Assembly (NCBI RefSeq): GCF_900343125.1
Contig: NZ_OPYL01000004.1
Coordinates: 62,001 to 126,000, forward strand
Direction: 5' to 3'
Source: Dysgonomonas sp. Marseille-P4361
GTDB taxonomy: Bacteria; Bacteroidota; Bacteroidia; Bacteroidales; Dysgonomonadaceae
DNA length: 64,000 nt
Shown: one piece after another, positions 1 through 64,000 of the stretch
How the letters are laid out: each line of letters opens with the position of its first letter
Numbering within the stretch: position 1 is the first letter of the stretch
Position numbers and translations under genes: made by a program
The notes under the pieces: generated by a model
Databases searched by the model: none
Told to the model about the DNA's origin: nothing
Seen by the model: only the letters and a program-made list of their open reading frames with translations

Positions 1-418
1 TCGCCCACTCTTTAAGTCTGGAGATATGCTCCGGATACATTTCTACAAGTGTTCCTATGGTGTGATTGCAAAGCGTATCGCACGATGCCCAATTAGACAC
101 ATATTGTTTAACCCAATGGTCGAACGTTTCAATATCATCGGAAGTATATTTAGACCGGAGCGAATAAGACCATTCGCACGCAACGCCTATTTCTTCATTG
201 TAGCCTGACTTCCAAAACTCTTCGCAAAGCTGGAATATCTCCGCTTTTGACAGGTGTTTTATTTCTTTATAATAAGTTTTGCTGATTTTGCGTACATCGC
301 CACTTTTTACTCCATGAAGTTTTATTTCTTCCTTGAAGAAACGCTGTCCCGAAAGTCGTGTCTTTTCATCGGCAATATCTATCAGAGCCTGACGAACCCT
401 AAGTGTTACATCATTCAT
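1..418 (-). CDS. DNA alkylation repair protein (AlkD-like), 3' end outside window
   Basis: Reading the minus strand from an ATG at 416-418 gives an open frame of 139 codons that runs off the left edge, so the C-terminus is missing. The protein begins MNDVTLRVRQALIDIADEKT and continues as helical segments with the stretch EFWKSGYNEEIGVACEW and later NWASCDTLCNH, resembling the HEAT-like-repeat DNA alkylation repair family (PF08713), whose members are usually about 230 residues. AlkD-type glycosylases remove alkylated purines from DNA. The assignment is by overall resemblance; the catalytic Asp region cannot be fully judged in the fragment. It lies 22 nt upstream of the permease gene's stop, in the same orientation, and would be the distal gene of a ruvB-permease-alkD run. 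Confidence 0.7.
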   Translation of the reverse strand, partial: MNDVTLRVRQALIDIADEKTRLSGQRFFKEEIKLHGVKSGDVRKISKTYYKEIKHLSKAEIFQLCEEFWKSGYNEEIGVACEWSYSLRSKYTSDDIETFDHWVKQYVSNWASCDTLCNHTIGTLVEMYPEHISRLKEWA

Positions 419-440
419 ACGTATTTATTTAAGAGTTTAC

Positions 441-1694
441 TTACTCGAAACGGAATGCTTTCACCGGCGAAATCTTTGCTATCAGATAAGATGGGCCTAC
501 CATTGCTAACACCGACAATATCAATGTAGCAAGGTTTATCAGCAAAATGTAAAACAAGTTTATATCTACCGGCATTTCGGATACATAATAGGTATTGGGA
601 TCAAGTTTTATGAGTCCAAACTTATCTTGTATCAACATTATGCCGAAAGCGATAATATTGCCCCACAGCATTCCTTTGACGATAAGGAAAGAGGCTACAT
701 ACAGGAACACCTTACGGATATTATAATCGCGGGCGCCCAATGTTTTCAGCATACCAATCATATTGGTACGTTCGAGAATAATAATCAACAGTCCCGATAT
801 CATCGTAAAGACAGATATAGCAAATATCAGCACCATGATAACAACCACGTTCATATCCAACAATTCGAGCCAGTTGAATATCATTGGATTTAATTCTTTG
901 ATAGAGCGTGTCAAAAATGTATTCTCTTTTCTATCGCGATATACGATCATCTCGGGAAATACCTTTTCAACCATCTGATCGAGTTGGTCGTAATTATCAA
1001 CAAGCAATTCGATTCCGCTCACCTCATCTTCGTCCCACTGATTCAATCTGCGCACATGACGTACATCGGCAAGTATAAACAGTTTGTCGTAGTCTTCGAA
1101 GTTGGTATTATAAATACCCGTTATTTTCAGCTTGCGGACAGGAATACGATTAGCATCTTCGACAAAGTAGACCAGTATATCGTCATGCAATTTCAGGTTC
1201 AGTTTATCGGCAATATATTTAGAGATAACAGTCTCATTGACTGTTGACGTATCGCTCAGATTGAGAACAGAGCCTTCGATCAGGTTGTGTTTAAAGAAGT
1301 CCCAGTCGTAATCCGTACCAACGCCTTTCATCACAATTCCCTGAAAAGCTTCGTCGGTCTTTATTATCCCCGGTTTAGTCGAAAAAGTCTGAACATGCTT
1401 TACACCTTCAAGACCTTGCAAGCCTTCTTTCAGTTCTTCATCTACGCATACAGGAATTGTTTCGTAAGAGTTGTTGTTTGCCAGATTGGTTATCTGAATA
1501 TGCGAACCAAAGCCAATAACCTTGTTGCGTACCTCTGTCTTGAAACCCACTACGATAGAAAGCGCCAATATCATGGCAGCCACACCGATAGCAATACCTG
1601 CTATGGCAATCTTAATGGCCGGAGTAGAAGCACGCTTCTCCCCTTTGTTCTGACTAGAGTGAATGCGTTTGGCTATAAATAGTTCTAAATTCAT
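441..1694 (-). CDS. ABC transporter permease, LolC/LolE type
   Basis: A 417-residue FtsX-family permease. It shows a short cytoplasmic start followed by a membrane segment near residues 26-50 (AIAGIAIGVAAMILALSIV), a large extracytoplasmic MacB-like domain (about 55-270), then three membrane segments in the C-terminal 140 residues (about 283-308, 330-355, 378-402). This one-plus-three topology and length fit the lipoprotein-releasing permeases LolC/LolE, which extract outer-membrane lipoproteins from the inner membrane with the LolD ATPase. No lolD gene is in the window, so the partner must be elsewhere; single LolC/E-like permeases are common in Bacteroidetes. The start is 37 nt after the ruvB stop on the same strand, suggesting cotranscription with ruvB. 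Confidence 0.85.
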   Translation of the reverse strand: MNLELFIAKRIHSSQNKGEKRASTPAIKIAIAGIAIGVAAMILALSIVVGFKTEVRNKVIGFGSHIQITNLANNNSYETIPVCVDEELKEGLQGLEGVKHVQTFSTKPGIIKTDEAFQGIVMKGVGTDYDWDFFKHNLIEGSVLNLSDTSTVNETVISKYIADKLNLKLHDDILVYFVEDANRIPVRKLKITGIYNTNFEDYDKLFILADVRHVRRLNQWDEDEVSGIELLVDNYDQLDQMVEKVFPEMIVYRDRKENTFLTRSIKELNPMIFNWLELLDMNVVVIMVLIFAISVFTMISGLLIIILERTNMIGMLKTLGARDYNIRKVFLYVASFLIVKGMLWGNIIAFGIMLIQDKFGLIKLDPNTYYVSEMPVDINLFYILLINLATLILSVLAMVGPSYLIAKISPVKAFRFE

Positions 1695-1731
1695 ATGTAG
1701 CGTTTAGTTGTTAACCCTTGGCTATCGGTTC

Positions 1732-2754
1732 TCAAAACAAAAAGCCTTGTTCGCTCTGACGTTTTCTGCCCAGATGCTTATAAGCCAACTCTGTAACCTC
1801 ACGTCCACGAGGTGTGCGTTTCATAAAGCCTTCTTTGATAAGGAATGGCTCGTATACTTCTTCGATAGTGCCGCCATCTTCGCCGAGGGCTGTAGCAATG
1901 GTGGAGATACCTACCGGACCACCTTGAAATTTATCGATTATGGTCAGCAGTATTTTATTATCTATTTCGTCTAATCCATACTTATCAATATTCAGCGCTT
2001 CGAGGGCATAGGCAGCAATGGCTTTGTCAATCTTACCCGTACCTTTTACTTGTGCAAAGTCGCGCACACGACGCAACAAGGCATTGGTAATACGAGGTGT
2101 ACCACGACTACGGGAAGCTATTTCGAGAGCAGCTTCGTTTGAGGTTGGGACATCCAGTATATTTGCCGAACGGAGAACGATATTTGTCAACGTTTCTATA
2201 TCGTAATACTCCAAGTGCATATTAATACCAAAGCGTGCACGCAAAGGGCTTGTCAACAGACCGCTTCGGGTAGTGGCTCCAATAAGGGTAAAGGGATTCA
2301 GATCGATCTGTATAGAACGGGCACTAGGTCCTTTATCGATCATTATATCGATACGATAGTCCTCCATCGCACTATATAGGTATTCTTCCACAACAGGCGA
2401 CAGACGGTGTATTTCGTCGATGAATAACACATCGTTTGGTTCGAGCGAAGTAAGTAGTCCTGCCAAGTCTCCGGGTTTATCCAACACTGGTCCCGATGTT
2501 ATTTTAAACCCCACTCCCAATTCGTTGGCTATGATGTTCGACAAGGTTGTTTTCCCCAATCCGGGAGGACCATGCAGAAGCGTATGGTCTAACGACTCGC
2601 TACGCATTTTAGCAGCAGCGACAAAGACTTGCAGATTCTCCACCACCTTGTTCTGACCGCTAAAGCTACCAAAGGTGAGAGGACGCAAGGCATTCTCAAA
2701 TTCCCGCTCCTTGTCGTTGAGGTCTCCTCTATGTATATTGAATGTTTCTTCCAT
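1732..2754 (-). CDS. ruvB: Holliday junction branch migration helicase RuvB
   Basis: A 340-residue protein with the full RuvB layout: Walker [10 protein letters not shown] at residues 62-70, Walker B in [10 protein letters not shown], the sensor region [19 protein letters not shown], and a C-terminal winged-helix domain (about 260-335) with [16 protein letters not shown]. RuvB hexamers drive branch migration of Holliday junctions with RuvA and RuvC. The length matches the family and the ATG start gives the usual short N-terminal extension. ruvA and ruvC are not in the window. A promoter candidate lies just upstream (2768-2799, minus strand), and the permease gene follows closely downstream. 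Confidence 0.98.
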
Positions 2755-2767
2755 AATGCTATGGATG

Positions 2768-2799
2768 CAAATTTACATCAATATATTTAATTTACGCAA
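2768..2799 (-). promoter_or_regulatory. Promoter candidate for ruvB
   Basis: On the minus strand TAAATTTG (2775 down to 2768) matches the Bacteroidetes -7 element TAnnTTTG, and a TTG at 2799-2797 sits 21 nt upstream of it, within the range for the -33 element. The inferred start of transcription is about 5-10 nt before the ruvB ATG at 2754, so the 5' leader would be short. Confidence 0.5.
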
Positions 2800-2881
2800 G
2801 GTCAGTCTTAAATCTCTGATTTGAAAAAAGAAATGTTCAAGTTTTAGATATAAATGGAGGGCGATGAAATATCAATATTAG

Positions 2882-3316
2882 CTACTGCTTTATCTTCCAC
2901 TCCTTACGGCAATCGTAACAATGATACACCTTTTTCAAGAAAGGAAAAGGAAACCCTAAGCATATAATACTCAATACAAAAGCATATCCAACTACACTTT
3001 TCTTTTGAACATTTTCACTTCCACAGTAAGGACAAAGGGTTTCATATTCGCTCTCGAATTCTTCTATTTTCGCTTCATCCTTTGTATGACTACTCTCAAT
3101 ATATCCGCCTTTTTTTAATAAAAGTAGAGCCTCATCCTTTTTGCTATTTTCTATGAAAAGTTTTACACCTCCAATGGCATTGGATAAAAAGTTATGAACT
3201 TGAACTGTAAGCTCATCTTTCATAATGACCTCTATATCGGAAGACTCCAGAAACATTTTTGCCAAATGAGCTTCGTGAGGATATGTAAATGATATAATTT
3301 CTACCCAACCATCCAT
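2882..3316 (-). CDS. DUF2007-like protein with membrane segment and zinc ribbon
   Basis: A 144-residue protein. Residues 1-72 (WVEIISFTYPHEAHLAKMFL, later GGVKLFIENSKKDEALLLL) resemble the DUF2007 'putative signal-transducing' domain, a small alpha/beta fold. A linker follows, then CPYC at 95-98 and CYDC at 133-136, a probable zinc ribbon interrupted by a hydrophobic stretch at about 108-127. The two Cys pairs thus flank a membrane-like segment, an odd geometry if the ribbon folds on one side of the membrane. No function is known for the family. It stands alone between ruvB and a glycosyltransferase on the same strand. Confidence 0.65.
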   Translation of the reverse strand: MDGWVEIISFTYPHEAHLAKMFLESSDIEVIMKDELTVQVHNFLSNAIGGVKLFIENSKKDEALLLLKKGGYIESSHTKDEAKIEEFESEYETLCPYCGSENVQKKSVVGYAFVLSIICLGFPFPFLKKVYHCYDCRKEWKIKQ

Positions 3317-3383
3317 ATCTATTTAGTTTGAATATTTTATAAAACAAATCAAAAGATTAACATGCACAGATATTAAAGAATAC

Positions 3384-4169
3384 TCAAGAGAGACGTTCTC
3401 CATAAAATGTATTAAACTCATTATCTACTTTCTCCATAGTAAATTCACCTTTATTCGGGAATAAGAATATATCTCCAGGTTTCCACGAATTGATATTATA
3501 TTCTATTTTGCGAAGAAAATCAACATCAGTAGTACTTGTATTATTCAGCTTACTTCTCATCTTATCCTTACGGACAAAGTTCATATGATACATAGCTACC
3601 TCATCAACAGAAAAGTGGTAATGACTCTCTTCCAAAGGTAAAACTTTGCGTGTTGGGTCTATATTTATAACTGGATATATATTACCTCCAATCTTAGTAC
3701 GCCAAGAGATTGCAGTGATAAAAGAACAGTTTGTTGAGTCTAGAGCTCTCCATTCCACTGACCTCAAATGAAAGAATGTAGAAACACTAGATGAAGCTAT
3801 TTTGTTCTTTATGATATACTGTTTGGCATATTCAAGTTCTTCTTTACGATAGAATTCGTCAGCATCCATAGTAAAAAAATGAGTACATCTTTTCAGAATA
3901 GCTAACCATAAACCTATTTTACGTTTTTTCAATTCGTTCTGAGCACGTGTTTTTTTAAAGTTCGGTTTATAGTTATATAGTTTATCTACTAATTTTAATT
4001 CTTTGAGCCGCTTTAATACATTCAATGCTTCCTTCGAAATAGGTTCGCCCGAATTAGATTTTTCTTGGTAAACAACGGTTATATAGTCTACAGATTCGCG
4101 AATACTACGAACACTAGCTTCAAGGTGTTCTTCTCCATTAAAGAAATTATAACTAACTGATAGCTTCAT
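3384..4169 (-). CDS. Glycosyltransferase family 2-like protein
   Basis: A 261-residue protein beginning MKLSVSYNFFNGEEHLEASV, the start of a GT-A fold, with a DxD-type motif at D102-A-D104-E (TMDADEFYR) that would bind the metal and nucleotide sugar. The early part differs from classical GT2 (no VDDGS motif) and is closer to the divergent glycosyltransferases that begin with a description of a 'wound' or 'return' segment. The His-rich stretch ESHYHFSVDEVAMYHMNF lies in the acceptor half. Substrate unknown. No partner sugar genes lie next to it, and it is divergent from the PAP2 gene across a 319-nt gap. Confidence 0.65.
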   Translation of the reverse strand: MKLSVSYNFFNGEEHLEASVRSIRESVDYITVVYQEKSNSGEPISKEALNVLKRLKELKLVDKLYNYKPNFKKTRAQNELKKRKIGLWLAILKRCTHFFTMDADEFYRKEELEYAKQYIIKNKIASSSVSTFFHLRSVEWRALDSTNCSFITAISWRTKIGGNIYPVINIDPTRKVLPLEESHYHFSVDEVAMYHMNFVRKDKMRSKLNNTSTTDVDFLRKIEYNINSWKPGDIFLFPNKGEFTMEKVDNEFNTFYGERLS

Positions 4170-4488
4170 ATAAGTAAGAATAGAATTTATTTTACAGTTA
4201 AGATTTATTTCAAAAATAACATTTATTTCAATAGTGAAAAACTGAAGAGAAAATATAATTAAGTTGCTCTGGTTTTCAAATTACCTATACATCTATTAGA
4301 TTCATTTACAATCAATACAGAAAGACTTATAAATAACATCTTACATCGTGACATTCTTTTCAAGTACTTCGACTCATCCATCACCCTGATAAGCAACATA
4401 ATAGAGATATTAAAATAATTTCACCTCTCTCTAATCACTTTTTTAATTCTTAATTCGTTTCTTTGCTTTCTATAAACAAACAACAACT
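4170..4488. other. Divergent intergenic region without recognised features
   Basis: A 319-nt AT-rich gap between the divergent glycosyltransferase and PAP2 genes. I see no convincing ORF, RNA fold or TAnnTTTG element. Promoters for both genes should lie here, but I could not identify them. Confidence 0.4.
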
Positions 4489-5058
4489 ATGCTAGAGAAG
4501 CTTATAGAGTGGGATAAGGAATTGTTTCTATTCCTGAATAGTAAGAACATAGAGTGGCTCGACCCTGTGATGCTCTTCTTGAGTTCATACCTTTGTTGGA
4601 CGATTGTATTCTTTCTTTTGGCCGGATTAATCTATTGGTACTCAAAAACGTGGAAGAAAACATCTACCATCTTCTTTATGCTGACGGTAGGGATGAGCGC
4701 CCTACTTACGAATATTATCAAACTTTTCTTCGAGCGTCCACGCCCTATACACAATCAAGACTGGGTGGGAACCATACATGCTATAGAAGACTACAGCAGC
4801 AGTTTTAGCTTCTTCTCGTCACACTCGGCTACCACTTTCTCCATGTCGGTCTTTTTCTTCCTGTGCTTCAAACAAAGTAGAGCCTGTGGAGTAGCAGCCA
4901 TCGTTTGGTCTGCACTAGTTGCTTATAGCCGTATCTATGTTGCCAAACATTATCCGTTCGATGTTATTGTAGGCATATTATTCGGAACAGTAATCGGTAT
5001 ATTCGGCTATATGTTGCTCGAACAGTACAAGAAAGGAAAGGGTAAACTAAAGGTCTAG
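4489..5058 (+). CDS. PAP2-family membrane phosphatase
   Basis: A 189-residue integral membrane protein with all three motifs of the PAP2 acid phosphatase superfamily: K78-x6-R85-P86 (KLFFERPRP), a PSGH-like S110-S-H112 (FFSSHSAT) and S147-R148-x5-H154-x3-D158 (SRIYVAKHYPFD). H112 and H154 are the expected catalytic histidines. The family hydrolyses lipid phosphates such as undecaprenyl pyrophosphate, phosphatidate or lipid A phosphates at the periplasmic face. The proline of the second motif is replaced, which is common in Bacteroidetes members. Which lipid it acts on is not decided by sequence. The 3' end overlaps the convergent SDR gene by 12 nt. Confidence 0.9.
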   Translation: MLEKLIEWDKELFLFLNSKNIEWLDPVMLFLSSYLCWTIVFFLLAGLIYWYSKTWKKTSTIFFMLTVGMSALLTNIIKLFFERPRPIHNQDWVGTIHAIEDYSSSFSFFSSHSATTFSMSVFFFLCFKQSRACGVAAIVWSALVAYSRIYVAKHYPFDVIVGILFGTVIGIFGYMLLEQYKKGKGKLKV

Positions 5059-5820
5059 CCACTTCCCTACTTTTTTCTTTTCCAACAAAGAATATACTTT
5101 CAGAAAACAAGGGAAAGACCTCCCAATAGGATAAAACAGCCGAAACAATAACGACGGGTATATCGTCTTTTTCCCTTTCTCTATTCCCTTTACTATTTTG
5201 CGAGCCACAAGATCTGCATCTTGAGCTGGAAAAGGTAAGGGTGTATTATCTTCGCCGGTCGCCTTGTCAAAGAAATAGGTACGCGTAGCTACTGGATAAA
5301 TAGCTGTCAGTTGTAACCTATCGGGTTGTTCGTAGCGATACGTTTGCACAAAATGATGCAAAGCTGCTTTAGTAGAGCAGTAGAGTGAATAAGCGGGTAA
5401 TGAGACCAACCCTGCCCCCGAGATAGTGCAAGTAAAAGCAATCTTTCGGTCTCCACTTTCTGCTACCAGTTTTTGCAACGAATAGATGGGTGAAAAGACA
5501 TTCAGATTGTAGATATATTCTGTGTGATCCCAATCAGGATTTCCTAGCTTTTCCAAGTATGCCATACCTGCATTAGCAATAAAGACATCAATCTCCCCCA
5601 TTACCTGAGCGGCATATTCAAAAACACGATCTATTCCATCCGAAGTACTCACATCTGCAGCAAAAGGATACACGACTCCTTCAATATTCGGAATAGTTCC
5701 TACGTGCCGGGCAACAGCTACAATCTTCACTCCATCGTAAGAAGACATCAATTTCAGCAGCTCTAAACCGATACCCGACGATGCACCCGTAAGTACAATC
5801 TTTCTATTTTCTAAATTCAT
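5047..5820 (-). CDS. Short-chain dehydrogenase/reductase
   Basis: A 257-residue classical SDR. The NAD(P)-binding motif TGASSGIG is at residues 11-18, NAG at 83-85, and the catalytic pair is Y147/K151 in YCSTK, with a serine around 134. The C-terminal 40 residues (FRLFYPIGRSFPCFLKVYSLL) are hydrophobic and basic, which suggests membrane association, as in SDRs acting on lipids or retinol-like substrates. Substrate unknown. It converges on the PAP2 gene and shares its last 12 nt with it. No cognate operon partner. Confidence 0.88.
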   Translation of the reverse strand: MNLENRKIVLTGASSGIGLELLKLMSSYDGVKIVAVARHVGTIPNIEGVVYPFAADVSTSDGIDRVFEYAAQVMGEIDVFIANAGMAYLEKLGNPDWDHTEYIYNLNVFSPIYSLQKLVAESGDRKIAFTCTISGAGLVSLPAYSLYCSTKAALHHFVQTYRYEQPDRLQLTAIYPVATRTYFFDKATGEDNTPLPFPAQDADLVARKIVKGIEKGKKTIYPSLLFRLFYPIGRSFPCFLKVYSLLEKKKVGKWLDL

Positions 5821-6113
5821 CTGTCTTAATTATAACCTAAGTAAAGATAAGACATTGAAGCCGTAATAAGATCTATAGAAATAAAATTTATCAAACTATC
5901 AATCCCAAATGATTGTTAATATTATATATTCTTATAAAACTAGAGATAACAATTCGTTAAAAACGCTTTAAAAACAAGTTGCCATGAGATTACAATCGGC
6001 AAAAAAGATGTAACTTAGTCTTTAGTATTGCTTAGTTATCAAGCTAGAGTACAAAATATTCCAAATCATCCTGCCAAAAGGATGCTAAGTTAAACAAACA
6101 CAAATTTTCATTT

Positions 6114-6650
6114 ATGAACACATTAAAAAAAACAATTCTGGTATTTTTCATTATTATGTTGGCTATCAGTGGAAGCATTAAAGCTCAAGTAAACCCTAGT
6201 ATCAACGCAGAATACACCGTAGAGCAAATAGATGAAATGTATCTGAAACACCGCATGTCTCACCAAAGAGATATTCGCCCTACTAAAGAATTAAGCGCTC
6301 AACTTCAGAAAGATTTCCCTAATGCCAGAGATATTGACTGGGAAAAATCGAATGTGTTTTACAGAGCAGATTTCGAAATAGGAAGAATCAACAGCAAAGA
6401 TTACAAAGCATACTACGATATGGCTGGTAAACTTATTATGTACAAAGAAGAAATATCGACAAGAGCTCTTCCTGCGGATGTAAAAAACACTCTGGACAAA
6501 GACTATTCCGGATATAGAATAGAGGATGCTAAAAAAACAGTAAAAGGGAAACAAACTTTCTACAAAGTGGAATTAGAAAAAGGAGATACTGAAATAGAAC
6601 TAATTCTTTCTTCTAACGGAAAGGTTATCCGTGAAGAGGTTGATTATTAA
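6114..6650 (+). CDS. Secreted PepSY-like (DUF2874-type) protein
   Basis: A 178-residue exported protein. Residues 1-24 form a signal peptide ending near IKAQ. The mature part contains two beta-alpha modules of the type seen in Bacteroidetes PepSY-like/beta-lactamase-inhibitor-like proteins: LQKDFPNARDIDWEKSNVFY and LDKDYSGYRIEDAKKTVKGK, each followed by strands. These folds bind or inhibit other proteins in some families, but no target is known here. It is followed after 31 nt by a larger lipoprotein with the same modules, so the two are likely cotranscribed and related in role. Confidence 0.7.
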   Translation: MNTLKKTILVFFIIMLAISGSIKAQVNPSINAEYTVEQIDEMYLKHRMSHQRDIRPTKELSAQLQKDFPNARDIDWEKSNVFYRADFEIGRINSKDYKAYYDMAGKLIMYKEEISTRALPADVKNTLDKDYSGYRIEDAKKTVKGKQTFYKVELEKGDTEIELILSSNGKVIREEVDY

Positions 6651-6681
6651 CACAAGCGTAAAAAAACAACAATATTAAATT

Positions 6682-7587
6682 ATGAAAAAATTACTATTTA
6701 CATTATCGGTTATAATTTTATCATTCTCGCTAATCTCGTGCGACGACGATAACGATGACAAAAAAAGAATTAATTTCTCGGAAGTTCCTGAAGTTGCTAA
6801 AACTTTTATGACCAAACATTTTACCGACTTCAGTGAAAATGATGTCTTATATGTAGAAATAGACGTGGAAGATTATGATACTTATGAAGTAACATTCAAG
6901 AACGGGATAGAAATAGACTTTTATCCTAATGGAGTATGGAAAAGCATCGACCTCAATGGTAATCTATTACCAAACTCTATTGCTCAGCTACTTCCTGAGA
7001 ATTCTCTAACGTACATCAGCTCAAACTATCCGAATGCTGTTATCGAGGAAATAGAAAAAACATCAAGAACCTTTGAAGAATCTTCCGGCTTTAAAATAGA
7101 GCTGAAGGGTGACAGAGATATCTATTTTGATTCGCTGGGTAATGTTATCAGAGACAAAGGGCAAGAAAGCCAAGGTAAAGAAACGGCAAACATAAGTGAC
7201 TATCCTGCTATTCAATCTTTTTTGAATACATACTTTAAAGGATTAACTCCTATTAAAACCGAAAAAGAATGGGGAAAAATAGAGATAGAATACAGTAATG
7301 ATGTTGAAGTAGAATTCTTAGTTAAAGACAAAGATGCTACTTTCAAAAGCATAGAAGCAGAGAATAACCCTGAGCTTATGCGTAATGTAATCAAAGGTAT
7401 GATTGGGTCAACAGCTATTCTGGATTATCTGGACAAGAACCACAAAGGACAAACTATTGAAGAATTCAGTATCGCTGCTGCAGGTATCACTATCGCAGAG
7501 GGTTATGTTGTAGAACTAGATGGCACACAAGACTATAAAGTTTATTTCGATAAGGCAGGAACTCATTTAGCGACAGTTATTGACTAA
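6682..7587 (+). CDS. Lipoprotein with repeated PepSY-like modules
   Basis: A 301-residue lipoprotein: signal peptide with lipobox LISC (Cys20), followed by the acidic run DDDNDD, which resembles the lipoprotein export signal that directs Bacteroidetes lipoproteins to the cell surface. The rest appears to be four PepSY-like modules in two pairs, beginning near FSEVPEVAKTFMTKHF, NSLTYISSNYPNAVIEEI, ISDYPAIQSFLNTYFKG and TAILDYLDKNHKGQTIEEF. Function unknown. It lies 31 nt downstream of another PepSY-like gene and 37 nt upstream of an SDR gene. Surface exposure is an inference. Confidence 0.7.
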   Translation: MKKLLFTLSVIILSFSLISCDDDNDDKKRINFSEVPEVAKTFMTKHFTDFSENDVLYVEIDVEDYDTYEVTFKNGIEIDFYPNGVWKSIDLNGNLLPNSIAQLLPENSLTYISSNYPNAVIEEIEKTSRTFEESSGFKIELKGDRDIYFDSLGNVIRDKGQESQGKETANISDYPAIQSFLNTYFKGLTPIKTEKEWGKIEIEYSNDVEVEFLVKDKDATFKSIEAENNPELMRNVIKGMIGSTAILDYLDKNHKGQTIEEFSIAAAGITIAEGYVVELDGTQDYKVYFDKAGTHLATVID

Positions 7588-7624
7588 ATCGAGTTTGTAT
7601 ACGACATCGTTAAAATTATCCAAC

Positions 7625-8401
7625 ATGAAAAATCTATTCGATCTGACAGGAAAAATAGCCGTAGTAACGGGAGCTTCAAGTGGCTTAGGTATGTCGGCCG
7701 CCCTTGCATATGCCGAGTATGGTGCAGACGTAGCATTGCTTGCTCGTAGAAAAGAGAAGTTGGAACAGGTAGCAGACAAAATAAGAGAAATGGGGCGCAA
7801 AGCTCTAACAGTCGTTTGCGATGTATCCGACCCCGAAAGTGTAAAATCGGCTACAGAAAGAGTACTGGAATACTACGGACATGTAGATATTTTACTCAAC
7901 AATGCAGGCATAGCTACAAGAGGTAGCGTAGAAGACCTTTCGATCGAAGATTGGGATAAAGCGATGAATACAAACGTAAGAGGGATGTATCTCCTTTGCA
8001 AATACTTTGTGCCCGGTATGCGGGAGCAGAAGTACGGAAAAATCATAAATATAGCTTCTGTAAATGCTATTATTGCTGATAAGTCCCCTCTCCTAGCCCG
8101 ACATGTTTACAACTCATCCAAGGCTGCCATAAATGGACTCACACTCGGTATGGCTGCCAGCTATATGCAGGATGGAATTACGGTAAATTCTATAGGTCCG
8201 GGATTATTCGAAAGTGAAATGACACAAGATACACTCTTCAAGAACGAAAGCTTCCTCAACATATACAATGCTACTACTCCAGCAGGTCGACCGGGAAGAG
8301 AGGGAGAGCTCAACGGAACTATACTTTACTTTTCGTCCGATGCATCATCGTACGTTACAGGGCAGTATATCGTTGTAGACGGAGGAGCTTCTATCGTTTA
8401 G
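7625..8401 (+). CDS. SDR family oxidoreductase (gluconate 5-dehydrogenase-like)
   Basis: A 258-residue classical SDR with TGASSGLG at residues 15-22, NNAG near residue 91, and the YxxxK pair in YNSSKAAINGL. The C-terminal VTGQYIVVDGGASIV is typical of the FabG/gluconate 5-dehydrogenase group. I placed the start at the ATG at 7625 because the sequence begins MKNLFDLTGKIAVVTG there, as in relatives; a longer frame from 7580 would overlap the upstream gene and has an unlikely N-terminus. Substrate unproven; a sugar acid or acyl keto group is likely. A hairpin at 8427-8457 follows. Confidence 0.85.
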   Translation: MKNLFDLTGKIAVVTGASSGLGMSAALAYAEYGADVALLARRKEKLEQVADKIREMGRKALTVVCDVSDPESVKSATERVLEYYGHVDILLNNAGIATRGSVEDLSIEDWDKAMNTNVRGMYLLCKYFVPGMREQKYGKIINIASVNAIIADKSPLLARHVYNSSKAAINGLTLGMAASYMQDGITVNSIGPGLFESEMTQDTLFKNESFLNIYNATTPAGRPGREGELNGTILYFSSDASSYVTGQYIVVDGGASIV

Positions 8402-8426
8402 ATTTACAACTATTACTAGCAAATAC

Positions 8427-8457
8427 AGAGGATGTCTTACCCATAAAGGCATCCTCT
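8427..8457 (+). terminator. Terminator-like hairpin after the SDR gene
   Basis: AGAGGATG (8427-8434) pairs with CATCCTCT (8450-8457) around a 15-nt loop, followed by the AT-rich atttatt. The T tract is weak, so this is a moderate candidate. Confidence 0.5.
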
Positions 8458-8590
8458 ATTTATTGAACACATTAAGGCAGACACACAACTCACATCTATA
8501 AAAACATTTAAAAATCAATCTTATACACGCCTTATTTCTGCTATCTTATACACAAGTCGTTAACTTCGTCGCAAAGTTTAAAAGTAATCT

Positions 8591-9745
8591 ATGATTCAAA
8601 AAATATATCTGGGTATATTACCTTTTCTGATCGCTTCGGACATATACATATACCGACAGTTTATCAGAAAATTCAGTAAGAAAACGTTTACAGCCATTGC
8701 ATGGTTTCTACCCTCTATTCTTATTTTACTTATTGGATTTCTTTACTTTTTTGCCGAAACACTAAACGAGTATCGGGGCGAATTTACAATTCTGTTTCTT
8801 GCATTTACCCTTGCAAAAGTCATTTTCTTCGGATTTTCGCTCATCGATCTTCCTTTATGTTACTTCCTTAAAAAGAAAACGTATTTGTTCACTGCACTTG
8901 GTGTAGCTGCGGGAATAAGCACAATAGGAATATTCGCATACGGACACATCTATGGAAAAGAGCAGTTTACAGTAAACAACATAGAATTTTCGTCTCCTAA
9001 TCTACCGAATAGTTTCGACGAATATCGGATTGTTCAAATTTCGGACATACATATCGGCAACTGGCGATATAATCCCGATGCGATAAAGACCGTCGTAAAT
9101 ATGGTAAACGAGCAAAACCCCGATGCTGTTATGATTACGGGAGACTTGATACACAACAGAGCCGACGAGCTTGACGGGTTTGAGGATATACTTTCTGGTA
9201 TTGCAGCCAAAGACGGAGTATTTTCTGTTCTGGGGAATCACGATTACGGCTTATACCGAAGATGGCCTAACAAGGATGAAAAAGAAGCCAACTTTAAAGA
9301 TCTGATCAGACGACAAGGAGCTATGGGCTGGCAATTGCTAATCAACGAAAACACCTTCATCCACAAAGGGAATGACAGCATTGCTCTTATCGGTGTAGAG
9401 AATGACGGTCAGCCTCCCTTTCCTAGTTACGGAGACTTACCTTTAGCGATGAAAGGTACCGAAAATACTCCTTTCAAAATATTATTAAGCCACGATCCCA
9501 GTCATTGGCGACGCGAGGTGCTGGATACCGACATCGACTTAATGCTGGCGGGACATACTCACGGCACCCAGTTGGCTATTGGTCCTCTGTCGCCGGCTGC
9601 AGCTCTCTACAAGGAATGGGGAGGAATGTATAGTGAGGGTAAGCAGGCTTTGTATGTAAATGTAGGAATAGCTCATGTATTGTTTCCTTTCCGATTTGGG
9701 GCTTGGCCGGAAATTACTGTTATCACACTGAAAAAGGAGAAATAA
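8591..9745 (+). CDS. Membrane-anchored metallophosphoesterase
   Basis: A 384-residue protein with four or so N-terminal membrane segments (within residues 1-120) and a C-terminal calcineurin-like phosphoesterase domain. All metal-binding blocks are present: D152-x-H154 (SDIHIG), G184-D185 (TGDLIHN), G215-NHD (GNHDYG), H301 (LLSHDPSHW) and GHTH at 321-324. The arrangement matches the YkuE/YaeI group; some members cleave lipid or nucleotide phosphates, but substrate cannot be inferred. The catalytic domain probably lies in the periplasm or at the membrane face. It is followed after 42 nt by a UBA-like protein gene that has its own promoter candidate. Confidence 0.88.
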   Translation: MIQKIYLGILPFLIASDIYIYRQFIRKFSKKTFTAIAWFLPSILILLIGFLYFFAETLNEYRGEFTILFLAFTLAKVIFFGFSLIDLPLCYFLKKKTYLFTALGVAAGISTIGIFAYGHIYGKEQFTVNNIEFSSPNLPNSFDEYRIVQISDIHIGNWRYNPDAIKTVVNMVNEQNPDAVMITGDLIHNRADELDGFEDILSGIAAKDGVFSVLGNHDYGLYRRWPNKDEKEANFKDLIRRQGAMGWQLLINENTFIHKGNDSIALIGVENDGQPPFPSYGDLPLAMKGTENTPFKILLSHDPSHWRREVLDTDIDLMLAGHTHGTQLAIGPLSPAAALYKEWGGMYSEGKQALYVNVGIAHVLFPFRFGAWPEITVITLKKEK

Positions 9746-9756
9746 AAAGATTGTTG

Positions 9757-9764
9757 TAATTTTG
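9757..9764 (+). promoter_or_regulatory. Promoter -7 element candidate for the UBA-like gene
   Basis: TAATTTTG matches TAnnTTTG and lies 24 nt before the ATG at 9788. No clear TTG at the -33 distance was found, so confidence is limited. Confidence 0.4.
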
Positions 9765-9787
9765 TGACCAAACTAGTTGGATAAGAA

Positions 9788-10408
9788 ATGACAGAAAAAG
9801 TAAAAGAGCTACGAAAGATTGTACCTATCCCGATGGGTGAAGCCTTACAGTTGCTAAAAGAAAACGATGGTGATATAGAGATATGTGTTTACCTCTTCAA
9901 GGCACTCTGTGTTAAACAGATAATGGAGCAGACTGGCTGCGACGAGCAAATGGCTGCTGAGCATTACGAGGCTGAAAAGCTGGACTTAAACAAAGCTATA
10001 TCGAGTGTGCGCGAAACACTCTTCGACCAAAATTATACTCCTATAGAGAATGTTACGATCGAAAATATAAAAAAGATACATCGCTGGCTTGATGTGGTAG
10101 AAGATAAAGACTTTATCACTTCACTCGATTACAAGTTTCTACCCGATGTGATTCAGACATTTGCAAGCCTCAGCAGCATGAAGGATGTGTCTGACATGAT
10201 AGCAAAAGCTAAAACGATAAAAGACAAGCATTTTGAAGGTTATTCTGATGCCGATAGTATGGAAGAATTTATCCGCCGCAATAAACTTCTGGACGAGAAT
10301 GAAGAAATCTTTAAGATCAACGATGCTATTCTTCTAAAGATTACACTGATAGACAAAGAACTATCGAGACATTTGAGGAACTTATATAAAAAAGAAATAG
10401 AGGGCTAA
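9788..10408 (+). CDS. Protein with UBA-like/EF-Ts-like N-terminal helices
   Basis: A 206-residue soluble, acidic protein. Residues 14-38 (IPMGEALQLLKENDGDIEIC) resemble the UBA/EF-Ts N-terminal three-helix fold with its typical 'G-x-ALxLLxENxGDIE' pattern, and residues 43-78 (IMEQTGCDEQMAAEHYEAEK, then DLNKAISSVRE) look like a second copy. The remaining 120 residues are predicted helical with no family I recognise. In bacteria the UBA-like fold occurs in EF-Ts and NAC-like factors that contact the ribosome or nascent chains, but a role here is inference only. It stands between a phosphoesterase and a strong hairpin at 10415-10440. Confidence 0.6.
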   Translation: MTEKVKELRKIVPIPMGEALQLLKENDGDIEICVYLFKALCVKQIMEQTGCDEQMAAEHYEAEKLDLNKAISSVRETLFDQNYTPIENVTIENIKKIHRWLDVVEDKDFITSLDYKFLPDVIQTFASLSSMKDVSDMIAKAKTIKDKHFEGYSDADSMEEFIRRNKLLDENEEIFKINDAILLKITLIDKELSRHLRNLYKKEIEG

Positions 10409-10414
10409 AACTAA

Positions 10415-10440
10415 AGAGGTCGGGAAAAATCCCGACCTCT
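10415..10440. terminator. Strong bidirectional hairpin
   Basis: An 11-bp perfect GC-rich stem (10415-10425 with 10430-10440) and a 4-nt A loop lie between the convergent UBA-like and transglutaminase genes. On the minus strand it is followed by a short T-rich stretch (TTTAGTTTT), so it could end both transcripts. Confidence 0.8.
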
Positions 10441-10456
10441 TATCATCTAAAAATCA

Positions 10457-11638
10457 TTATTCCTCCCAAAAGAGTTTATCGTTAGTTGTTAAATACTCAC
10501 TGCTCTTGTACGAAGTAGAAAAACCACTAGGAAATAAGTCTACATATCCGCCTGCTGTTCGGGTTGTTTCTACATTGTATCCACTATGCATCGCAGCTGT
10601 TAGCCAATACAGATTTTTAGCCATATAAGAGTCCAGATAATATTCTTTTGTTTGCTTTTGCTCGTTGTTCCAATTAGCATCTTCGTTTAATACCAAAGGC
10701 TTGTCGGCTCTGAGCCGTTCTCTAACTTCGGCTATACTCAATAGATTTCCTTTTTCATCACTTACATACGCATCGAATGTAGGATCCATCCATAGCCATT
10801 TGCCTAAAGTATCGGAATAAACTGCATTTATTACATGACAGTCGTTTATATATTCTTTAGGCATACACGTAATAAATCGCGATTTGAAGCCCATAGCCAG
10901 ATAACATTCGTTGAGGACTGTAGCCAGCATACGGCAATTGACTCCTCTATTTTCAGTATCGCATACGTTTATTATATCAATCGCATTTTTTGAAGCAGGA
11001 TTAGAAGAATTTCCATCGTGCCGCACGCGGTTATGCACCCATGTCATTAGATTTTTGATCTGCGATACTTCATCTCCCTTTCCGGCTATACTATCGAGAT
11101 TGAAATGCCGACGAATACGCACTAAGTTAGAATCGGATGCCTCCAGATATGTAAACTTAAATTCCTTCTGAGGTAAATCACTATTATATTCGGGTGACTT
11201 TTTCAATATATAGAGAAAATCTCCTATTTTCCTCAATTCCGTCATCAGTCCATCAAACCGTTCTTCATTTCGGATATTGTCCAAATCACTATCTTGTAGC
11301 GCATGCCCATAATCATTCCATTTAAGACGGATTGCCTCCTCAAAATAATCGAGTGCCTCTTGTTTATTATTTAGCATACTCTCGAAACATGCTTTATTGT
11401 AATACATTGAGGCTAGAGACGAGATATGCATCTCTCTCTCCTCCTTTGGCAAACTATTGTAACTTTCTATCAACGAATCGAGTAAAACTGAAGCTCCTTG
11501 ATAATCTTTTTCCTTCACTGCTTTGTTTGAGGCTTCAAACATTCTTTGCATATCTTCCATGATCGCCTCGCTAGAACGTTGAGGAAAAACAGATAAGCTA
11601 AAGAGCAAAACAACAATCAGAGAAATTACTTTTTTCAT
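10457..11638 (-). CDS. Secreted transglutaminase-like protein
   Basis: A 393-residue protein starting at the ATG at 11638 with a signal peptide (MKKVISLIVVLLFSLSVFPQ). A TPR-like helical part (about 30-130) precedes a transglutaminase-like cysteine peptidase fold with the triad visible as Cys in NRGVNCRMLATVL, His in NDCHVINAVY and Asp in WLWMDPTFDAYV. Members act as transglutaminases, proteases or deamidases; which of these applies is unknown. A longer frame from 11755 was rejected because its extra 39 codons run through the terminator hairpin of the upstream patatin gene. Periplasmic or outer-membrane location is inferred. Confidence 0.78.
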   Translation of the reverse strand: MKKVISLIVVLLFSLSVFPQRSSEAIMEDMQRMFEASNKAVKEKDYQGASVLLDSLIESYNSLPKEEREMHISSLASMYYNKACFESMLNNKQEALDYFEEAIRLKWNDYGHALQDSDLDNIRNEERFDGLMTELRKIGDFLYILKKSPEYNSDLPQKEFKFTYLEASDSNLVRIRRHFNLDSIAGKGDEVSQIKNLMTWVHNRVRHDGNSSNPASKNAIDIINVCDTENRGVNCRMLATVLNECYLAMGFKSRFITCMPKEYINDCHVINAVYSDTLGKWLWMDPTFDAYVSDEKGNLLSIAEVRERLRADKPLVLNEDANWNNEQKQTKEYYLDSYMAKNLYWLTAAMHSGYNVETTRTAGGYVDLFPSGFSTSYKSSEYLTTNDKLFWEE

Positions 11639-11705
11639 ATTACTATTATTTGGGTTATATATAGTATTACGAGTCTTATTCAAAAATGTAACATTTCTAG
11701 ATAAG

Positions 11706-11738
11706 AAAAGTGCCCAGAATATTCTCCTGAGCACTTTT
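11706..11738 (-). terminator. Terminator of the patatin-like gene
   Basis: AAAAGTGC (11706-11713) pairs with GCACTTTT (11731-11738); an inner palindrome AGAATATTCT (11716-11725) extends the fold. It lies 25 nt beyond the stop codon of the minus-strand patatin gene and before the transglutaminase start. Confidence 0.65.
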
Positions 11739-11762
11739 TTATGAAATCTGTCCATTCATTTT

Positions 11763-12611
11763 TTATTCCGAAAAGCTCATCTTTAGGATTTTCTTTCCGC
11801 TCTCATACCCTTCTTCATACAGTGCAGTCAGTTTGTCTGTATCTTTTTCTATGCGATCTACCGTTATAGGATTTTCGGGACGAATAACAAACAGATTTCC
11901 GGCTTCTTCTTGCTGCTCTACATATTCCAATTGTTTATTATATAGACTATTCCTATTGCTCAATGCCTGTCGCATCGCGGGATATTTACGATAGATAAAA
12001 GACGGAACTTTTACATCTTTACTTTCTTTACGGTAACCTTTATTCCGAGTAAGCACAACAACATTTTTCTTATAACCTTGTCCCATCGAACGTTCTACCG
12101 GAATAGAGTCGCAGATGCCTCCATCCAGCATTGGCACATTATCTACATAGGTTATCGGGCAGAGAATAGGCAAGCTACTCGAAGCCTTGACAATGTCAAT
12201 AACACGCTTAGGATCTTGTTTTTCTTCAAAATATTCGGCTTGTCCTGTTAGACAGTTAGATGTCACCATCTCGAAACGATAAGGCGAAGCAAAGTAAGCC
12301 TCGTAGTCGTAAGGAATAATATTGTCGGGGAACTCATGAAACAAGAGGTCAAAATCCATTATATTTCTCTTTTTGATATAATGTTTCAGCCCAATGTATT
12401 TATACTTGGCGAGCAAGTCTATATTGCTAAACTTTGCTCTTCCCCGTTGGCGAGACATATACGAAAGTCCGTTGCAAGCACCTGCCGACACGCCTATGGT
12501 ATATGGGTAGTTAATATTATTGTCCATAAAATAGTCGAGTACGCCACATGTAAACACGCCACGCATACCACCTCCTTCGAGGACTAGTCCTATATTGTTT
12601 GTATCAATCAT
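11763..12611 (-). CDS. Patatin-like phospholipase (RssA/YjjU type)
   Basis: A 282-residue patatin-like hydrolase. It has the oxyanion-hole motif GGGMRG, the nucleophile elbow GVSAGACNG (Ser in GxSxG) and the catalytic Asp in DGGICD, forming the Ser-Asp dyad of the family. No signal peptide, so it is probably cytoplasmic or peripheral. Members cleave acyl chains from phospholipids. I chose the ATG at 12609-12611 (MIDTNNIGLVLEGGG); a TTG three codons upstream is less likely. The DUF4405-like gene 52 nt upstream is on the same strand. Confidence 0.88.
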   Translation of the reverse strand: MIDTNNIGLVLEGGGMRGVFTCGVLDYFMDNNINYPYTIGVSAGACNGLSYMSRQRGRAKFSNIDLLAKYKYIGLKHYIKKRNIMDFDLLFHEFPDNIIPYDYEAYFASPYRFEMVTSNCLTGQAEYFEEKQDPKRVIDIVKASSSLPILCPITYVDNVPMLDGGICDSIPVERSMGQGYKKNVVVLTRNKGYRKESKDVKVPSFIYRKYPAMRQALSNRNSLYNKQLEYVEQQEEAGNLFVIRPENPITVDRIEKDTDKLTALYEEGYESGKKILKMSFSE

Positions 12612-12663
12612 TATCTGCAAAAATGAGGCTCTAAGTTACAAAAGATTTATCTTATTTTCTATT

Positions 12664-13029
12664 CTATAGCATAAAGACAAAAGGTAAGGCGAGGAATAAG
12701 AAGACAAGAGCTAATATAACTACACAAACTGTATAGCAAAGAACCTTATTAGGAATCATTCGGTTAATAACATTCACTATCATCTTCCAATGGAGTATTA
12801 TATGTACCAAAACTAAAAATAATAGCAGCAAACTCAATATCCAATGAATATATCCCCATTCGTGTCTGTTCATACCCAATACATCCGAAGCATAGGAGGT
12901 AGCACCCTCGTGTCTTACGCTATAGTTTGACGGCATTATATACTTCATAAGTATACCTATACCGCTAACTGCGGCTAACAAAAGCAGTAATAGAATATCA
13001 ATAATGAGATTCAGATAACTTCGTTTCAT
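12664..13029 (-). CDS. DUF4405-like small membrane protein
   Basis: A 121-residue protein with three hydrophobic segments (about 7-30, 62-84, 96-120). The middle region HEWGYIHWILSLLLLFLVLV followed by HIILHWK contains three His residues placed like the heme ligands of cytochrome b561-like DUF4405 proteins. This suggests a heme-binding or redox-linked membrane protein, but that is inference. The gene is 10 nt downstream of the 323-residue secreted protein on the same strand, so the two are probably cotranscribed. Confidence 0.65.
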   Translation of the reverse strand: MKRSYLNLIIDILLLLLLAAVSGIGILMKYIMPSNYSVRHEGATSYASDVLGMNRHEWGYIHWILSLLLLFLVLVHIILHWKMIVNVINRMIPNKVLCYTVCVVILALVFLFLALPFVFML

Positions 13030-13039
13030 TCCTCTTCTT

Positions 13040-14011
13040 TTACTTTATGTCAACATTCTCAATCATTCTGATCTGGAGCGTTTTTTCTTGCTGAATATCA
13101 CCTATATTTATGGTATTCTGACTGTATATATCCAACGGCCATCCCGAATTATCGATTATGGAGTAAATGATATTTGAATACTGAATATCTTTAGTAAATA
13201 TTTTTTCAATTTCTTCTTTACCCTTTATGCCATCTTTATTTAGCTTCAGAGAAAAGACATCTATAAATTGAAGCATAAGAGCTTTTACTTCTTCTTGATC
13301 TATCTCTTGCTTGATACATATATTATAGATGTCGTTTTCTACATCTATTTCATCCAGCCACAACCTTACATGAGCAGTCATATCAGGCAAACCTTCTATA
13401 GGTATTGGAACTTCTATTTCTGATTCTATTTCTTCTCCCAGCTTATAACTCACCCCATAAAAACAATGAAAAACACTAGCAGCCTCTACTACTTTCTGTT
13501 CGACATATTCTTTTGTCATCAGTGCTTCCCAGACAGTACTTACTTCACGTACCAAAGACTCTCTTTCGTCCTCTGCCTTTGACGAATTTGCAATCCTCAG
13601 ACTTTCTTTTGTTGTTGCTAACAGATTATCTCTTACTTCTTCCCAGTTGAGAAGCTCTTCAAACTCACCCATCTCATTTGTGCGATACACATATTTTTTC
13701 TCATTCAGCAGATCTCTCAACGTTGGGATAGAATCAATATTTGGTACTTCATGTTTCAAAAAACGCCACTCTATCACATAAGAGGTTGCAGTGGAGTCGA
13801 TAACTGAAATTTGAACAATCGAACGTATGGGGTCTTTTTCAGAATTATCTCCTTCCACCTTTTTTTCTTTTGATTGAAGAATTTCATAAGTATAGCTTTC
13901 GTTCAGTCCCCAATAAGTTATTGCCTGAACTGTAGAGTCTGCAGCATTAATCTGAGCCTTGATTCCGATTGAAACAAATAGAGCTAGTAGTAGAAAAAGT
14001 TGTGCCTTCAT
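13040..14011 (-). CDS. Hypothetical secreted protein
   Basis: A 323-residue protein with a clear signal peptide (MKAQLFLLLALFVSIGIKAQ). The mature part has strands and amphipathic helices, e.g. ATSYVIEWRFLKHEVPNID and VPIPIEGLPDMTAHVRLWL, without a family I recognise. It is likely periplasmic or outer membrane. It ends 10 nt before the start of the DUF4405-like gene on the same strand. No catalytic motif was seen. Confidence 0.6.
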   Translation of the reverse strand: MKAQLFLLLALFVSIGIKAQINAADSTVQAITYWGLNESYTYEILQSKEKKVEGDNSEKDPIRSIVQISVIDSTATSYVIEWRFLKHEVPNIDSIPTLRDLLNEKKYVYRTNEMGEFEELLNWEEVRDNLLATTKESLRIANSSKAEDERESLVREVSTVWEALMTKEYVEQKVVEAASVFHCFYGVSYKLGEEIESEIEVPIPIEGLPDMTAHVRLWLDEIDVENDIYNICIKQEIDQEEVKALMLQFIDVFSLKLNKDGIKGKEEIEKIFTKDIQYSNIIYSIIDNSGWPLDIYSQNTINIGDIQQEKTLQIRMIENVDIK

Positions 14012-14118
14012 TGTTTTATTTTTTGTTGACAGTCAAAGGAAAACAATTATTTCCATTTTTCATAAAATCTGTTCAACTTACTTTTCATATACAGGAATAA
14101 TGGAATAAATAAAAAGCA

Positions 14119-14150
14119 AATCCGGCCGTTCATCACTGATCAGCCGGACT
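14119..14150 (-). terminator. Terminator after the first DUF3836-like gene
   Basis: TCCGGC (14121-14126) pairs with GCCGGA (14143-14148), extended by A-T and G-T pairs on both sides, around a loop containing CTGATCAG. On the minus strand a T-rich run follows. It separates the 14191-14646 gene from the secreted protein gene downstream. Confidence 0.6.
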
Positions 14151-14190
14151 CTTTCGTATCATTAATTAAAAAGTAGTGTGTACCATTTCA

Positions 14191-14646
14191 TTATAAACTT
14201 GCGATCAATGTCTCTGTCGCTTTATCTACATGTATTTGCTTTACAGCATACAGGTTGCCGTCGGCACTATAGATATGTAAAAACTGTTCTGATTGTGTAG
14301 ACCAGGCATTTAACAGCTTGTCCCATTTTGTATAAATCATAGTTTTCACATTCTTCTCCTGCTTTTGTTCGCAGTCGTACTCGTATTCATACTTGTGAGT
14401 ACTTAGCCATCCCTTCTTATTCCACTGATAACAGATTTTCTTTTGGAGCTTACCGCATTTTCCGTACATATAAACGGTTTTCTGCAATGGGTCTAAAGTT
14501 TCGTCATTTACTTCTACGAATTCTCTTATCAGTCCTGATGGAGTTTTTGCTTCATTAACATACACCTTGGCTGGAAGGTTACCTGCGAAGACACCTGTTG
14601 CTGTAAAGCAAAACAGCAGTATTGTTGCTAGTATTCTTGTTCTCAT
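14191..14646 (-). CDS. DUF3836-like secreted protein
   Basis: A 151-residue protein with a signal peptide (MRTRILATILLFCFTATGVF, cleaved near AGN). The mature region repeats the pattern of its neighbour at 14755-15159: 'REFVEVNDETLDPLQKTVYMY', then KYEYEYD and 'QFLHIYSADGNLYAVKQ', with paired beta strands. This corresponds to the DUF3836 family of small Bacteroidetes secreted proteins of unknown role. It has 17 extra residues at the C-terminus compared with the neighbour. The two are about 108 nt apart on the same strand and probably arose by tandem duplication. Confidence 0.68.
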   Translation of the reverse strand: MRTRILATILLFCFTATGVFAGNLPAKVYVNEAKTPSGLIREFVEVNDETLDPLQKTVYMYGKCGKLQKKICYQWNKKGWLSTHKYEYEYDCEQKQEKNVKTMIYTKWDKLLNAWSTQSEQFLHIYSADGNLYAVKQIHVDKATETLIASL

Positions 14647-14754
14647 CTCAATTCCCCTTTCCTTTATTTCAACTTCCTTGATTCAGTCTATATTCCCTCA
14701 AAAGATCTTTTCAGTCATACTACTATACCAAAAACAACAAGCAACTTTTAGAAC

Positions 14755-15159
14755 CTATTTTACAGCTACAAGCTCACCTTCTTCGGTATAGATGTAAGCC
14801 ATCATTTCGGCATCATTATCAGCCCATTCCTTTTTCTTGATATTCCATTGAGTATGAGCTACTGTAGCGGTCTTACCTTCGTAATTATATGTGTATTCAT
14901 ACTTTTGGATAGGTCTCCAACCCTCTCTGCTTATCCAACTATAGTTTACTTTCATCAATAACTGGTCTTGACTATTGTAATGGTAAACAGTTCTTTTTTC
15001 AGCTTCACTCGTTTCCTTATTTAGAAATATCATTTCTTTTATGTCGCCATCTTCAGTAGTTTCAATGTTTGTCAATACCAAACTATTTGTATCTTGTCCA
15101 AAAGCCGTTGCTATAGAAAGCATTGCTGTAAATAATGTTGTAAGAATTAATGTTTTCAT
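14755..15159 (-). CDS. DUF3836-like secreted protein (paralog)
   Basis: A 134-residue protein with a signal peptide (MKTLILTTLFTAMLSIATAF, cleaved near GQD). The mature part shows RTVYHYNSQDQLLMKVNYSW, KYEYTYNYEGK and MAYIYTEEGELVAVK, closely parallel to the 14191-14646 protein. It ends exactly at VAVK, shorter than its paralog. Function unknown; small beta-rich secreted proteins of this family occur in multicopy sets in Bacteroidetes. It lies upstream of the other copy and downstream of proS, with the proS terminator in between. Confidence 0.68.
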   Translation of the reverse strand: MKTLILTTLFTAMLSIATAFGQDTNSLVLTNIETTEDGDIKEMIFLNKETSEAEKRTVYHYNSQDQLLMKVNYSWISREGWRPIQKYEYTYNYEGKTATVAHTQWNIKKKEWADNDAEMMAYIYTEEGELVAVK

Positions 15160-15281
15160 GGCTATATATTTTAGATTATTACTCTCTACTTTATTAGTCG
15201 TGTACCTTCATTATATATGACGAACTATAAAAAAAAATGTTACACTTTCTTTGTATAATAAATATGAAGTGACACATAAAA

Positions 15282-15312
15282 AAAGCAGCATCTGATGATC
15301 AGATGCTGCTTT
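15282..15312 (-). terminator. Terminator of proS
   Basis: A near-perfect 15-nt inverted repeat (15282-15296 with 15298-15312, AAAGCAGCATCTGAT arm) with a T run on the minus strand, 27 nt beyond the proS stop codon. One of the strongest hairpins in the window. Confidence 0.9.
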
Positions 15313-15338
15313 AGACAGTTTATTAATTTTATTTTTTC

Positions 15339-16820
15339 TTAGTAAGCTCGCGCAAAAACTACTCGCTGAGCCGATGGTTTTCCAGTTACCATACATTTGC
15401 CGGAAGTTTTATCCCCTTCGAGAGGGATGCAACGGATAGTTGCTTTGGTTTCTGCTTTGATTTTCTCTTCCGTTTCCGGAGTACCATCCCAGTGAGCCAT
15501 AATGAAGCCACCATTTTCGATTTTCTCCTTAAATTCTTCGTAAGTATCTACTTCTACTGTTGTCTTTGTTCTGAAATCAGCAGCCTTCTGATAGATATTA
15601 GCCTGAATTTCGTCCAACAAGTTTTTGATATAAAGATCAAGTCCATCGCAAGAAACAGTTTCTTTTGTCAAGGTATCGCGACGTGCAACCTCAACTGTAT
15701 TGTTTTCCATATCGCGCGCACCCATTGCTAAACGAACGGGAACTCCCTTCAATTCGTATTCTGAGAATTTCCAACCTGGTTTTTTATTATCTGCATTATC
15801 GTATTTCACCGAAATGCCCAATGCTTTCAACGATTTAACGATACCATCTACTTTCTCATTGATTGCAGCCAATTGTTCTTCTCCTTTATAGATAGGAACG
15901 ATCACTACTTGGAATGGAGCCAATTTTGGAGGAAGTACCAATCCGTTATCGTCAGAGTGAGCCATGATTAGCGCACCGATAAGACGAGTAGAAACTCCCC
16001 ACGATGTAGCCCATACATAGTCCATTTTACCATCTTTGTCGGCAAATTTCACGTCGAAAGCCTTAGCGAAGTTTTGTCCTAGGAAGTGAGAAGTTCCCGA
16101 CTGCAATGCTTTTCCATCTTGCATAAGTGCCTCGATAGTATAAGTATCTACTGCTCCGGCAAAACGTTCGGATGCAGATTTCACACCTTTCACTACCGGC
16201 ATTGCCATGTATTCTTCGGCAAAGGTTGCATATACTTCCAGCATTTTACGAGCTTCTGCTTCTGCTTCGTCTCTTGTAGCATGAGCGGTATGTCCTTCTT
16301 GCCACAAGAATTCGGCAGTACGAAGGAACAGACGTGTACGCATTTCCCAACGAACAACGTTAGCCCATTGGTTGCACAGAATAGGCAAATCGCGGTACGA
16401 TTGAATCCAGTTGCGGTAAGTATTCCAGATAATAGTCTCGGAAGTAGGACGCACGATCAACTCTTCTTCCAGTTTAGCTTCGGGGTCTACAACAACACCT
16501 TTACCATTCGGATCGTTCTTTAGACGATAGTGAGTTACCACAGCACATTCTTTTGCGAATCCTTCTACGTGGTCAGCTTCTTTGCTTAGGAAAGATTTAG
16601 GAATAAAAAGCGGGAAGTAAGCATTCACATGTCCTGTTTCCTTAAACATATCGTCGAGTTGACGCTGCATTTTCTCCCATATAGCATATCCATATGGTTT
16701 GATGACCATACAACCACGCACAGCAGAGTTTTCTGCCATATCTGCTTTAATTACCAAATCTTGATACCATTGACTATAGTCCTTACTTCTGGAAGTCAAT
16801 TCTTTTAACTCTTTTGCCAT
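15339..16820 (-). CDS. proS: Prolyl-tRNA synthetase (archaeal/eukaryote-like type)
   Basis: A 493-residue class II aminoacyl-tRNA synthetase. Motif 2 and surrounding blocks are seen in [20 protein letters not shown] and [34 protein letters not shown] and [18 protein letters not shown] mark the end of the catalytic core and the anticodon-binding domain. The length and the C-terminal tyrosine (VVFARAY) match the short archaeal/eukaryote-like ProRS type found in Bacteroidetes, without the editing insertion of the E. coli-type enzyme. It charges tRNA-Pro in the cytoplasm. It is divergent from the YjjG-like gene, with back-to-back -7 elements in the 120-nt gap, and ends at a strong terminator. Confidence 0.97.
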
Positions 16821-16862
16821 TGTAATATATTCGTTTCTTATATTGTCTGAAAAAAATTGCTA

Positions 16863-16870
16863 CAAAGTTA
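16863..16870 (-). promoter_or_regulatory. Promoter -7 element for proS
   Basis: TAACTTTG on the minus strand matches TAnnTTTG and lies 43 nt before the proS ATG at 16820. The -33 element is not clear. Confidence 0.55.
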
Positions 16871-16910
16871 GCAAAAGCGGTTAATTAAATCACATTTAAA
16901 ATGTATTTTG

Positions 16911-16918
16911 TAATTTTG
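16911..16918 (+). promoter_or_regulatory. Promoter -7 element for the YjjG-like gene
   Basis: TAATTTTG matches TAnnTTTG; the predicted start of transcription is roughly 15-18 nt before the ATG at 16941. A second overlapping TATTTTG lies 7 nt upstream. Confidence 0.5.
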
Positions 16919-16940
16919 TATCTGATCGAAAACAGTTAAA

Positions 16941-17636
16941 ATGAAATATACCGATATACTTATTGATTTAGACGACACTTTGATAGATACTGCAGCAAAC
17001 ACCAAAGCTACTGTACAAGAAGTGTACAAAGACTACCATCTGGGAGAATATTTCGAATCGTTTGATGATTTCTTTGCCTTCTATCACAAAAATGTGAGCA
17101 AGTTGTGGGATATGTATAATAAAGGGCAGGTATCGAAAGAAGAGCTTCAGACAACCCGCTTTACGACATCATTGTCGCACCTAGAAGGTTTTACTGACGC
17201 TAAAATAAAAACGATAAACGAGGATTATATAGAACGTGTAATGCAAAAGGACACCCTTGTTGAGGGTGCTATCGAATTGCTCGACTATTTGAAATCGAAA
17301 TACAAGATGCACATCCTCTCGAATGGCTTTACCGAAATGCAGTACAAGAAAATGAGGAGTGCGAAGATTTCGGAAAACTATTTTGATAATATAATCTTGT
17401 CGGATGCCGTAGGAATCAACAAGCCTCATCCCGACATTTTCAGATTTGCATTGAAGCAAGCAAGTTGTTCGGCTGAAAGGACAATTATGATTGGGGATAA
17501 TCTGCAAACGGATATTGTCGGAGCCCGTGACTGTGGTATCGATCAGCTTTGGTTCAATCCTGAGAGTAAGGCTACCGAAACTATTCAGCCTACCTTTACT
17601 GTACGAAAGCTAAACGAAATTAAAGATATATTATAA
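16941..17636 (+). CDS. HAD-superfamily noncanonical pyrimidine nucleotidase (YjjG-like)
   Basis: A 231-residue HAD hydrolase with the nucleophile motif DLDDTLID (residues 9-16), motif II in HILSNGF, the Lys in GINKPHPDIF and motif IV in MIGDNLQTDIVGA. The helical cap lies between about residues 18 and 100. YjjG-type enzymes dephosphorylate UMP/dUMP and noncanonical pyrimidine nucleotides, cleaning the nucleotide pool; the exact substrate is inferred from family resemblance. Monocistronic, divergent from proS and closed by a 13-bp hairpin. Confidence 0.85.
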   Translation: MKYTDILIDLDDTLIDTAANTKATVQEVYKDYHLGEYFESFDDFFAFYHKNVSKLWDMYNKGQVSKEELQTTRFTTSLSHLEGFTDAKIKTINEDYIERVMQKDTLVEGAIELLDYLKSKYKMHILSNGFTEMQYKKMRSAKISENYFDNIILSDAVGINKPHPDIFRFALKQASCSAERTIMIGDNLQTDIVGARDCGIDQLWFNPESKATETIQPTFTVRKLNEIKDIL

Positions 17637-17639
17637 ACA

Positions 17640-17675
17640 CACAAAAGCTCAAAACCAAAGTCTTGAGCTTTTGTG
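17640..17675. terminator. Bidirectional terminator between YjjG-like and TlpA-like genes
   Basis: CACAAAAGCTCAA (17640-17652) pairs perfectly with TTGAGCTTTTGTG (17663-17675) around a 10-nt loop. It can end both convergent transcripts because A and T tracts lie within the stem. Confidence 0.85.
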
Positions 17676-17693
17676 CATTATATATAAAAGAGA

Positions 17694-18809
17694 TTAGTCT
17701 AGCAATTTAGCTAAAGTCTCACTGATCTTCTCTCCTCTAAGATTTTTCTCTAATATCTTACCGTCTTTGTCAAGAAGGATTGTATGAGGAATACCCGACA
17801 CACCGTAAAGTTTAGCCGCTTCGCTGTCCCAAGCTTTAAGGTCTGACATTTGAGGCCAAGTAATACCAAGGTCTTTGATACTTTGTTTCCAAGCGTCAGC
17901 TTCTCCATCCAAAGAAATAGCTACTATCTCGAAACCTTTATCTTTATATTGTGCATATGCTTTTTTCACGTTAGGCATTTCTTGAATACAAGGTCCGCAC
18001 CATGAAGCCCAGAAGTCGATCAATACATATTTTCCTTTACCTGCATAGTCTGACAATGCAATTTCTTTTCCTTCCGGAGTTAACGATTTCACATCAGTAA
18101 ACTGTTTACCTACAGCAGTTGCATTCATTCTTTCCAGACGTTCTGCCAGTTTAGTAAATCTCTCCATCGACTTGTATTCCGGTTTCAACTCAGCCATAAG
18201 ACCATTCAGTTGATCTAATTCAAGATTGTAAGAACTCATAGACAAAAAGAAAGCTCCTACTTGATTTCCCATATTTCCTTTAATGAAATCATACAATGCA
18301 GTATTCAATTCTTTTTGTCCAGCTTCTACTTTTGTTTCAAATTCTTTCTTCAACTCAGTATTAGCTGTATCAGCCATTACTTGTTCATACATTGCATTCA
18401 TTTCTTTGTAGAATGCCTGAGGCTTAGCCATGTATACTTGGTAAGCATTATTTATAGCAGTACCTTTTACAGTAGCCATTGTATCTAAAGAAATTTCGAT
18501 TGTACCCGGCTCAACAACAAGCAAAGTTGGTCTTTGCAAGAAGTCAGGAGCCTGATCTAAAGCAATAAAATGAATAGAAGGGCCTTGAAGAGCTAAGCCT
18601 TTGAAAATGAATTTACCATCACGCACTTCTGCTGTATCAATAGTTACAAGAGTTCTTGTATTCCATGTAGAGTCCATTGTTTGTAGAAAGACTAGCTGTC
18701 CGTCATACTGACCATTAGGCAGTGTTCCGTTTATCGTAAAAGCATCTTTCTGTCCACAAGAAGTGGCTAAGATTGCAATTACAGATAAGAATAATATAAG
18801 TTTCTTCAT
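17694..18809 (-). CDS. TlpA-family thiol-disulfide lipoprotein with DUF4369
   Basis: A 371-residue lipoprotein: signal peptide with lipobox ATSC (Cys18), an N-terminal DUF4369-type beta domain (about 22-115), a helical middle, and a C-terminal thioredoxin-like TlpA/ResA domain with the redox motif C271-GP-C274 in FWASWCGPC. Such proteins are membrane-anchored reductases in the periplasm, keeping cysteines reduced for cytochrome maturation or other uses. It is the downstream copy of a tandem pair of equal length (371 residues each), separated by 86 nt. Confidence 0.88.
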   Translation of the reverse strand: MKKLILFLSVIAILATSCGQKDAFTINGTLPNGQYDGQLVFLQTMDSTWNTRTLVTIDTAEVRDGKFIFKGLALQGPSIHFIALDQAPDFLQRPTLLVVEPGTIEISLDTMATVKGTAINNAYQVYMAKPQAFYKEMNAMYEQVMADTANTELKKEFETKVEAGQKELNTALYDFIKGNMGNQVGAFFLSMSSYNLELDQLNGLMAELKPEYKSMERFTKLAERLERMNATAVGKQFTDVKSLTPEGKEIALSDYAGKGKYVLIDFWASWCGPCIQEMPNVKKAYAQYKDKGFEIVAISLDGEADAWKQSIKDLGITWPQMSDLKAWDSEAAKLYGVSGIPHTILLDKDGKILEKNLRGEKISETLAKLLD

Positions 18810-18895
18810 AAGTAATTATAGTTTGTTGTTATAAATAATATCCATTGTTCTTTATAAAACAGATAAACATCTGATTCTGTTTTATCTAAACCTGA

Positions 18896-20011
18896 TTATT
18901 TAAGTATCTCTGCTATTTTCTTCTCTAGTTCATCACCTCTCAGACCTGTAGCTAGTACAACTCCATTCTGATCGACAAGAAGTGTATAAGGGATAGAAGA
19001 AACTGCATATTTTTCAGATCCTTCTTGCTTGTCATCTGCTAATTGAATCCAATTCATGCCATGTTTTTTTACGGCATTCAACCATGCTGTTTTATCTTCA
19101 TCTACCGAAATACCTACAATTTCCAATCCTTTGCCTTTGTACTTCGCATATATGCTTTTCAAAGCCGGCATTTCTTGGATACATGGTGCGCACCATGAAG
19201 CCCAGAAATCGATCAGGACACATTTGTTCTTACCCACAAAAGTAGAAAGAGCCACACGTTGTCCTTCGGCATTCACTAAATCTACATCAGCATATGGTTG
19301 TCCTTCGGCTGGAATTACACGACTAAGATCTTCTATCAAAGCTTCTATTTCTGGCAATTTCTTAAACGTTTCGTCTGATGCTTCTACCAATTCTGCTAAT
19401 TCTTCGCGAGTAAACGATTGAGCAGAAGAGAAGAATGCAAATTGTCCGGCTTTGTTTGTCATATTTGCCTTAGCAAAGCCAAACACAGCTTTCTTCATGC
19501 TGTCTTGCAAGTTCATCAATCTTGTTTGTGCATCATTTCCTGCCGAATCAACAGGTACACCTTGTACACCACCTGCGTCTGATACTTCTTTATACAAAGC
19601 AGCAACATCGTTCATAATCAGCAATATTTTATTGTACTCATCATTTCCCTGAGTACCACCAATTGCAACATCTCCATTAGAGGCAAATGATATATTTATT
19701 GTTCCCGGTTCTAGGATTATCGTACCTACCGGTGAGTTTGGTTGTAGCATATCCAATCTCCCTACCGACAGAAAAGCCATAGATTTACCTTCTGTTACTG
19801 TTCCTTTGAACTCAAATTTATTATCTTTTATTACCACAGAGTCCATGATAGTAGGAGACTGTGCTGTCATGCTATCTATTTTTTGTAGATATACTGTTTT
19901 TCCGTTAAATGTGTCTTCTGTAAAAGAGCCTTTGATTGTATATCCATCTTTATTTTGGCACGAGGCTAAAACCAAGACGATAAGGCTTAGAAGAAATGTG
20001 ATTTTTTTCAT
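18896..20011 (-). CDS. TlpA-family thiol-disulfide lipoprotein (paralog)
   Basis: A 371-residue lipoprotein with lipobox LASC (Cys18), DUF4369-type domain (GYTIKGSFTEDTFNGKTVYL) and a TlpA domain with C274-AP-C277 in FWASWCAPC. The intermediate dipeptide is AP where its neighbour has GP, which may shift redox potential. Same architecture and length as the downstream gene, so a tandem duplication is likely. It is the upstream gene of the pair; a TATCTTTA that nearly fits the -7 consensus lies about 50 nt before it on the minus strand. Confidence 0.88.
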   Translation of the reverse strand: MKKITFLLSLIVLVLASCQNKDGYTIKGSFTEDTFNGKTVYLQKIDSMTAQSPTIMDSVVIKDNKFEFKGTVTEGKSMAFLSVGRLDMLQPNSPVGTIILEPGTINISFASNGDVAIGGTQGNDEYNKILLIMNDVAALYKEVSDAGGVQGVPVDSAGNDAQTRLMNLQDSMKKAVFGFAKANMTNKAGQFAFFSSAQSFTREELAELVEASDETFKKLPEIEALIEDLSRVIPAEGQPYADVDLVNAEGQRVALSTFVGKNKCVLIDFWASWCAPCIQEMPALKSIYAKYKGKGLEIVGISVDEDKTAWLNAVKKHGMNWIQLADDKQEGSEKYAVSSIPYTLLVDQNGVVLATGLRGDELEKKIAEILK

Positions 20012-20227
20012 TAAAGAGTAGTGTTTATTTTTTTTTACAAATTAAAATTTCCCGTAAAGATAGAGTAATTTGTTTGAACATCAGTTGTATTTGGCATTTA
20101 TATTCCTAAAGTTATTTTATATAAAGCATCGTTAAGAAGCACTAAAAAATGAAAACTAAATAGACTCCTTTTGTGTTCTACAGTAAAAATGACAAGAAGA
20201 ATAATAAACTTTAAAAAGTAGAAAATT

Positions 20228-20770
20228 ATGAAACAATTTGTATTCGCTTCTGCTTTATTCTCACTTATACTTCTTTCGGGATGCCAAGCACAGAAAGATC
20301 CAGCCAGAATATTAGCAGAGCAAGAAGAAATGAGGTTATTGTACGAAACAACAGTTGAGGCAATAAAAGACAGAGAATTTGTATTAGAAGCAGATCGTCT
20401 TGTATTTAAATACGGACATACTGCCCATGTTAGTTCCAGCACCAATTTCATCGCTGTTTCGGGCGAAGAGGCTACAATACAAATAACATCGAACTTTTCA
20501 CCCTATGCCGGACCTAATGGAATTGGAGGAGTTACCGTTACAGGCAGAATATCTAACATTAAAGAAAGTGTAGACAAAAACGGCACATTATCATTCAGAA
20601 TGAATGTCGTAGGTATAGGCGTATCTGCTACTGTATCTTTCAATTTACCTAAAGGGACTAACCAATGCACTGTCATTGTGTCGCCAAATCTGAACTCAAA
20701 TGTCATTACATTTATCGGCAGCATCTACCCTACAGAGTTTTCTGAAATATACAAGGGAAGAGCATTGTAA
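20228..20770 (+). CDS. DUF4251-type lipoprotein
   Basis: A 180-residue lipoprotein with lipobox LLSGC (Cys19). The mature part begins with a helix (ARILAEQEEMRLLYETTVEA) and continues with beta strands, including NFIAVSGEEATIQITSNFSP, GVTVTGRISNIK and YPTEFSEIYKGRAL, the pattern of DUF4251, a Bacteroidetes family of unknown function. Single gene, divergent from the TlpA pair. The DNA right after it holds the recF promoter candidate. Confidence 0.8.
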   Translation: MKQFVFASALFSLILLSGCQAQKDPARILAEQEEMRLLYETTVEAIKDREFVLEADRLVFKYGHTAHVSSSTNFIAVSGEEATIQITSNFSPYAGPNGIGGVTVTGRISNIKESVDKNGTLSFRMNVVGIGVSATVSFNLPKGTNQCTVIVSPNLNSNVITFIGSIYPTEFSEIYKGRAL

Positions 20771-20836
20771 GGCTAAGCAGTTGTTTATTTATGTTTTTAA
20801 ATAATTCGATATTAGCCAAGGCATAATAAAAAGTTG

Positions 20837-20844
20837 TATTTTTG
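20837..20844 (+). promoter_or_regulatory. Promoter -7 element for recF
   Basis: TATTTTTG matches TAnnTTTG and lies 23 nt before the recF ATG at 20867. No clear -33 element. Confidence 0.5.
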
Positions 20845-20866
20845 CAAAGCATTTAATTTTGTGAGC

Positions 20867-21973
20867 ATGATATTAGAACGACTTTCCATACTGAACTATA
20901 AGAACATTGAACAAGCCGACTTGAGTTTATCGCCTAAGATCAATTGTTTTTTGGGGAGCAATGGTATGGGAAAGACCAATTTGCTGGATGCTATTTACTA
21001 CTTGTCGTTCTGTAAGAGCCACAGCAATCCGATCGACTCGCAAAACATTCAGCATGATGCAGACTTTGCCGTTATTCAGGGCTGGTACGAGCTTGACGGT
21101 AAACCCGAAGAGTTCTTTTGCAGTCTGCGTAGAAAGCAAAAAAAGCAATTCAAGAAGAACAAGAAAGAATACGAACGCTTTTCCGATCATATAGGACTGC
21201 TTCCGCTTATTATTGTTTCTCCTTCCGATACTGAACTAATCAACGGCGGGAGCGATGAGCGACGCAAATTCATAGATCAGTTCTTATCTCAGTTCGATAA
21301 AGAATATTTACATTCTTTGATCCGCTACAACAAAGCACTGCAACAACGCAATGCTTTGTTAAAAACGGATGGTTATATAGACCCTACCCTCTTCGACTTG
21401 TGGGACGAACAATTGACCGAGGAAGGACAAATTATATATACAAAGAGAAAAGACTTCGTTGAACGCTTTATTCCTACATTCCAAAAATTCTATGACTTCA
21501 TCTGCCTTTCTAACGAAAAGGTTGCTTTGTCGTACGAGTCACATTTCGACAATGGAGACTTCATTACGCAACTGCGACAAAGACGCGATAAGGACAGAGC
21601 GCTGGGATATACCGGCATTGGCATACACAAGGATGATTTGGATATGAAAATGGACGATTATTCGATCAAACGTGTAGGGTCGCAAGGACAAAACAAAACC
21701 TATGTTGTGGCACTGAAACTGGCTCAGTTCGACTTCTTGCGTCAGGCAACATCGACAACTCCTATCCTTTTACTTGACGATATTTTCGACAAACTGGACT
21801 CGAACCGCGTAGAACAAATCGTCAAGTTGGTTTTGGAGAAAGATTTCGGGCAGATATTTGTTACCGATACCAACCGCGAACATTTGGACGAAATACTTTC
21901 ACATACCAATAGTAATTATCATCTTTATGTTGTAGATAAAGGCGAAGTAATACAAAAGAATACATCCCTATGA
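20867..21973 (+). CDS. recF: DNA replication and repair protein RecF
   Basis: A 368-residue SMC-like ATPase. Walker A is GSNGMGKT at residues 30-37; the signature region is KRVGSQGQNKTYVVALKLAQ and Walker B is ILLLDDIFDKLD. RecF loads RecA at gapped DNA with RecO and RecR. I placed the start at the ATG at 20867 (MILERLSILNYKNI), which matches the family; a longer frame from 20834 would begin inside the promoter element. The stop overlaps the next ATG by 4 nt, so recF is coupled to the DUF721 gene. Confidence 0.95.
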   Translation: MILERLSILNYKNIEQADLSLSPKINCFLGSNGMGKTNLLDAIYYLSFCKSHSNPIDSQNIQHDADFAVIQGWYELDGKPEEFFCSLRRKQKKQFKKNKKEYERFSDHIGLLPLIIVSPSDTELINGGSDERRKFIDQFLSQFDKEYLHSLIRYNKALQQRNALLKTDGYIDPTLFDLWDEQLTEEGQIIYTKRKDFVERFIPTFQKFYDFICLSNEKVALSYESHFDNGDFITQLRQRRDKDRALGYTGIGIHKDDLDMKMDDYSIKRVGSQGQNKTYVVALKLAQFDFLRQATSTTPILLLDDIFDKLDSNRVEQIVKLVLEKDFGQIFVTDTNREHLDEILSHTNSNYHLYVVDKGEVIQKNTSL

Positions 21974-22263
21974 GAAAACGAAATACAGAAAGCATAGGCG
22001 AGGTACTAAAACAATACTTCGAGGAGAACCCATTCTTCAGAAGGAAACTTGCCGAGAGTAGAGCCGTCACCGGCTGGGCTAAACTGTTAGGTCCGATGGC
22101 TACCTCGTACACAAGTAATATATACTATAGGAACGGAACACTGTATGTATCACTAACTTCATCGGTGTTACGCTCCGAACTTTTAATGGCTAAAGAAAGA
22201 CTTATCACAAAACTTAATGAACACGCCGGGATGCACGTCATCAACGATATCGTATTCCGATAA
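21970..22263 (+). CDS. DUF721/DciA-like protein
   Basis: A 97-residue protein with the DUF721 pattern: N-terminal SIGEVLKQYFEENPFFRRKL, then VTGWAKLLGPMATSYTSNIY and a strand-rich end NGTLYVSLTSSVLRSELL. DUF721 includes DciA, which helps load the replicative helicase in many bacteria lacking DnaC. The ATGA overlap with recF indicates translational coupling and a replication/repair context. Whether this short form does what DciA does is inferred from the family. Confidence 0.82.
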   Translation: MRKRNTESIGEVLKQYFEENPFFRRKLAESRAVTGWAKLLGPMATSYTSNIYYRNGTLYVSLTSSVLRSELLMAKERLITKLNEHAGMHVINDIVFR

Positions 22264-22275
22264 AAAATTAAACGT

Positions 22276-22707
22276 ATGGAAATCAAACCCGAAACTTTCA
22301 AATCGACTCTTCCTATACAGATTCGCTTTGGTGATATAGATGCCATGGGGCATATCAATAACAATATTTACTTCAGTTATTTCGACCTTGGCAAAACGGC
22401 CTATCTAGAGGCCATAAAACCTACTGCTATGTATTGGGTAGACAAACTGATGGTTGTGGCACATATCGATATAGACTTCTTTTCTCCTATCTATTACAAG
22501 GAAAAAGTATCTGTGGACACAAAGGTTACCAAGCTGGGCAACAAAAGCGGGGTATTTCTCCAACAGTTGCGCAATGTAGACAATGGAGAAATAAAATGCC
22601 GTTGCTCTACAGTTTTTGTGACTTACAATCCTGATATGCAAACATCGGCTCCAATCCCTGAAATATGGAAAGAAACAATATCTAAGTACGAAGGTCTGGA
22701 GTTGTAG
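22276..22707 (+). CDS. Acyl-CoA thioesterase (4HBT hot-dog family)
   Basis: A 143-residue hot-dog fold protein. The 4HBT motif is clear in RFGDIDAMGHINNNIYFSYF, with the catalytic Asp in the D-x-DxMGH region, followed by strands HIDIDFFSPIYYKEKVSVDT. The family (FadM/YbgC-like) hydrolyses acyl-CoA thioesters in the cytoplasm. Twelve nt downstream of the DUF721 gene and probably in the recF operon. A hairpin overlapping its stop codon follows at 22698-22718. Confidence 0.88.
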   Translation: MEIKPETFKSTLPIQIRFGDIDAMGHINNNIYFSYFDLGKTAYLEAIKPTAMYWVDKLMVVAHIDIDFFSPIYYKEKVSVDTKVTKLGNKSGVFLQQLRNVDNGEIKCRCSTVFVTYNPDMQTSAPIPEIWKETISKYEGLEL

Positions 22708-22718
22708 AAAACAACTCC
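22698..22718. terminator. Terminator-like hairpin between thioesterase and TPR genes
   Basis: GGAGTTGT (22698-22705) pairs with ACAACTCC (22711-22718), a 5-nt loop; the plus-strand sequence then runs ccttctttttct. It overlaps the thioesterase stop codon at 22705-22707. Confidence 0.6.
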
Positions 22719-22735
22719 CCTTCTTTTTCTTAACA

Positions 22736-23851
22736 CTACTCCTCTTTTTCTAGTATTTTGATGACAGCGTCCTTTATACTTCCATAACTGGAATCTTCGT
22801 TGAAAATCAATCCATAGTTTAAGTGTGAATCTTTTTTCCAAGCACACAGCATGTAAGTACCACTACCCATGCTTACCGCAGCTGGTGAATATTCGGTCTG
22901 AATTCTGTATTCTATTTCACCATTTTCATCAATAATATAGAATCTTAATTTATCATAAATGTTAGCGCTTTTGCCACTCTGGTATCTCTCGAATACCTGA
23001 ATCAATTTGTCATTAAACTTAAATTGATCGATGCAAAACATATCTGACATTTGTTCACTCAACAATTTTCTAGAATGAGCATCGTATAGCTTCTCTTTCA
23101 AAGGCTTTGCCTTGTCATAGTCTTTATTGTGATAATGAATTTGAATCAATTTAGCATAAGCATGGTAATCATTCGGATCTAAAACCAAAAGTTCTTCATA
23201 TATTTTTTTAGCGACATCATTATTTCCTTTCAACTGTTCCAGCAAAGCAATATTGAACAATAAAGAAGAATATCCTTCTTCATCTTGCGATACCTTTGAT
23301 TTTCCTTCATACAAAATGGCTAAAGCTTTATCATTTTCATTCTTATCCATATAAATATTAGTCAACATGGAATAAGCCGTTAACGAAGCTTCATCGTATT
23401 CTACCGACTTTTTAAAAGCCACTTCTGATGCATCCAGATCTTTCATATAATAATAAGCTGCGCCTAATCCATTATATGACTTTGCTAATTTTTCGGATAC
23501 AGTATCCATATCTATACATTTTTCGTAGAGAGGCACAGCCTCGCTGTATTTACCCAAAAACAGCAAGCTTGTAGCTTTTGTATAGTAAGGTCCTATCAGG
23601 GTCGGATCTTTTTCGATCGCCAAATCCATGTACTTTATACAGTTCTCGTCGTCTTCTATCCCCATATAAGACAAACCTATATAATACAACATATCTGCTG
23701 AATATTCTAACTCAGAAGACGCATATTTCGATATTAGTTCTTCATACTTTCCAGCATCATACATTTTGGATATTTCATCTGCTTTATACTCCTGCCCCCA
23801 AAGCGAAAGCATGGAAATAAGGAATATTGCTAAAAGAATTGTTTTTTTCAT
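22736..23851 (-). CDS. Secreted TPR-repeat protein
   Basis: A 371-residue protein with a signal peptide (MKKTILLAIFLISMLSLWGQ) and at least six tetratricopeptide repeats over residues 25-250, e.g. ADMLYYIGLSYMGIEDDENC, KSYNGLGAAYYYMKDLDASE and YHAYAKLIQIHYHNKDYDKA. The last 120 residues form a separate beta-rich part (KFNDKLIQVFERYQSGKSAN). TPR domains bind partner proteins, so this is probably a periplasmic scaffold. No partner is suggested by context. Confidence 0.8.
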   Translation of the reverse strand: MKKTILLAIFLISMLSLWGQEYKADEISKMYDAGKYEELISKYASSELEYSADMLYYIGLSYMGIEDDENCIKYMDLAIEKDPTLIGPYYTKATSLLFLGKYSEAVPLYEKCIDMDTVSEKLAKSYNGLGAAYYYMKDLDASEVAFKKSVEYDEASLTAYSMLTNIYMDKNENDKALAILYEGKSKVSQDEEGYSSLLFNIALLEQLKGNNDVAKKIYEELLVLDPNDYHAYAKLIQIHYHNKDYDKAKPLKEKLYDAHSRKLLSEQMSDMFCIDQFKFNDKLIQVFERYQSGKSANIYDKLRFYIIDENGEIEYRIQTEYSPAAVSMGSGTYMLCAWKKDSHLNYGLIFNEDSSYGSIKDAVIKILEKEE

Positions 23852-23962
23852 AGTTTCATATATTTGCAGGTTATAGTCTTAAAGATAATAATTTTATCAT
23901 ATCATTCTTATATATCACAACAGACTTTCAGCTAATTATTAAACAAAAACTTTCCTAAGTTC

Positions 23963-23991
23963 TTGCATAATTCATTTTTTTTATATCTTTG
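23963..23991 (+). promoter_or_regulatory. Promoter of the trp operon
   Basis: TTG (23963-23965) and TATCTTTG (23984-23991) are separated by 18 nt, fitting the Bacteroidetes -33/-7 consensus. Transcription would start near 23997, about 15 nt before the leader-peptide ATG at 24012. Confidence 0.75.
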
Positions 23992-24011
23992 CAAAAACAA
24001 AGAAGATACAT

Positions 24012-24071
24012 ATGACTATTCTATTAACAAATAAAGCATGGTGGTGGCGCTCTCAACTCTCAAAGTCGTGA
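24012..24071 (+). CDS. trpL: trp operon leader peptide with three consecutive Trp codons
   Basis: A 19-codon ORF reading MTILLTNKAWWWRSQLSKS and stop. Three TGG codons stand in a row at 24039-24047. Because Trp is normally rare, a run of three in a short peptide just before trp genes and a terminator hairpin is the hallmark of ribosome-mediated attenuation. With scarce Trp-tRNA the ribosome stalls at these codons; with enough it proceeds to the stop at 24069-24071 and covers the downstream region. Too short for normal gene finding; no other function is expected. Confidence 0.93.
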   Translation: MTILLTNKAWWWRSQLSKS

Positions 24072-24150
24072 GCCAAACTGGTGTGTATTTACTTGAATAG
24101 AATAAATTTAAAATACAGAAGCCTGTCGTAACTCACGACAGGCTTTTTTT
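24065..24150 (+). promoter_or_regulatory. trp attenuator: antiterminator segment and intrinsic terminator
   Basis: The terminator is a 9-bp perfect stem, GCCTGTCGT (24121-24129) with ACGACAGGC (24135-24143), a 5-nt loop and seven T at 24144-24150. The segment GTCGTGAG (24065-24072), which spans the leader stop codon, is exactly complementary to CTCACGAC (24132-24139), covering the loop and much of the 3' arm. It can also pair weakly with GCTC just after the Trp codons (24049-24052 with 24070-24073). A ribosome stalled at the Trp codons leaves 24065-24072 free to block the terminator; one at the stop codon covers it, and the terminator forms. Confidence 0.85.
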
Positions 24151-24178
24151 GTAAGAAAAAAATAAAACACAATATAAA

Positions 24179-25366
24179 ATGGAAAAATTTGCAGTTGACA
24201 AAAATGGTTTTTATGGAGAATTTGGAGGAGCATACATCCCCGAAATCCTTTACGATAATGTAGAAGCACTAAAAAACTCTTATCTGGAAGTGATCAAAGA
24301 TCCAACATTTCAAGAAGAATATAACAGCCTGCTTAGAGACTATGTTGGTCGTCCGTCACCACTGTATTTAGCAAAACGGATGTCCGAAAAATACGGATGC
24401 AAACTATACCTAAAACGCGAAGACCTAAACCATACCGGTTCGCACAAGATAAACAATGCTATCGGTCAGATTCTTCTGGCTCGCCGCATGGGTAAAACCC
24501 GCATCATTGCCGAAACGGGAGCCGGACAGCATGGGGTAGCTACAGCCACAGTTTGTGCGTTGATGAACATGCAGTGCATTGTTTACATGGGGAAAACTGA
24601 TGTGGAGCGTCAAAAACTGAATGTACAGAAAATGGAAATGCTGGGAGCAACAGTTGTTCCCGTTACCAGTGGCAACATGACGCTGAAAGACGCAACAAAC
24701 GAAGCAATACGCGACTGGTGCAGCAATCCTTCCGATACATATTATGTAATTGGTTCTACCGTAGGGCCTCATCCCTACCCCGACATGGTAGCGCATCTTC
24801 AGTCTGTAATCAGTGAGGAGATTCGCAAGCAGTTATTGGAAAAAGAAGGGCGCGAGACTCCCGACTATGTAATGGCTTGCGTAGGAGGAGGAAGCAACGC
24901 AGCGGGAACAATCTTCCACTTCATCGACGAACCCGATGTAAAAATCGTATTATCCGAAGCTGCGGGTAAAGGATTAGATTCAGGACTATCTGCTGCAACC
25001 ATCCATCTTGGTAAGCTGGGTATCATTCATGGCAGCAAAACTTTGATCATGCAATCCGAAGACGGACAAATAGAAGAACCTTATTCTATCTCTGCCGGAT
25101 TGGACTATCCGGGCATCGGACCAATGCATGCTCATTTGGCTAAAACAGGACGCTCGCAGGTGCTTGCCGTAACGGACGATGAAGCTATGGCTGCTGCCTT
25201 CGAAATAACAAAGTTGGAAGGTATAATCCCTGCCATCGAGTCGGCACACGCGTTAGGCGCTTTGGCTAAAATGAAATTCAAGAAAGACGATGTAGTCGTT
25301 CTTTGTCTGTCTGGTCGTGGCGACAAAGATATGGAAACCTACATAGCTGCTTTTGAAAACAATTAA
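24179..25366 (+). CDS. trpB: Tryptophan synthase beta chain
   Basis: A 395-residue PLP enzyme that condenses indole with serine to make tryptophan. The PLP lysine is K90 in [13 protein letters not shown]; the phosphate-binding GGGSNAAGT and the catalytic Glu region [13 protein letters not shown] are intact. This is the standard TrpB1 type that works with TrpA, whose gene ends the operon. It is the first structural gene after the attenuator, as usual in Bacteroidetes trp operons, where trpB precedes trpE. Confidence 0.97.
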
Positions 25367-25379
25367 TCGAAAAATTGTC

Positions 25380-26789
25380 ATGAAACGATATAAAATTCAG
25401 GTAAAAACCAAAGACCTTCTTGCCGACCTTCAAACTCCCGTAGGCATCTACCTAAAAGTAAGAGATGTATATCCCGAATCGGCACTGCTCGAAAGTTCCG
25501 ACTATCATGGAGGCGAGAACAGTTATTCGTTTATAGGAATCAGCCCTATCGCCCGCTTCAAGGTGGAGAATGACGAGATTACATGCACTTATCCCGACAA
25601 TACAGTGAAGCTAGAAACACTGGGGGGAAACGAGAAACTGACAGATAAGTTTAACGACTTTGTCAATCAGTTTGAAGTCCAGGGCGAAAACAAGACAAAT
25701 ATCAACGGCTTCTTTGGTTATACTTCTTACGATGCTATCCGTTATTTCGAAGATGTAGACCCAGTCAACACTCGGCTGAACAATGCCGACATACCTGAGT
25801 TTTATTATATTCTATATCGTTTTATACTTGTTATCAATCACTTGAAAAACGAACTAACGATAGTAGAAAACATTGCAGAAGGAGCAAATGATAAGATGCA
25901 CGAGCTGGAAGCTATCCTTGCCAACAACAATATCGCATCTTACAATTTCGACACCATTGGCACAGAACAATCGATGATTACCGACGAACAGCATCGCCAA
26001 ATGATACACAAAGGAATTGCCCATTGCGAGCGCGGCGATGTATTTCAGATTGTTCTTTCCAGATGCTTTACACAGAAGTTTGCAGGAGACGACTTCAAAG
26101 TGTATCGTTCACTACGTTCTATCAACCCTTCGCCTTATCTTTTTTATTTCGACTTTGGGTCATATCGTATATTCGGTTCTTCTCCCGAAACGCATTGCAA
26201 AGTCTCTAAAGGGAAAGCCTATATAGACCCTATTGCGGGTACTTATTTCCGTACCGGAGACGACGAAAAAGACCGTATCCTTTCCGAAAATTTACTGAAA
26301 GACGAGAAAGAAAATGCCGAACATGTAATGTTGGTAGACCTTGCTCGCAACGATCTCAGCCGTAACTGTCACGACGTAAAGGTGGACTTCTATAAGAATG
26401 TGCAATTCTATTCGCATGTTATACATCTGGTTTCGCGTGTGAGTGGAGTGATAGACCAAGACAAGAACAGTATGAAAGTGTTTGCCGATACATTTCCTGC
26501 CGGGACATTATCGGGAGCGCCAAAGGTAAGAGCGATGCAATTGATACGCGACATCGAACAACAAATGCGCGGTGTATATGGAGGTTGCATCGGCTATATC
26601 GGATTCAATGGCGACCTCAATCAAGCGATCACCATACGCACATTCCTCAGCCGTAACAATACGCTTTACTATCAGGCAGGAGGTGGTATTGTTTCCAAAT
26701 CGAACCCCGAGACTGAAATCATGGAGGTAAAGAATAAATTGGGTGCATTGACCAAAGCAGTTAAGTTTGCAGAGAATTTAAGGAATTAA
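25380..26789 (+). CDS. trpE: Anthranilate synthase component I
   Basis: A 469-residue chorismate-utilising enzyme. Tryptophan feedback motif LLESS is at residues 36-40, and the active-site blocks FQIVLSRCF, DPIAGTYFRTG and FPAGTLSGAPKVRAM are all present. It makes anthranilate from chorismate using ammonia supplied by TrpG. I chose the ATG at 25380 (MKRYKIQVKTKDLL); a TTG start at 25353 would overlap trpB and add an atypical stretch. The LLESS motif suggests allosteric inhibition by Trp in addition to attenuation. Confidence 0.96.
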   Translation: MKRYKIQVKTKDLLADLQTPVGIYLKVRDVYPESALLESSDYHGGENSYSFIGISPIARFKVENDEITCTYPDNTVKLETLGGNEKLTDKFNDFVNQFEVQGENKTNINGFFGYTSYDAIRYFEDVDPVNTRLNNADIPEFYYILYRFILVINHLKNELTIVENIAEGANDKMHELEAILANNNIASYNFDTIGTEQSMITDEQHRQMIHKGIAHCERGDVFQIVLSRCFTQKFAGDDFKVYRSLRSINPSPYLFYFDFGSYRIFGSSPETHCKVSKGKAYIDPIAGTYFRTGDDEKDRILSENLLKDEKENAEHVMLVDLARNDLSRNCHDVKVDFYKNVQFYSHVIHLVSRVSGVIDQDKNSMKVFADTFPAGTLSGAPKVRAMQLIRDIEQQMRGVYGGCIGYIGFNGDLNQAITIRTFLSRNNTLYYQAGGGIVSKSNPETEIMEVKNKLGALTKAVKFAENLRN

Positions 26790-26792
26790 AAA

Positions 26793-27158
26793 ATGAAGAT
26801 TTTAGGGATTATACTCGGTGTCATAGGCTTGCTAATTCTTTTCTGTTGCATCGGATTCTATATCTATTGCAACTATGGAATTCTGGAAAAAGACATCCGA
26901 AAAGGGAGGTATCTGGATACAGCGATAGAAAAACCAACAGATGAATTTCTTCCCAAAATAGAAGAAGCATATCGGTTACAACCCTATTCAAAACTTCCTC
27001 CTAATCCTAAAATTCTGTATGAGACAGAAGATAAAATATACTGGGGGTATGTACAATATGAAATATTCAGAACACCTGTAAAAGATTTATATTTTACCTA
27101 TAAAGACGAGAATTGGACTCAATTTAAAATTGAACTAGAAAAAGATTCAATACAATGA
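26793..27158 (+). CDS. Small single-pass membrane protein inserted between trpE and trpG
   Basis: A 121-residue protein with one hydrophobic segment at residues 3-27 (ILGIILGVIGLLILFCCIGF) and a hydrophilic C-terminal domain of about 90 residues. Four nt separate it from trpE and its stop overlaps the trpG ATG by 4 nt, so its translation is coupled to both. I recognise no family. Splitting the trpE-trpG pair, whose products form one enzyme complex, is unusual. The base composition is more AT-rich than trpE, which may point to a later insertion. Confidence 0.65.
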   Translation: MKILGIILGVIGLLILFCCIGFYIYCNYGILEKDIRKGRYLDTAIEKPTDEFLPKIEEAYRLQPYSKLPPNPKILYETEDKIYWGYVQYEIFRTPVKDLYFTYKDENWTQFKIELEKDSIQ

Positions 27159-27721
27159 AAATATTAATATTCGATAACTACGATTCATTCACATACAATT
27201 TGGTACATCTTGTAAAAGAATTAGGCTTTACCGATGTGGATGTGAAAAGAAACGACAAGATAACATTGGACGAGGTTGATAAATACGATAAAATCATCCT
27301 CTCACCAGGTCCCGGTATACCTTCCGAAGCAGGACTTTTATTGCCACTGATCAAGGAATTTGCAGGTAAAAATCCTATCTTAGGCGTCTGTTTGGGACAT
27401 CAGGCGATTGGTGAATCGTTCGGTGCCAAGCTGACCAATCTGGAGGACGTCTATCACGGTGTAGCTACGCAGATAAAGATCACGAAAGAGGACTATATCT
27501 TCGACGGATTGGGCACAGAATTGGAAGTTGGTCGTTACCATTCGTGGATTGTAAACAATCTGGATCTGCCGGAGTGCATAGAGGTGACAGCCGTTGACAG
27601 TAAAGGTCAGATAATGGCTCTGCGTCATAAAGAATACGATATTCATGGTGTGCAGTTCCATCCCGAATCGGTGCTGACTCCTGCAGGAGAAGTAATCATC
27701 AGAAATTTTTTAAATAACTAA
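27155..27721 (+). CDS. trpG: Anthranilate synthase component II (glutamine amidotransferase)
   Basis: A 188-residue class I glutamine amidotransferase with nucleophile C79 ([11 protein letters not shown]) and the His-Glu pair H169/E171 (GVQFHPESV). It releases ammonia from glutamine for TrpE. Similar proteins (PabA) serve p-aminobenzoate synthesis, and in some bacteria one protein serves both. Placement in the trp operon and the translational overlap with the upstream small gene support TrpG. Confidence 0.95.
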
Positions 27722-27743
27722 AATAAAACAACTAATTACGATT

Positions 27744-29102
27744 ATGAGCAAGAAGATCATTTTAAGCGAGAATGACATTCCTAGAAGCTGGTATAACATT
27801 GTAGCGGACATGAAAAACAAACCGCTACCTCCATTAAATCCAAAAACAAAAGAAGTTTTAAACCCATCTGACTTAGAACCAATCTTTGCCAAAGAGCTTA
27901 TCAAACAAGAATTGACCGAAGAGCGTTGGGTAGAAATTCCTGACGAGGTAAGAGATCTTTACAAAATATGGAGACCTACTCCACTGGTAAGAGCTACCGG
28001 ACTGGAAAAAGCATTGGACACTCCAGCTCATATCTATTTCAAAAATGAAGGAGTAAGCCCTATCGGCTCTCACAAGCTAAACTCTGCTCTGCCTCAAGCA
28101 TACTACAACAAGATGCAAGGGATCAAGCACCTAACGACTGAAACAGGAGCCGGACAATGGGGAGCAGCACTTAGCTTCGCATCCAGCATATTTGGTTTAG
28201 ACCTGCAAGTTTACATGGTAAAAGTAAGCTACAACCAAAAACCTTACCGCCGTATGATGATGCAGACATGGGGTGCAAACGTTATCCCTTCCCCAAGCGA
28301 CTTAACCGAAGCGGGTAGAGCAATCCTTGCCAAAAACCCTAACAATTCGGGGAGTTTAGGCATAGCGATTTCTGAAGCCGTTGAAGCTGCCCTAAAGGGA
28401 GAAGATACTCGCTACACTTTGGGTAGTGTATTGAATCACGTTATCTTGCACCAAACAATCATTGGTCTAGAAAGTGAGAAACAAATGGAAATCGCAGGCG
28501 AATACCCTGACATCGTTATCGGATGTTTTGGAGGAGGTTCCAACTTCTCGGGTATCAGCTTCCCATTCCTGCGTCATAAATTGACAGATGGTAAAGAAGT
28601 TCGCATTATTGCATCTGAACCTGCAAGCACCCCTAAACTATCGAGAGGTAAATTCGAATACGACTATGGTGACACTGCTGGATTGACTCCGCTATTGCCG
28701 ATGTACACATTAGGACACGACTTCCAACCGGCAGACATTCATGCAGGAGGACTACGTTACCATGGTGCTGGTACTATCGTTAGCCAATTGCACCGTGACG
28801 GATACATCGAAGTTCAGGATATCCCTCAACTAGAGACTTTCGAAGCCGGTAAATTATTTGCCAATACCGAAGGTATCATCCCTGCACCGGAATCTACTCA
28901 CGCTATTGCTTCTGCCATCCGCGAAGCGAAGAAAGCGAAAGAGGAAGGTGTACAAAAAACAATTCTCTTCAATCTTTCGGGCCACGGACTAATAGACATG
29001 ACTTCTTACGATCAATATCTGAGCGGAAACATGCAAAATTACAACCTGACTGATGAGGAAATTGCTAAAACAACAGATACGTTAGAGAAACTAGTAAAAT
29101 AA
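27744..29102 (+). CDS. trpB2: TrpB-like PLP enzyme (TrpB2 type)
   Basis: A 452-residue TrpB homolog of the longer TrpB2 class, with PLP lysine K111 in [13 protein letters not shown] and the conserved [24 protein letters not shown] and STHAIASAI segments. TrpB2 proteins typically lack the residues needed to bind TrpA and act as stand-alone indole-to-Trp synthases or serine-related enzymes. Here it shares an operon with trpB (24179-25366), giving two beta-chain-type genes under one attenuator. The codon use appears more optimised than that of its neighbours, suggesting high expression. The 22-nt gap after trpG supports cotranscription. Confidence 0.92.
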
Positions 29103-29104
29103 AA

Positions 29105-29168
29105 AGCTTTTAGCCAATAGCCGTTAGTACAGAAAAAGCTAACGGCTGGCAGCTAACAGCTAATGGCT
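29105..29168. repeat. Palindromic element between trpB2 and trpD
   Basis: AGCCGTTAG (29119-29127) pairs with CTAACGGCT (29139-29147) around an 11-nt loop; outer segments (AGCTTTTAGC at 29105-29114 and GCTAACAGCT at 29153-29162) can pair imperfectly outside it. AGCTAAC recurs at 29138 and 29152. The element reaches into the ATGGCT at 29163. It resembles the mobile REP-like palindromes found between genes in many bacteria, and there is no T run, so it is probably not a terminator. Confidence 0.6.
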
Positions 29169-29174
29169 ACCTAT

Positions 29175-30173
29175 ATGAAGCAAATTTTAAACAGACTATT
29201 CGAGCATCAATACCTCAACCGGACAGAAGCAAAAGAAATTCTGACAAACATGGCCGACGGAAAGTACAACGATTCTGAGATTGCCGCATTTATCAGTGTT
29301 TTCTTGATGCGTAGTATCAGCGTTGACGAATTTCTGGGATTCTCAGATGCTTTACTCGACCTCAGAACAAACGTAGATGCCTTGGCTGCTTACAATCCTA
29401 TTGACATTGTTGGTACGGGAGGCGATAATAAAAATACATTCAACATATCCACGCTTGCCTGCTTTGTTGTTGCAGCATCAGGATACAAGGTAGCTAAGCA
29501 TGGCAACTACGGAGCAACATCGGTGAGTGGTGCGTCGAATGTGATGGAGCAACACGGAGTAAAATTCACTTCAGATGTCAGCAAACTGGAAGAATCGCTT
29601 GATAAGACAAACATTGCTTACATGCATGCTCCGCTGTTCAACAATGCCTTGAAACGGGTTGCACCGGTACGAAAAGCTCTAGGCGTACGCACCTTTTTCA
29701 ATATGCTGGGACCGGTAGTTAATCCCATCAGACCAAAGCGAACTGTACTTGGTGTTTTCAATCTGAAACTGGCTCGCCTCTACTTCTACATGTATCAGCA
29801 GACAGATGTAGATTATTCCATTGTTCACAGCCTTGACGGGTACGACGAAATATCGTTGACCAACGACTTCAAGATTATCAACAAGTTTGAAGAAAGAATC
29901 TACAAACCCGAACAAGTTGGCTTCGAACGTTGTACAGAGCTAGATCTGGACGGAGGAACAACCCCTGAAGATGCTGCCAGAATATTTGACAATGTAATCA
30001 ACAATACAGCTACCTCTGCACAAAAGAATGCCGTAATAGCCAATGCTGCTACTGCAATTCAGACCATCAAACCTCTCCTATCTTTCGGCGATGCAATAGC
30101 TCAGGCACGAGAAACAATAGAAAGTGGACGTCTGAAAGAAACATTCAGTAAATTTCTGACATTAAATTCATAA
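29175..30173 (+). CDS. trpD: Anthranilate phosphoribosyltransferase
   Basis: A 332-residue enzyme transferring phosphoribosyl from PRPP to anthranilate. The signature GTGGDNKNTFNIST and the KHGNYGATS segment bind PRPP, and RTFFNMLGPVVNPIRPKR is typical of the family. I start at the ATG at 29175 (MKQILNRLFEHQYLNR), which matches relatives; the ATG at 29163 gives four more residues but lies inside the palindromic element. The C-terminal KETFSKFLTLNS is duplicated downstream at 31150-31188. Confidence 0.93.
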   Translation: MKQILNRLFEHQYLNRTEAKEILTNMADGKYNDSEIAAFISVFLMRSISVDEFLGFSDALLDLRTNVDALAAYNPIDIVGTGGDNKNTFNISTLACFVVAASGYKVAKHGNYGATSVSGASNVMEQHGVKFTSDVSKLEESLDKTNIAYMHAPLFNNALKRVAPVRKALGVRTFFNMLGPVVNPIRPKRTVLGVFNLKLARLYFYMYQQTDVDYSIVHSLDGYDEISLTNDFKIINKFEERIYKPEQVGFERCTELDLDGGTTPEDAARIFDNVINNTATSAQKNAVIANAATAIQTIKPLLSFGDAIAQARETIESGRLKETFSKFLTLNS

Positions 30174-30178
30174 TCAAC

Positions 30179-31120
30179 ATGGAGCGTTTAGACTCGGACA
30201 TACAGAAGAATAAGAACAATTCGACAGCACGATATACGAAACTGGCGATTGGCTTTATTGTGCTTTTTGTTCTCGCCTTTTTTGCGCTCTTCATTTCTAT
30301 ATTCAAACCCGAAATAAAAGAGAACTTCAAGTTAAGCTTGGAGAAAATTCCGGAAGATTTTCAGAATTATAAGTATTTAGAAGATTTTGAAGACAACAAA
30401 TATTTTGAAAGTGTTCCTACCAATTCTTTTTTCCAAAATAATGCTCCATACTATTTTTTGCCAGATAGTACGTTGATATTAAATAAAAGAAAAGCGAAGA
30501 AAAACTTCTTATTCAAAATAAATAAAGAAGGCTATATAACAGACAGCTGCAAATACGAAGATAATCTGCAATTTTATTATAAAACATTGATTAACTTCGA
30601 CGAAGAGCTTTATAGCAAATGGCCTCTGGATGGTAAAACGATAGAGTATGAGATAGAATCTATAGACAATAGTCCTGAAGATTATCTGCTTGATATATAC
30701 AAAAAAGCTGAAATTATTGTCCTTAAAGAACGTGTTTTTCTGTTTGCAGACGGTAAGTGGTATTCTTCCGACAAGCAATTTTGGGATGGGTTGAATGAAG
30801 ACTTTTTAAAAAGAGATTCCTTCAATTCTTACCGATACAGAGAGATAAATCATATTCCAGAGATGAAAGTCTGTTATACAAAACGAATAAAGTATAATCC
30901 TTCTCGGATAAGTGGTTATTTGCAGGGCGGTAGCGGAAAGCCTGCAAGCTGGGATTGTGACTTATATATCGACCTTAAGTTAGGAGATACAATTTTCCCT
31001 TTCAAGCATAAAATATATTGGGTTAAAGACTATAAAGATGCTGCTGCCGATAAATCTATCTCTTATATCCGAACAAGTAACTACTGCATAATAGAGAACT
31101 TCATAATCAGAATAAAATAA
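30179..31120 (+). CDS. Single-pass membrane protein in trp operon (paralog 1)
   Basis: A 313-residue protein with an N-terminal anchor (about 21-44) and a beta-rich outer part. Conserved with the next gene: PEDFQNYKYL / PEEYKSYPDL, YYFLPDSTLIL / YYILPDNTLIL, YSKWPLDG / YSNWPING and SGYLQGG / AGYLSGG, about 30 percent by eye. I recognise no family. It starts 5 nt after the trpD stop. Function unknown; in-operon position could reflect insertion rather than a role in tryptophan synthesis. Confidence 0.7.
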   Translation: MERLDSDIQKNKNNSTARYTKLAIGFIVLFVLAFFALFISIFKPEIKENFKLSLEKIPEDFQNYKYLEDFEDNKYFESVPTNSFFQNNAPYYFLPDSTLILNKRKAKKNFLFKINKEGYITDSCKYEDNLQFYYKTLINFDEELYSKWPLDGKTIEYEIESIDNSPEDYLLDIYKKAEIIVLKERVFLFADGKWYSSDKQFWDGLNEDFLKRDSFNSYRYREINHIPEMKVCYTKRIKYNPSRISGYLQGGSGKPASWDCDLYIDLKLGDTIFPFKHKIYWVKDYKDAAADKSISYIRTSNYCIIENFIIRIK

Positions 31121-31149
31121 AAAAGAGAATAGCTTCTAACAAATATTTA

Positions 31150-31188
31150 AAAGAAACATTTAGTAAATTTCTGACATTGAATTCATAA
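31150..31188 (+). repeat. 39-nt duplicated 3' end of trpD
   Basis: This stretch matches the last 39 nt of trpD (30135-30173) in 37 of 39 positions and, in the same frame, encodes the same last 12 residues and stop (KETFSKFLTLNS). Both differences are synonymous third-position changes (TTC/TTT and TTA/TTG). The similarity stops abruptly at both ends. It sits 12 nt upstream of the second paralog, as trpD sits just before the first. Confidence 0.92.
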
Positions 31189-31199
31189 AGTTAAGCATT

Positions 31200-32249
31200 A
31201 TGCAAAACAACACTTCATCTGTAAACCCAAATCCTAAAGCCGGATGTTTGAAGAAATTTCTGATTATATTCGGTGTTACAGCTGTACTCTTTATTGCAGC
31301 AGTCGCATATATTTTCGATCAGGTAAGTGGAAATGCTGAAAAAAGATTTGAAGAAAAAGAGAATGCTAGGCTTGCAAAAGAAATACTACCCGAAGAATAT
31401 AAATCATATCCCGACCTATACGAATTAAGTAGCACTGATGATTACGAAGTAATTCCTTTGGTCGCAGATTTTTCTTTATACTACATTTTGCCAGACAATA
31501 CGCTTATCCTTGCCGAAAAATTTGGCGCCAATTTCTTAAGGATTAATACTGATGGAGAAATCATCGGGCATTATTATAATCCCGATCTCAAATTTTATGG
31601 CACATCACTGATGCAGTACACTGTTTTCACTCCTCCCCTGATAACATCAGATGATACGACCGAAGAACAGGATATAAAAATTGAGACTGTCCCTGAACCT
31701 ATAATCAGTGGAGTGTACAGCAACTGGCCCATCAATGGAGATACAACTCTATTTCAGATACAACCAATAGAAAAAATAGCATCTACAAAAAATCAGAAGA
31801 TTGCCGCATACGACAAAGCTGATGTAGTAACATATGAATATATAGGCGGAGATAAGGTGAATGAATTTGCCTTCTTACACATAGGAGATACTTGGTATAT
31901 GTCCGACTACAGATATAAAGAACAACCTGTAAAGCACTTGTATAAGGAAAGAGAATCCCTGAACAGATTCTTAAATAATTATAGCAACATAACTATCAAG
32001 TATAAAAAACGAAACAGATACAACCGTGCACGGTCTGCTGGTTATTTGAGTGGGGGTATGTTGAATTATTCCGAATGGGAAGGCGATCTATACCTTGATA
32101 TGAAAGTAGGGAAAACCAGTGTGCTTTTCAAAGAACGCTTCAAAGAAAACAAAAATTCTTATGGGCTTATTCAGGTATATTTTGATGTCATCAATATGGG
32201 AAACTACGTTATAATTAATAACCACTTGATAAGACAAAGAAAGGAATGA
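31200..32249 (+). CDS. Single-pass membrane protein in trp operon (paralog 2)
   Basis: A 349-residue paralog of the 30179-31120 protein, with a membrane segment at about 19-42 and shared blocks PEEYKSYPDL, YYILPDNTLIL, YSNWPINGD, ADVVTYEYIG, RYNRARSAGYLSGG and EWEGDLYLDMKVG. It is longer by an insert around residues 145-175. It overlaps the NQO-like gene by 4 nt (ATGA). No family recognised. A trpD-tail remnant precedes it, so a duplication or recombination brought it here. Confidence 0.7.
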   Translation: MQNNTSSVNPNPKAGCLKKFLIIFGVTAVLFIAAVAYIFDQVSGNAEKRFEEKENARLAKEILPEEYKSYPDLYELSSTDDYEVIPLVADFSLYYILPDNTLILAEKFGANFLRINTDGEIIGHYYNPDLKFYGTSLMQYTVFTPPLITSDDTTEEQDIKIETVPEPIISGVYSNWPINGDTTLFQIQPIEKIASTKNQKIAAYDKADVVTYEYIGGDKVNEFAFLHIGDTWYMSDYRYKEQPVKHLYKERESLNRFLNNYSNITIKYKKRNRYNRARSAGYLSGGMLNYSEWEGDLYLDMKVGKTSVLFKERFKENKNSYGLIQVYFDVINMGNYVIINNHLIRQRKE

Positions 32250-32824
32250 AAAAGGTACTCATCATCAATGGACACCCCGACAAAGAAAGCTTTTGTTTTG
32301 GCTTACACCAAAGCTATAAGAAAGGTTCGCTGGAAGCAGGAAATGAGATAAAAGAAATTATTCTGCCCGATATGGAGTTCAATCCTATTCTACAACATGG
32401 CTACCGAAAACGAACAGAACTGGAACCTGATTTGTTAGATGCTTGGCAAAAATTGCAATGGGCCGAACATATAGTCTGGATATACCCTACATGGTGGGCT
32501 GCTCCTCCAGCCTTGATGAAAGGTTTTATCGAGCGTTTATTCCTACCGGGATTTACTTTCGAATATCAGGAGACATCTCCTTTCCCTAAAAAACTATTGA
32601 AAGGAAAAACATCCGAAATCATCAGCACTATGGATTCGCCCGTATGGTATTACAAATGGATAGTGAAAGATGTAGGCGGAAAAATGATCCGTAAAAATAT
32701 TGGAGCATTCTGTGGAATAAAAAATATACGAACGACCTATCTCGCTGTCATAAAACAATCGACACCCGAAAAGAGAAAACAATGGTTAGATAAAGTAGAA
32801 GATATCGCTAAAAAAACAAAATGA
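32246..32824 (+). CDS. NAD(P)H oxidoreductase, flavodoxin-like fold (NQO1/KefF family)
   Basis: A 192-residue flavoprotein of the NQO1/KefF/MdaB fold: the N-terminal FMN/FAD phosphate loop region VLIINGHPDKESFCFGLHQS and the signature WIYPTWWAAPPALMKGFIER-type motif are clear. Such enzymes reduce quinones or electrophiles with NAD(P)H. Overlaps of 4 nt with the upstream paralog and with the downstream MFS gene show translational coupling. Its role inside a trp operon is unknown. Confidence 0.88.
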   Translation: MKKVLIINGHPDKESFCFGLHQSYKKGSLEAGNEIKEIILPDMEFNPILQHGYRKRTELEPDLLDAWQKLQWAEHIVWIYPTWWAAPPALMKGFIERLFLPGFTFEYQETSPFPKKLLKGKTSEIISTMDSPVWYYKWIVKDVGGKMIRKNIGAFCGIKNIRTTYLAVIKQSTPEKRKQWLDKVEDIAKKTK

Positions 32825-33999
32825 ATTTGAATACAAACAGTGTATCGAGAGAACGTATCAGACTGGCTATTTTCAGTCTTTACTGTTGCACAGGAATATG
32901 TTTTTCCAGCTGGGCAAGCCGTATCCCGGATATAAAGACTTCGCTAGGGCTGGGTGATGCTGCATGGGGAACAATCCTTTTGATGATTCCCATAGGGCAG
33001 ATATGCGGTATGACGATCTCGGGACTGGTAATATCCAAGATAGGAAGTAATAGAATCTTCCCTGTTGCACTTGTTGCCTATGTGCTGGCTCTTCTATTAG
33101 TCGGCGTTTCGGCAAGCGAATATGCTTTGATAATGAGTCTTATTGTGTTCGGATTCTTTAGCAACTTTTGCAATATTTCCATCAATACGCAATCGGTAAC
33201 GGTAGAAAACATGTACGACAAACCTATCATGGCATCGTTTCACGGAGGGTGGAGCCTTGCCGGATTAATAGGGGCAGCTATAGGTCTACTGATGTCAACA
33301 CTACATATTAATCCGCTTCTGCATTTCAGTGTTGTGGGAGTATTAGTGCTGATCACCCTTATTATAAACAAGCCTTACCTGCAACCCGACCCTAAAAAAG
33401 TAAAGGATCCTGCCGATATTGCCTCCAAAAAGAGAAACAAACCCGAAACATTCTTGTTTCTGCTGGGTATCGTAGCCTTTTGTGGAATGGCAGCCGAGGG
33501 AGCAATGGCAGACTGGAGCGGATTGTATTTGATAGATGTTGTAGGAGCAGCCAACAATATCGCACCTTTAGGCTTAGCCGCTTACATGGTGACAATGGCT
33601 TCGGGACGATTCCTGATAGACAAGGCAACTCAGAAATGGGGACGTCAACGCGTATTACAAGCAGGAGGTACGCTTATCACAGTGGGACTATTCATGGCAG
33701 TGGCCTTACCTTATCTTATTACTACAATCATCGCCTTTATGATCATAGGATTTGGTACGGCAGGCATTGTTCCTACCATATATAGTGTTGCCGGACAACG
33801 CACTAAGATTCCAATCAGTATTGCTTTGACTATCGTATCGAGTGTCAGTTTCCTTGGGTTCTTATTAGGACCTCCTATTATTGGTTATATTTCCAGTGTT
33901 ACAAACCTCAGATATTCGTATGCACTGATTGGCTTGTTTGGAATCTGTATCGTTGCACTTGCGTCCATTATTAAAATATTCAGAATAGATAAAAGATAA
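32821..33999 (+). CDS. MFS transporter (YbjJ-like)
   Basis: A 392-residue transporter with about 12 membrane segments. The family pattern is visible in SSWASRIPDIKTSLGLGDAA and SFHGGWSLAGLIGAAIGLL. This resembles YbjJ-type MFS permeases of unknown substrate. It overlaps the oxidoreductase gene by 4 nt, and trpC starts 6 nt later. Export of an aromatic or indole compound would suit the position, but nothing in the sequence proves it. Confidence 0.85.
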   Translation: MNLNTNSVSRERIRLAIFSLYCCTGICFSSWASRIPDIKTSLGLGDAAWGTILLMIPIGQICGMTISGLVISKIGSNRIFPVALVAYVLALLLVGVSASEYALIMSLIVFGFFSNFCNISINTQSVTVENMYDKPIMASFHGGWSLAGLIGAAIGLLMSTLHINPLLHFSVVGVLVLITLIINKPYLQPDPKKVKDPADIASKKRNKPETFLFLLGIVAFCGMAAEGAMADWSGLYLIDVVGAANNIAPLGLAAYMVTMASGRFLIDKATQKWGRQRVLQAGGTLITVGLFMAVALPYLITTIIAFMIIGFGTAGIVPTIYSVAGQRTKIPISIALTIVSSVSFLGFLLGPPIIGYISSVTNLRYSYALIGLFGICIVALASIIKIFRIDKR

Positions 34000-34005
34000 A
34001 TAGCT

Positions 34006-34791
34006 ATGGCTAACATTTTAGATAAAATTATTGCAAATAAAAAAATTGAGGTAGAGCAACAAAAGAAGCAATACAGCATCGATGATATGATGCGTTTTAT
34101 TGCCGATTCGAGCGTTCAGCCTAAATCATTCAAAGAGGCATTAGCCAATTCTTCTACAGGGATTATTGCTGAGTTCAAAAGGCGTTCTCCTTCTCGCGAC
34201 TGGATATTTAAGGACGCGAAGATAGAAGACGTTGTACCTCTTTATTCGCAGAATGGAGCAAGTGCCATCTCTGTACTTACCGATATGGATTTCTTTGGAG
34301 GTAATCTGGAAGACCTTAAAAATGCCCGTAGTTTGACCAATACACCTCTACTTAGAAAAGATTTTGTGGTAGATGAATTTCAACTTTATCAGGCTGCATG
34401 GTATGGGGCAAGTGCTATATTGCTTATTGCTTCGGCTCTTACTGTTGAAGAAACCAAAGCATTGGCACAAAAGGCAAAACAACTGCAATTGGATGTATTG
34501 CTAGAGATACATAACGAGCCAGAATTGGATCACATCAACCAATATGTCGATGTAGTAGGTGTGAACAACCGCAATCTGGGAACATTCGTTACCGATATAC
34601 AGGTTTCGTTCGACTTGGCTGATAAGATTCCTTCCGAGTTTGTAAAGATTTCGGAAAGTGGAATTTCTCAACCTCAAACCGTTATCGACCTGCAACAAGT
34701 TGGCTACAGAGGTTTCCTTATGGGAGAAAACTTTATGAAAACAAGCAATCCGGGGCAAGCATTAGAGGACTTTATAAATCAATTGCGATGA
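34006..34791 (+). CDS. trpC: Indole-3-glycerol phosphate synthase
   Basis: A 261-residue TIM-barrel enzyme with the substrate-binding EFKRRSPS, the LRKDFVVDEFQLYQA segment with its catalytic Lys, and LEIHNEPELD and GVNNRNL blocks. It converts CdRP to indole-glycerol phosphate. Its stop overlaps the trpF start by 4 nt. The family start is at the chosen ATG (MANILDKIIANKKIEVEQQK). Confidence 0.96.
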   Translation: MANILDKIIANKKIEVEQQKKQYSIDDMMRFIADSSVQPKSFKEALANSSTGIIAEFKRRSPSRDWIFKDAKIEDVVPLYSQNGASAISVLTDMDFFGGNLEDLKNARSLTNTPLLRKDFVVDEFQLYQAAWYGASAILLIASALTVEETKALAQKAKQLQLDVLLEIHNEPELDHINQYVDVVGVNNRNLGTFVTDIQVSFDLADKIPSEFVKISESGISQPQTVIDLQQVGYRGFLMGENFMKTSNPGQALEDFINQLR

Positions 34792-35447
34792 AAATCAAAG
34801 TTTGCGGGATGAAATTTCCCGATAATATAAATGAATTGAAAAAATTACCGATAGATTATATGGGACTGATATTATACCCTAAATCTGTTCGATATTTTTT
34901 CGGGGAAGACAAGGATATTAGCGTTGAGGCAAAGAAAGAAGCTTTGTTCGAAATTCCTTCTCACATCAAGAAAGTAGGAGTATTTGTAAATGATGATCCT
35001 ATGCACATTTCTTTCTGTATCAAGCACATGAAACTTGACGCCATACAGCTGCATGGAAGCGAAAGCGAGCTTGACTGCGACCTCATGAGAGATTTACACC
35101 CCAACACAGAGCTGATAAAAGCTTTTAACGTATCTGTTGCAAGCGACTTTGATCAGGCAAAAGACTATGAAGGTCTTGTTGATTTTTTTCTTTTTGATAC
35201 CAAAACACCGCAACATGGAGGTTCGGGGCAAAAATTTGATTGGAGTATTCTGGATGCTTACAAAGGCAATACACCCTTTTTCTTGAGTGGTGGTATTTCG
35301 GCAGATGATGCTGAAGCCATTAAAAGAATAAAACATCCTCTATTTTACGGGATTGATCTCAACAGCAAGTTTGAGACAGCTCCGGGATTAAAAAACATAC
35401 AACTATTACAACAATTTATAAAAACACTGAAAGATGAACAGAATTAA
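34788..35447 (+). CDS. trpF: Phosphoribosylanthranilate isomerase
   Basis: A 219-residue TIM-barrel enzyme starting [17 protein letters not shown], the catalytic Cys in KVCGM. The distal [18 protein letters not shown] carries the catalytic Asp, and [12 protein letters not shown] the phosphate-binding end. It isomerises PRA to CdRP. It overlaps trpC by 4 nt and trpA by 14 nt, so the three genes are translationally linked. Confidence 0.95.
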
Positions 35448-36207
35448 GCAACTATTCGAAAAGAAGCAAAAAGATATTCTTTCTATATATTTCACCGCCG
35501 GTTTTCCAAACCTGAATGATACCTGCAATGTAATTCGCGAACTGGAAGCCAACGGAATAGACCTAATAGAGATTGGCATTCCTTTTTCCGACCCTATGGC
35601 CGACGGACCTACAATCCAAGACAGTGGTACTATTGCCCTCAACAATGGAATGACGCTCAAACTACTTTTTGAACAATTGAAAGATATTCGTCAAGATGTA
35701 AGCATACCTCTTATCATGATGGGTTACCTCAACCCTATTATGCAATATGGCTTCGACAACTTCTGCAAAAGTTGCAAGGAAGTAGGTGTTGATGGTGCTA
35801 TCATTCCCGATCTGCCGTTCAATGACTATATCAACGAATACAAACCCATTGCCGACAAGTACGACATCAAAGTGGTGATGCTGATTACCCCCGAAACTTC
35901 GGACGAACGCATCAGATTGATAGACGAACATACCGATGGTTTTATTTATATGGTCTCCTCTGCTTCTACCACCGGAGCGCAAAAAAGTTTCGATGAGAAG
36001 AAACAAGAATATTTCCGCCGCATCAACGGTATGAACCTGCGCAATCCTCGCCTTATAGGTTTCGGGATATCGAATAAAGCCACCTTAGAAGCTGCTCAGG
36101 CAAATGCAAACGGAGCCATCATAGGAAGTAAATTCATTACTTTACTAAAAGAAAGTGCAGGAATCGGAAATGCAGTAAAAGCTCTGAAAGAAAGCTTAAG
36201 TAACTAA
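35434..36207 (+). CDS. trpA: Tryptophan synthase alpha chain
   Basis: A 257-residue TIM-barrel lyase with the catalytic Glu in [19 protein letters not shown], the Asp in GAIIPDLPF and the phosphate loop in GFGISNKA. It cleaves indole-glycerol phosphate to indole, passed to TrpB. It is the last trp gene. No strong terminator follows in the 69 nt before the phosphoethanolamine transferase; read-through into it is possible. Confidence 0.96.
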
Positions 36208-36276
36208 AAGGAGCGTACATTTTTACGATTTTAGTAGTATCTTCGCAGCGGTATAACACAACTCTCGAAAGACTGG

Positions 36277-37899
36277 ATGGCAAAAATAACGGAACTTATC
36301 AAGCGATTGGGCAAATTGGTATGGAAGTATAAATTCACTATACTCTGTCTTGCTTACTTTTGTACAATCTCTATTCTAGCTTTGTACATAGTCAGTAAGC
36401 CTGCCCTTATCAACGCTTTGTCATTCATACTTATTCTGAATATTTTAGCCAAAACGAAATATTCGGCATGGCTGTCCGTTATTCTGGCTGTGTTTATTTC
36501 ATTCGATGCCTACTTTGCTTTTGTCTATTCCAATCAGGCATCTATTGGGACAATGGCTTCTATATTGGAAACGAACGGCACCGAGGCTTTCGGTGTTCTA
36601 TCCGAAACCATACTAACTATTATAGGCATTCTGGCAATCAGCCTATTCCTTATACTAATGTCGCAACGAGAGTTGAAAGAAGGCTTTCTGTCAAGGAGAG
36701 TATCACTTATACTGCTTGTTGGTTATTGGGTAGTAGCAATGCCTGCTATATCGTATTGGAAAATTAAAGCACTCGGGTACGAGGATTTTGTAGCCAATTA
36801 TCCAGTTATCGGTGTTCATTCGGTAGTGGCATCTAATTTTCCGCTCGTTTATGGTGATATATCTACATTTGTAGCCTATCAGCACGAAATGCACGAAATG
36901 AGAAAATTCCTTCAACTGGAGAAAAGCTTACCCGAAGGTATTAGCTTCGACCCCGAAAAAGAAAGCCCTCAAAAGCTATTCTTCGTTATTGGCGAAAGTG
37001 CCGGACGACACAGAATGTCTCTCTACGGATATGAAAAAAAGACTACTCCTTTTTTCGACAGTCTGGCTGTTGTAGAACCTACCCCACTCCGTATTTATGA
37101 TGCGTATGCTCCTGCATCGATCACCCGCGATGCCATGCGTATTATCTTATCCTTTGCCACTCCTTTGGAAGCCAAACCTTTTTTCGAGAATTACAACATC
37201 GTCGATCTGGCTAATATGGCGGGTTACGAAACAGTATGGATATCGAATCAAGACCGTGTGGGCGAAAGCGACAGCTATATTGGTTTTGTTTCGGCAAAAG
37301 CAAAGGAATCGTACTACGAAAAAGATTTTGTAAAGGAAGACTTTAAGCTCTTATCGTATGTAAAAGAGGCTTACAAGCCAAATAAAAAACAATTTTTTAT
37401 CATTCATCTTCTGGGAAGCCATGTCCCTTACAACGAGAGATATGACGAGGTAGATGCAAAGGCCTTACCTGCTCTACCGGGAGAAAAACATATCACGACA
37501 GAATATGACCGAACCATCCATCATACAGACAGACTGATGAGAGATTTGTATCAGATCGTAAAACAAGATTCTTCGTCTGTTCTTTATTACTTCTCCGATC
37601 ATGCTGAGTTGGTCGAAAACGGCGGACATGGTGTCATGGTTTTTGAACGAGGATTATTCGATATTCCAATGGTTACAATCAATAATAGTCCTCTAAAGAC
37701 TGATTCTATATTCCAACATTATATGGTTCCCGAAACAACTTTGATAAATAGTTCCAGCTCTATATATATTCTCTCCGAGATGATGGGATATTCTATAACA
37801 GATCAAGCAATTCGAAAACCGTTGGAGGATAGCAGATACATATTTCATGTAGATAAGAACCCTTATCTTTACGAAGACTTCCAATTTTCGGGACAATAG
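36277..37899 (+). CDS. Phosphoethanolamine transferase (EptA-like)
   Basis: A 540-residue inner-membrane protein with five N-terminal membrane segments (residues 18-165) and a periplasmic sulfatase-like domain. The nucleophile region is VIGESAGRHRMSLYGYEKKT, with Ser241 in the place where EptA has Thr, and the metal site is YYFSDHAELVENGGHGV. The family transfers phosphoethanolamine from phosphatidylethanolamine to lipid A or core sugars, lowering negative charge and giving polymyxin resistance. It heads a run of surface-glycan genes. Upstream, TATCTTCG at 36238-36245 is a weak -7 candidate. Confidence 0.9.
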   Translation: MAKITELIKRLGKLVWKYKFTILCLAYFCTISILALYIVSKPALINALSFILILNILAKTKYSAWLSVILAVFISFDAYFAFVYSNQASIGTMASILETNGTEAFGVLSETILTIIGILAISLFLILMSQRELKEGFLSRRVSLILLVGYWVVAMPAISYWKIKALGYEDFVANYPVIGVHSVVASNFPLVYGDISTFVAYQHEMHEMRKFLQLEKSLPEGISFDPEKESPQKLFFVIGESAGRHRMSLYGYEKKTTPFFDSLAVVEPTPLRIYDAYAPASITRDAMRIILSFATPLEAKPFFENYNIVDLANMAGYETVWISNQDRVGESDSYIGFVSAKAKESYYEKDFVKEDFKLLSYVKEAYKPNKKQFFIIHLLGSHVPYNERYDEVDAKALPALPGEKHITTEYDRTIHHTDRLMRDLYQIVKQDSSSVLYYFSDHAELVENGGHGVMVFERGLFDIPMVTINNSPLKTDSIFQHYMVPETTLINSSSSIYILSEMMGYSITDQAIRKPLEDSRYIFHVDKNPYLYEDFQFSGQ

Positions 37900-37957
37900 A
37901 CGCCTCTTAGTTTATTGATTATTTTGCTTTTGTTAAACAACCTTGGCAAACATTTTA

Positions 37958-37965
37958 TACTTTTG
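37958..37965 (+). promoter_or_regulatory. Promoter -7 element candidate before the FkbM gene
   Basis: TACTTTTG fits TAnnTTTG and lies 38 nt before the GTG at 38004. No good -33 element at 17-23 nt. Confidence 0.45.
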
Positions 37966-38003
37966 TAGTTAACAAAAAAGTTTTTGATCAAACCCTAAGT
38001 ATA

Positions 38004-38675
38004 GTGAAAAAAATTGCCGCACTCCTTAAGAAAACAACTATCTATATAAGACAACATTATTTCCCTACCGAGCAGGATAAGGCCATCAAAAAATGGCGTG
38101 CCGATAATGGAGATCAACGCCTGATCCCGGTACACGATCTCAACGAAGATTCGTTTGTTATGGATGTAGGCGGGTTTCATGGAGACTTTGCAGCGGAGAT
38201 CTATGCACGATACAGCTGTCTGATCAATATATTTGAGCCGGTTCCTCATTTTGTAGATTTGATGAAAGAGCGCTTCGAGAAAAACCCTAAGATCAAAATA
38301 TTTGATATTGGCTTGGGAGGACATACGAGCACCGAAACAATATCAGTAAATCAGTTTTCGAGTTCTATATACCGCAAGGTTAGTAAAGATGCTGTCGAAA
38401 TCAAGATTGTAAATATAGTCGATTGGCTCGATGAGAATAAAATTGAAAAAATAGATCTGATAAAAATAAATATAGAAGGTAGTGAATACGAGTTGCTAGA
38501 TAAGTTTATAGAAAGCCCTTATATAAACCGTACCAAAGAGATCATGATTCAGTTTCACAACTTCTTCCCCGATGCTGTGGCAAGAATGGAGAAAATTCAG
38601 AAGAAACTGGCGGAGACACATGAACTCAGCTTCCAGTATCCTTTTATATGGGAAAACTGGAAAATGAAACAATAA
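38004..38675 (+). CDS. FkbM-family methyltransferase, GTG start
   Basis: A 223-residue SAM-dependent methyltransferase. The SAM-binding motif is VMDVGGFHGDFAAEIYARY, later LINIFEPVPHFVDLMKERF, and the motif IDLIKINIEGSEYELLDKF marks the FkbM group. FkbM enzymes O-methylate sugars or polyketides; in this context a sugar in surface glycan is likely. The frame opens with GTG at 38004 and no close ATG in frame, so GTG is the likely start. Seven nt separate it from the flippase gene. Confidence 0.88.
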   Translation: MKKIAALLKKTTIYIRQHYFPTEQDKAIKKWRADNGDQRLIPVHDLNEDSFVMDVGGFHGDFAAEIYARYSCLINIFEPVPHFVDLMKERFEKNPKIKIFDIGLGGHTSTETISVNQFSSSIYRKVSKDAVEIKIVNIVDWLDENKIEKIDLIKINIEGSEYELLDKFIESPYINRTKEIMIQFHNFFPDAVARMEKIQKKLAETHELSFQYPFIWENWKMKQ

Positions 38676-38681
38676 GAAAGA

Positions 38682-40130
38682 ATGGATAAGTCGCTGAAAG
38701 AAAAGACGGTATCGTCTCTTATCTGGAGCTTTATTGACAAAGGCGGACAGCAGGTGTTGCAGTTTGTCTTTCTTTTCATTCTGGCTATATTCTTATCCAA
38801 AGACGAAGTAGGGCTGGTGGCTGTCCTCGCCATCTTTATGGCAATAGCCAATATATTGCAAGAGAGCGGCTTCTCGTCAGCGCTAATCCGAAAAAAAGAT
38901 GCCGATGAGGCTGATTTCTCTACCATCTTTTATTTCAATATAAGTATCAGTATAGCCTGCTATCTTATACTGTTTTTTGCGGCTCCATGGATTGCTAAGT
39001 TTTACAACAACGAGTCAATCCTCACCGATCTATCCCGTTTTCTATTCTTGGCATTTGTATTCAATGCGTTTGGCATCATTCAGAATGTGCATCTCATCAA
39101 GAAGATGGACTTTAAGACAAATGCGCGTATATCACTGGCTGCATCCTTTGTTTCGGGATCTGTGGCAACAGTTATGGCATACCTTGGTTATGGAGTTTGG
39201 AGTTTGGCTGTACAGCAAGTGTTGCAAGCTTTCCTCCGTTCTTCGCTATTATGGATATTCGTCAAATGGCGTCCTAAAACAGCTTTTATGATGGATAGGC
39301 TCAAAGCTATGTATGGGTATAGTGTAAAACTTTTATTTAACTCCATTTTCGGGCAAATATCTAAAAACCTTACTTCTGTTATAATGGGGAAAAGATTCCT
39401 CTTTGGTGATGCGGGAAACTATTCTTATGCTAACAAATTTGGAGAAATTCCTCAATCGGTAATAGCAAGCAGTTTATCAAGTGTCATATTGCCTCTGTTG
39501 AGTAATCTGGAAGACGAAACCGAAAAAAGGCTCAAAGTCTTTCGAAAGATTGTAAGGGTGATAAGTTTCGTCTGCTTCCCTCTGGCAGTATTTACTTTTA
39601 TTGCTGCAGACTCGATTGTACTTGCCTTGCTGCAAGAAAAATGGGCAGGAGTGATTCCTATGCTACGCATAGTTGCAGTGGGCACATCTGTGCTTCCGCT
39701 ACTTTATGCACTGACGTCACTACTGCAAGCTATCGGCAAATCAGGCTTGCTGTTGAGCATGGAATTTACACGTAACCTGATAACTATTCTTGTCCTTATC
39801 GTCACCAGCCAGTTTGGTATAGGATATATGCTTTGGGGAGTAAGCATTATGGCTATCCTTACTTTTGTGGGGGAATATTATATTGTCGGGCGAATGGTGA
39901 ACTATCGCATCTTCGATGTACTAAAAGATGTATTTCCTTATATATTCCTTGCTTGCGTTTCTTTTCTCCCATTTTATTTCCTCTCAGTAGAGCTTATCGA
40001 GAATCACTTTGTCCGTCTTATCTTGCAAGCCTTACCGGGATCTGTCATTTATTTCGTTCTTGCAAAGGCATTAGGTTCGAAGGTATTAGATGATTTATTG
40101 ACAATTATGAGAGGCAAAAAACTGGATTAA
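38682..40130 (+). CDS. Polysaccharide flippase (Wzx-like, MOP superfamily)
   Basis: A 482-residue protein with about 12-14 membrane segments and a start like other lipopolysaccharide biosynthesis flippases (SSLIWSFIDKGGQQVLQFVF). This group moves undecaprenyl-linked sugar units across the inner membrane. It follows FkbM by 7 nt and precedes GT genes, which supports surface polysaccharide assembly. No Wzy polymerase or ligase gene is seen in the window. Confidence 0.88.
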   Translation: MDKSLKEKTVSSLIWSFIDKGGQQVLQFVFLFILAIFLSKDEVGLVAVLAIFMAIANILQESGFSSALIRKKDADEADFSTIFYFNISISIACYLILFFAAPWIAKFYNNESILTDLSRFLFLAFVFNAFGIIQNVHLIKKMDFKTNARISLAASFVSGSVATVMAYLGYGVWSLAVQQVLQAFLRSSLLWIFVKWRPKTAFMMDRLKAMYGYSVKLLFNSIFGQISKNLTSVIMGKRFLFGDAGNYSYANKFGEIPQSVIASSLSSVILPLLSNLEDETEKRLKVFRKIVRVISFVCFPLAVFTFIAADSIVLALLQEKWAGVIPMLRIVAVGTSVLPLLYALTSLLQAIGKSGLLLSMEFTRNLITILVLIVTSQFGIGYMLWGVSIMAILTFVGEYYIVGRMVNYRIFDVLKDVFPYIFLACVSFLPFYFLSVELIENHFVRLILQALPGSVIYFVLAKALGSKVLDDLLTIMRGKKLD

Positions 40131-40183
40131 TGCTGACCTTTTCTCATTATTTGATAACTTTGTTTTTATTCTAAAAAGCGTAT

Positions 40184-41059
40184 ATGGTTACAATCGCATT
40201 ATCAGGAGGTTTAGGCAACCAAATGTTTCAGTATGCAGCAGCGAAAGCTCTTGCTACCCGACTAAACACACCCCTGATTGCAGACCTATATACTTTCAAC
40301 AAAAAGACTAAGGCAACCCCTCGCTCTTTCGAATTGGATGTATTCACTTTGGAAATAGAAAAAAGGAATACCCTTAGCGGAAAATTGATTAACAAGCTTC
40401 ATCCCTATATCCAGAGGCACAGGGCATTTTTCTCCCTGATTGGTTTCTTTACCGATACTTATGCCATGCTATATCAGCCTTCATTCGAAAAACTGAAGGG
40501 AAATATTACCATGCAGGGAAACTTTCAGAACGAGAAATATTTCATAAACATAGCGAATGAGCTTCGTAAAGACTTTGCTTTTCGCTCTCCACTGAATGGC
40601 AAGAATAAAGACTTAGCTGAAAAAATTAACCAAACGAATGCTGTCGCTATCCATATACGCAGAGGTGATTATCTGACAAACCAAGGAGCTGCGACAAACT
40701 TTGTTACTTGCGACAAGGAGTATTACGAGTCAGCGATAAATTATATCTCAGGAAAAGTCGCTCAACCCGAATTTTATATATTCTCAGAAGACTTTGAATG
40801 GATTAAAGAAAATCTTAACTTCGGTAATTCTACGGTGACATACATCGATTGGAACAAAGGAAAAGACAGCTATATAGATATGCAACTAATGAGCCTGTGC
40901 AAGCACAACATCATTGCAAACAGTAGTTTTAGCTGGTGGGCTGCATGGCTCAACAAGGATGAAAACAAAATCGTAATTGCCCCGTCAAAGTGGTTTCAAA
41001 GTGAAGAAAAGAATCAATTATTAGACGATTTCTATCCAAAAGGATGGATTAAAATATAA
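40184..41059 (+). CDS. Alpha-1,2-fucosyltransferase-like GT11
   Basis: A 291-residue GT11 family protein. The N-terminal VTIALSGGLGNQMFQYAAAK, the GDP-fucose-binding motif HIRRGDYL, and SSFSWWAAWL near the C-terminus are all diagnostic of alpha-1,2-fucosyltransferases. It would add fucose in alpha-1,2 linkage to galactose in a surface glycan, a pattern resembling host blood-group antigens. The acceptor cannot be told. 53 nt after the flippase, 7 nt before the GT2 gene. Confidence 0.92.
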   Translation: MVTIALSGGLGNQMFQYAAAKALATRLNTPLIADLYTFNKKTKATPRSFELDVFTLEIEKRNTLSGKLINKLHPYIQRHRAFFSLIGFFTDTYAMLYQPSFEKLKGNITMQGNFQNEKYFINIANELRKDFAFRSPLNGKNKDLAEKINQTNAVAIHIRRGDYLTNQGAATNFVTCDKEYYESAINYISGKVAQPEFYIFSEDFEWIKENLNFGNSTVTYIDWNKGKDSYIDMQLMSLCKHNIIANSSFSWWAAWLNKDENKIVIAPSKWFQSEEKNQLLDDFYPKGWIKI

Positions 41060-41066
41060 ACAGATT

Positions 41067-42071
41067 ATGCCTAAGGTTTCAGTATTAATGCCGGTTTACA
41101 ATGCTACCCAATACCTTGCGGAAGCTCTGGAAAGCATTTTGCTGCAAACTTTCCAAGACTGGGAACTAATCCTCGTGGATGATGGCTCTACCGACGACAT
41201 CATGTCGATGCTGAGCCGATACCAAGACGAACGCATTTATTATATAAAGAACGATGTTAATCTGGGGCTTATCAAGACGCTGAACAGAGGAATTGATTAC
41301 TGTGGCGGAAAATATATTGCACGCATGGATGCTGATGATATAGCACACCCTCGCAGGCTTCAGTTTCAGGTTGACTTTATGGAACAGCACCCCGAATACC
41401 TAATGTGCGGAACCGATGCATTGGTAATTGACAATGATGGAAACAGAACGGGTAAGATATGCAATCTGACATCCAACAATTTGTTACAAATCAACTTGTT
41501 GTTTTCTCCTCCATTTATCCATCCAAGCACCATAATACGCAAAGAGGTACTTGAAAGGAATAGATACGATGAAGATTACAAGCATGTAGAAGATTACGAA
41601 TTGTGGTGCAGAATAGCCCATCAAGGGAAATTTGCCAATATCGGCAAATTTCTTCTTCTCTATCGCTGGCACGACAGCAATGTGTCTGTACTGAACAGTA
41701 AGACGCAAGATGCATTGAAAGATACAATTATAGAACAGGAATTAGCCAGACTGGATATTACACCCAGCACGGAAGAACTTTATTGGCACAAGCTTACGTT
41801 CAATCTCTATCACCTAGGGAACAAACTGGATATTAATACCGATTCATTTACAGAAGTCTCTGCTTGGTTCTTGAAGCTATCGGAGCAGAACAAAATAAAA
41901 AGTATTTACAATCAGTCCGATTTTATTGCATTCCTTTGGGCTCGTTGGATTGTCCTTTGCCTGTCGCAAAAAAAATATGGAAAAATACTTACCCCTTCTT
42001 TCAGATCATTCAAGCCGTCGATACTTATCAAGCTGTTTAAATTAATTCTGTTTTTAAGAAAAAAACGATGA
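41067..42071 (+). CDS. Glycosyltransferase family 2
   Basis: A 334-residue GT2 enzyme with VSVLMPVYNATQYLAEALES at the N-terminus, the nucleotide-binding ILVDDGSTD and the metal-binding DADD in ARMDADDIAHPRR. The C-terminal 100 residues lack membrane segments except a hydrophobic end (LFKLILFLRKKR). The sugar donor is unknown. It overlaps licD-like by 4 nt (ATGA). Confidence 0.92.
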   Translation: MPKVSVLMPVYNATQYLAEALESILLQTFQDWELILVDDGSTDDIMSMLSRYQDERIYYIKNDVNLGLIKTLNRGIDYCGGKYIARMDADDIAHPRRLQFQVDFMEQHPEYLMCGTDALVIDNDGNRTGKICNLTSNNLLQINLLFSPPFIHPSTIIRKEVLERNRYDEDYKHVEDYELWCRIAHQGKFANIGKFLLLYRWHDSNVSVLNSKTQDALKDTIIEQELARLDITPSTEELYWHKLTFNLYHLGNKLDINTDSFTEVSAWFLKLSEQNKIKSIYNQSDFIAFLWARWIVLCLSQKKYGKILTPSFRSFKPSILIKLFKLILFLRKKR

Positions 42072-42877
42072 CTGAGAGAGAAAATTTACGCGAGATATAC
42101 AATCCTGACGGATCGGAACTGCGAACTCTTCAACTAAAAATGTTGGATATACTGACCATTGTTACCAGTATATGCGACAAACATAATTTACAATACTGGA
42201 TAAGTGGCGGCACATTGTTAGGCGCTGTACGGCATGGAGGCTTTATCCCTTGGGACGATGATATTGATATCGAATTGTTACGCCCGGACTATCAGAAATT
42301 ACTTAAAATATTACCAAAAGAGTTGCCGTCAAATCTTTATCTGCAAATACCTAAAGAAAAAAGCTATCGCCTGTTATTCTCTAAGGTGAGAGACCGAAAT
42401 TCCATCATCCATTCCGAAGAGGAAGATATGGCAAGTTACAGAGAGAAGGGTATTTTTATTGATATTTTCTCGGAAGAAAGAAGCTATCGTGGATTGAAGA
42501 ATTGTGTCGACTTCTTCTACGGGAGAGCATTCAGAAGGCTGAAGAGAGGCAGACCATTTCATTCGTTACGCTATTTCTACGAATACAGTATTTCGCTCCT
42601 ACTCTATCCTATAGGCATATTGCTGATGTGGATAGCCAGAGCTATTTGTGCAATAACTAAGCCTGATAATATTCTGCATAGTTACGGAATAGGTAATTCT
42701 ACCAATCACAATGCATCGTATATGTTTCCCGTAAGTAAAATCACATTCGAAGGAAAAGAATTCTCCGCGCCAAAGGATGTCGATACTTACCTGACAAAAC
42801 AATATGGAGACTATATGACTATTCCGCCAAAAGAAAAGCGTGCTACCCACTTTATGAAAGTGGAATATTTAGATTAG
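42068..42877 (+). CDS. LicD-family protein
   Basis: A 269-residue LicD-type protein with WISGGTLLGAVRHGGFIPWD and WDDDIDIELLRPDY, the nucleotidyltransferase-like active site. LicD proteins transfer phosphocholine or similar phospho-groups onto glycans. No licA/licC genes are present for choline activation, so the donated group is open. Ends the glycan run, translationally coupled to the GT2. Confidence 0.9.
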   Translation: MTERENLREIYNPDGSELRTLQLKMLDILTIVTSICDKHNLQYWISGGTLLGAVRHGGFIPWDDDIDIELLRPDYQKLLKILPKELPSNLYLQIPKEKSYRLLFSKVRDRNSIIHSEEEDMASYREKGIFIDIFSEERSYRGLKNCVDFFYGRAFRRLKRGRPFHSLRYFYEYSISLLLYPIGILLMWIARAICAITKPDNILHSYGIGNSTNHNASYMFPVSKITFEGKEFSAPKDVDTYLTKQYGDYMTIPPKEKRATHFMKVEYLD

Positions 42878-42975
42878 CTTCTCGAAGATTTTTCTAGTCA
42901 ATGCAACTTTCACTTCTTTATTTTCATCATATTATATATAATCCCTATATATAATATTTACCTAAAACTAATAAC

Positions 42976-43776
42976 ATGAAAAAGCTTCACTTTTATTTTT
43001 TATTTATGGCAGCTTTAAGTTTAGCCTTTGTATCGTGTGATAATGATGAGGAAGATGGAAAACTCAAAATAACTAGAAATGGCGAAGAAATGACCTCTGT
43101 ATCCATAGCCTCCTTTGAAACAACTACTATTTTAGCCCAAGCCAATGTCGATGGTGAGTATTTTGCAAAATCGGATAATGAAGATATAGCTACAGTTAAA
43201 GCTTATCGCGATTGCATTGTTGAAGGTTTCGAAAATAATGATATTCTTTTTGAAATAACAGGTCATCAAAAAGGGAGTACAATTATCACCTTAACGGACA
43301 GCAAAAACAGAACAGCCAGATTTGAAGTAATTGTCAACAACAAAGAAGTAACCTTTACTGTTGCTGAACATTTTACCCTTATAGAAACCGAGGAAGAAGC
43401 GGAAGAAAACCAGACAGCAATAGATAAAATAAAAAAAGAAATTGTAGACAAATTAGTACCGATAAAAAGTAGCTTTGCAATGACTTATACATCTGAAGAT
43501 AAAGGAAATCTGATTTATTATCCTGATTTTGAGAATGTAGAAGAAAATTCTGAGGGGAATTTCGAAATAATAGCGGAGAAAAGTGGCAGATACTTTATCT
43601 TCAATTACAACGAACAAGAATATAAATACAGATTAGAGTTTGGTGCAAACAGACAAAAAACATCAGTAGCTCCAAACTATGTCTACTTAGTTCTCGATTT
43701 TACTGATGACTATAAGGATATACTACAACCTAAAATAACCAAGGCTGAGGGTGTTCTAACAGTAATGATTAATTGA
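42976..43776 (+). CDS. Hypothetical lipoprotein with Ig-like segment
   Basis: A 266-residue lipoprotein with lipobox VSC (Cys21) and the acidic DNDEEDG just after it, a plausible surface-export signal. Residues 35-125 (TSVSIASFETTTILAQANVD to ITGHQKGSTIITLTDSKNRT) resemble a bacterial Ig-like (Big_2) domain with its KGSTxIxLxD ending. The rest is unrecognised. Ends before a strong hairpin. Located 98 nt after the LicD gene; whether it belongs to the glycan cluster is unclear. Confidence 0.65.
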   Translation: MKKLHFYFLFMAALSLAFVSCDNDEEDGKLKITRNGEEMTSVSIASFETTTILAQANVDGEYFAKSDNEDIATVKAYRDCIVEGFENNDILFEITGHQKGSTIITLTDSKNRTARFEVIVNNKEVTFTVAEHFTLIETEEEAEENQTAIDKIKKEIVDKLVPIKSSFAMTYTSEDKGNLIYYPDFENVEENSEGNFEIIAEKSGRYFIFNYNEQEYKYRLEFGANRQKTSVAPNYVYLVLDFTDDYKDILQPKITKAEGVLTVMIN

Positions 43777-43800
43777 CCAACTAAATACGCACAAACAAAA

Positions 43801-43828
43801 AATGCTAGTATTTGAGAATACTAGCATT
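43801..43828. terminator. Bidirectional terminator between lipoprotein and HU-LysM genes
   Basis: AATGCTAGTATT (43801-43812) pairs perfectly with AATACTAGCATT (43817-43828), 4-nt loop, T run after and A run before, so it serves both convergent transcripts. Confidence 0.88.
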
Positions 43829-43844
43829 TTTATATATTAGAGTA

Positions 43845-45221
43845 TTATAGATTAAACTCTCTGATCAATTTGCTTTCCATCTCCTTAGCCTTTTTTATAG
43901 ACTCTTGATCTTTGGCGTCAATTCCATACTTCTCTACCGAAGGAATAATAAGCTCTGTACCCAAAGGCACATTATTTGGGTTCTTTATTATATCCTTATT
44001 TTCTTCGTAGATGTATGGCCAGAATGATTTATGACCAAAATGTTTCAAAGACATCATTCGAAGTGTGCTACCCGATTTTATCGTATCTTTTATAATTACA
44101 GCAGGTTTCACCTCTACTTCTTCCTGCTTTTCTGGGATTGCAGCAGCCGTTGAGTCCATCTTATTAGTAGCGATAGCAGTTGTATCTGGGACTGCTACTT
44201 TCGGTGTTTTTTCTACCTTTTCTTGCTTTATAGTCGCTGTAGTTTTATCAATTCTATCTCTCTGCATATTATCAGAGAAGCAATTCATTATTTCCTGAAA
44301 ATACAGTCCACCTAAAGCAAATGCACCAACAATAAGAAGAAGAATGAAAGCTAGAGAAATAAACCGTCTGCGGATTGTTTTTCTCTTATGGCTCTCGAAC
44401 ATTTTTTCCGATTCTGTTTCGGTAGTTTCAGAAGGTGTATATTTCTCGTTTTGCGTACTTGTTTCATCAACAACTACCGTCTCTTCTGATTCGATAACCT
44501 CTTCTTGGTTTTTCTCTTCTTCTCGAATAAGGTTATTTTCAAGCTCTTCTACGACACCCTCTGTAACTGACGATTGTTCTATTACTTCAGGTTGAGGTGA
44601 TTCTATAATATTAGTCGCTTCATCACTCTGAACCGTAGACGAAACAATATCTTCAGGGCTTACTACATCTTCTGCTATCACATCTGATTCGTCATCAACA
44701 GGGCTTATCTCTTCAACTATCTTTAGTTCTTTTTTCGCATCTATAGTAGCAGAGTAAGAGTCCTCCAGAGTTGTTTCAATTTCTGTTTTTACAGCTATTG
44801 ACTCAGAAATAATTTCATCCTCTTTGTAGTCATCTGCTTCTTCAACCTCTTCTCCTTCATCATTGGTTTCCACAGTCTCCACATTCTCGAAAGAGAGACC
44901 TTCCTCCAGCACAACACTCTCGAAGTGTGCAAATGGATGGTTAACTGCTTCTTTCAATGATTTATCTGGAACAAAACTGAGCTTATAATGGGCTGGAATT
45001 TCGATTGCTTCGCCGGTATTTACATCCACACTCTTGCGGGCATTTACTTTTACAAGTTTGAAGGTTCCAAAGTCTTTTATCTTGACCGGATCGTTCTGCT
45101 CGATAGTCTCTGATATAACGGCAATCAGCTCCCGTAAAAAGACCTCGGCATCCTTTTTGGTCATATCCTGTTTTTGTGCCAGTATATCAACCAAGTCTTG
45201 CAGCGTTAGTCTCTCATTCAT
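43845..45221 (-). CDS. HU-domain protein with transmembrane helix and LysM domain
   Basis: A 458-residue fusion. Residues 1-92 form an HU/IHF-type DNA-binding domain (LTLQDLVDILAQKQDMTKKD, then DPVKIKDFGTFKLVKVNARK and the arm SVDVNTGEAIEIPAHYKLSF). Residues 100-280 are an acidic, low-complexity linker. KRKTIRRR (279-286) then a transmembrane helix at 287-306. Residues 377-428 form a LysM-like domain (IKSGSTLRMMSLKHFGHKSF to PLGTELIIP) of the type that binds peptidoglycan. The basic residues before the helix place the HU part in the cytoplasm and LysM in the periplasm. It overlaps the small HU gene by 8 nt. HU-domain proteins with cell-wall-binding domains occur in Bacteroidetes, role unproven. 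Confidence 0.85.
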   Translation of the reverse strand: MNERLTLQDLVDILAQKQDMTKKDAEVFLRELIAVISETIEQNDPVKIKDFGTFKLVKVNARKSVDVNTGEAIEIPAHYKLSFVPDKSLKEAVNHPFAHFESVVLEEGLSFENVETVETNDEGEEVEEADDYKEDEIISESIAVKTEIETTLEDSYSATIDAKKELKIVEEISPVDDESDVIAEDVVSPEDIVSSTVQSDEATNIIESPQPEVIEQSSVTEGVVEELENNLIREEEKNQEEVIESEETVVVDETSTQNEKYTPSETTETESEKMFESHKRKTIRRRFISLAFILLLIVGAFALGGLYFQEIMNCFSDNMQRDRIDKTTATIKQEKVEKTPKVAVPDTTAIATNKMDSTAAAIPEKQEEVEVKPAVIIKDTIKSGSTLRMMSLKHFGHKSFWPYIYEENKDIIKNPNNVPLGTELIIPSVEKYGIDAKDQESIKKAKEMESKLIREFNL

Positions 45222-45504
45222 TTACTTCCAGTTTTTTAAGGTTATCTTTAATAGTCTGTCCCGGACGGAATGTCAATGTAATCTTTGGTGGTATAAGAAA
45301 GCGTTGTTTAGATACCGGATTGACCGATATACGTTCATTTTTCTTTTTTGTTTCGAACAAACCAAACCCTTGTATATTAATAGAATTATGATCCTCCAGA
45401 TTGCTATTGATGATAGAAACTGTTGTTTCCAATACTTCGGCAGTCTGTTTTTGAGTCCATTCTAAGCGTTTTGCCAACGCGGCTATTAATTCCTGATTTG
45501 TCAT
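45214..45504 (-). CDS. HU-family DNA-binding protein
   Basis: A 96-residue HU/IHF-like protein: helices in NQELIAALAKRLEWTQKQTA, GFG replaced within NIQGFGLFETKKKNERISVN, and the flexible arm SVNPVSKQRFLIPPKITLTF. HU bends and compacts DNA as a dimer. It is the gene just before the HU-LysM fusion, overlapping it by 8 nt, so the two may form a heterodimer or share regulation. 16 nt downstream of rimO. Confidence 0.88.
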   Translation of the reverse strand: MTNQELIAALAKRLEWTQKQTAEVLETTVSIINSNLEDHNSINIQGFGLFETKKKNERISVNPVSKQRFLIPPKITLTFRPGQTIKDNLKKLEVNE

Positions 45505-45520
45505 TACGATACAATTAAGA

Positions 45521-46819
45521 TTAATAAACTACTTTTCCATACAGATCGAAAGGCATAGCGCCTGTAATTTCTACATTGTAGAATTCACCAATAGTAAGTC
45601 CCTTTTCTTTTCTGATCAGGACTTCCGGGTCAACTTCCGGAGAATCGTACTCGGTACGTCCGATATAATAATCTCCATCTTCACGATCTATAATAATCCT
45701 CAGCGTTTTGCCTATTTTATCCTCATTGCTTTCCAATGCTATACGTTCCTGCAAGGCCATCAACAGATCCATGCGCTCTTGTTTTACATCATCTGCAATT
45801 TCATCTTTATAGTGAGCGTAAGCATAAGTTCCATCTTCGTGAGAATAAGGGAAAGCTCCCATTCGTTCGAAACGAACTTCTTTTACAAAATCAATCAGTT
45901 CTTCAAAGTCTTTATGCGTTTCGCCAGGATGTCCTACCATTAATGTTGTTCTGAGATGAATACCGGGCACTTCTTCTCTGATCTTTCTCATCAGGTCGTA
46001 CGTTTCCTCTTTTGTTATATTGCGGCGCATCTTTTTCAGCATATTATCGCTGATATGTTGTAATGCAATATCCAGGTATTTACATACATTATCGTTCTCA
46101 CGCATTACCCGCAACAGATCGTACGGGAAGTTAGCCGGATAAGCATAATGCAAACGTATCCACTCCACTCCTTCTATCTTGGCTATACGCTCTATCAGTT
46201 CAGGAAGCTTGGCTTGTTTATAACGATCTAATCCATAGAAAGACAAGTCTTGTGCAATTACCTGAAATTCTTTCACTCCGGTTGCTACAAGACCTCTCAC
46301 TTCTTCCTCAATCTCCTCGATAGGGCGTGACTGATGCTTTCCTGTCATAATAGGGATAGAACAGTATGAACAAGTACGGTTACACCCTTCCGAAATTTTC
46401 AGATAAGCATAATGCTGTGGAGTGGTAATAGATCGCTCTAATGCTAAATCTTGATTATAAGATTTGCCCAGATCAGCAATCAATGCTTTCCATCCAAATT
46501 TCCCATAAAATTTATCTACTTCGGGTATTTCTTGTTTCAACTCTTCCATATACCTTTCGGTAAGGCATCCCATTACAAAGAGTTTATTTATTTTGCGTTC
46601 TTTCTTAGCTTCGGCAAATTCCAGAATCATGTTGATAGATTCTTCCTTAGCATCGCCAATAAATCCGCATGTATTAATTACTACGATTTCACCTTCCGAT
46701 ATATCGGGATCGTGTTTTACTGTATAGCCATTCGCCAAGAGCTGTTTCATCAACAGTTCCGAATCTACTAAGTTCTTTGAACATCCGAGCGTAATGACAT
46801 CTATTCTGTTTTTTCGCAT
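45521..46819 (-). CDS. rimO: Ribosomal protein S12 methylthiotransferase RimO
   Basis: A 432-residue radical SAM enzyme: N-terminal MTTase domain with C13 (LGCSKNLVDSE), the Cys in VINTCGFIGDAKEE and VMGCLTERY; the radical SAM motif CNRTCSYCSIP; and a C-terminal TRAM domain. RimO methylthiolates Asp of S12. RimO is separated from MiaB by LGCSKN and the SIPIMTGKHQSRP region. Its neighbours ftsY and HU form an operon seen in Bacteroidales. Confidence 0.95.
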   Translation of the reverse strand: MRKNRIDVITLGCSKNLVDSELLMKQLLANGYTVKHDPDISEGEIVVINTCGFIGDAKEESINMILEFAEAKKERKINKLFVMGCLTERYMEELKQEIPEVDKFYGKFGWKALIADLGKSYNQDLALERSITTPQHYAYLKISEGCNRTCSYCSIPIMTGKHQSRPIEEIEEEVRGLVATGVKEFQVIAQDLSFYGLDRYKQAKLPELIERIAKIEGVEWIRLHYAYPANFPYDLLRVMRENDNVCKYLDIALQHISDNMLKKMRRNITKEETYDLMRKIREEVPGIHLRTTLMVGHPGETHKDFEELIDFVKEVRFERMGAFPYSHEDGTYAYAHYKDEIADDVKQERMDLLMALQERIALESNEDKIGKTLRIIIDREDGDYYIGRTEYDSPEVDPEVLIRKEKGLTIGEFYNVEITGAMPFDLYGKVVY

Positions 46820-46854
46820 ACTGCGCTTAAATATTTTTTCTAAATGTTTGTATA

Positions 46855-47727
46855 TTAATCGAGTTTAAACAGGCCTTCCAAACATGATACATGATGCTCT
46901 TTTATACCTATTTCGTCCATCCAGCGACGAGTCTCGAATGTCTCCAAATTCCCTGTATTTGTACCTTTTCCCTGGTCGTTATTCCAAACCCATGTCGGAG
47001 TTGGCCACAAGCAAGCCTTAAATTTTATTGTTTTATAAAACCTTTCACTGCATCCTCTTTGTCCATGATGCGAAACTTGTAGGTAATCGCAATCTAAATC
47101 CTTTCTATACGGACCATTCAATACTTTGTCACCACATTCGATTCCGGCATCACCGAGGAATACAATTGATTTTTTATTGTCCCAAACACGAATAACCATA
47201 CTAGAGTTATTGTATGGGTTGGTTCTTATTTCTTCGTTTGTTACTCCTAGCATTTTGAAGTTTAAGCCGTCAATTTTCTCAGTCAATCCGGGCTCTGTTA
47301 AGTTCACTACCTCGATACCAGAAGCGTCCAAAGCTTCATAGAATTCAAAGGCATCTTTATCTGAGGTTTCTTCGCATCGAAGCAAATCTTCAGAAAAACG
47401 AGAGTGATATATTTTATTTATTTTCAATTCTTTAGGCTCTTTCAATATTTGCGTCAAAGCACCGATATGATCTCCATGCGGATGTGATACAATCCATGCT
47501 TCTACTTCGTTTCCTAAAGCAGCAAGAAATCCTCTCAGAAAAAGAGTTTCTTCTTTCACTCCTCCATCCATCACAACAACACGTCCCTTGTCAGTCTGAA
47601 ACACATACGAGTTACCAATTGTATTAACTTGCGATGGCACTTGCCATAGTGTAAACCCTGATTGAGCAACAAGCAGATTTGGCAGACAAGCCAAAACAAA
47701 AACAAGAAGTAAGCTAATTTTTTTCAT
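46855..47727 (-). CDS. Exported metallo-beta-lactamase-fold hydrolase
   Basis: A 290-residue MBL-fold protein with a signal peptide (MKKISLLLVFVLACLPNLLV). The metal-binding motif HPHGDH (SHPHGDHIGAL) is intact, with the Asp in FLGDAGIEC and the His pair in VSHHGQRG. It resembles the stand-alone ComEC/Rec2-type MBL domain, which often works on nucleic acid or phosphodiester bonds; here it is exported rather than membrane-embedded. It stands between ftsY and rimO. Substrate unknown. Confidence 0.85.
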   Translation of the reverse strand: MKKISLLLVFVLACLPNLLVAQSGFTLWQVPSQVNTIGNSYVFQTDKGRVVVMDGGVKEETLFLRGFLAALGNEVEAWIVSHPHGDHIGALTQILKEPKELKINKIYHSRFSEDLLRCEETSDKDAFEFYEALDASGIEVVNLTEPGLTEKIDGLNFKMLGVTNEEIRTNPYNNSSMVIRVWDNKKSIVFLGDAGIECGDKVLNGPYRKDLDCDYLQVSHHGQRGCSERFYKTIKFKACLWPTPTWVWNNDQGKGTNTGNLETFETRRWMDEIGIKEHHVSCLEGLFKLD

Positions 47728-47741
47728 AGTTATGGTAATTA

Positions 47742-48695
47742 CTATTTTCCGAATAAACTATCAACGAATTCCTTACGTCTAAAGACTTGTAGGTCGTCAA
47801 TTCCTTCTCCTAAACCGATATATTTTACAGGAATTTTAAACTGATCGGAAATTCCTATTACAACTCCACCTTTTGCAGTTCCATCCAGTTTGGTAATAGC
47901 CAGTGCAGTAACGTCTGTAGCAGCTGTAAACTGAGTAGCTTGCTCAAATGCATTCTGTCCGGTAGACCCATCTAAAACCAACAGTACTTCGTGCGGTGCA
48001 TTCGGAACAATTTTATCCATTACTTTCTTAATCTTCGAAAGCTCGTTCATCAATCCAATCTTATTGTGCAAACGACCCGCTGTATCAATAATTACAACAT
48101 CTGCATTATTTGCTTTAGCTGAACTTAAGGTATCAAAAGCCACTGATGCAGGATCCGAGCCCATCGCTTGCTTAATAACAGGAACGCCCACTCGTTCGCC
48201 CCAAATCACTAACTGCTCTACAGCTGCAGCACGGAAAGTATCGGCTGCACCCAAGTAAACTGATTTCCCTGCTTTTTTGAATTGATTTGCTAATTTACCT
48301 ATTGTCGTTGTTTTTCCTACCCCATTCACTCCAACAACCATTATTACATAAGGCTTATAATCTTCGGGTAGTGAGAAATCTTCAGCATCTACTGTATTGT
48401 TTTCTGTCAACAGACTGGCTATCTCATCGCGAAGAATTGAATTCAGTTCATCCGCATTGATGTATTTATCTTTAGCCACACGTTTTTCGATACGTTGAAT
48501 GATCTTAAGAGTAGTATTCACCCCAACATCCGATGTTATCAAAACTTCTTCTAAATCATCCAGTACATCATCATCTACTTTCGATTTTCCGGCTACAACA
48601 CGTGACAACTTAGAAAACATTGATTCTTTGGTCTTTTCCAACCCTTTATCAAGTGTTTCTTTTTTCTGTTTCGAAAAGAAATCAAACAATCCCAT
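47742..48695 (-). CDS. ftsY: Signal recognition particle receptor FtsY
   Basis: A 317-residue SRP GTPase with an N domain (1-100) and G domain: G1 GVNGVGKTT at 122-130, DTFRAAAVEQL, G3 DTAGRLH and G4 TKLDGTAKGG. It docks the ribosome-SRP complex at the membrane. The N-terminal A domain is very short, as in most Bacteroidetes. A promoter candidate lies at 48750-48757, and this appears to be the first gene of a five-gene minus-strand operon ending at 43845. Confidence 0.96.
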   Translation of the reverse strand: MGLFDFFSKQKKETLDKGLEKTKESMFSKLSRVVAGKSKVDDDVLDDLEEVLITSDVGVNTTLKIIQRIEKRVAKDKYINADELNSILRDEIASLLTENNTVDAEDFSLPEDYKPYVIMVVGVNGVGKTTTIGKLANQFKKAGKSVYLGAADTFRAAAVEQLVIWGERVGVPVIKQAMGSDPASVAFDTLSSAKANNADVVIIDTAGRLHNKIGLMNELSKIKKVMDKIVPNAPHEVLLVLDGSTGQNAFEQATQFTAATDVTALAITKLDGTAKGGVVIGISDQFKIPVKYIGLGEGIDDLQVFRRKEFVDSLFGK

Positions 48696-48749
48696 AAGTA
48701 CTTATATATTTGGAATCTACTTTACACAGTGATTCGAATTTACAATATT

Positions 48750-48757
48750 CAAAGATA
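48750..48757 (-). promoter_or_regulatory. Promoter -7 element for ftsY operon
   Basis: TATCTTTG on the minus strand fits TAnnTTTG; a TTG at 48783-48781 is 23 nt upstream, slightly far for a -33 element. ftsY starts at 48695, leaving a leader of about 50 nt. Confidence 0.5.
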
Positions 48758-48795
48758 GTGAATTTCAACCTATACACATCCAAAAAAGCACAAAA

Positions 48796-48820
48796 AAACG
48801 CCCTGCAAAGCAAGACGTTT
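48796..48820 (-). terminator. Terminator of the paired lipoprotein genes
   Basis: On the minus strand AACGTCTTGC pairs with GCAGGGCGTT (10 bp including two G-U pairs) around a TTT loop, followed by seven T. It lies 19 nt beyond the stop of the 48839-49216 gene. Confidence 0.75.
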
Positions 48821-48838
48821 CCTCTTTAAATATCTTTA

Positions 48839-49216
48839 TCACAGATAATCTTCGGAAGTCAACTTCACCTCCCAGATCTTACTTCCGTCTTTTTTCGAAT
48901 AAACGAAATAAAAATCCAACTTATCATCTCTGAAAACTTTGAACGAATCATCTCTTTTCACTGTTTCTACCAGCACCATTTTCGCCCCGCTCATTTCCTC
49001 CTCGGTTGGTGGTTGTGACATATCGACCAGTATCGTATAATAACACTTAAAAGCATTGTCTTCTACCGACATTTTATCAAGACGGATATTACCATTACCT
49101 TTCGGCAACTCTTTATTCAATTCCTCAACTCGCTCTTTATATTTACTTCCGCCAGAACAACCCGGAGCCGTAAAAGCTACAACTAAAGCAACAAGACAGA
49201 AAAGTATTTTCTTCAT
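48839..49216 (-). CDS. Small lipoprotein (paralog A)
   Basis: A 125-residue lipoprotein with lipobox APGC (Cys20). Mature part: KYKERVEELNKELPKGNGNI, DNAFKCYYTILVDMS, FKVFRDDKLDFYFVYSKKDG and the ending TSEDYL. It mirrors its upstream neighbour in length and in these blocks, so they are paralogs. No family is recognised; the fold looks alpha/beta. Probably anchored in the outer membrane. Transcribed together with the neighbour (42-nt gap). Confidence 0.75.
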   Translation of the reverse strand: MKKILFCLVALVVAFTAPGCSGGSKYKERVEELNKELPKGNGNIRLDKMSVEDNAFKCYYTILVDMSQPPTEEEMSGAKMVLVETVKRDDSFKVFRDDKLDFYFVYSKKDGSKIWEVKLTSEDYL

Positions 49217-49258
49217 TCTTTTTTTTTACATTTGGGATTAATAATACTTCGTTACAAT

Positions 49259-49636
49259 TTATCCGTAATCTTCAGGGGTAACTTTTATTTCAGCAAAAAC
49301 ACTTCCATCTTTATTCTGAAAAACGAAAGCGATCGTCATTCCATCATCTCTAAAGATCCTCAGATCAGATTGATTCACCACCATCGAAACAACATTATCC
49401 CTAAAATTAGACACGAATTCTTCGGAAGACACCTCCATATCTGACGACAAGGAGTAGTAATACTTGAACACATCACCATCCAACTCCGCTTTTTCGATGC
49501 GCACCCCACCCGGATAATCTGCCGGAAGCTGCTCATTAAGCTCATCTATTACAATTTGATATTTACTGCTCTTCGAACAATTAGAGAGAGAAAAAATCAA
49601 CACAAGGCCCATTAGCGCCAACAGCAGTTTTTTCAT
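49259..49636 (-). CDS. Small lipoprotein (paralog B)
   Basis: A 125-residue lipoprotein with lipobox LSNC (Cys20) and mature blocks KYQIVIDELNEQLPADYPGG, VFKYYYSLSSDMEVSSEE, LRIFRDDGMTIAFVFQNKDG and TPEDYG, matching the downstream gene. The acidic and amphipathic pattern suggests a small alpha/beta domain. Function unknown. It follows the terminator of the ribosomal-protein operon and has no evident promoter match in the 68 nt between. Confidence 0.75.
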   Translation of the reverse strand: MKKLLLALMGLVLIFSLSNCSKSSKYQIVIDELNEQLPADYPGGVRIEKAELDGDVFKYYYSLSSDMEVSSEEFVSNFRDNVVSMVVNQSDLRIFRDDGMTIAFVFQNKDGSVFAEIKVTPEDYG

Positions 49637-49704
49637 CTGTGATTCTGTGTTAAGTTATTGTTTTCTATAAATTTCAGTAAATATAAATAAACAAAACCAA
49701 ATAA

Positions 49705-49740
49705 AAAAGCCTCCTTCGAATTTCTACGAAGGAGGCTTTT
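49705..49740 (-). terminator. Terminator of the L28-L33-DUF4295 operon
   Basis: A 14-bp perfect stem, AAAAGCCTCCTTCG (49705-49718) with CGAAGGAGGCTTTT (49727-49740), 8-nt loop, and T run on the minus strand, 20 nt beyond the DUF4295 stop. Confidence 0.92.
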
Positions 49741-49759
49741 ATATCTTATATCTTATAGA

Positions 49760-49921
49760 TTATTTTTTGAAATAATCTTTTACAGATTCATTAGGAACCA
49801 TTTCTTCCTTAAATGTATAAGCACCTGTTTTAGGTGACTTCTCCACTTTTATAACTTTTGCATAGTTACGACCATCTTTTGATGATGCATCGCGATAACC
49901 TGCTACTGCTTTCTTTGCCAT
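49760..49921 (-). CDS. DUF4295 small ribosome-associated protein
   Basis: A 53-residue basic protein read from the ATG at 49921: starts MAKKAVAGYRDASSKDGRNY, has KVIKVEKSPKTGAYTFKEEM, ends VKDYFKK. This is the DUF4295 family, found beside the L28 and L33 genes in Bacteroidetes. I recall that a small Bacteroidia-specific large-subunit protein named bL38 corresponds to this gene, but I am not certain. The size, charge and operon position all support a ribosomal role. It follows rpmG by 13 nt and is ended by a strong terminator. Confidence 0.85.
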   Translation of the reverse strand: MAKKAVAGYRDASSKDGRNYAKVIKVEKSPKTGAYTFKEEMVPNESVKDYFKK

Positions 49922-49934
49922 GGTTTATCTCGTT

Positions 49935-50123
49935 TTACTTAATTTCTTTGTGTACAGTCATTTTTCTAAGAACTGGGTTGTATTTTTTCAACTCAAGTCT
50001 TTCTGTCGTATTCTTTCTATTCTTCGTTGTGATATAGCGAGACGTTCCTGGCATACCACTTTCTTTGTGCTCTGTGCACTCCAAGATCACTTGGACTCTG
50101 TTTCCTTTTGCTTTCTTAGCCAT
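49935..50123 (-). CDS. rpmG: 50S ribosomal protein L33
   Basis: A 62-residue basic protein with the L33 pattern: [15 protein letters not shown] near the start and [20 protein letters not shown], ending MTVHKEIK. The zinc-binding Cys pairs of the C+ form are absent, so it is a C- variant. It sits 19 nt downstream of rpmB. Part of a three-gene ribosomal operon. Confidence 0.95.
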
Positions 50124-50142
50124 TTTCTGGTCCTCCTATTTT

Positions 50143-50382
50143 TTAAGCGTTCAAATAACCTGCTTCAGCAGCTTTTTTCAAAGCAGCATCCAACCCTATT
50201 TTATTGATTGTACGAAGCCCGGCAGCTGAAATATTTAGGCTAATCCAACAATCTTCTTCTACCCAGTAGAATTTTTTTCTGAAAAGATTGACATTGAATG
50301 TTCTCTTAGTTTTTCTGTTAGAGTGAGAAACATTATTGCCAACCATAGCTTTTTTTCCTGTAATTTGACAAATCTTGGACAT
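50143..50382 (-). CDS. rpmB: 50S ribosomal protein L28
   Basis: A 79-residue protein: [20 protein letters not shown] and [20 protein letters not shown], ending [14 protein letters not shown], the L28 pattern. First gene of the operon rpmB-rpmG-DUF4295; a near-consensus promoter lies 56-86 nt upstream. L28 sits at the E-site region of the large subunit. Confidence 0.96.
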
Positions 50383-50437
50383 TGCTATCGTATTTTATTA
50401 TGTTTATTTTTCTATTTTAGCGTGCAAAATCGGGTTG

Positions 50438-50468
50438 CAAATTTAGTTATATTTTTTAAACCTACAAA
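50438..50468 (-). promoter_or_regulatory. Promoter of the L28-L33-DUF4295 operon
   Basis: On the minus strand TTTG (50468-50465), a 19-nt spacer and TAAATTTG (50445-50438) match the Bacteroidetes consensus TTTG-N19-TAnnTTTG exactly. This is the best promoter match in the window, fitting a highly expressed ribosomal-protein operon. Confidence 0.85.
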
Positions 50469-50625
50469 TATTTACAAAGTTAAAGTTTTTATTTTTCTCT
50501 TTATCAAGTTAAAAGATTAGCTCCACGACAAACAAAACATAGGGCATTTTAATTCAATTTATATTTATTAAAATTTATTTATACAACTAACGTTGTGCTG
50601 CGATTATCGGCAGACAAATTATTCT

Positions 50626-50633
50626 TATCTTTG
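50626..50633 (+). promoter_or_regulatory. Promoter -7 element touching the epimerase start
   Basis: TATCTTTG matches TAnnTTTG and ends only 4 nt before the ATG at 50638, so transcription would begin at about the start codon. No TTG at -33 spacing was found. Confidence 0.55.
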
Positions 50634-50637
50634 CGCT

Positions 50638-51648
50638 ATGAATAAGAAGATCCTCATCACGGGAGCAAGTGGATTTATAGGCAGTTTCCTTGTCGAAAAG
50701 GCATTAGAGAAAGGATATGAAGTCTGGGCCGGCATTCGCAAAAGCAGTAGTCGCGAATACCTGCAGGATAGTCGTATCCGATTTATCGACCTTCAATTTG
50801 GCAATAAAGAGCAACTAACTGTACAGCTCAACGAATTCAGCTCTCAGCATGGGAAATTCAATTATATTATTCATAATGCAGGGGTAACAAAATGTCTTGA
50901 CCCGAAAGATTTTGACAAGGTTAATTTTGAATATACTGCAAACTTCATAGATGCTCTGACTGAGGCGGGGTCTATTCCGGAAAAATTTGTATTAATGAGT
51001 AGCCTTAGTGCTTTCGGTACAGGAGATGAAAAAAATTATACTCCGATAAAGTTAACAGACACACCAAATCCCAATACGGCTTACGGCATCAGCAAACTAA
51101 AAGCCGAGCAATACCTGCAAGGAAAGCCTAATTTCCCTTATATAATACTACGCCCGACAGGAGTATATGGTCCTCGCGAGAAAGATTATTTCCTTATGGT
51201 GAAAACGGTGAAATCGGGACTTGATGTAGGAGCTGGATTTAAACCGCAACACCTGACTTTTATATATGTAAAAGATCTGGTAGATGCAGCCTTCCTCGGA
51301 TTGGAAAGTGAAATAAAAAATCGCGCATACTTTGTAGCCGATGGAGATGTGTATACTGACAAAGAGTACACCCAACTCGTAAAAGAAGCGATTGGCAAGA
51401 AGCGAGTCATCAGCCTTAAAGTTCCACTTTGGATACTCAAAATTGTTTCTATTATAGCAGAAGACATTTCTAAACTTACCAAAAAGCCTTCTACTCTGAA
51501 CAGAGACAAATATAAAATAATGAAACAGCGCAATTGGGAATGCGACATCACTCCCCTTATCAACGACTTAGGTTTTTCTGCTAAATACAATTTACAAAAA
51601 GGACTTAAGGAGTCGATAGAATGGTATTATAAAAACGGGTGGTTATAA
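50638..51648 (+). CDS. NAD-dependent epimerase/dehydratase
   Basis: A 336-residue extended SDR: TGASGFIG at residues 7-14, the catalytic YxxxK in YGISKLKAEQYL and the RPTGVYGP segment. It lacks the full features of GalE, so its sugar-nucleotide or other substrate is unclear. I chose the ATG at 50638 because the preceding promoter element rules out the upstream frame from 50593. The rluF-like gene follows 62 nt later. Confidence 0.88.
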   Translation: MNKKILITGASGFIGSFLVEKALEKGYEVWAGIRKSSSREYLQDSRIRFIDLQFGNKEQLTVQLNEFSSQHGKFNYIIHNAGVTKCLDPKDFDKVNFEYTANFIDALTEAGSIPEKFVLMSSLSAFGTGDEKNYTPIKLTDTPNPNTAYGISKLKAEQYLQGKPNFPYIILRPTGVYGPREKDYFLMVKTVKSGLDVGAGFKPQHLTFIYVKDLVDAAFLGLESEIKNRAYFVADGDVYTDKEYTQLVKEAIGKKRVISLKVPLWILKIVSIIAEDISKLTKKPSTLNRDKYKIMKQRNWECDITPLINDLGFSAKYNLQKGLKESIEWYYKNGWL

Positions 51649-51710
51649 CCACCCCCTTCTTCAGAGAATATTCATCCAATACAATTACATATATACTAGT
51701 ATTAAGCAAA

Positions 51711-52691
51711 ATGCGTATCAATAAATATATTAGCGACAGTGGTTACTGTTCACGTCGCGAGGCCGACAGACTAATAGAACAAGGTGCTGTAACAATCGGC
51801 GGAAAAAGAGCGAAAATAGGCAGCACTGTTTCGGAAGGGCAAGAAGTGCGAATTCACGGCGAAGTAATAGTCAACAATAACAAACCTATTTTCATCGCTT
51901 ACAACAAGCCTTTTGGAATAGTTACAACTACGGACATCAATGATTCTGATAATATAATAAGTGCTATTGGGTTCGAAGAGCGAATATTCCCGATTGGGCG
52001 ACTAGACAAAGACTCCGAAGGGCTTATAATCCTTACCAACGAGGGAGATATGGTCAACAAAATGCTGCGTGTGAACAATAACCACGACAAAGAATACTCG
52101 GTAACTGTTGACAGAATGATTACCGAAGACTTCATCAAAAAAATGGAAAGTGGAGTCTCTATTCTCGGTATAGTTACCCGTAAATGTGAGATTACAAAAA
52201 CAGCTACTCATACATTTAGCATAACATTGCGACAAGGTCTGAACAGGCAAATCAGACGAATGTGCGAATCGCTTGGATACAAAGTGATAAGGCTGGAACG
52301 CATACGCATAATGCATATTCATCTGGGAAATTTGAAACCTGGAAAATGGCGTCACCTCAGAGAAGATGAAGTAAACCTACTTCGCAAAAGCACAGCACAA
52401 TCTGTAAAGACAGAGGAGGCATCTAGAAGAAAAAAGAAACCTCAGCCGTCAGGAACTTTCTCATACAAAAAAACTCCATTCGGCGAAACAAAAGGAACTT
52501 CGGAAAGAGTAGGTAAATCCCGACCAACAAGCAATACTTCTTCCAAAAGAACCACGTTTAATGAAGCGGAAAAAGAAGGTCGCCCTGCAAATAACAAAGC
52601 TGTAGGTAACAGAAACAATTCTAACAAGACCAGTAACAGCAAATCATCTCAACCTCGCAGAGGAAGTAGAGGAACCAGCAGACGGGGCTAA
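51711..52691 (+). CDS. RluF-like 23S rRNA pseudouridine synthase with basic tail
   Basis: A 326-residue protein. N-terminal S4 RNA-binding domain (MRINKYISDSGYCSRREADR), catalytic Asp99 in PIGRLDKDSEGL, and GLNRQIRRMCESLGYKV of the RsuA/RluB/RluF family. Residues 230-326 are a low-complexity, Lys/Arg/Ser/Asn/Thr-rich tail ending RGSRGTSRRG, absent from the E. coli enzyme. The ATG at 51711 fits the family; an upstream frame from 51639 was rejected. RluF is favoured over RluB because of RIRIMHIHLGNLKPGKWR, but the target uridine is not proven. Confidence 0.88.
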   Translation: MRINKYISDSGYCSRREADRLIEQGAVTIGGKRAKIGSTVSEGQEVRIHGEVIVNNNKPIFIAYNKPFGIVTTTDINDSDNIISAIGFEERIFPIGRLDKDSEGLIILTNEGDMVNKMLRVNNNHDKEYSVTVDRMITEDFIKKMESGVSILGIVTRKCEITKTATHTFSITLRQGLNRQIRRMCESLGYKVIRLERIRIMHIHLGNLKPGKWRHLREDEVNLLRKSTAQSVKTEEASRRKKKPQPSGTFSYKKTPFGETKGTSERVGKSRPTSNTSSKRTTFNEAEKEGRPANNKAVGNRNNSNKTSNSKSSQPRRGSRGTSRRG

Positions 52692-53979
<1,288 letters not shown>

Positions 53980-54002
53980 TCTATAAAGATTTATCATAAT
54001 AG

Positions 54003-54031
54003 AAAAGGACTGCAAAATTTGCAGTCCTTTT
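54003..54031 (+). terminator. Terminator of gap
   Basis: AAAAGGACTGCAAA (54003-54016) is the perfect complement of TTTGCAGTCCTTTT (54018-54031), followed by T-rich sequence, 24 nt after the gap stop. Also usable by the convergent creatininase gene. Confidence 0.9.
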
Positions 54032-54060
54032 TTTATTTATAAAATCAATTGAATATTTCC

Positions 54061-54819
54061 TTACTGATATATCCCATCTTTCACCACCTCTGCAAATAAT
54101 TTTGCAATTTTAGCTACAACAGCCTTTGCATAACGCTCGCCTTTTTCGGCTGAGGATTTTTTCGGATTGGCAGTTCCCGTATCGGGTGAAACTCGTTTCC
54201 AATTGCGAGGAGTCCATCCAACACCTGCGTTAAGAGATGCAGACTTGAAAGGAATTCGTTTTCCCTCTCCTGCCACCGACAAATCAACCAAATCGGGACG
54301 ATAATACATCAGCACAGAAGTTTCCTGTTCCCCTGCATGATCATCTTTTATATCAAAATACGGTTCTTGCGGCTCTACTGCAAACCAATCTATGAGGATT
54401 ATTATAAAATCGGGATAATCGACAGCCAAATCACGAATCATACTTTTGAAGCTATTACCGCCGTGCCCGTTTACTATAAAAAGCTTATTGATGCCTTGTC
54501 TATCGAGTGATGCCACAATATCTCTGAGAATAGAGAACTGAGTCTGATAACTAGTGTGCAAACAGAAAGGATAATCTAACTGTCCTGGGTTCTGCGCTCC
54601 AAATGGTACATAAGGCAATACCATTCCCTTTATTTCGTTATCGCTAAAAGCTTTCTCTACAGCATCTATACTAATATGATATGCCAAATAGCAATCGGTC
54701 ATATAGGGCAGATGATAGTTATGTGGCTCTGTCGCTCCCCAAGGTAGGACTGCATAGTCGTAGTTTTCGTTAACTATATCGTGATATTTTGCTTTAGAAA
54801 GATCTAAGTTTGGGTTCAT
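54061..54819 (-). CDS. Creatininase-family amidohydrolase
   Basis: A 252-residue protein. Metal-binding blocks are LPWGATEPHNYHLPYMTD, DDHAGEQETSVLMYYR and VNGHGGNSFKSMIRDL, all intact, pointing to the creatininase superfamily of metal-dependent amidohydrolases. The family includes creatinine and formamide-group hydrolases and the FAPy deformylase ArfB; the substrate is unknown. Cytoplasmic. It has a TATCTTTG promoter candidate upstream (54845-54852, minus). Confidence 0.85.
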   Translation of the reverse strand: MNPNLDLSKAKYHDIVNENYDYAVLPWGATEPHNYHLPYMTDCYLAYHISIDAVEKAFSDNEIKGMVLPYVPFGAQNPGQLDYPFCLHTSYQTQFSILRDIVASLDRQGINKLFIVNGHGGNSFKSMIRDLAVDYPDFIIILIDWFAVEPQEPYFDIKDDHAGEQETSVLMYYRPDLVDLSVAGEGKRIPFKSASLNAGVGWTPRNWKRVSPDTGTANPKKSSAEKGERYAKAVVAKIAKLFAEVVKDGIYQ

Positions 54820-54844
54820 ATTTAATTTTATTTCATGTTATTCT

Positions 54845-54852
54845 CAAAGATA
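54845..54852 (-). promoter_or_regulatory. Promoter -7 element for the creatininase gene
   Basis: TATCTTTG on the minus strand, 25 nt before the ATG at 54819. No clear -33 element. Confidence 0.5.
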
Positions 54853-54889
54853 CGATTTATGCTAAGTTCTTTGCTCCTCTATAAATAAA

Positions 54890-54918
54890 AAAGCTGTCGT
54901 TCTTTAAACAACAGCTTT
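54890..54918 (-). terminator. Terminator of lpdA
   Basis: AAAGCTGT (54890-54897) pairs with ACAGCTTT (54911-54918), with further GTT-AAC pairing inside, and a T run on the minus strand, 23 nt after the lpdA stop. Confidence 0.8.
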
Positions 54919-54940
54919 CTGAATATTATCTTTTATTTTT

Positions 54941-56293
54941 TCAGTACAAAGCTTCGTGAATAATCTCTGCTACAGTAGGATGAGGAAATACGATCTTCTT
55001 AAATTCATCGACTGTATATCCCTTCTCGATAGCAATACCTGCAATAACGATCAATTCCGATGCTGGATTACCCAATATATGGCAGCCAATAATTTTATCA
55101 TCTTTATTGACAATCAACTTAAACATACCATTACCCAACTCATTTTCGGCAACAAAGCGTCCAGAGAAAGCCATCGGTAGTTTCATTACCTTATATTCGA
55201 TTCCTTTCTCCGTAAGGTCTTCTTCTACTGCTCCTACACCTGCAATTTCCGGATTTGTATACACTACGGCAGGAATAGCATTATAATTCATCCTATCCTC
55301 TACTCCCGTAATGTTATTTACAGCTACTTCAGCTTCGCGGATAGCTGTATGTGCCAACAACGAGTAGCCGGTAATATCGCCACACGCATATATATTAGGA
55401 TGTGTAGTCAGCATATGCTCATTTATTTTCACTCCATTGCGGAATGACTCAACCCCCAGTTCTTCCAGATTCAGATCTTTTGTAACCGGACGACGACCTG
55501 TACTTAACAGAATTTGAGAAGCTTCAATAACAGATTGTTCACCATCTTTTTCTACAACGACCTGACCATCCTTTATTTCTATAACTTTTGTATTCAAATA
55601 GAATTCTACTCCTTTCTTTGTATAGTCGGCACGCAGCACAGCAGAAAGTTCCTTATCCATTGCCCCTAGAATTTCGGGAAGCATTTCTATAACGCTCACT
55701 TTCACTCCTAAGCTATTGAAAAATGAGGCAAACTCCACTCCAATCACTCCCCCGCCTATTACAGCCAAAGATTCGGGCAATTCCTTATTATCCAAAGCTT
55801 CTTTCGAAGTCCAATAACCACTCTCTGCCAATCCTTTTATAGGAGGAATAATAGTTTCGGATCCGGTACACAGAATCACCTTTGCCGCAGTAATGGTTTC
55901 ACCGTTGCATGTGATCAGGATATTTTTTTCGCCATCTTCGCCATCTATTATAGCTTCTCCGTTCACTACTGTTACATCATGAGCGGCAAGCTTTTGTTTA
56001 ATACCTGCAACTAGCTTACGCACTGTCTTTTGCTTACGGGCAATCATTTTAGGCAAATCGAAAGATGCTGCTCCCTCAACGGTTACACCATATTTTTGGC
56101 TCGATTTAATATTATCATACGTTTTCGCTGAATAGAGAAGAGTCTTTGTAGGAATACACCCTTCATTGAGGCAAACTCCACCCAAGGCATTTTTTTCGAA
56201 AAGAATTGTCTTCAGACCTTTTGCAGCAGCTCTTTCACCTGCTGTGTATCCGGCAGGTCCACCACCGATAATTGCAACATCGTACAACGTCAT
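54941..56293 (-). CDS. lpdA: Dihydrolipoyl dehydrogenase
   Basis: A 450-residue flavoprotein disulfide reductase: FAD motif GGGPAGYTAGE, redox pair C41/C46 in GGVCLNEGCIPTK, NAD motif GGGVIGVEFASF, and the catalytic His-Glu at the C-terminus (HPTVAEIIHEA). It reoxidises lipoamide in 2-oxoacid dehydrogenase complexes or the glycine cleavage system. No E1/E2 genes lie near. Ends at a terminator and starts 57 nt after the SDR stop. Confidence 0.95.
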   Translation of the reverse strand: MTLYDVAIIGGGPAGYTAGERAAAKGLKTILFEKNALGGVCLNEGCIPTKTLLYSAKTYDNIKSSQKYGVTVEGAASFDLPKMIARKQKTVRKLVAGIKQKLAAHDVTVVNGEAIIDGEDGEKNILITCNGETITAAKVILCTGSETIIPPIKGLAESGYWTSKEALDNKELPESLAVIGGGVIGVEFASFFNSLGVKVSVIEMLPEILGAMDKELSAVLRADYTKKGVEFYLNTKVIEIKDGQVVVEKDGEQSVIEASQILLSTGRRPVTKDLNLEELGVESFRNGVKINEHMLTTHPNIYACGDITGYSLLAHTAIREAEVAVNNITGVEDRMNYNAIPAVVYTNPEIAGVGAVEEDLTEKGIEYKVMKLPMAFSGRFVAENELGNGMFKLIVNKDDKIIGCHILGNPASELIVIAGIAIEKGYTVDEFKKIVFPHPTVAEIIHEALY

Positions 56294-56350
56294 ATCTTTG
56301 TGTTTTTTGGTATTTATTAATTTAAAATTTAGCCTTATAAAGATAAGGAA

Positions 56351-57106
56351 TTATTCTTCATAAATCATCTTCTTAGTCATTCCTCCATCGATGATTATAT
56401 TCTGCCCATTGATAAAATTGTTATTTGGATGACACAAGAACAAGCAGGCCTCAGCAATATCGGCAGGAACTCCTACCCTACCCGAAGGATGTTGCTTGTG
56501 ATCTGCCACAGTCAGACGACTATAATCTCCCGTCTCGATCCACCCCGGGCTGATGCAATTTACCGTAATATTGAATTCACTCAGCGAAACAGCCAAAGCA
56601 TGAGTCAAGGATACAATTCCACCCTTAGATGCTGCATAAGCTTCCGAATTGGCTTCGCTCATCAGATAGCGTGTGGAAGCAATATTTACAATGCGTCCGT
56701 AGGCTTTAAACTGCTCATGCTGCGAACGATGTTGAGCCAAAAACTTTGATGTAATAAAAACAGAGCGTAAATTTATTGCCAACACCTTATCAAAATCATC
56801 AATAGAGACATTTAGTATAGAACCAAAATCACTGACTCCAACATTATTGATTACAATATCTATATTACCTTTTTCGCTTACAATGTCTGTTAAAGCAGAC
56901 CATAACTGCTCTTTATCCGACACATCTACTTGAATAAAAGAAGGTTTGTAGAGTTTCAATTCCTCACACAAACGTTCTCCTCCTTCTCTGTCAATATCGC
57001 AAAAGGTTACATCAGCCCCTGCAAGGCAAAAGGTGGAGACTATAGCCTTTCCTATGCCATTAGCTCCACCCGTTACGAATACTATTTTGTCTTTTAAACT
57101 TGTCAT
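56351..57106 (-). CDS. SDR family oxidoreductase
   Basis: A 251-residue classical SDR: TGGANGIGKA at residues 12-21, NNVG near residue 87 (where NNAG is usual), catalytic YAASKGG and the C-terminal INGQNIIIDGGMTKKM. The ATG overlaps the mrp-like gene by 4 nt, showing translational coupling. Substrate unknown; the pairing with an Fe-S ATPase gene may be incidental. Confidence 0.86.
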   Translation of the reverse strand: MTSLKDKIVFVTGGANGIGKAIVSTFCLAGADVTFCDIDREGGERLCEELKLYKPSFIQVDVSDKEQLWSALTDIVSEKGNIDIVINNVGVSDFGSILNVSIDDFDKVLAINLRSVFITSKFLAQHRSQHEQFKAYGRIVNIASTRYLMSEANSEAYAASKGGIVSLTHALAVSLSEFNITVNCISPGWIETGDYSRLTVADHKQHPSGRVGVPADIAEACLFLCHPNNNFINGQNIIIDGGMTKKMIYEE

Positions 57107-58215
57107 TTGTTGTGCACTTCCACTTTTTGTGTAGGAGGTTGCTGTTTGTTGCGCTTATCTACCGCCTCTACAAAATTATCAGCTAGAGTAGAGAAAGCCA
57201 TACCGGTGATACTATTTTCATTCAAAGCTACGGGTTCTCCTTTGTCTCCCCCCTCGCAAATACTTTGAACAATAGGAATCTGACCAAGTAAAGGCATATT
57301 CATTTCTTCTGCGAGATTCTTAGCTCCGTCTTTTCCGAAGATGTAATATTTATTGTCCGGTAATTCAGCCGGTGTAAACCATGCCATATTTTCTACTAAC
57401 CCGAGAATAGGCACATTTACCTTATCGTTCATAAACATATTGATACCTTTACGAGCATCGGCCAAAGCTACTTCTTGCGGAGTACTTACTACCACAGCTC
57501 CCGTAATGGCCAATGTTTGTACCAATGTAAGGTGAATATCACTCGTACCCGGAGGAAAGTCTATCAAGAAATAATCCAGTTCGCCCCAGTTAGCATCTGC
57601 TATTAACTGTTTCAAGGCATTACCTGCCATTGCTCCACGCCAAACAACTGCATCATTCTTGTTGACAAAGAATCCGATAGAAAGCATTTTCACCCCATAT
57701 TTTTCTACTGGGATAATGTATTCTTTTCCATCTATTGGCTCAAGGTATGGACGAGCATCCTCTACGTCAAACATCTTAGGCATGGAAGGCCCAAAAATAT
57801 CGGCATCCAACAATCCTACTTTGTAGCCTTTCTTAGCCAGCGATACTGCAAGATTTGCAGATACAGTACTCTTTCCTACTCCACCTTTACCCGACGATAT
57901 AGCAATCACATTCTTCACCTGAGGAAGCAGCTTTGCGGGCTTTGGTTGTTCTACCTGAGGTGTACGAGCCTCTATATTTCCTTTTATTTCTATGTTAGGG
58001 TCGGCATAAGTAAGGATTGCCGTTTCAGCAGCTTTTATTATAGATTTCATAAACGGATCGTTCGGTTTTTCGAACAGAATCGACAAATTTACTTTCATCC
58101 CGTTTATATGGATATCGTCTGACACCATACCCATTTCTACAATATCTTTCCCTGTACCGGGATAGCGCACATTGCGAAGTGCGTCAAGAATAAGTTTTGG
58201 ATATATACTAGCCAT
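57103..58215 (-). CDS. Mrp/ApbC-type P-loop ATPase (Fe-S carrier family)
   Basis: A 370-residue protein: N-terminal MIP18/DUF59-type domain (1-90), then a MinD-like ATPase with GKGGVGKS at 109-116 and DFPPGTSD. The CxxC of classical Mrp/Nbp35 proteins, which bridges an Fe-S cluster, is not seen: the region reads ENMAWFTPAELPDNKYYIFG. This form appears to be common in Bacteroidetes, so the cluster must be bound differently or not at all. It likely helps load Fe-S clusters onto apoproteins. Overlaps the SDR by 4 nt. Confidence 0.9.
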   Translation of the reverse strand: MASIYPKLILDALRNVRYPGTGKDIVEMGMVSDDIHINGMKVNLSILFEKPNDPFMKSIIKAAETAILTYADPNIEIKGNIEARTPQVEQPKPAKLLPQVKNVIAISSGKGGVGKSTVSANLAVSLAKKGYKVGLLDADIFGPSMPKMFDVEDARPYLEPIDGKEYIIPVEKYGVKMLSIGFFVNKNDAVVWRGAMAGNALKQLIADANWGELDYFLIDFPPGTSDIHLTLVQTLAITGAVVVSTPQEVALADARKGINMFMNDKVNVPILGLVENMAWFTPAELPDNKYYIFGKDGAKNLAEEMNMPLLGQIPIVQSICEGGDKGEPVALNENSITGMAFSTLADNFVEAVDKRNKQQPPTQKVEVHNK

Positions 58216-58263
58216 TTCTATTATTGTTGTGTGGTCTGAACAACAGACCTTATTGTTTAAAGT

Positions 58264-59010
58264 TTATTGATTCAACATATTACTGCGCCCGAAACTGCGA
58301 TATGAATCTTTTTCGATTTCGATATCAGGCTCGACCCAATTTTCACGATCGGGACATTCAAATTTAATATACTTGATATTTAAACCACGAGCAAGCCATT
58401 GTTGTTCGTAGAATGTTTGAATTTTAAGAATATCATCTACCAATCCCGAATGATATAGATCATCTGTTTTGAAGAGAACAGGTAATTTATTCTCCTCAAC
58501 CATAGCACATGTATAGGTAAACATAAAATTACTATCCGTTTTCAGATGTACGATTCCATCCCCTTTTATAATCTGACGATAGAGCTTCATAAAACGGGTC
58601 GAAGTCATACGTTTGCTCACCTTACTCATTTGAGGATCGGGGAAAGTAATCCATATTTCCGACACTTCATTTTCGGCAAAGAAATGCGTAATCATCTCAA
58701 TATGCGTGCGAAGAAAAGCAACGTTAGCCATACCATCCTCCAAGGATTTTTTAGCTCCCGTCCACATACGCGCACCTTTGATGTCTACTCCGATAAAGTT
58801 CTTGTCGGGAAATAGCTTTGCCAAACCAACAGTATATTCTCCTTTTCCACAGCCAAGCTCCAACACTATGGGATTGTTGTTCTTGAAAAACTGCTCATTC
58901 CATTTGCCTTTCATATCGAAGCCTTTTTCTTGCAATACCGAAAAAGGATACTGAAACACATGAGGATACTCCTCCATGTTGGCAAATTTCGCTAATTTAT
59001 TTTTTCCCAT
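58264..59010 (-). CDS. trmB: tRNA (guanine-N7-)-methyltransferase TrmB
   Basis: A 248-residue SAM methyltransferase with [30 protein letters not shown] and the family signature [20 protein letters not shown]; the TrmB type has the P-D-P-x-x-K-x-R-x-x region. It modifies G46 in the variable loop of tRNAs. 17 nt downstream of the ABC exporter gene on the same strand, so probably cotranscribed. A small hairpin GGTCTG-CAGACC lies in the 48-nt gap toward the Mrp-like gene. Confidence 0.94.
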
Positions 59011-59027
59011 ATACTCTTATTCTATTA

Positions 59028-60866
59028 TCAAAACTGCTGCATATCGCACAGCTTGCGGTAATAACCATTCAATTCGTACAATTCGCTGTGATGTCCGCGC
59101 TCAACAATAACCCCCTCGTTCATCACACATATTTCGTCTGCGTTTTTGATCGTCGACAAACGGTGAGCTATTATCAGGGTGGTTCGGTTCTTCATCAAGC
59201 TTTCCAATGCTTCTTGTACCAGACGTTCCGATTCGGTATCAAGTGCTGATGTAGCTTCGTCGAGAATCAAGATCTGCGGATTTTTCAATATAGCACGGGC
59301 AATGCTCACACGCTGACGCTGTCCGCCCGAAAGCTTGCCGCCCCTATCTCCAATATTTGTATTATAGCCATCTTCGGTTGCCATAATAAAGTCGTGAGCA
59401 TTAGCCACTTTTGCAGCTTCTATCACTTGCTCCATTGTCGCATTTTCTACTCCGAAAGCAATATTGTTGAAGAACGTATCATTAAAGAGTATCGCCTCTT
59501 GGTTTACATTCCCCATCAGTCCACGCAAATCGTGGATATCGGCATCTTTAATATTTACATCATCTATATATATTCCTCCTTTATCTACATCATAGAAGCG
59601 AGGGAGCAAATCTGCCATCGTAGATTTCCCTGATCCCGACTGACCAACTAAGGCGATAGTTTTACCTTTAGGTATAGTCAGTGTCACATCTTTTATCACC
59701 CAGTTTGATTCGTATTTGAACCAAACATTTCTATAGGAAACTTCTTTATTGAAAGTTATCGTTTTCGGGTTTTCCGGGTTTAGTATATTATTTTCAGCAT
59801 TCAATATCTTATCTACCCGCTCAACAGAGGCCATACCTTTTTGGATTGCATATACCGATTTAGAAAGATCTTTAGCCGGATTGATAATAAGATAGAAAAC
59901 TGTAAGATAGAATATAAACTTAGGAGCCTCTATACTTCCGTCTGATCCTAATATCAATGTTCCTCCATACCACAAGACAAGCACTATGGTGATAGTTCCC
60001 AACAATTCACTCATCGGGTGAGCCAACTGTTGACGACGTGCGATTCGGCTCGACATATCACGAAACATATTGCTTGCGTTATCAAATCGTTGTGCAATCT
60101 TAGGTTCTGCATTAAACGCTTTTATAATACGCAAGCCACTTAATGTTTCTTCCATCTGAGTAACAAGACTCCCCCATAGGTTCTGAGCTTCTACCGATCT
60201 GCGCTTCAAACTCTTCCCGACCTTGCCCATTACATAACCCGCAACAGGTAACAAGATGAACACAAAGATTGTCAATTGCCAGCTTGTCACCAACATTGTT
60301 CCCAAGTACACTGCAATCAGAATAGGATTCTTACTTACCATGTCCAGAGAGCTCATCACAGAATTTTCTACTTCGTTGACGTCTCCGGTCATACGTGCCA
60401 TCACATCGCCTTTCTTTTCATTCGAGAAAAAGCCTAAAGGGAGCGATAATATTTTATCATTTATCTGCTTACGGATGTCTCTTACTACCCCTGTACGAAC
60501 TGAAACGATATAGTAGCTAGCCAAATAAACAGCTATTGTCTTAAAAATCGTCATTACGACCAAAAACAGACCAAGCACCAAAAGCACTGTTCCGCCCGGA
60601 TACTTATCCATGATATCGGTCATATACCAATAGAAGTTGTTTTTGAGGATATTGAAGTCGAAAATAGAAGCAAGGCTACTTGTATCTATCGGGATATATT
60701 CATATTCTTTTATATCTGTTTTGAAGAGAACTTCAAGGATAGGTATAATGAACATAAAGGAGAATACATTAAGAAAAGCACTTAATATATTGAAGAAAAT
60801 ATTAAGTAATACCTCTTTCTTATATGGCGGAACAAACCGTCTGATTAAAGTAATAAAGTCCTTCAT
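59028..60866 (-). CDS. ABC exporter, MsbA-like
   Basis: A 612-residue half-transporter: six membrane segments (residues 20-330) followed by an ABC domain with Walker A GQSGSGKST at 408-416, Q loop NVNQEAILFND, signature LSGGQRQR and Walker B ILILDEATSALD. It is the MsbA-type group that flips lipid A-core or other lipids. In this genome it could supply lipid A to the surface, but drug or lipid specificity cannot be read from the sequence. First gene of the trmB-containing pair. Confidence 0.9.
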   Translation of the reverse strand: MKDFITLIRRFVPPYKKEVLLNIFFNILSAFLNVFSFMFIIPILEVLFKTDIKEYEYIPIDTSSLASIFDFNILKNNFYWYMTDIMDKYPGGTVLLVLGLFLVVMTIFKTIAVYLASYYIVSVRTGVVRDIRKQINDKILSLPLGFFSNEKKGDVMARMTGDVNEVENSVMSSLDMVSKNPILIAVYLGTMLVTSWQLTIFVFILLPVAGYVMGKVGKSLKRRSVEAQNLWGSLVTQMEETLSGLRIIKAFNAEPKIAQRFDNASNMFRDMSSRIARRQQLAHPMSELLGTITIVLVLWYGGTLILGSDGSIEAPKFIFYLTVFYLIINPAKDLSKSVYAIQKGMASVERVDKILNAENNILNPENPKTITFNKEVSYRNVWFKYESNWVIKDVTLTIPKGKTIALVGQSGSGKSTMADLLPRFYDVDKGGIYIDDVNIKDADIHDLRGLMGNVNQEAILFNDTFFNNIAFGVENATMEQVIEAAKVANAHDFIMATEDGYNTNIGDRGGKLSGGQRQRVSIARAILKNPQILILDEATSALDTESERLVQEALESLMKNRTTLIIAHRLSTIKNADEICVMNEGVIVERGHHSELYELNGYYRKLCDMQQF

Positions 60867-61037
60867 CGAAAAGGGTTTTGTTTATATTTACGAATCTATC
60901 CGTATACGGCTGGATAAAAACGGCTGCAAGTTAGTCATAATTCTTGTTTTAATAAAGTGCTTTCAGCTATTTTAGGAATTTGAACAGCAGCGATAAAAGA
61001 GACTCAGGTAAAGAGGTATCTTCATCTCCTTTTTTAC

Positions 61038-61045
61038 TATCTTTG
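61038..61045 (+). promoter_or_regulatory. Promoter -7 element for the SGNH hydrolase gene
   Basis: TATCTTTG matches TAnnTTTG, about 46 nt before the ATG at 61091. No clear -33 element. Confidence 0.5.
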
Positions 61046-61090
61046 ATCTGCCTATATCTATAGACTAATCTATTAACAATGTTATAAACT

Positions 61091-61864
61091 ATGAAAAACC
61101 TACTTATTGTCAGCCTTTCACTTCTATTCTCAATCCAGCTAGCATCTCAGAATGATGCAAAAAGCCTCCGTATTGTATTCATTGGCAACAGTATAACTGA
61201 GGGTTCGTGGTTAGAAAACCCTAAAGAAGAAGCTGCCCCCATCAGGATGTGTGAGTATCTTGAAAAACAAGATAAAATAAAGAGTGTAAAATATGCCAAC
61301 AGAGGACGAAGCGGAGCTACTACTGTAGATTTTCTTCCTGCTTCGGAAACTCTTTTTCCTAAATTAGTAGAAGAAACCGATAAGCTAATTGAAGAGAAAA
61401 CGACTCTGATATTCTCCATGATGCTAGGAACAAATGACAGCGCCGAAAAAGGGCCAAACGGTTCACCTGTGTCGCCAGTCCAATATTACACAAACATGAA
61501 AGTCATTATAGATGAATTACATGCGCTGTACCCCTCTGCGATTTTTGTCATTCATAATCCTATATGGTATAGTCCAAACACCTATAATTCGTCTATCTAC
61601 TTGAAAGCCGGGTTGAACCGCCTGAACTCATACCACCCGATGATAGACAAACTGGTTGCTGACTATGCGGCTAAAAAGCCAAATTTAGTTTTCAAAGGGG
61701 ACACCGAAGCATATGCTTATTTCGAAGCAAACTCGGAAGCAGAATTCACTCACGAAAATGGCAATGCAGGAACCTTCTTCTTACATCCGAACAAAAGCGG
61801 AGCAATCAAACTTGGCGAATTTTGGGGCAAGGCTATTTATAACATCCTATTCCCACAGAATTAG
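61091..61864 (+). CDS. Secreted SGNH/GDSL-type esterase
   Basis: A 257-residue hydrolase with a signal peptide (MKNLLIVSLSLLFSIQLASQ). SGNH blocks: nucleophile Ser in IVFIGNSITEG, Gly in RGRSGATTVD, Asn in LGTNDS and His in FLHPNKSGA. The group includes polysaccharide acetylesterases and sialate O-acetylesterases; substrate unknown, most likely an acetylated glycan. Periplasmic or secreted. Ends just before the rnpB promoter. Confidence 0.88.
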   Translation: MKNLLIVSLSLLFSIQLASQNDAKSLRIVFIGNSITEGSWLENPKEEAAPIRMCEYLEKQDKIKSVKYANRGRSGATTVDFLPASETLFPKLVEETDKLIEEKTTLIFSMMLGTNDSAEKGPNGSPVSPVQYYTNMKVIIDELHALYPSAIFVIHNPIWYSPNTYNSSIYLKAGLNRLNSYHPMIDKLVADYAAKKPNLVFKGDTEAYAYFEANSEAEFTHENGNAGTFFLHPNKSGAIKLGEFWGKAIYNILFPQN

Positions 61865-61876
61865 TCAGAATTTATC

Positions 61877-61884
61877 TATCTTTG
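61877..61884 (+). promoter_or_regulatory. Promoter -7 element of rnpB
   Basis: TATCTTTG matches TAnnTTTG, 12 nt before the first P1 base (61896). Located just 13 nt after the SGNH gene's stop. Confidence 0.65.
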
Positions 61885-61889
61885 CTGTC

Positions 61890-62246
61890 CAAAATACAGT
61901 AGGCCGGTTTGTCGCTGGCTGTCGAAAGGCAGAAAGAGGAAAGTCCGGGCAACATAGAGCATCGTACTTCTTAATGGGAAGCTGTTCGTGAGGGCAGAGT
62001 TTAAGGTAACAGAAAATAACCGCCTTAGGGTAAGGGTGAAAAGGTGAGGTAAGAGCTCACCGGTCTGCATAGCAATATGCAGAGCCGTACTACTTGCGAG
62101 TTGTAAGACCATGTATACCGGCGCATGTAGGGCTGCTCGCCCGATGTCGGGGGGTAGGTTGCTAGAGGCTACTGGTGACAGCAGTCGTAGATAAATGACA
62201 AACACCTTGCAAAAGGTACAGAACCCGGCTTACAGGCTTACTGTTT
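61890..62246 (+). ncRNA. rnpB: RNase P RNA, class A
   Basis: The conserved blocks of bacterial RNase P RNA are present in order: GAGGAAAGTCCGGGC (61936-61950), ACAGAAAATAACCGCC (62009-62024), AGATAAATGAC (62189-62199) and ACAGAACCCGGCTTA (62218-62232). Helix P1 pairs ACAGTAGGCC (61896-61905) with GGCTTACTGT (62235-62244), one G-U pair. A T run after 62244 ends it. The RNA cleaves the 5' leader from pre-tRNAs with the RnpA protein. Confidence 0.97.
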
Positions 62247-62252
62247 TTTTTC
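62235..62252 (+). terminator. T-rich end of rnpB
   Basis: The 3' strand of helix P1 (62235-62244) is followed directly by a T-rich run, so P1 could act as part of the terminator. Confidence 0.6.
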
Positions 62253-62482
62253 TTTTCTAACTTTCAACAATATTCTCTTCTTCAATAAATATCATTCCAT
62301 AAGATCCTATTGGGCTGTTTACATGAATATATAAGATTAATTGAAGAAACTACAAGGTCCTTTAAAATAAAACAAAAAAACATTTGCTCCTTAGTTATCA
62401 GATGATTACATTTGGATAACATATAATCTAATACTCAGATAAGTATAGCGTTAATCTGAATAATATTATAAAAAATGCCCAA

Positions 62483-63706
62483 ATGAAAAAAAAACAATTC
62501 AATCAATTATTTGACCGACGAGACTTTATTAAGTTGGCCGGTTTAGGACTGGGAACAGGAATAGTCGGAATGCAGTATTCGTGCAAAAGCAACCAAAAAG
62601 TAGTTATTCAAGGATTTGAAGATTCTGGTAGTGAAGCCGAATCATCGAAAATCTGGACTCCTGTTTCTGACAGAAAAGTACGTGTGGGACTTGTAGGCTA
62701 TGGAGTTTGTGAATTTGCTGCCGCTTTTGGATTTCAGGATCATCCCAACGTTGAGGTAGTGGCTGTCAGCGATCTTATCCCCGAACGCTGTGCAAAATTA
62801 GCTGAAGTAACAAAGTGTAAGAAAACGTACTCATCTTTGGAGGAACTTATCAAAGACGACAGTATTGAAGCCGTTTTTGTAGCTACTGATGCACCAAGCC
62901 ATGCAAAACACTGTATCGAAGTGTTAAATCATGGAAAACATGTTGCTTGTGCGGTTCCAGCCGTATTTGGTTCATTGGAAGATGCCGAAAAACTATTCGA
63001 AACCGTCAAAAAATCAGGTCTAAAATATATGATGTTCGAAACATCTATGTTCAGAGCAGACCTTTATGCAATGCGTCAGATTTATCTGGCGGGAGGACTT
63101 GGGACACTTGCTTATGCTGAAGGCGAATATTGGCATTATTCGAAAGATGGAATAGATTCGTTTAAAAACTGGCGCCACGGAATGCCCCCTCAATGGTACC
63201 CTACGCACTCTGATGCCTATTTTGTAGGAGTTACAGGAGGTAGTTTTCTAGAAGTATCTTGCTTAGGTTTGCCTTCCAAATTTGAAAGGTATCAGCCACA
63301 GAATAACATCTATAAAAACCCGTTTGGAACCGAAATATCGTTTTACCGTACCAGCGAAGGAGGAACAGCGCGTATGGGACGAAGCTCAGACACCTATGGT
63401 CATGGATATGGATCCGAGACTGGAAGAGTAAGGGGTACAAAAGGATCTTATTATGAGAAGTATGAAGGTTTGGAAGAAAATCTCCCTGATGTAACACGTC
63501 CAGCACTTCCTCCGGGAGTACCTGGAGGAGGACATGGAGGTTCGCATGGGCGTCTTACCGATGAATTTATTACGGCTATTCTACAAGACCGAAAACCTTT
63601 GGTTGACATAGCAATGTCGCTGAATATGACGGTGGGAGGGATTGTTGCACATCAATCGGCTATGAGAGATGGCGAATGGTTGAAGATTCCACAATTTAAA
63701 CTCTAG
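62483..63706 (+). CDS. Tat-exported Gfo/Idh/MocA-family oxidoreductase lipoprotein
   Basis: A 407-residue protein. The N-terminus has a twin-arginine motif (DRRDFIKLAG, Arg12-Arg13) and then a lipobox-like MQYSC (Cys34), so it is likely a Tat-exported lipoprotein. Residues 65-190 form the NAD(P)-binding domain (VRVGLVGYGVCEFAAAFGF), followed by the GFO/IDH/MocA C-terminal fold. Such Tat-exported members in Bacteroidetes include glycoside hydrolases (GH109) and sugar dehydrogenases; the folded cofactor-bound protein would be carried across. EGEYWHYSKDG and the Gly-rich VPGGGHGGSHG are notable. Substrate not determined. Ends at a 13-bp hairpin. Confidence 0.88.
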   Translation: MKKKQFNQLFDRRDFIKLAGLGLGTGIVGMQYSCKSNQKVVIQGFEDSGSEAESSKIWTPVSDRKVRVGLVGYGVCEFAAAFGFQDHPNVEVVAVSDLIPERCAKLAEVTKCKKTYSSLEELIKDDSIEAVFVATDAPSHAKHCIEVLNHGKHVACAVPAVFGSLEDAEKLFETVKKSGLKYMMFETSMFRADLYAMRQIYLAGGLGTLAYAEGEYWHYSKDGIDSFKNWRHGMPPQWYPTHSDAYFVGVTGGSFLEVSCLGLPSKFERYQPQNNIYKNPFGTEISFYRTSEGGTARMGRSSDTYGHGYGSETGRVRGTKGSYYEKYEGLEENLPDVTRPALPPGVPGGGHGGSHGRLTDEFITAILQDRKPLVDIAMSLNMTVGGIVAHQSAMRDGEWLKIPQFKL

Positions 63707-63735
63707 AATAGATTTCGAACTAAATACGAATAAAC

Positions 63736-63768
63736 ACAACACCCAATATTACTACTATTGGGTGTTGT
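63736..63768. terminator. Terminator after the oxidoreductase gene
   Basis: ACAACACCCAATA (63736-63748) pairs perfectly with TATTGGGTGTTGT (63756-63768), 7-nt loop, then TT; 13 bp. Confidence 0.85.
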
Positions 63769-63958
63769 TTCATCTAATTATCAATATCTAATTTATTCAA
63801 AACTCCCTTTATCGTCTCTCATATAGATCTTGTAGTTAGTCGACTCCTTAATCTAAAAACAAGAAAGGAAAGTAATAGAGACCGATTTACAGGCTACTTT
63901 TATTCTTTTCAAGTCAGGTTTATCTCTTCAATGAATAAGGTCTCTTAAAATATTTTTA

Positions 63959-63966
63959 TAACTTTG
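63959..63966 (+). promoter_or_regulatory. Promoter -7 element of the gene at the right edge
   Basis: TAACTTTG matches TAnnTTTG, 25 nt before the ATG at 63992. No clear -33 element. Confidence 0.5.
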
Positions 63967-63991
63967 ATTATAAACTTTAAAAATACTACAT

Positions 63992-64000
63992 ATGAAAAAA
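63992..64000 (+). CDS. Start of a further gene, cut by window end
   Basis: ATG AAA AAA, codons 1-3, follow a promoter candidate. The Met-Lys-Lys start would suit a signal peptide. No product can be named. Confidence 0.4.

Follow-up and report, generated by a model that had tools for sequence, protein, structure and literature searches.

In the tryptophan operon of Dysgonomonas sp. Marseille-P4361, the last 39 bases of trpD recur further downstream, between the two paralogous genes (p1 and p2) that follow trpD. This second tail is probably (about 0.6) the scar of an additive, trpD-anchored event of homology-facilitated illegitimate recombination (HFIR) between two related alleles, one with p1 and the other with p2 directly behind trpD. 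The operon lies in a 64,000-nt stretch of contig NZ_OPYL01000004.1 (positions 62,001 to 126,000; assembly GCF_900343125.1), referred to here as the window, and its gene order is trpB-trpE-x121-trpG-trpB2-trpD-p1-(tail copy)-p2-nqo-mfs-trpC-trpF-trpA, with the trp genes named from a reading of their translations and from agreement among relatives. The features discussed are collected in Table 1. The list of open reading frames places the start of trpD at 29163, but most relatives align only from residue 3-5, and the true start is therefore probably 29175. The G+C content of trpD is 43%, against the lower values given for p1 and p2 in the table.

Table 1. Features of the trp operon in the window (position 1 is the first base of the window).
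Feature	Position	Strand	Remarks
x121, orphan gene between trpE and trpG	26793..27158	+	N-terminal hydrophobic segment; shorter than both relatives
trpD, anthranilate phosphoribosyltransferase	29175..30173	+	74-92% identical to trpD of genus members with full-length match
trpD 3′ end, first repeat copy (TTC/TTA)	30135..30173	+	sequence match
Paralog 1 (p1), 313 aa	30179..31120	+	one strong N-terminal hydrophobic segment; G+C 33%
29-nt spacer, presumed non-homologous junction at right end	31121..31149	+	origin not traced
39-nt trpD-tail copy (TTT/TTG), outside both genes	31150..31188	+	sequence match
Paralog 2 (p2), 349 aa	31200..32249	+	one strong N-terminal hydrophobic segment; G+C 36%
nqo, flavodoxin-fold reductase-like gene	32246..32824	+	in trpD-trpC interval of many genus members
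mfs, MFS-type transporter (our label)	32821..33999	+	similarity and reading; before trpC in most genus loci

The 39-nt repeat and its edges

The two copies agree at 37 of 39 positions, and both mismatches (TTC/TTT and TTA/TTG) are synonymous, so that each copy encodes KETFSKFLTLNS followed by a stop codon. The repeat, which an earlier note on this DNA had described in the same terms, is real and far beyond chance. An ungapped search with the tail over the 4 kb downstream scored 37/39 at best, compared with no more than 25/39 in 200 Markov resamples, and the 3,301,187-base genome holds two sites only that match the tail with three or fewer mismatches. A scan of the contig for direct repeats (at least 28 nt long, at least 88% alike and at most 5 kb apart), which covered 356,540 of 358,540 bases and omitted the 2,000 bases adjoining the window, returned five such repeats, and the trpD-tail repeat alone covers the 3′ end of a gene.

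Another close repeat in the window joins positions 17974-18022 and 19167-19215, which agree at 45 of 49 bases and surround what is presumably a thioredoxin-type motif. Because it sits inside two neighboring minus-strand ORFs of equal length, these are taken as a putative paralog pair.

The right edge of the displaced copy coincides to the base with the trpD stop codon, and homology ends there abruptly, with agreement at 4 of the 20 bases downstream. The stop codon is the point where alleles with different cargo would cease to be homologous. From the stop of the copy to the start of p2 the distance is 11 nt, while 5 nt separate the trpD stop from p1 and 9 nt separate trpD from the p-family gene of a second genus member, G017. 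By eye, the reading frame of the copy has no ATG from p1 to its stop and an in-frame TTG near its end. The longest exact run shared by the two tails is only 17 nt (by eye); precise loss of p1 through the two tails, which could in principle leave trpD intact, should therefore be inefficient.

At the left edge of the copy, the 29-nt spacer was compared with the 120 nt that precede the trpD tail, and the score obtained was reached by 320 of 500 shuffles. The junction thus lacks extended homology, as an HFIR product requires. The best matches to the spacer itself are five at 22/29, a level judged to be that of chance; one is in the same contig (L132) and four are in other loci, and those in L022 and L056 probably represent one and the same place, having the same letters. 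A comparison of the spacer with 21 nt around the mfs-trpC gap was equaled by 12 of 300 shuffles, but it was one of eight comparisons, some with three extra bases, and is not relied on.

trpD loci in related genomes

A trpD gene was found in 46 of the 61 genomes searched, and the best 80 of 251 trpD loci were compared. A second tail within 1.5 kb downstream is seen in none of 29 other trpD loci (best 24/39), and the displaced copy is closest to the trpD of its own genome, at 37/39 against at most 30/39 for the tails of those 29 loci. Both results support the recombination origin proposed in the earlier note. The last 39 bases of the resident trpD differ at 7 or more positions in each of the 29 loci, and trpD codons for the same residue are identical in only 38-52% of cases between this locus and 19 others. 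Given this interspecies codon identity and the distance of the other tails, the donor of the trpD sequence would have been a member of the same or a sister species. At the two codons that vary, TTT and TTG occur together in the working trpD of three other species (L006, L007, and L016), in which the rest of the tail leaves 26 to 30 of 39 positions in agreement with the copy; the variant in the copy is therefore plausible as a working tail. A sliding comparison gave no clear signal of an imported stretch at the trpD 3′ end, saturation making it blind to exchange within a species.

The place directly behind trpD is variable in the genus, since eight kinds of first gene are found there. In the 21 other members of the genus for which trpD is complete and the sequence beyond it is present, this place is taken by chorismate mutase in eight, nqo in five, a cupin in two, and mfs in two, and one genome each has trpC, a Sel1-repeat protein, a protein that we label NWTT-type, or a p-family gene. 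These counts are our own, consider ORFs of at least 40 aa, and omit two genomes with no trpD match (G009 and G021) and one with a trpD fragment only (G008). Pfam confirmed one chorismate mutase, one cupin, and the Sel1 protein, the other genes in this slot being named by similarity or reading. Outside the genus (L062-L121 minus L071, which is a genus member), trpC is seen in 55 of 59 loci, and its start lies within 120 nt of trpD in 52 of these 55 (the exceptions being L064, L065, and L107).

Several other observations concern the makeup of the operon. The trpD-trpC interval in L005-L023, L026, and L027 holds chorismate mutase, cupin, Sel1 protein, reductase, transporter, and other genes, and a search of the Marseille-P4361 genome for chorismate mutase of the type that stands behind trpD in relatives, made without a positive control, gave no match. 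The trpB2 gene (27744-29102) has two types among relatives, 85-96% identical to this one in six loci (L044, L053, and L055-L058) and about 74-77% in nine. The types do not follow the relationships of trpD, a hint of exchange or replacement. Gaps of the trp operon contain short GCTAACGGCTAA-type repeats in the window (at 29152), L042, L047, and L071, and at one site in L138; in L047 they are arranged in tandem, and those in the window are in part palindromic.

The p1 and p2 genes

The products of p1 and p2 are 30.1% identical over 299 aligned residues, the genes are 48.7% identical over 897 aligned codon bases, and tblastn finds their relationship at an E value of about 1e-27. For neither did Pfam, NCBIfam, or PHROG yield a family that passed its cut-off or scored better than E 0.008, and the comparison with solved structures gave matches far below cut-off only. 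The predicted structure of p2 is poor (mean pLDDT 59) and suggests that a membrane helix comes first and a region rich in strands after it; a Foldseek search with this model returned nothing at E 0.001 or better. Both may be extracytoplasmic proteins that are anchored in the membrane and produced along with the trp operon. A toxin domain or known immunity family was found in neither by Pfam, NCBIfam, and PHROG, and the gene upstream is trpD.

The family is very rare. It was found in 2 of 25 genus genomes (2 of the 18 that are at least 90% complete), and in the order sample (393 genomes) and the phylum sample (395) it came up in the Marseille-P4361 genome only. Seven of the 25 genus genomes are less than 90% complete or more than 5% contaminated, and absence from these is weak. 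The samples can also miss carriers, since G017 did not come up in the order sample. Searches for p relatives in viral contigs with a profile, for p2 relatives in plasmids, and for degenerate tails in viral contigs found none. Weak matches to p1 in G029 (E 6.9e-4) and G050 (E 1.7e-4) from a single-sequence search were set aside, a three-row profile (limit 1e-5) having failed to confirm them.

In G017, the one other carrier among the 25 genus genomes, a single p gene stands directly behind trpD and is followed by mfs. This gene shares 40.0% identity with p2 and 29.4% with p1. A state with a single cargo gene thus exists among relatives, and the remaining 20 of the 21 other genus genomes have no member of the family at this place. 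The arrangement in G017 supports the view, already put forward in the earlier note, that p2 once stood directly behind a trpD. A carrier of a single p1-like gene was not found among the 25 genus genomes, G017 providing one p2-like case.

Origin of the displaced tail

The observations to be explained are the repeat, its sharp edges, the lack of such a repeat in the other loci examined, two paralogs that have diverged deeply, and the single-gene state of G017. Under recombination of the HFIR kind, two related strains would have carried different cargo behind trpD, p1 in one and p2 in the other, and a DNA fragment from one strain would have entered the other. One end of the fragment would have been joined by homologous recombination, either in trpD or in the downstream genes, and at the other end a junction without homology would have formed, linking the point 29 nt past p1 to the last 39 nt of the second trpD. 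The product would be a whole trpD, p1, the displaced trpD tail, and p2, so that a gene is added instead of the usual exchange, and the 39-nt copy would be the remnant of the trpD that once directly preceded p2. We infer the donor and recipient strains, the direction of transfer, and the half-homologous mechanism from a comparison of one genome per species, in which the two putative alleles are seen only as joined in this genome.

The tails are 95% alike, compared with 48.7% for the codons of the paralogs, and the genes therefore parted long before they met; the scar is recent relative to the age of the paralogs. The family is so rare that independent insertion of two adjacent members is very unlikely, whereas exchange at one place explains both. 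The shared sequence that an HFIR product requires would be supplied by trpD, as judged from the 37/39 match in the one genome of the species compared. Several points count against this reading, among them the lack of a clear imported stretch in trpD, the untraced spacer, the closer similarity of the G017 gene to p2, and the lack of a single carrier with a p1-like gene.

The earlier note had offered a second route, the duplication of a unit made up of the trpD end and a paralog. Such a tandem duplication in place with free divergence afterwards is rejected, given a similarity of 95% between the tails and of 30% (residues) and 48.7% (bases) between the paralogs. The note had also argued that changes confined to synonymous sites point to divergence within a functional trpD. 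The probability that two random changes in these 39 bases are both silent is 0.04 to 0.12, depending on transition bias, and 0.17 if only transitions are allowed. The silent changes therefore lean toward that argument, but they are weak evidence and do not decide the matter.

An unlikely alternative is insertion with long target duplication (Nobusato et al. 2000, as cited in PMC1643837 and PMC3154945), in which a gene comes to lie between direct copies of its target. Here a stray or mobile p1 would have entered a trpD-p2 strain and duplicated 39 bp of the target. The resulting layout of target copy, new gene, and target copy is like that of restriction-modification genes in Helicobacter pylori, as far as the available parts of these papers describe it (PMC1643837; PMC3154945), and p1 likewise has a direct copy of the trpD tail on either side. 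However, p1 and its neighbor p2 are paralogs, with no restriction-modification gene indicated, and on this route p1 would have landed by chance right in front of another member of the same very rare family. Fresh copies should also be identical, while those on either side of p1 differ at 2 of 39 positions in the one genome of the species, a difference that needs time. The 976-nt segment lacks inverted repeats at its ends by eye, and p1, its sole evident gene, matches no recombinase family in Pfam, NCBIfam, or PHROG. Transposition was rejected on the same grounds, and site-specific integration has no support either, neither a recombinase gene nor terminal inverted repeats having been found in the segment.

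We also consider improbable an old in-place tandem duplication of the trpD tail together with a gene, after which gene conversion with trpD as the source, or selection for a role as p2 leader, would have kept the tail alike. This history accounts for the paralogs being neighbors, and the tail copy does keep its reading, with silent changes only. Yet it needs repeated short conversion tracts or near base-by-base constraint, whereas in every one of the 29 other loci the tail departs from the resident trpD at no fewer than 7 positions, and no second tail lies within 1.5 kb in G017.

Dispersed short duplications do occur, and a recent template switch could have placed 39 bases of trpD in the gap of an old p1-p2 pair. 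This is very unlikely, since chance alone would have to account both for the end of the copied stretch precisely at the stop codon and for its landing 11 nt before p2, which matches the usual spacing of trpD and cargo. An assembly error that joined two strains of a mixed culture is highly improbable even for a genome in 13 contigs, given the completeness of 99.76%, the contamination of 0.98%, the lack of shared sequence at the left edge of the copy, and the tendency of assemblers to collapse repeats.

Comparison with known systems

In HFIR, incoming DNA is joined at one end by homology and at the other without it, and its frequency in E. coli is very low (PMC3240628). It has been proposed for variable segments of bacterial genomes (PMC2884548). 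In the portions of these reports available to us, genes are added beside a conserved anchor (PMC3240628; PMC2884548), as we infer here from one genome. The orphan immunity arrays of type VI secretion in Vibrio cholerae arise when a new module enters at an anchor and displaces the older immunity gene downstream, and in one step described in the accessible text the 3′ end of the old effector is displaced along with it (PMC5361080). The mechanism proposed there is akin to HFIR and is likewise termed rare (PMC5361080). The layout in the trp operon, with its displaced 3′ end, is similar to these arrays and to displaced Rhs ends as far as they are described there, but its anchor is the housekeeping gene trpD, whose protein is unchanged, and nothing found for p1 and p2 points to a toxin or immunity role. 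A literature search that included the Dysgonomonas tryptophan operon, was judged by titles and opening lines, and had most subscription journals outside its coverage brought up no account of the scar, and the literature on partial duplication gave no match. This kind of scar is already known; its place in an ordinary biosynthesis operon and the linked orphan genes are the points of interest.

x121 and wider implications

Relatives of x121 are present in 3 of the 25 genus genomes, this one included: in G017 the relative lies between trpE and trpG, and in G019 it lies at another locus. The two relatives are located at 4085-4708 in L144 and 4674-5234 in L145. One of them is 186 aa and the other 207 aa long, compared with 121 aa for x121, which looks shortened relative to them, and they are 28-31% identical to it. 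The two genomes with a p-family gene behind trpD are also the two with x121 between trpE and trpG, among the 25 genus genomes. At 28-31% identity for x121 and 40% for the p genes, the sharing with G017 looks old; it may reflect either common descent with many losses or the joint transfer of a segment of the operon.

Additive recombination has been described at toxin-immunity, effector, and restriction genes, in the parts of the reports available (PMC5361080; PMC1643837; PMC3154945). The Dysgonomonas trp operon may, though this wider idea is doubtful, carry exchangeable envelope genes, with x121 and the p genes swapped and stacked between strains through trp homology anchors in the manner of toxin-immunity modules, and the 39-nt tail would then mark one stacking step. 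The scar gives a readable breakpoint and, being located in an operon of core biosynthesis, would show that accessory genes can be stacked with ordinary conserved genes as their anchors. Two orphan families at matching places in the operons of two distant species also offer a testable lead to a membrane function connected with the synthesis of tryptophan or with the control of that synthesis.
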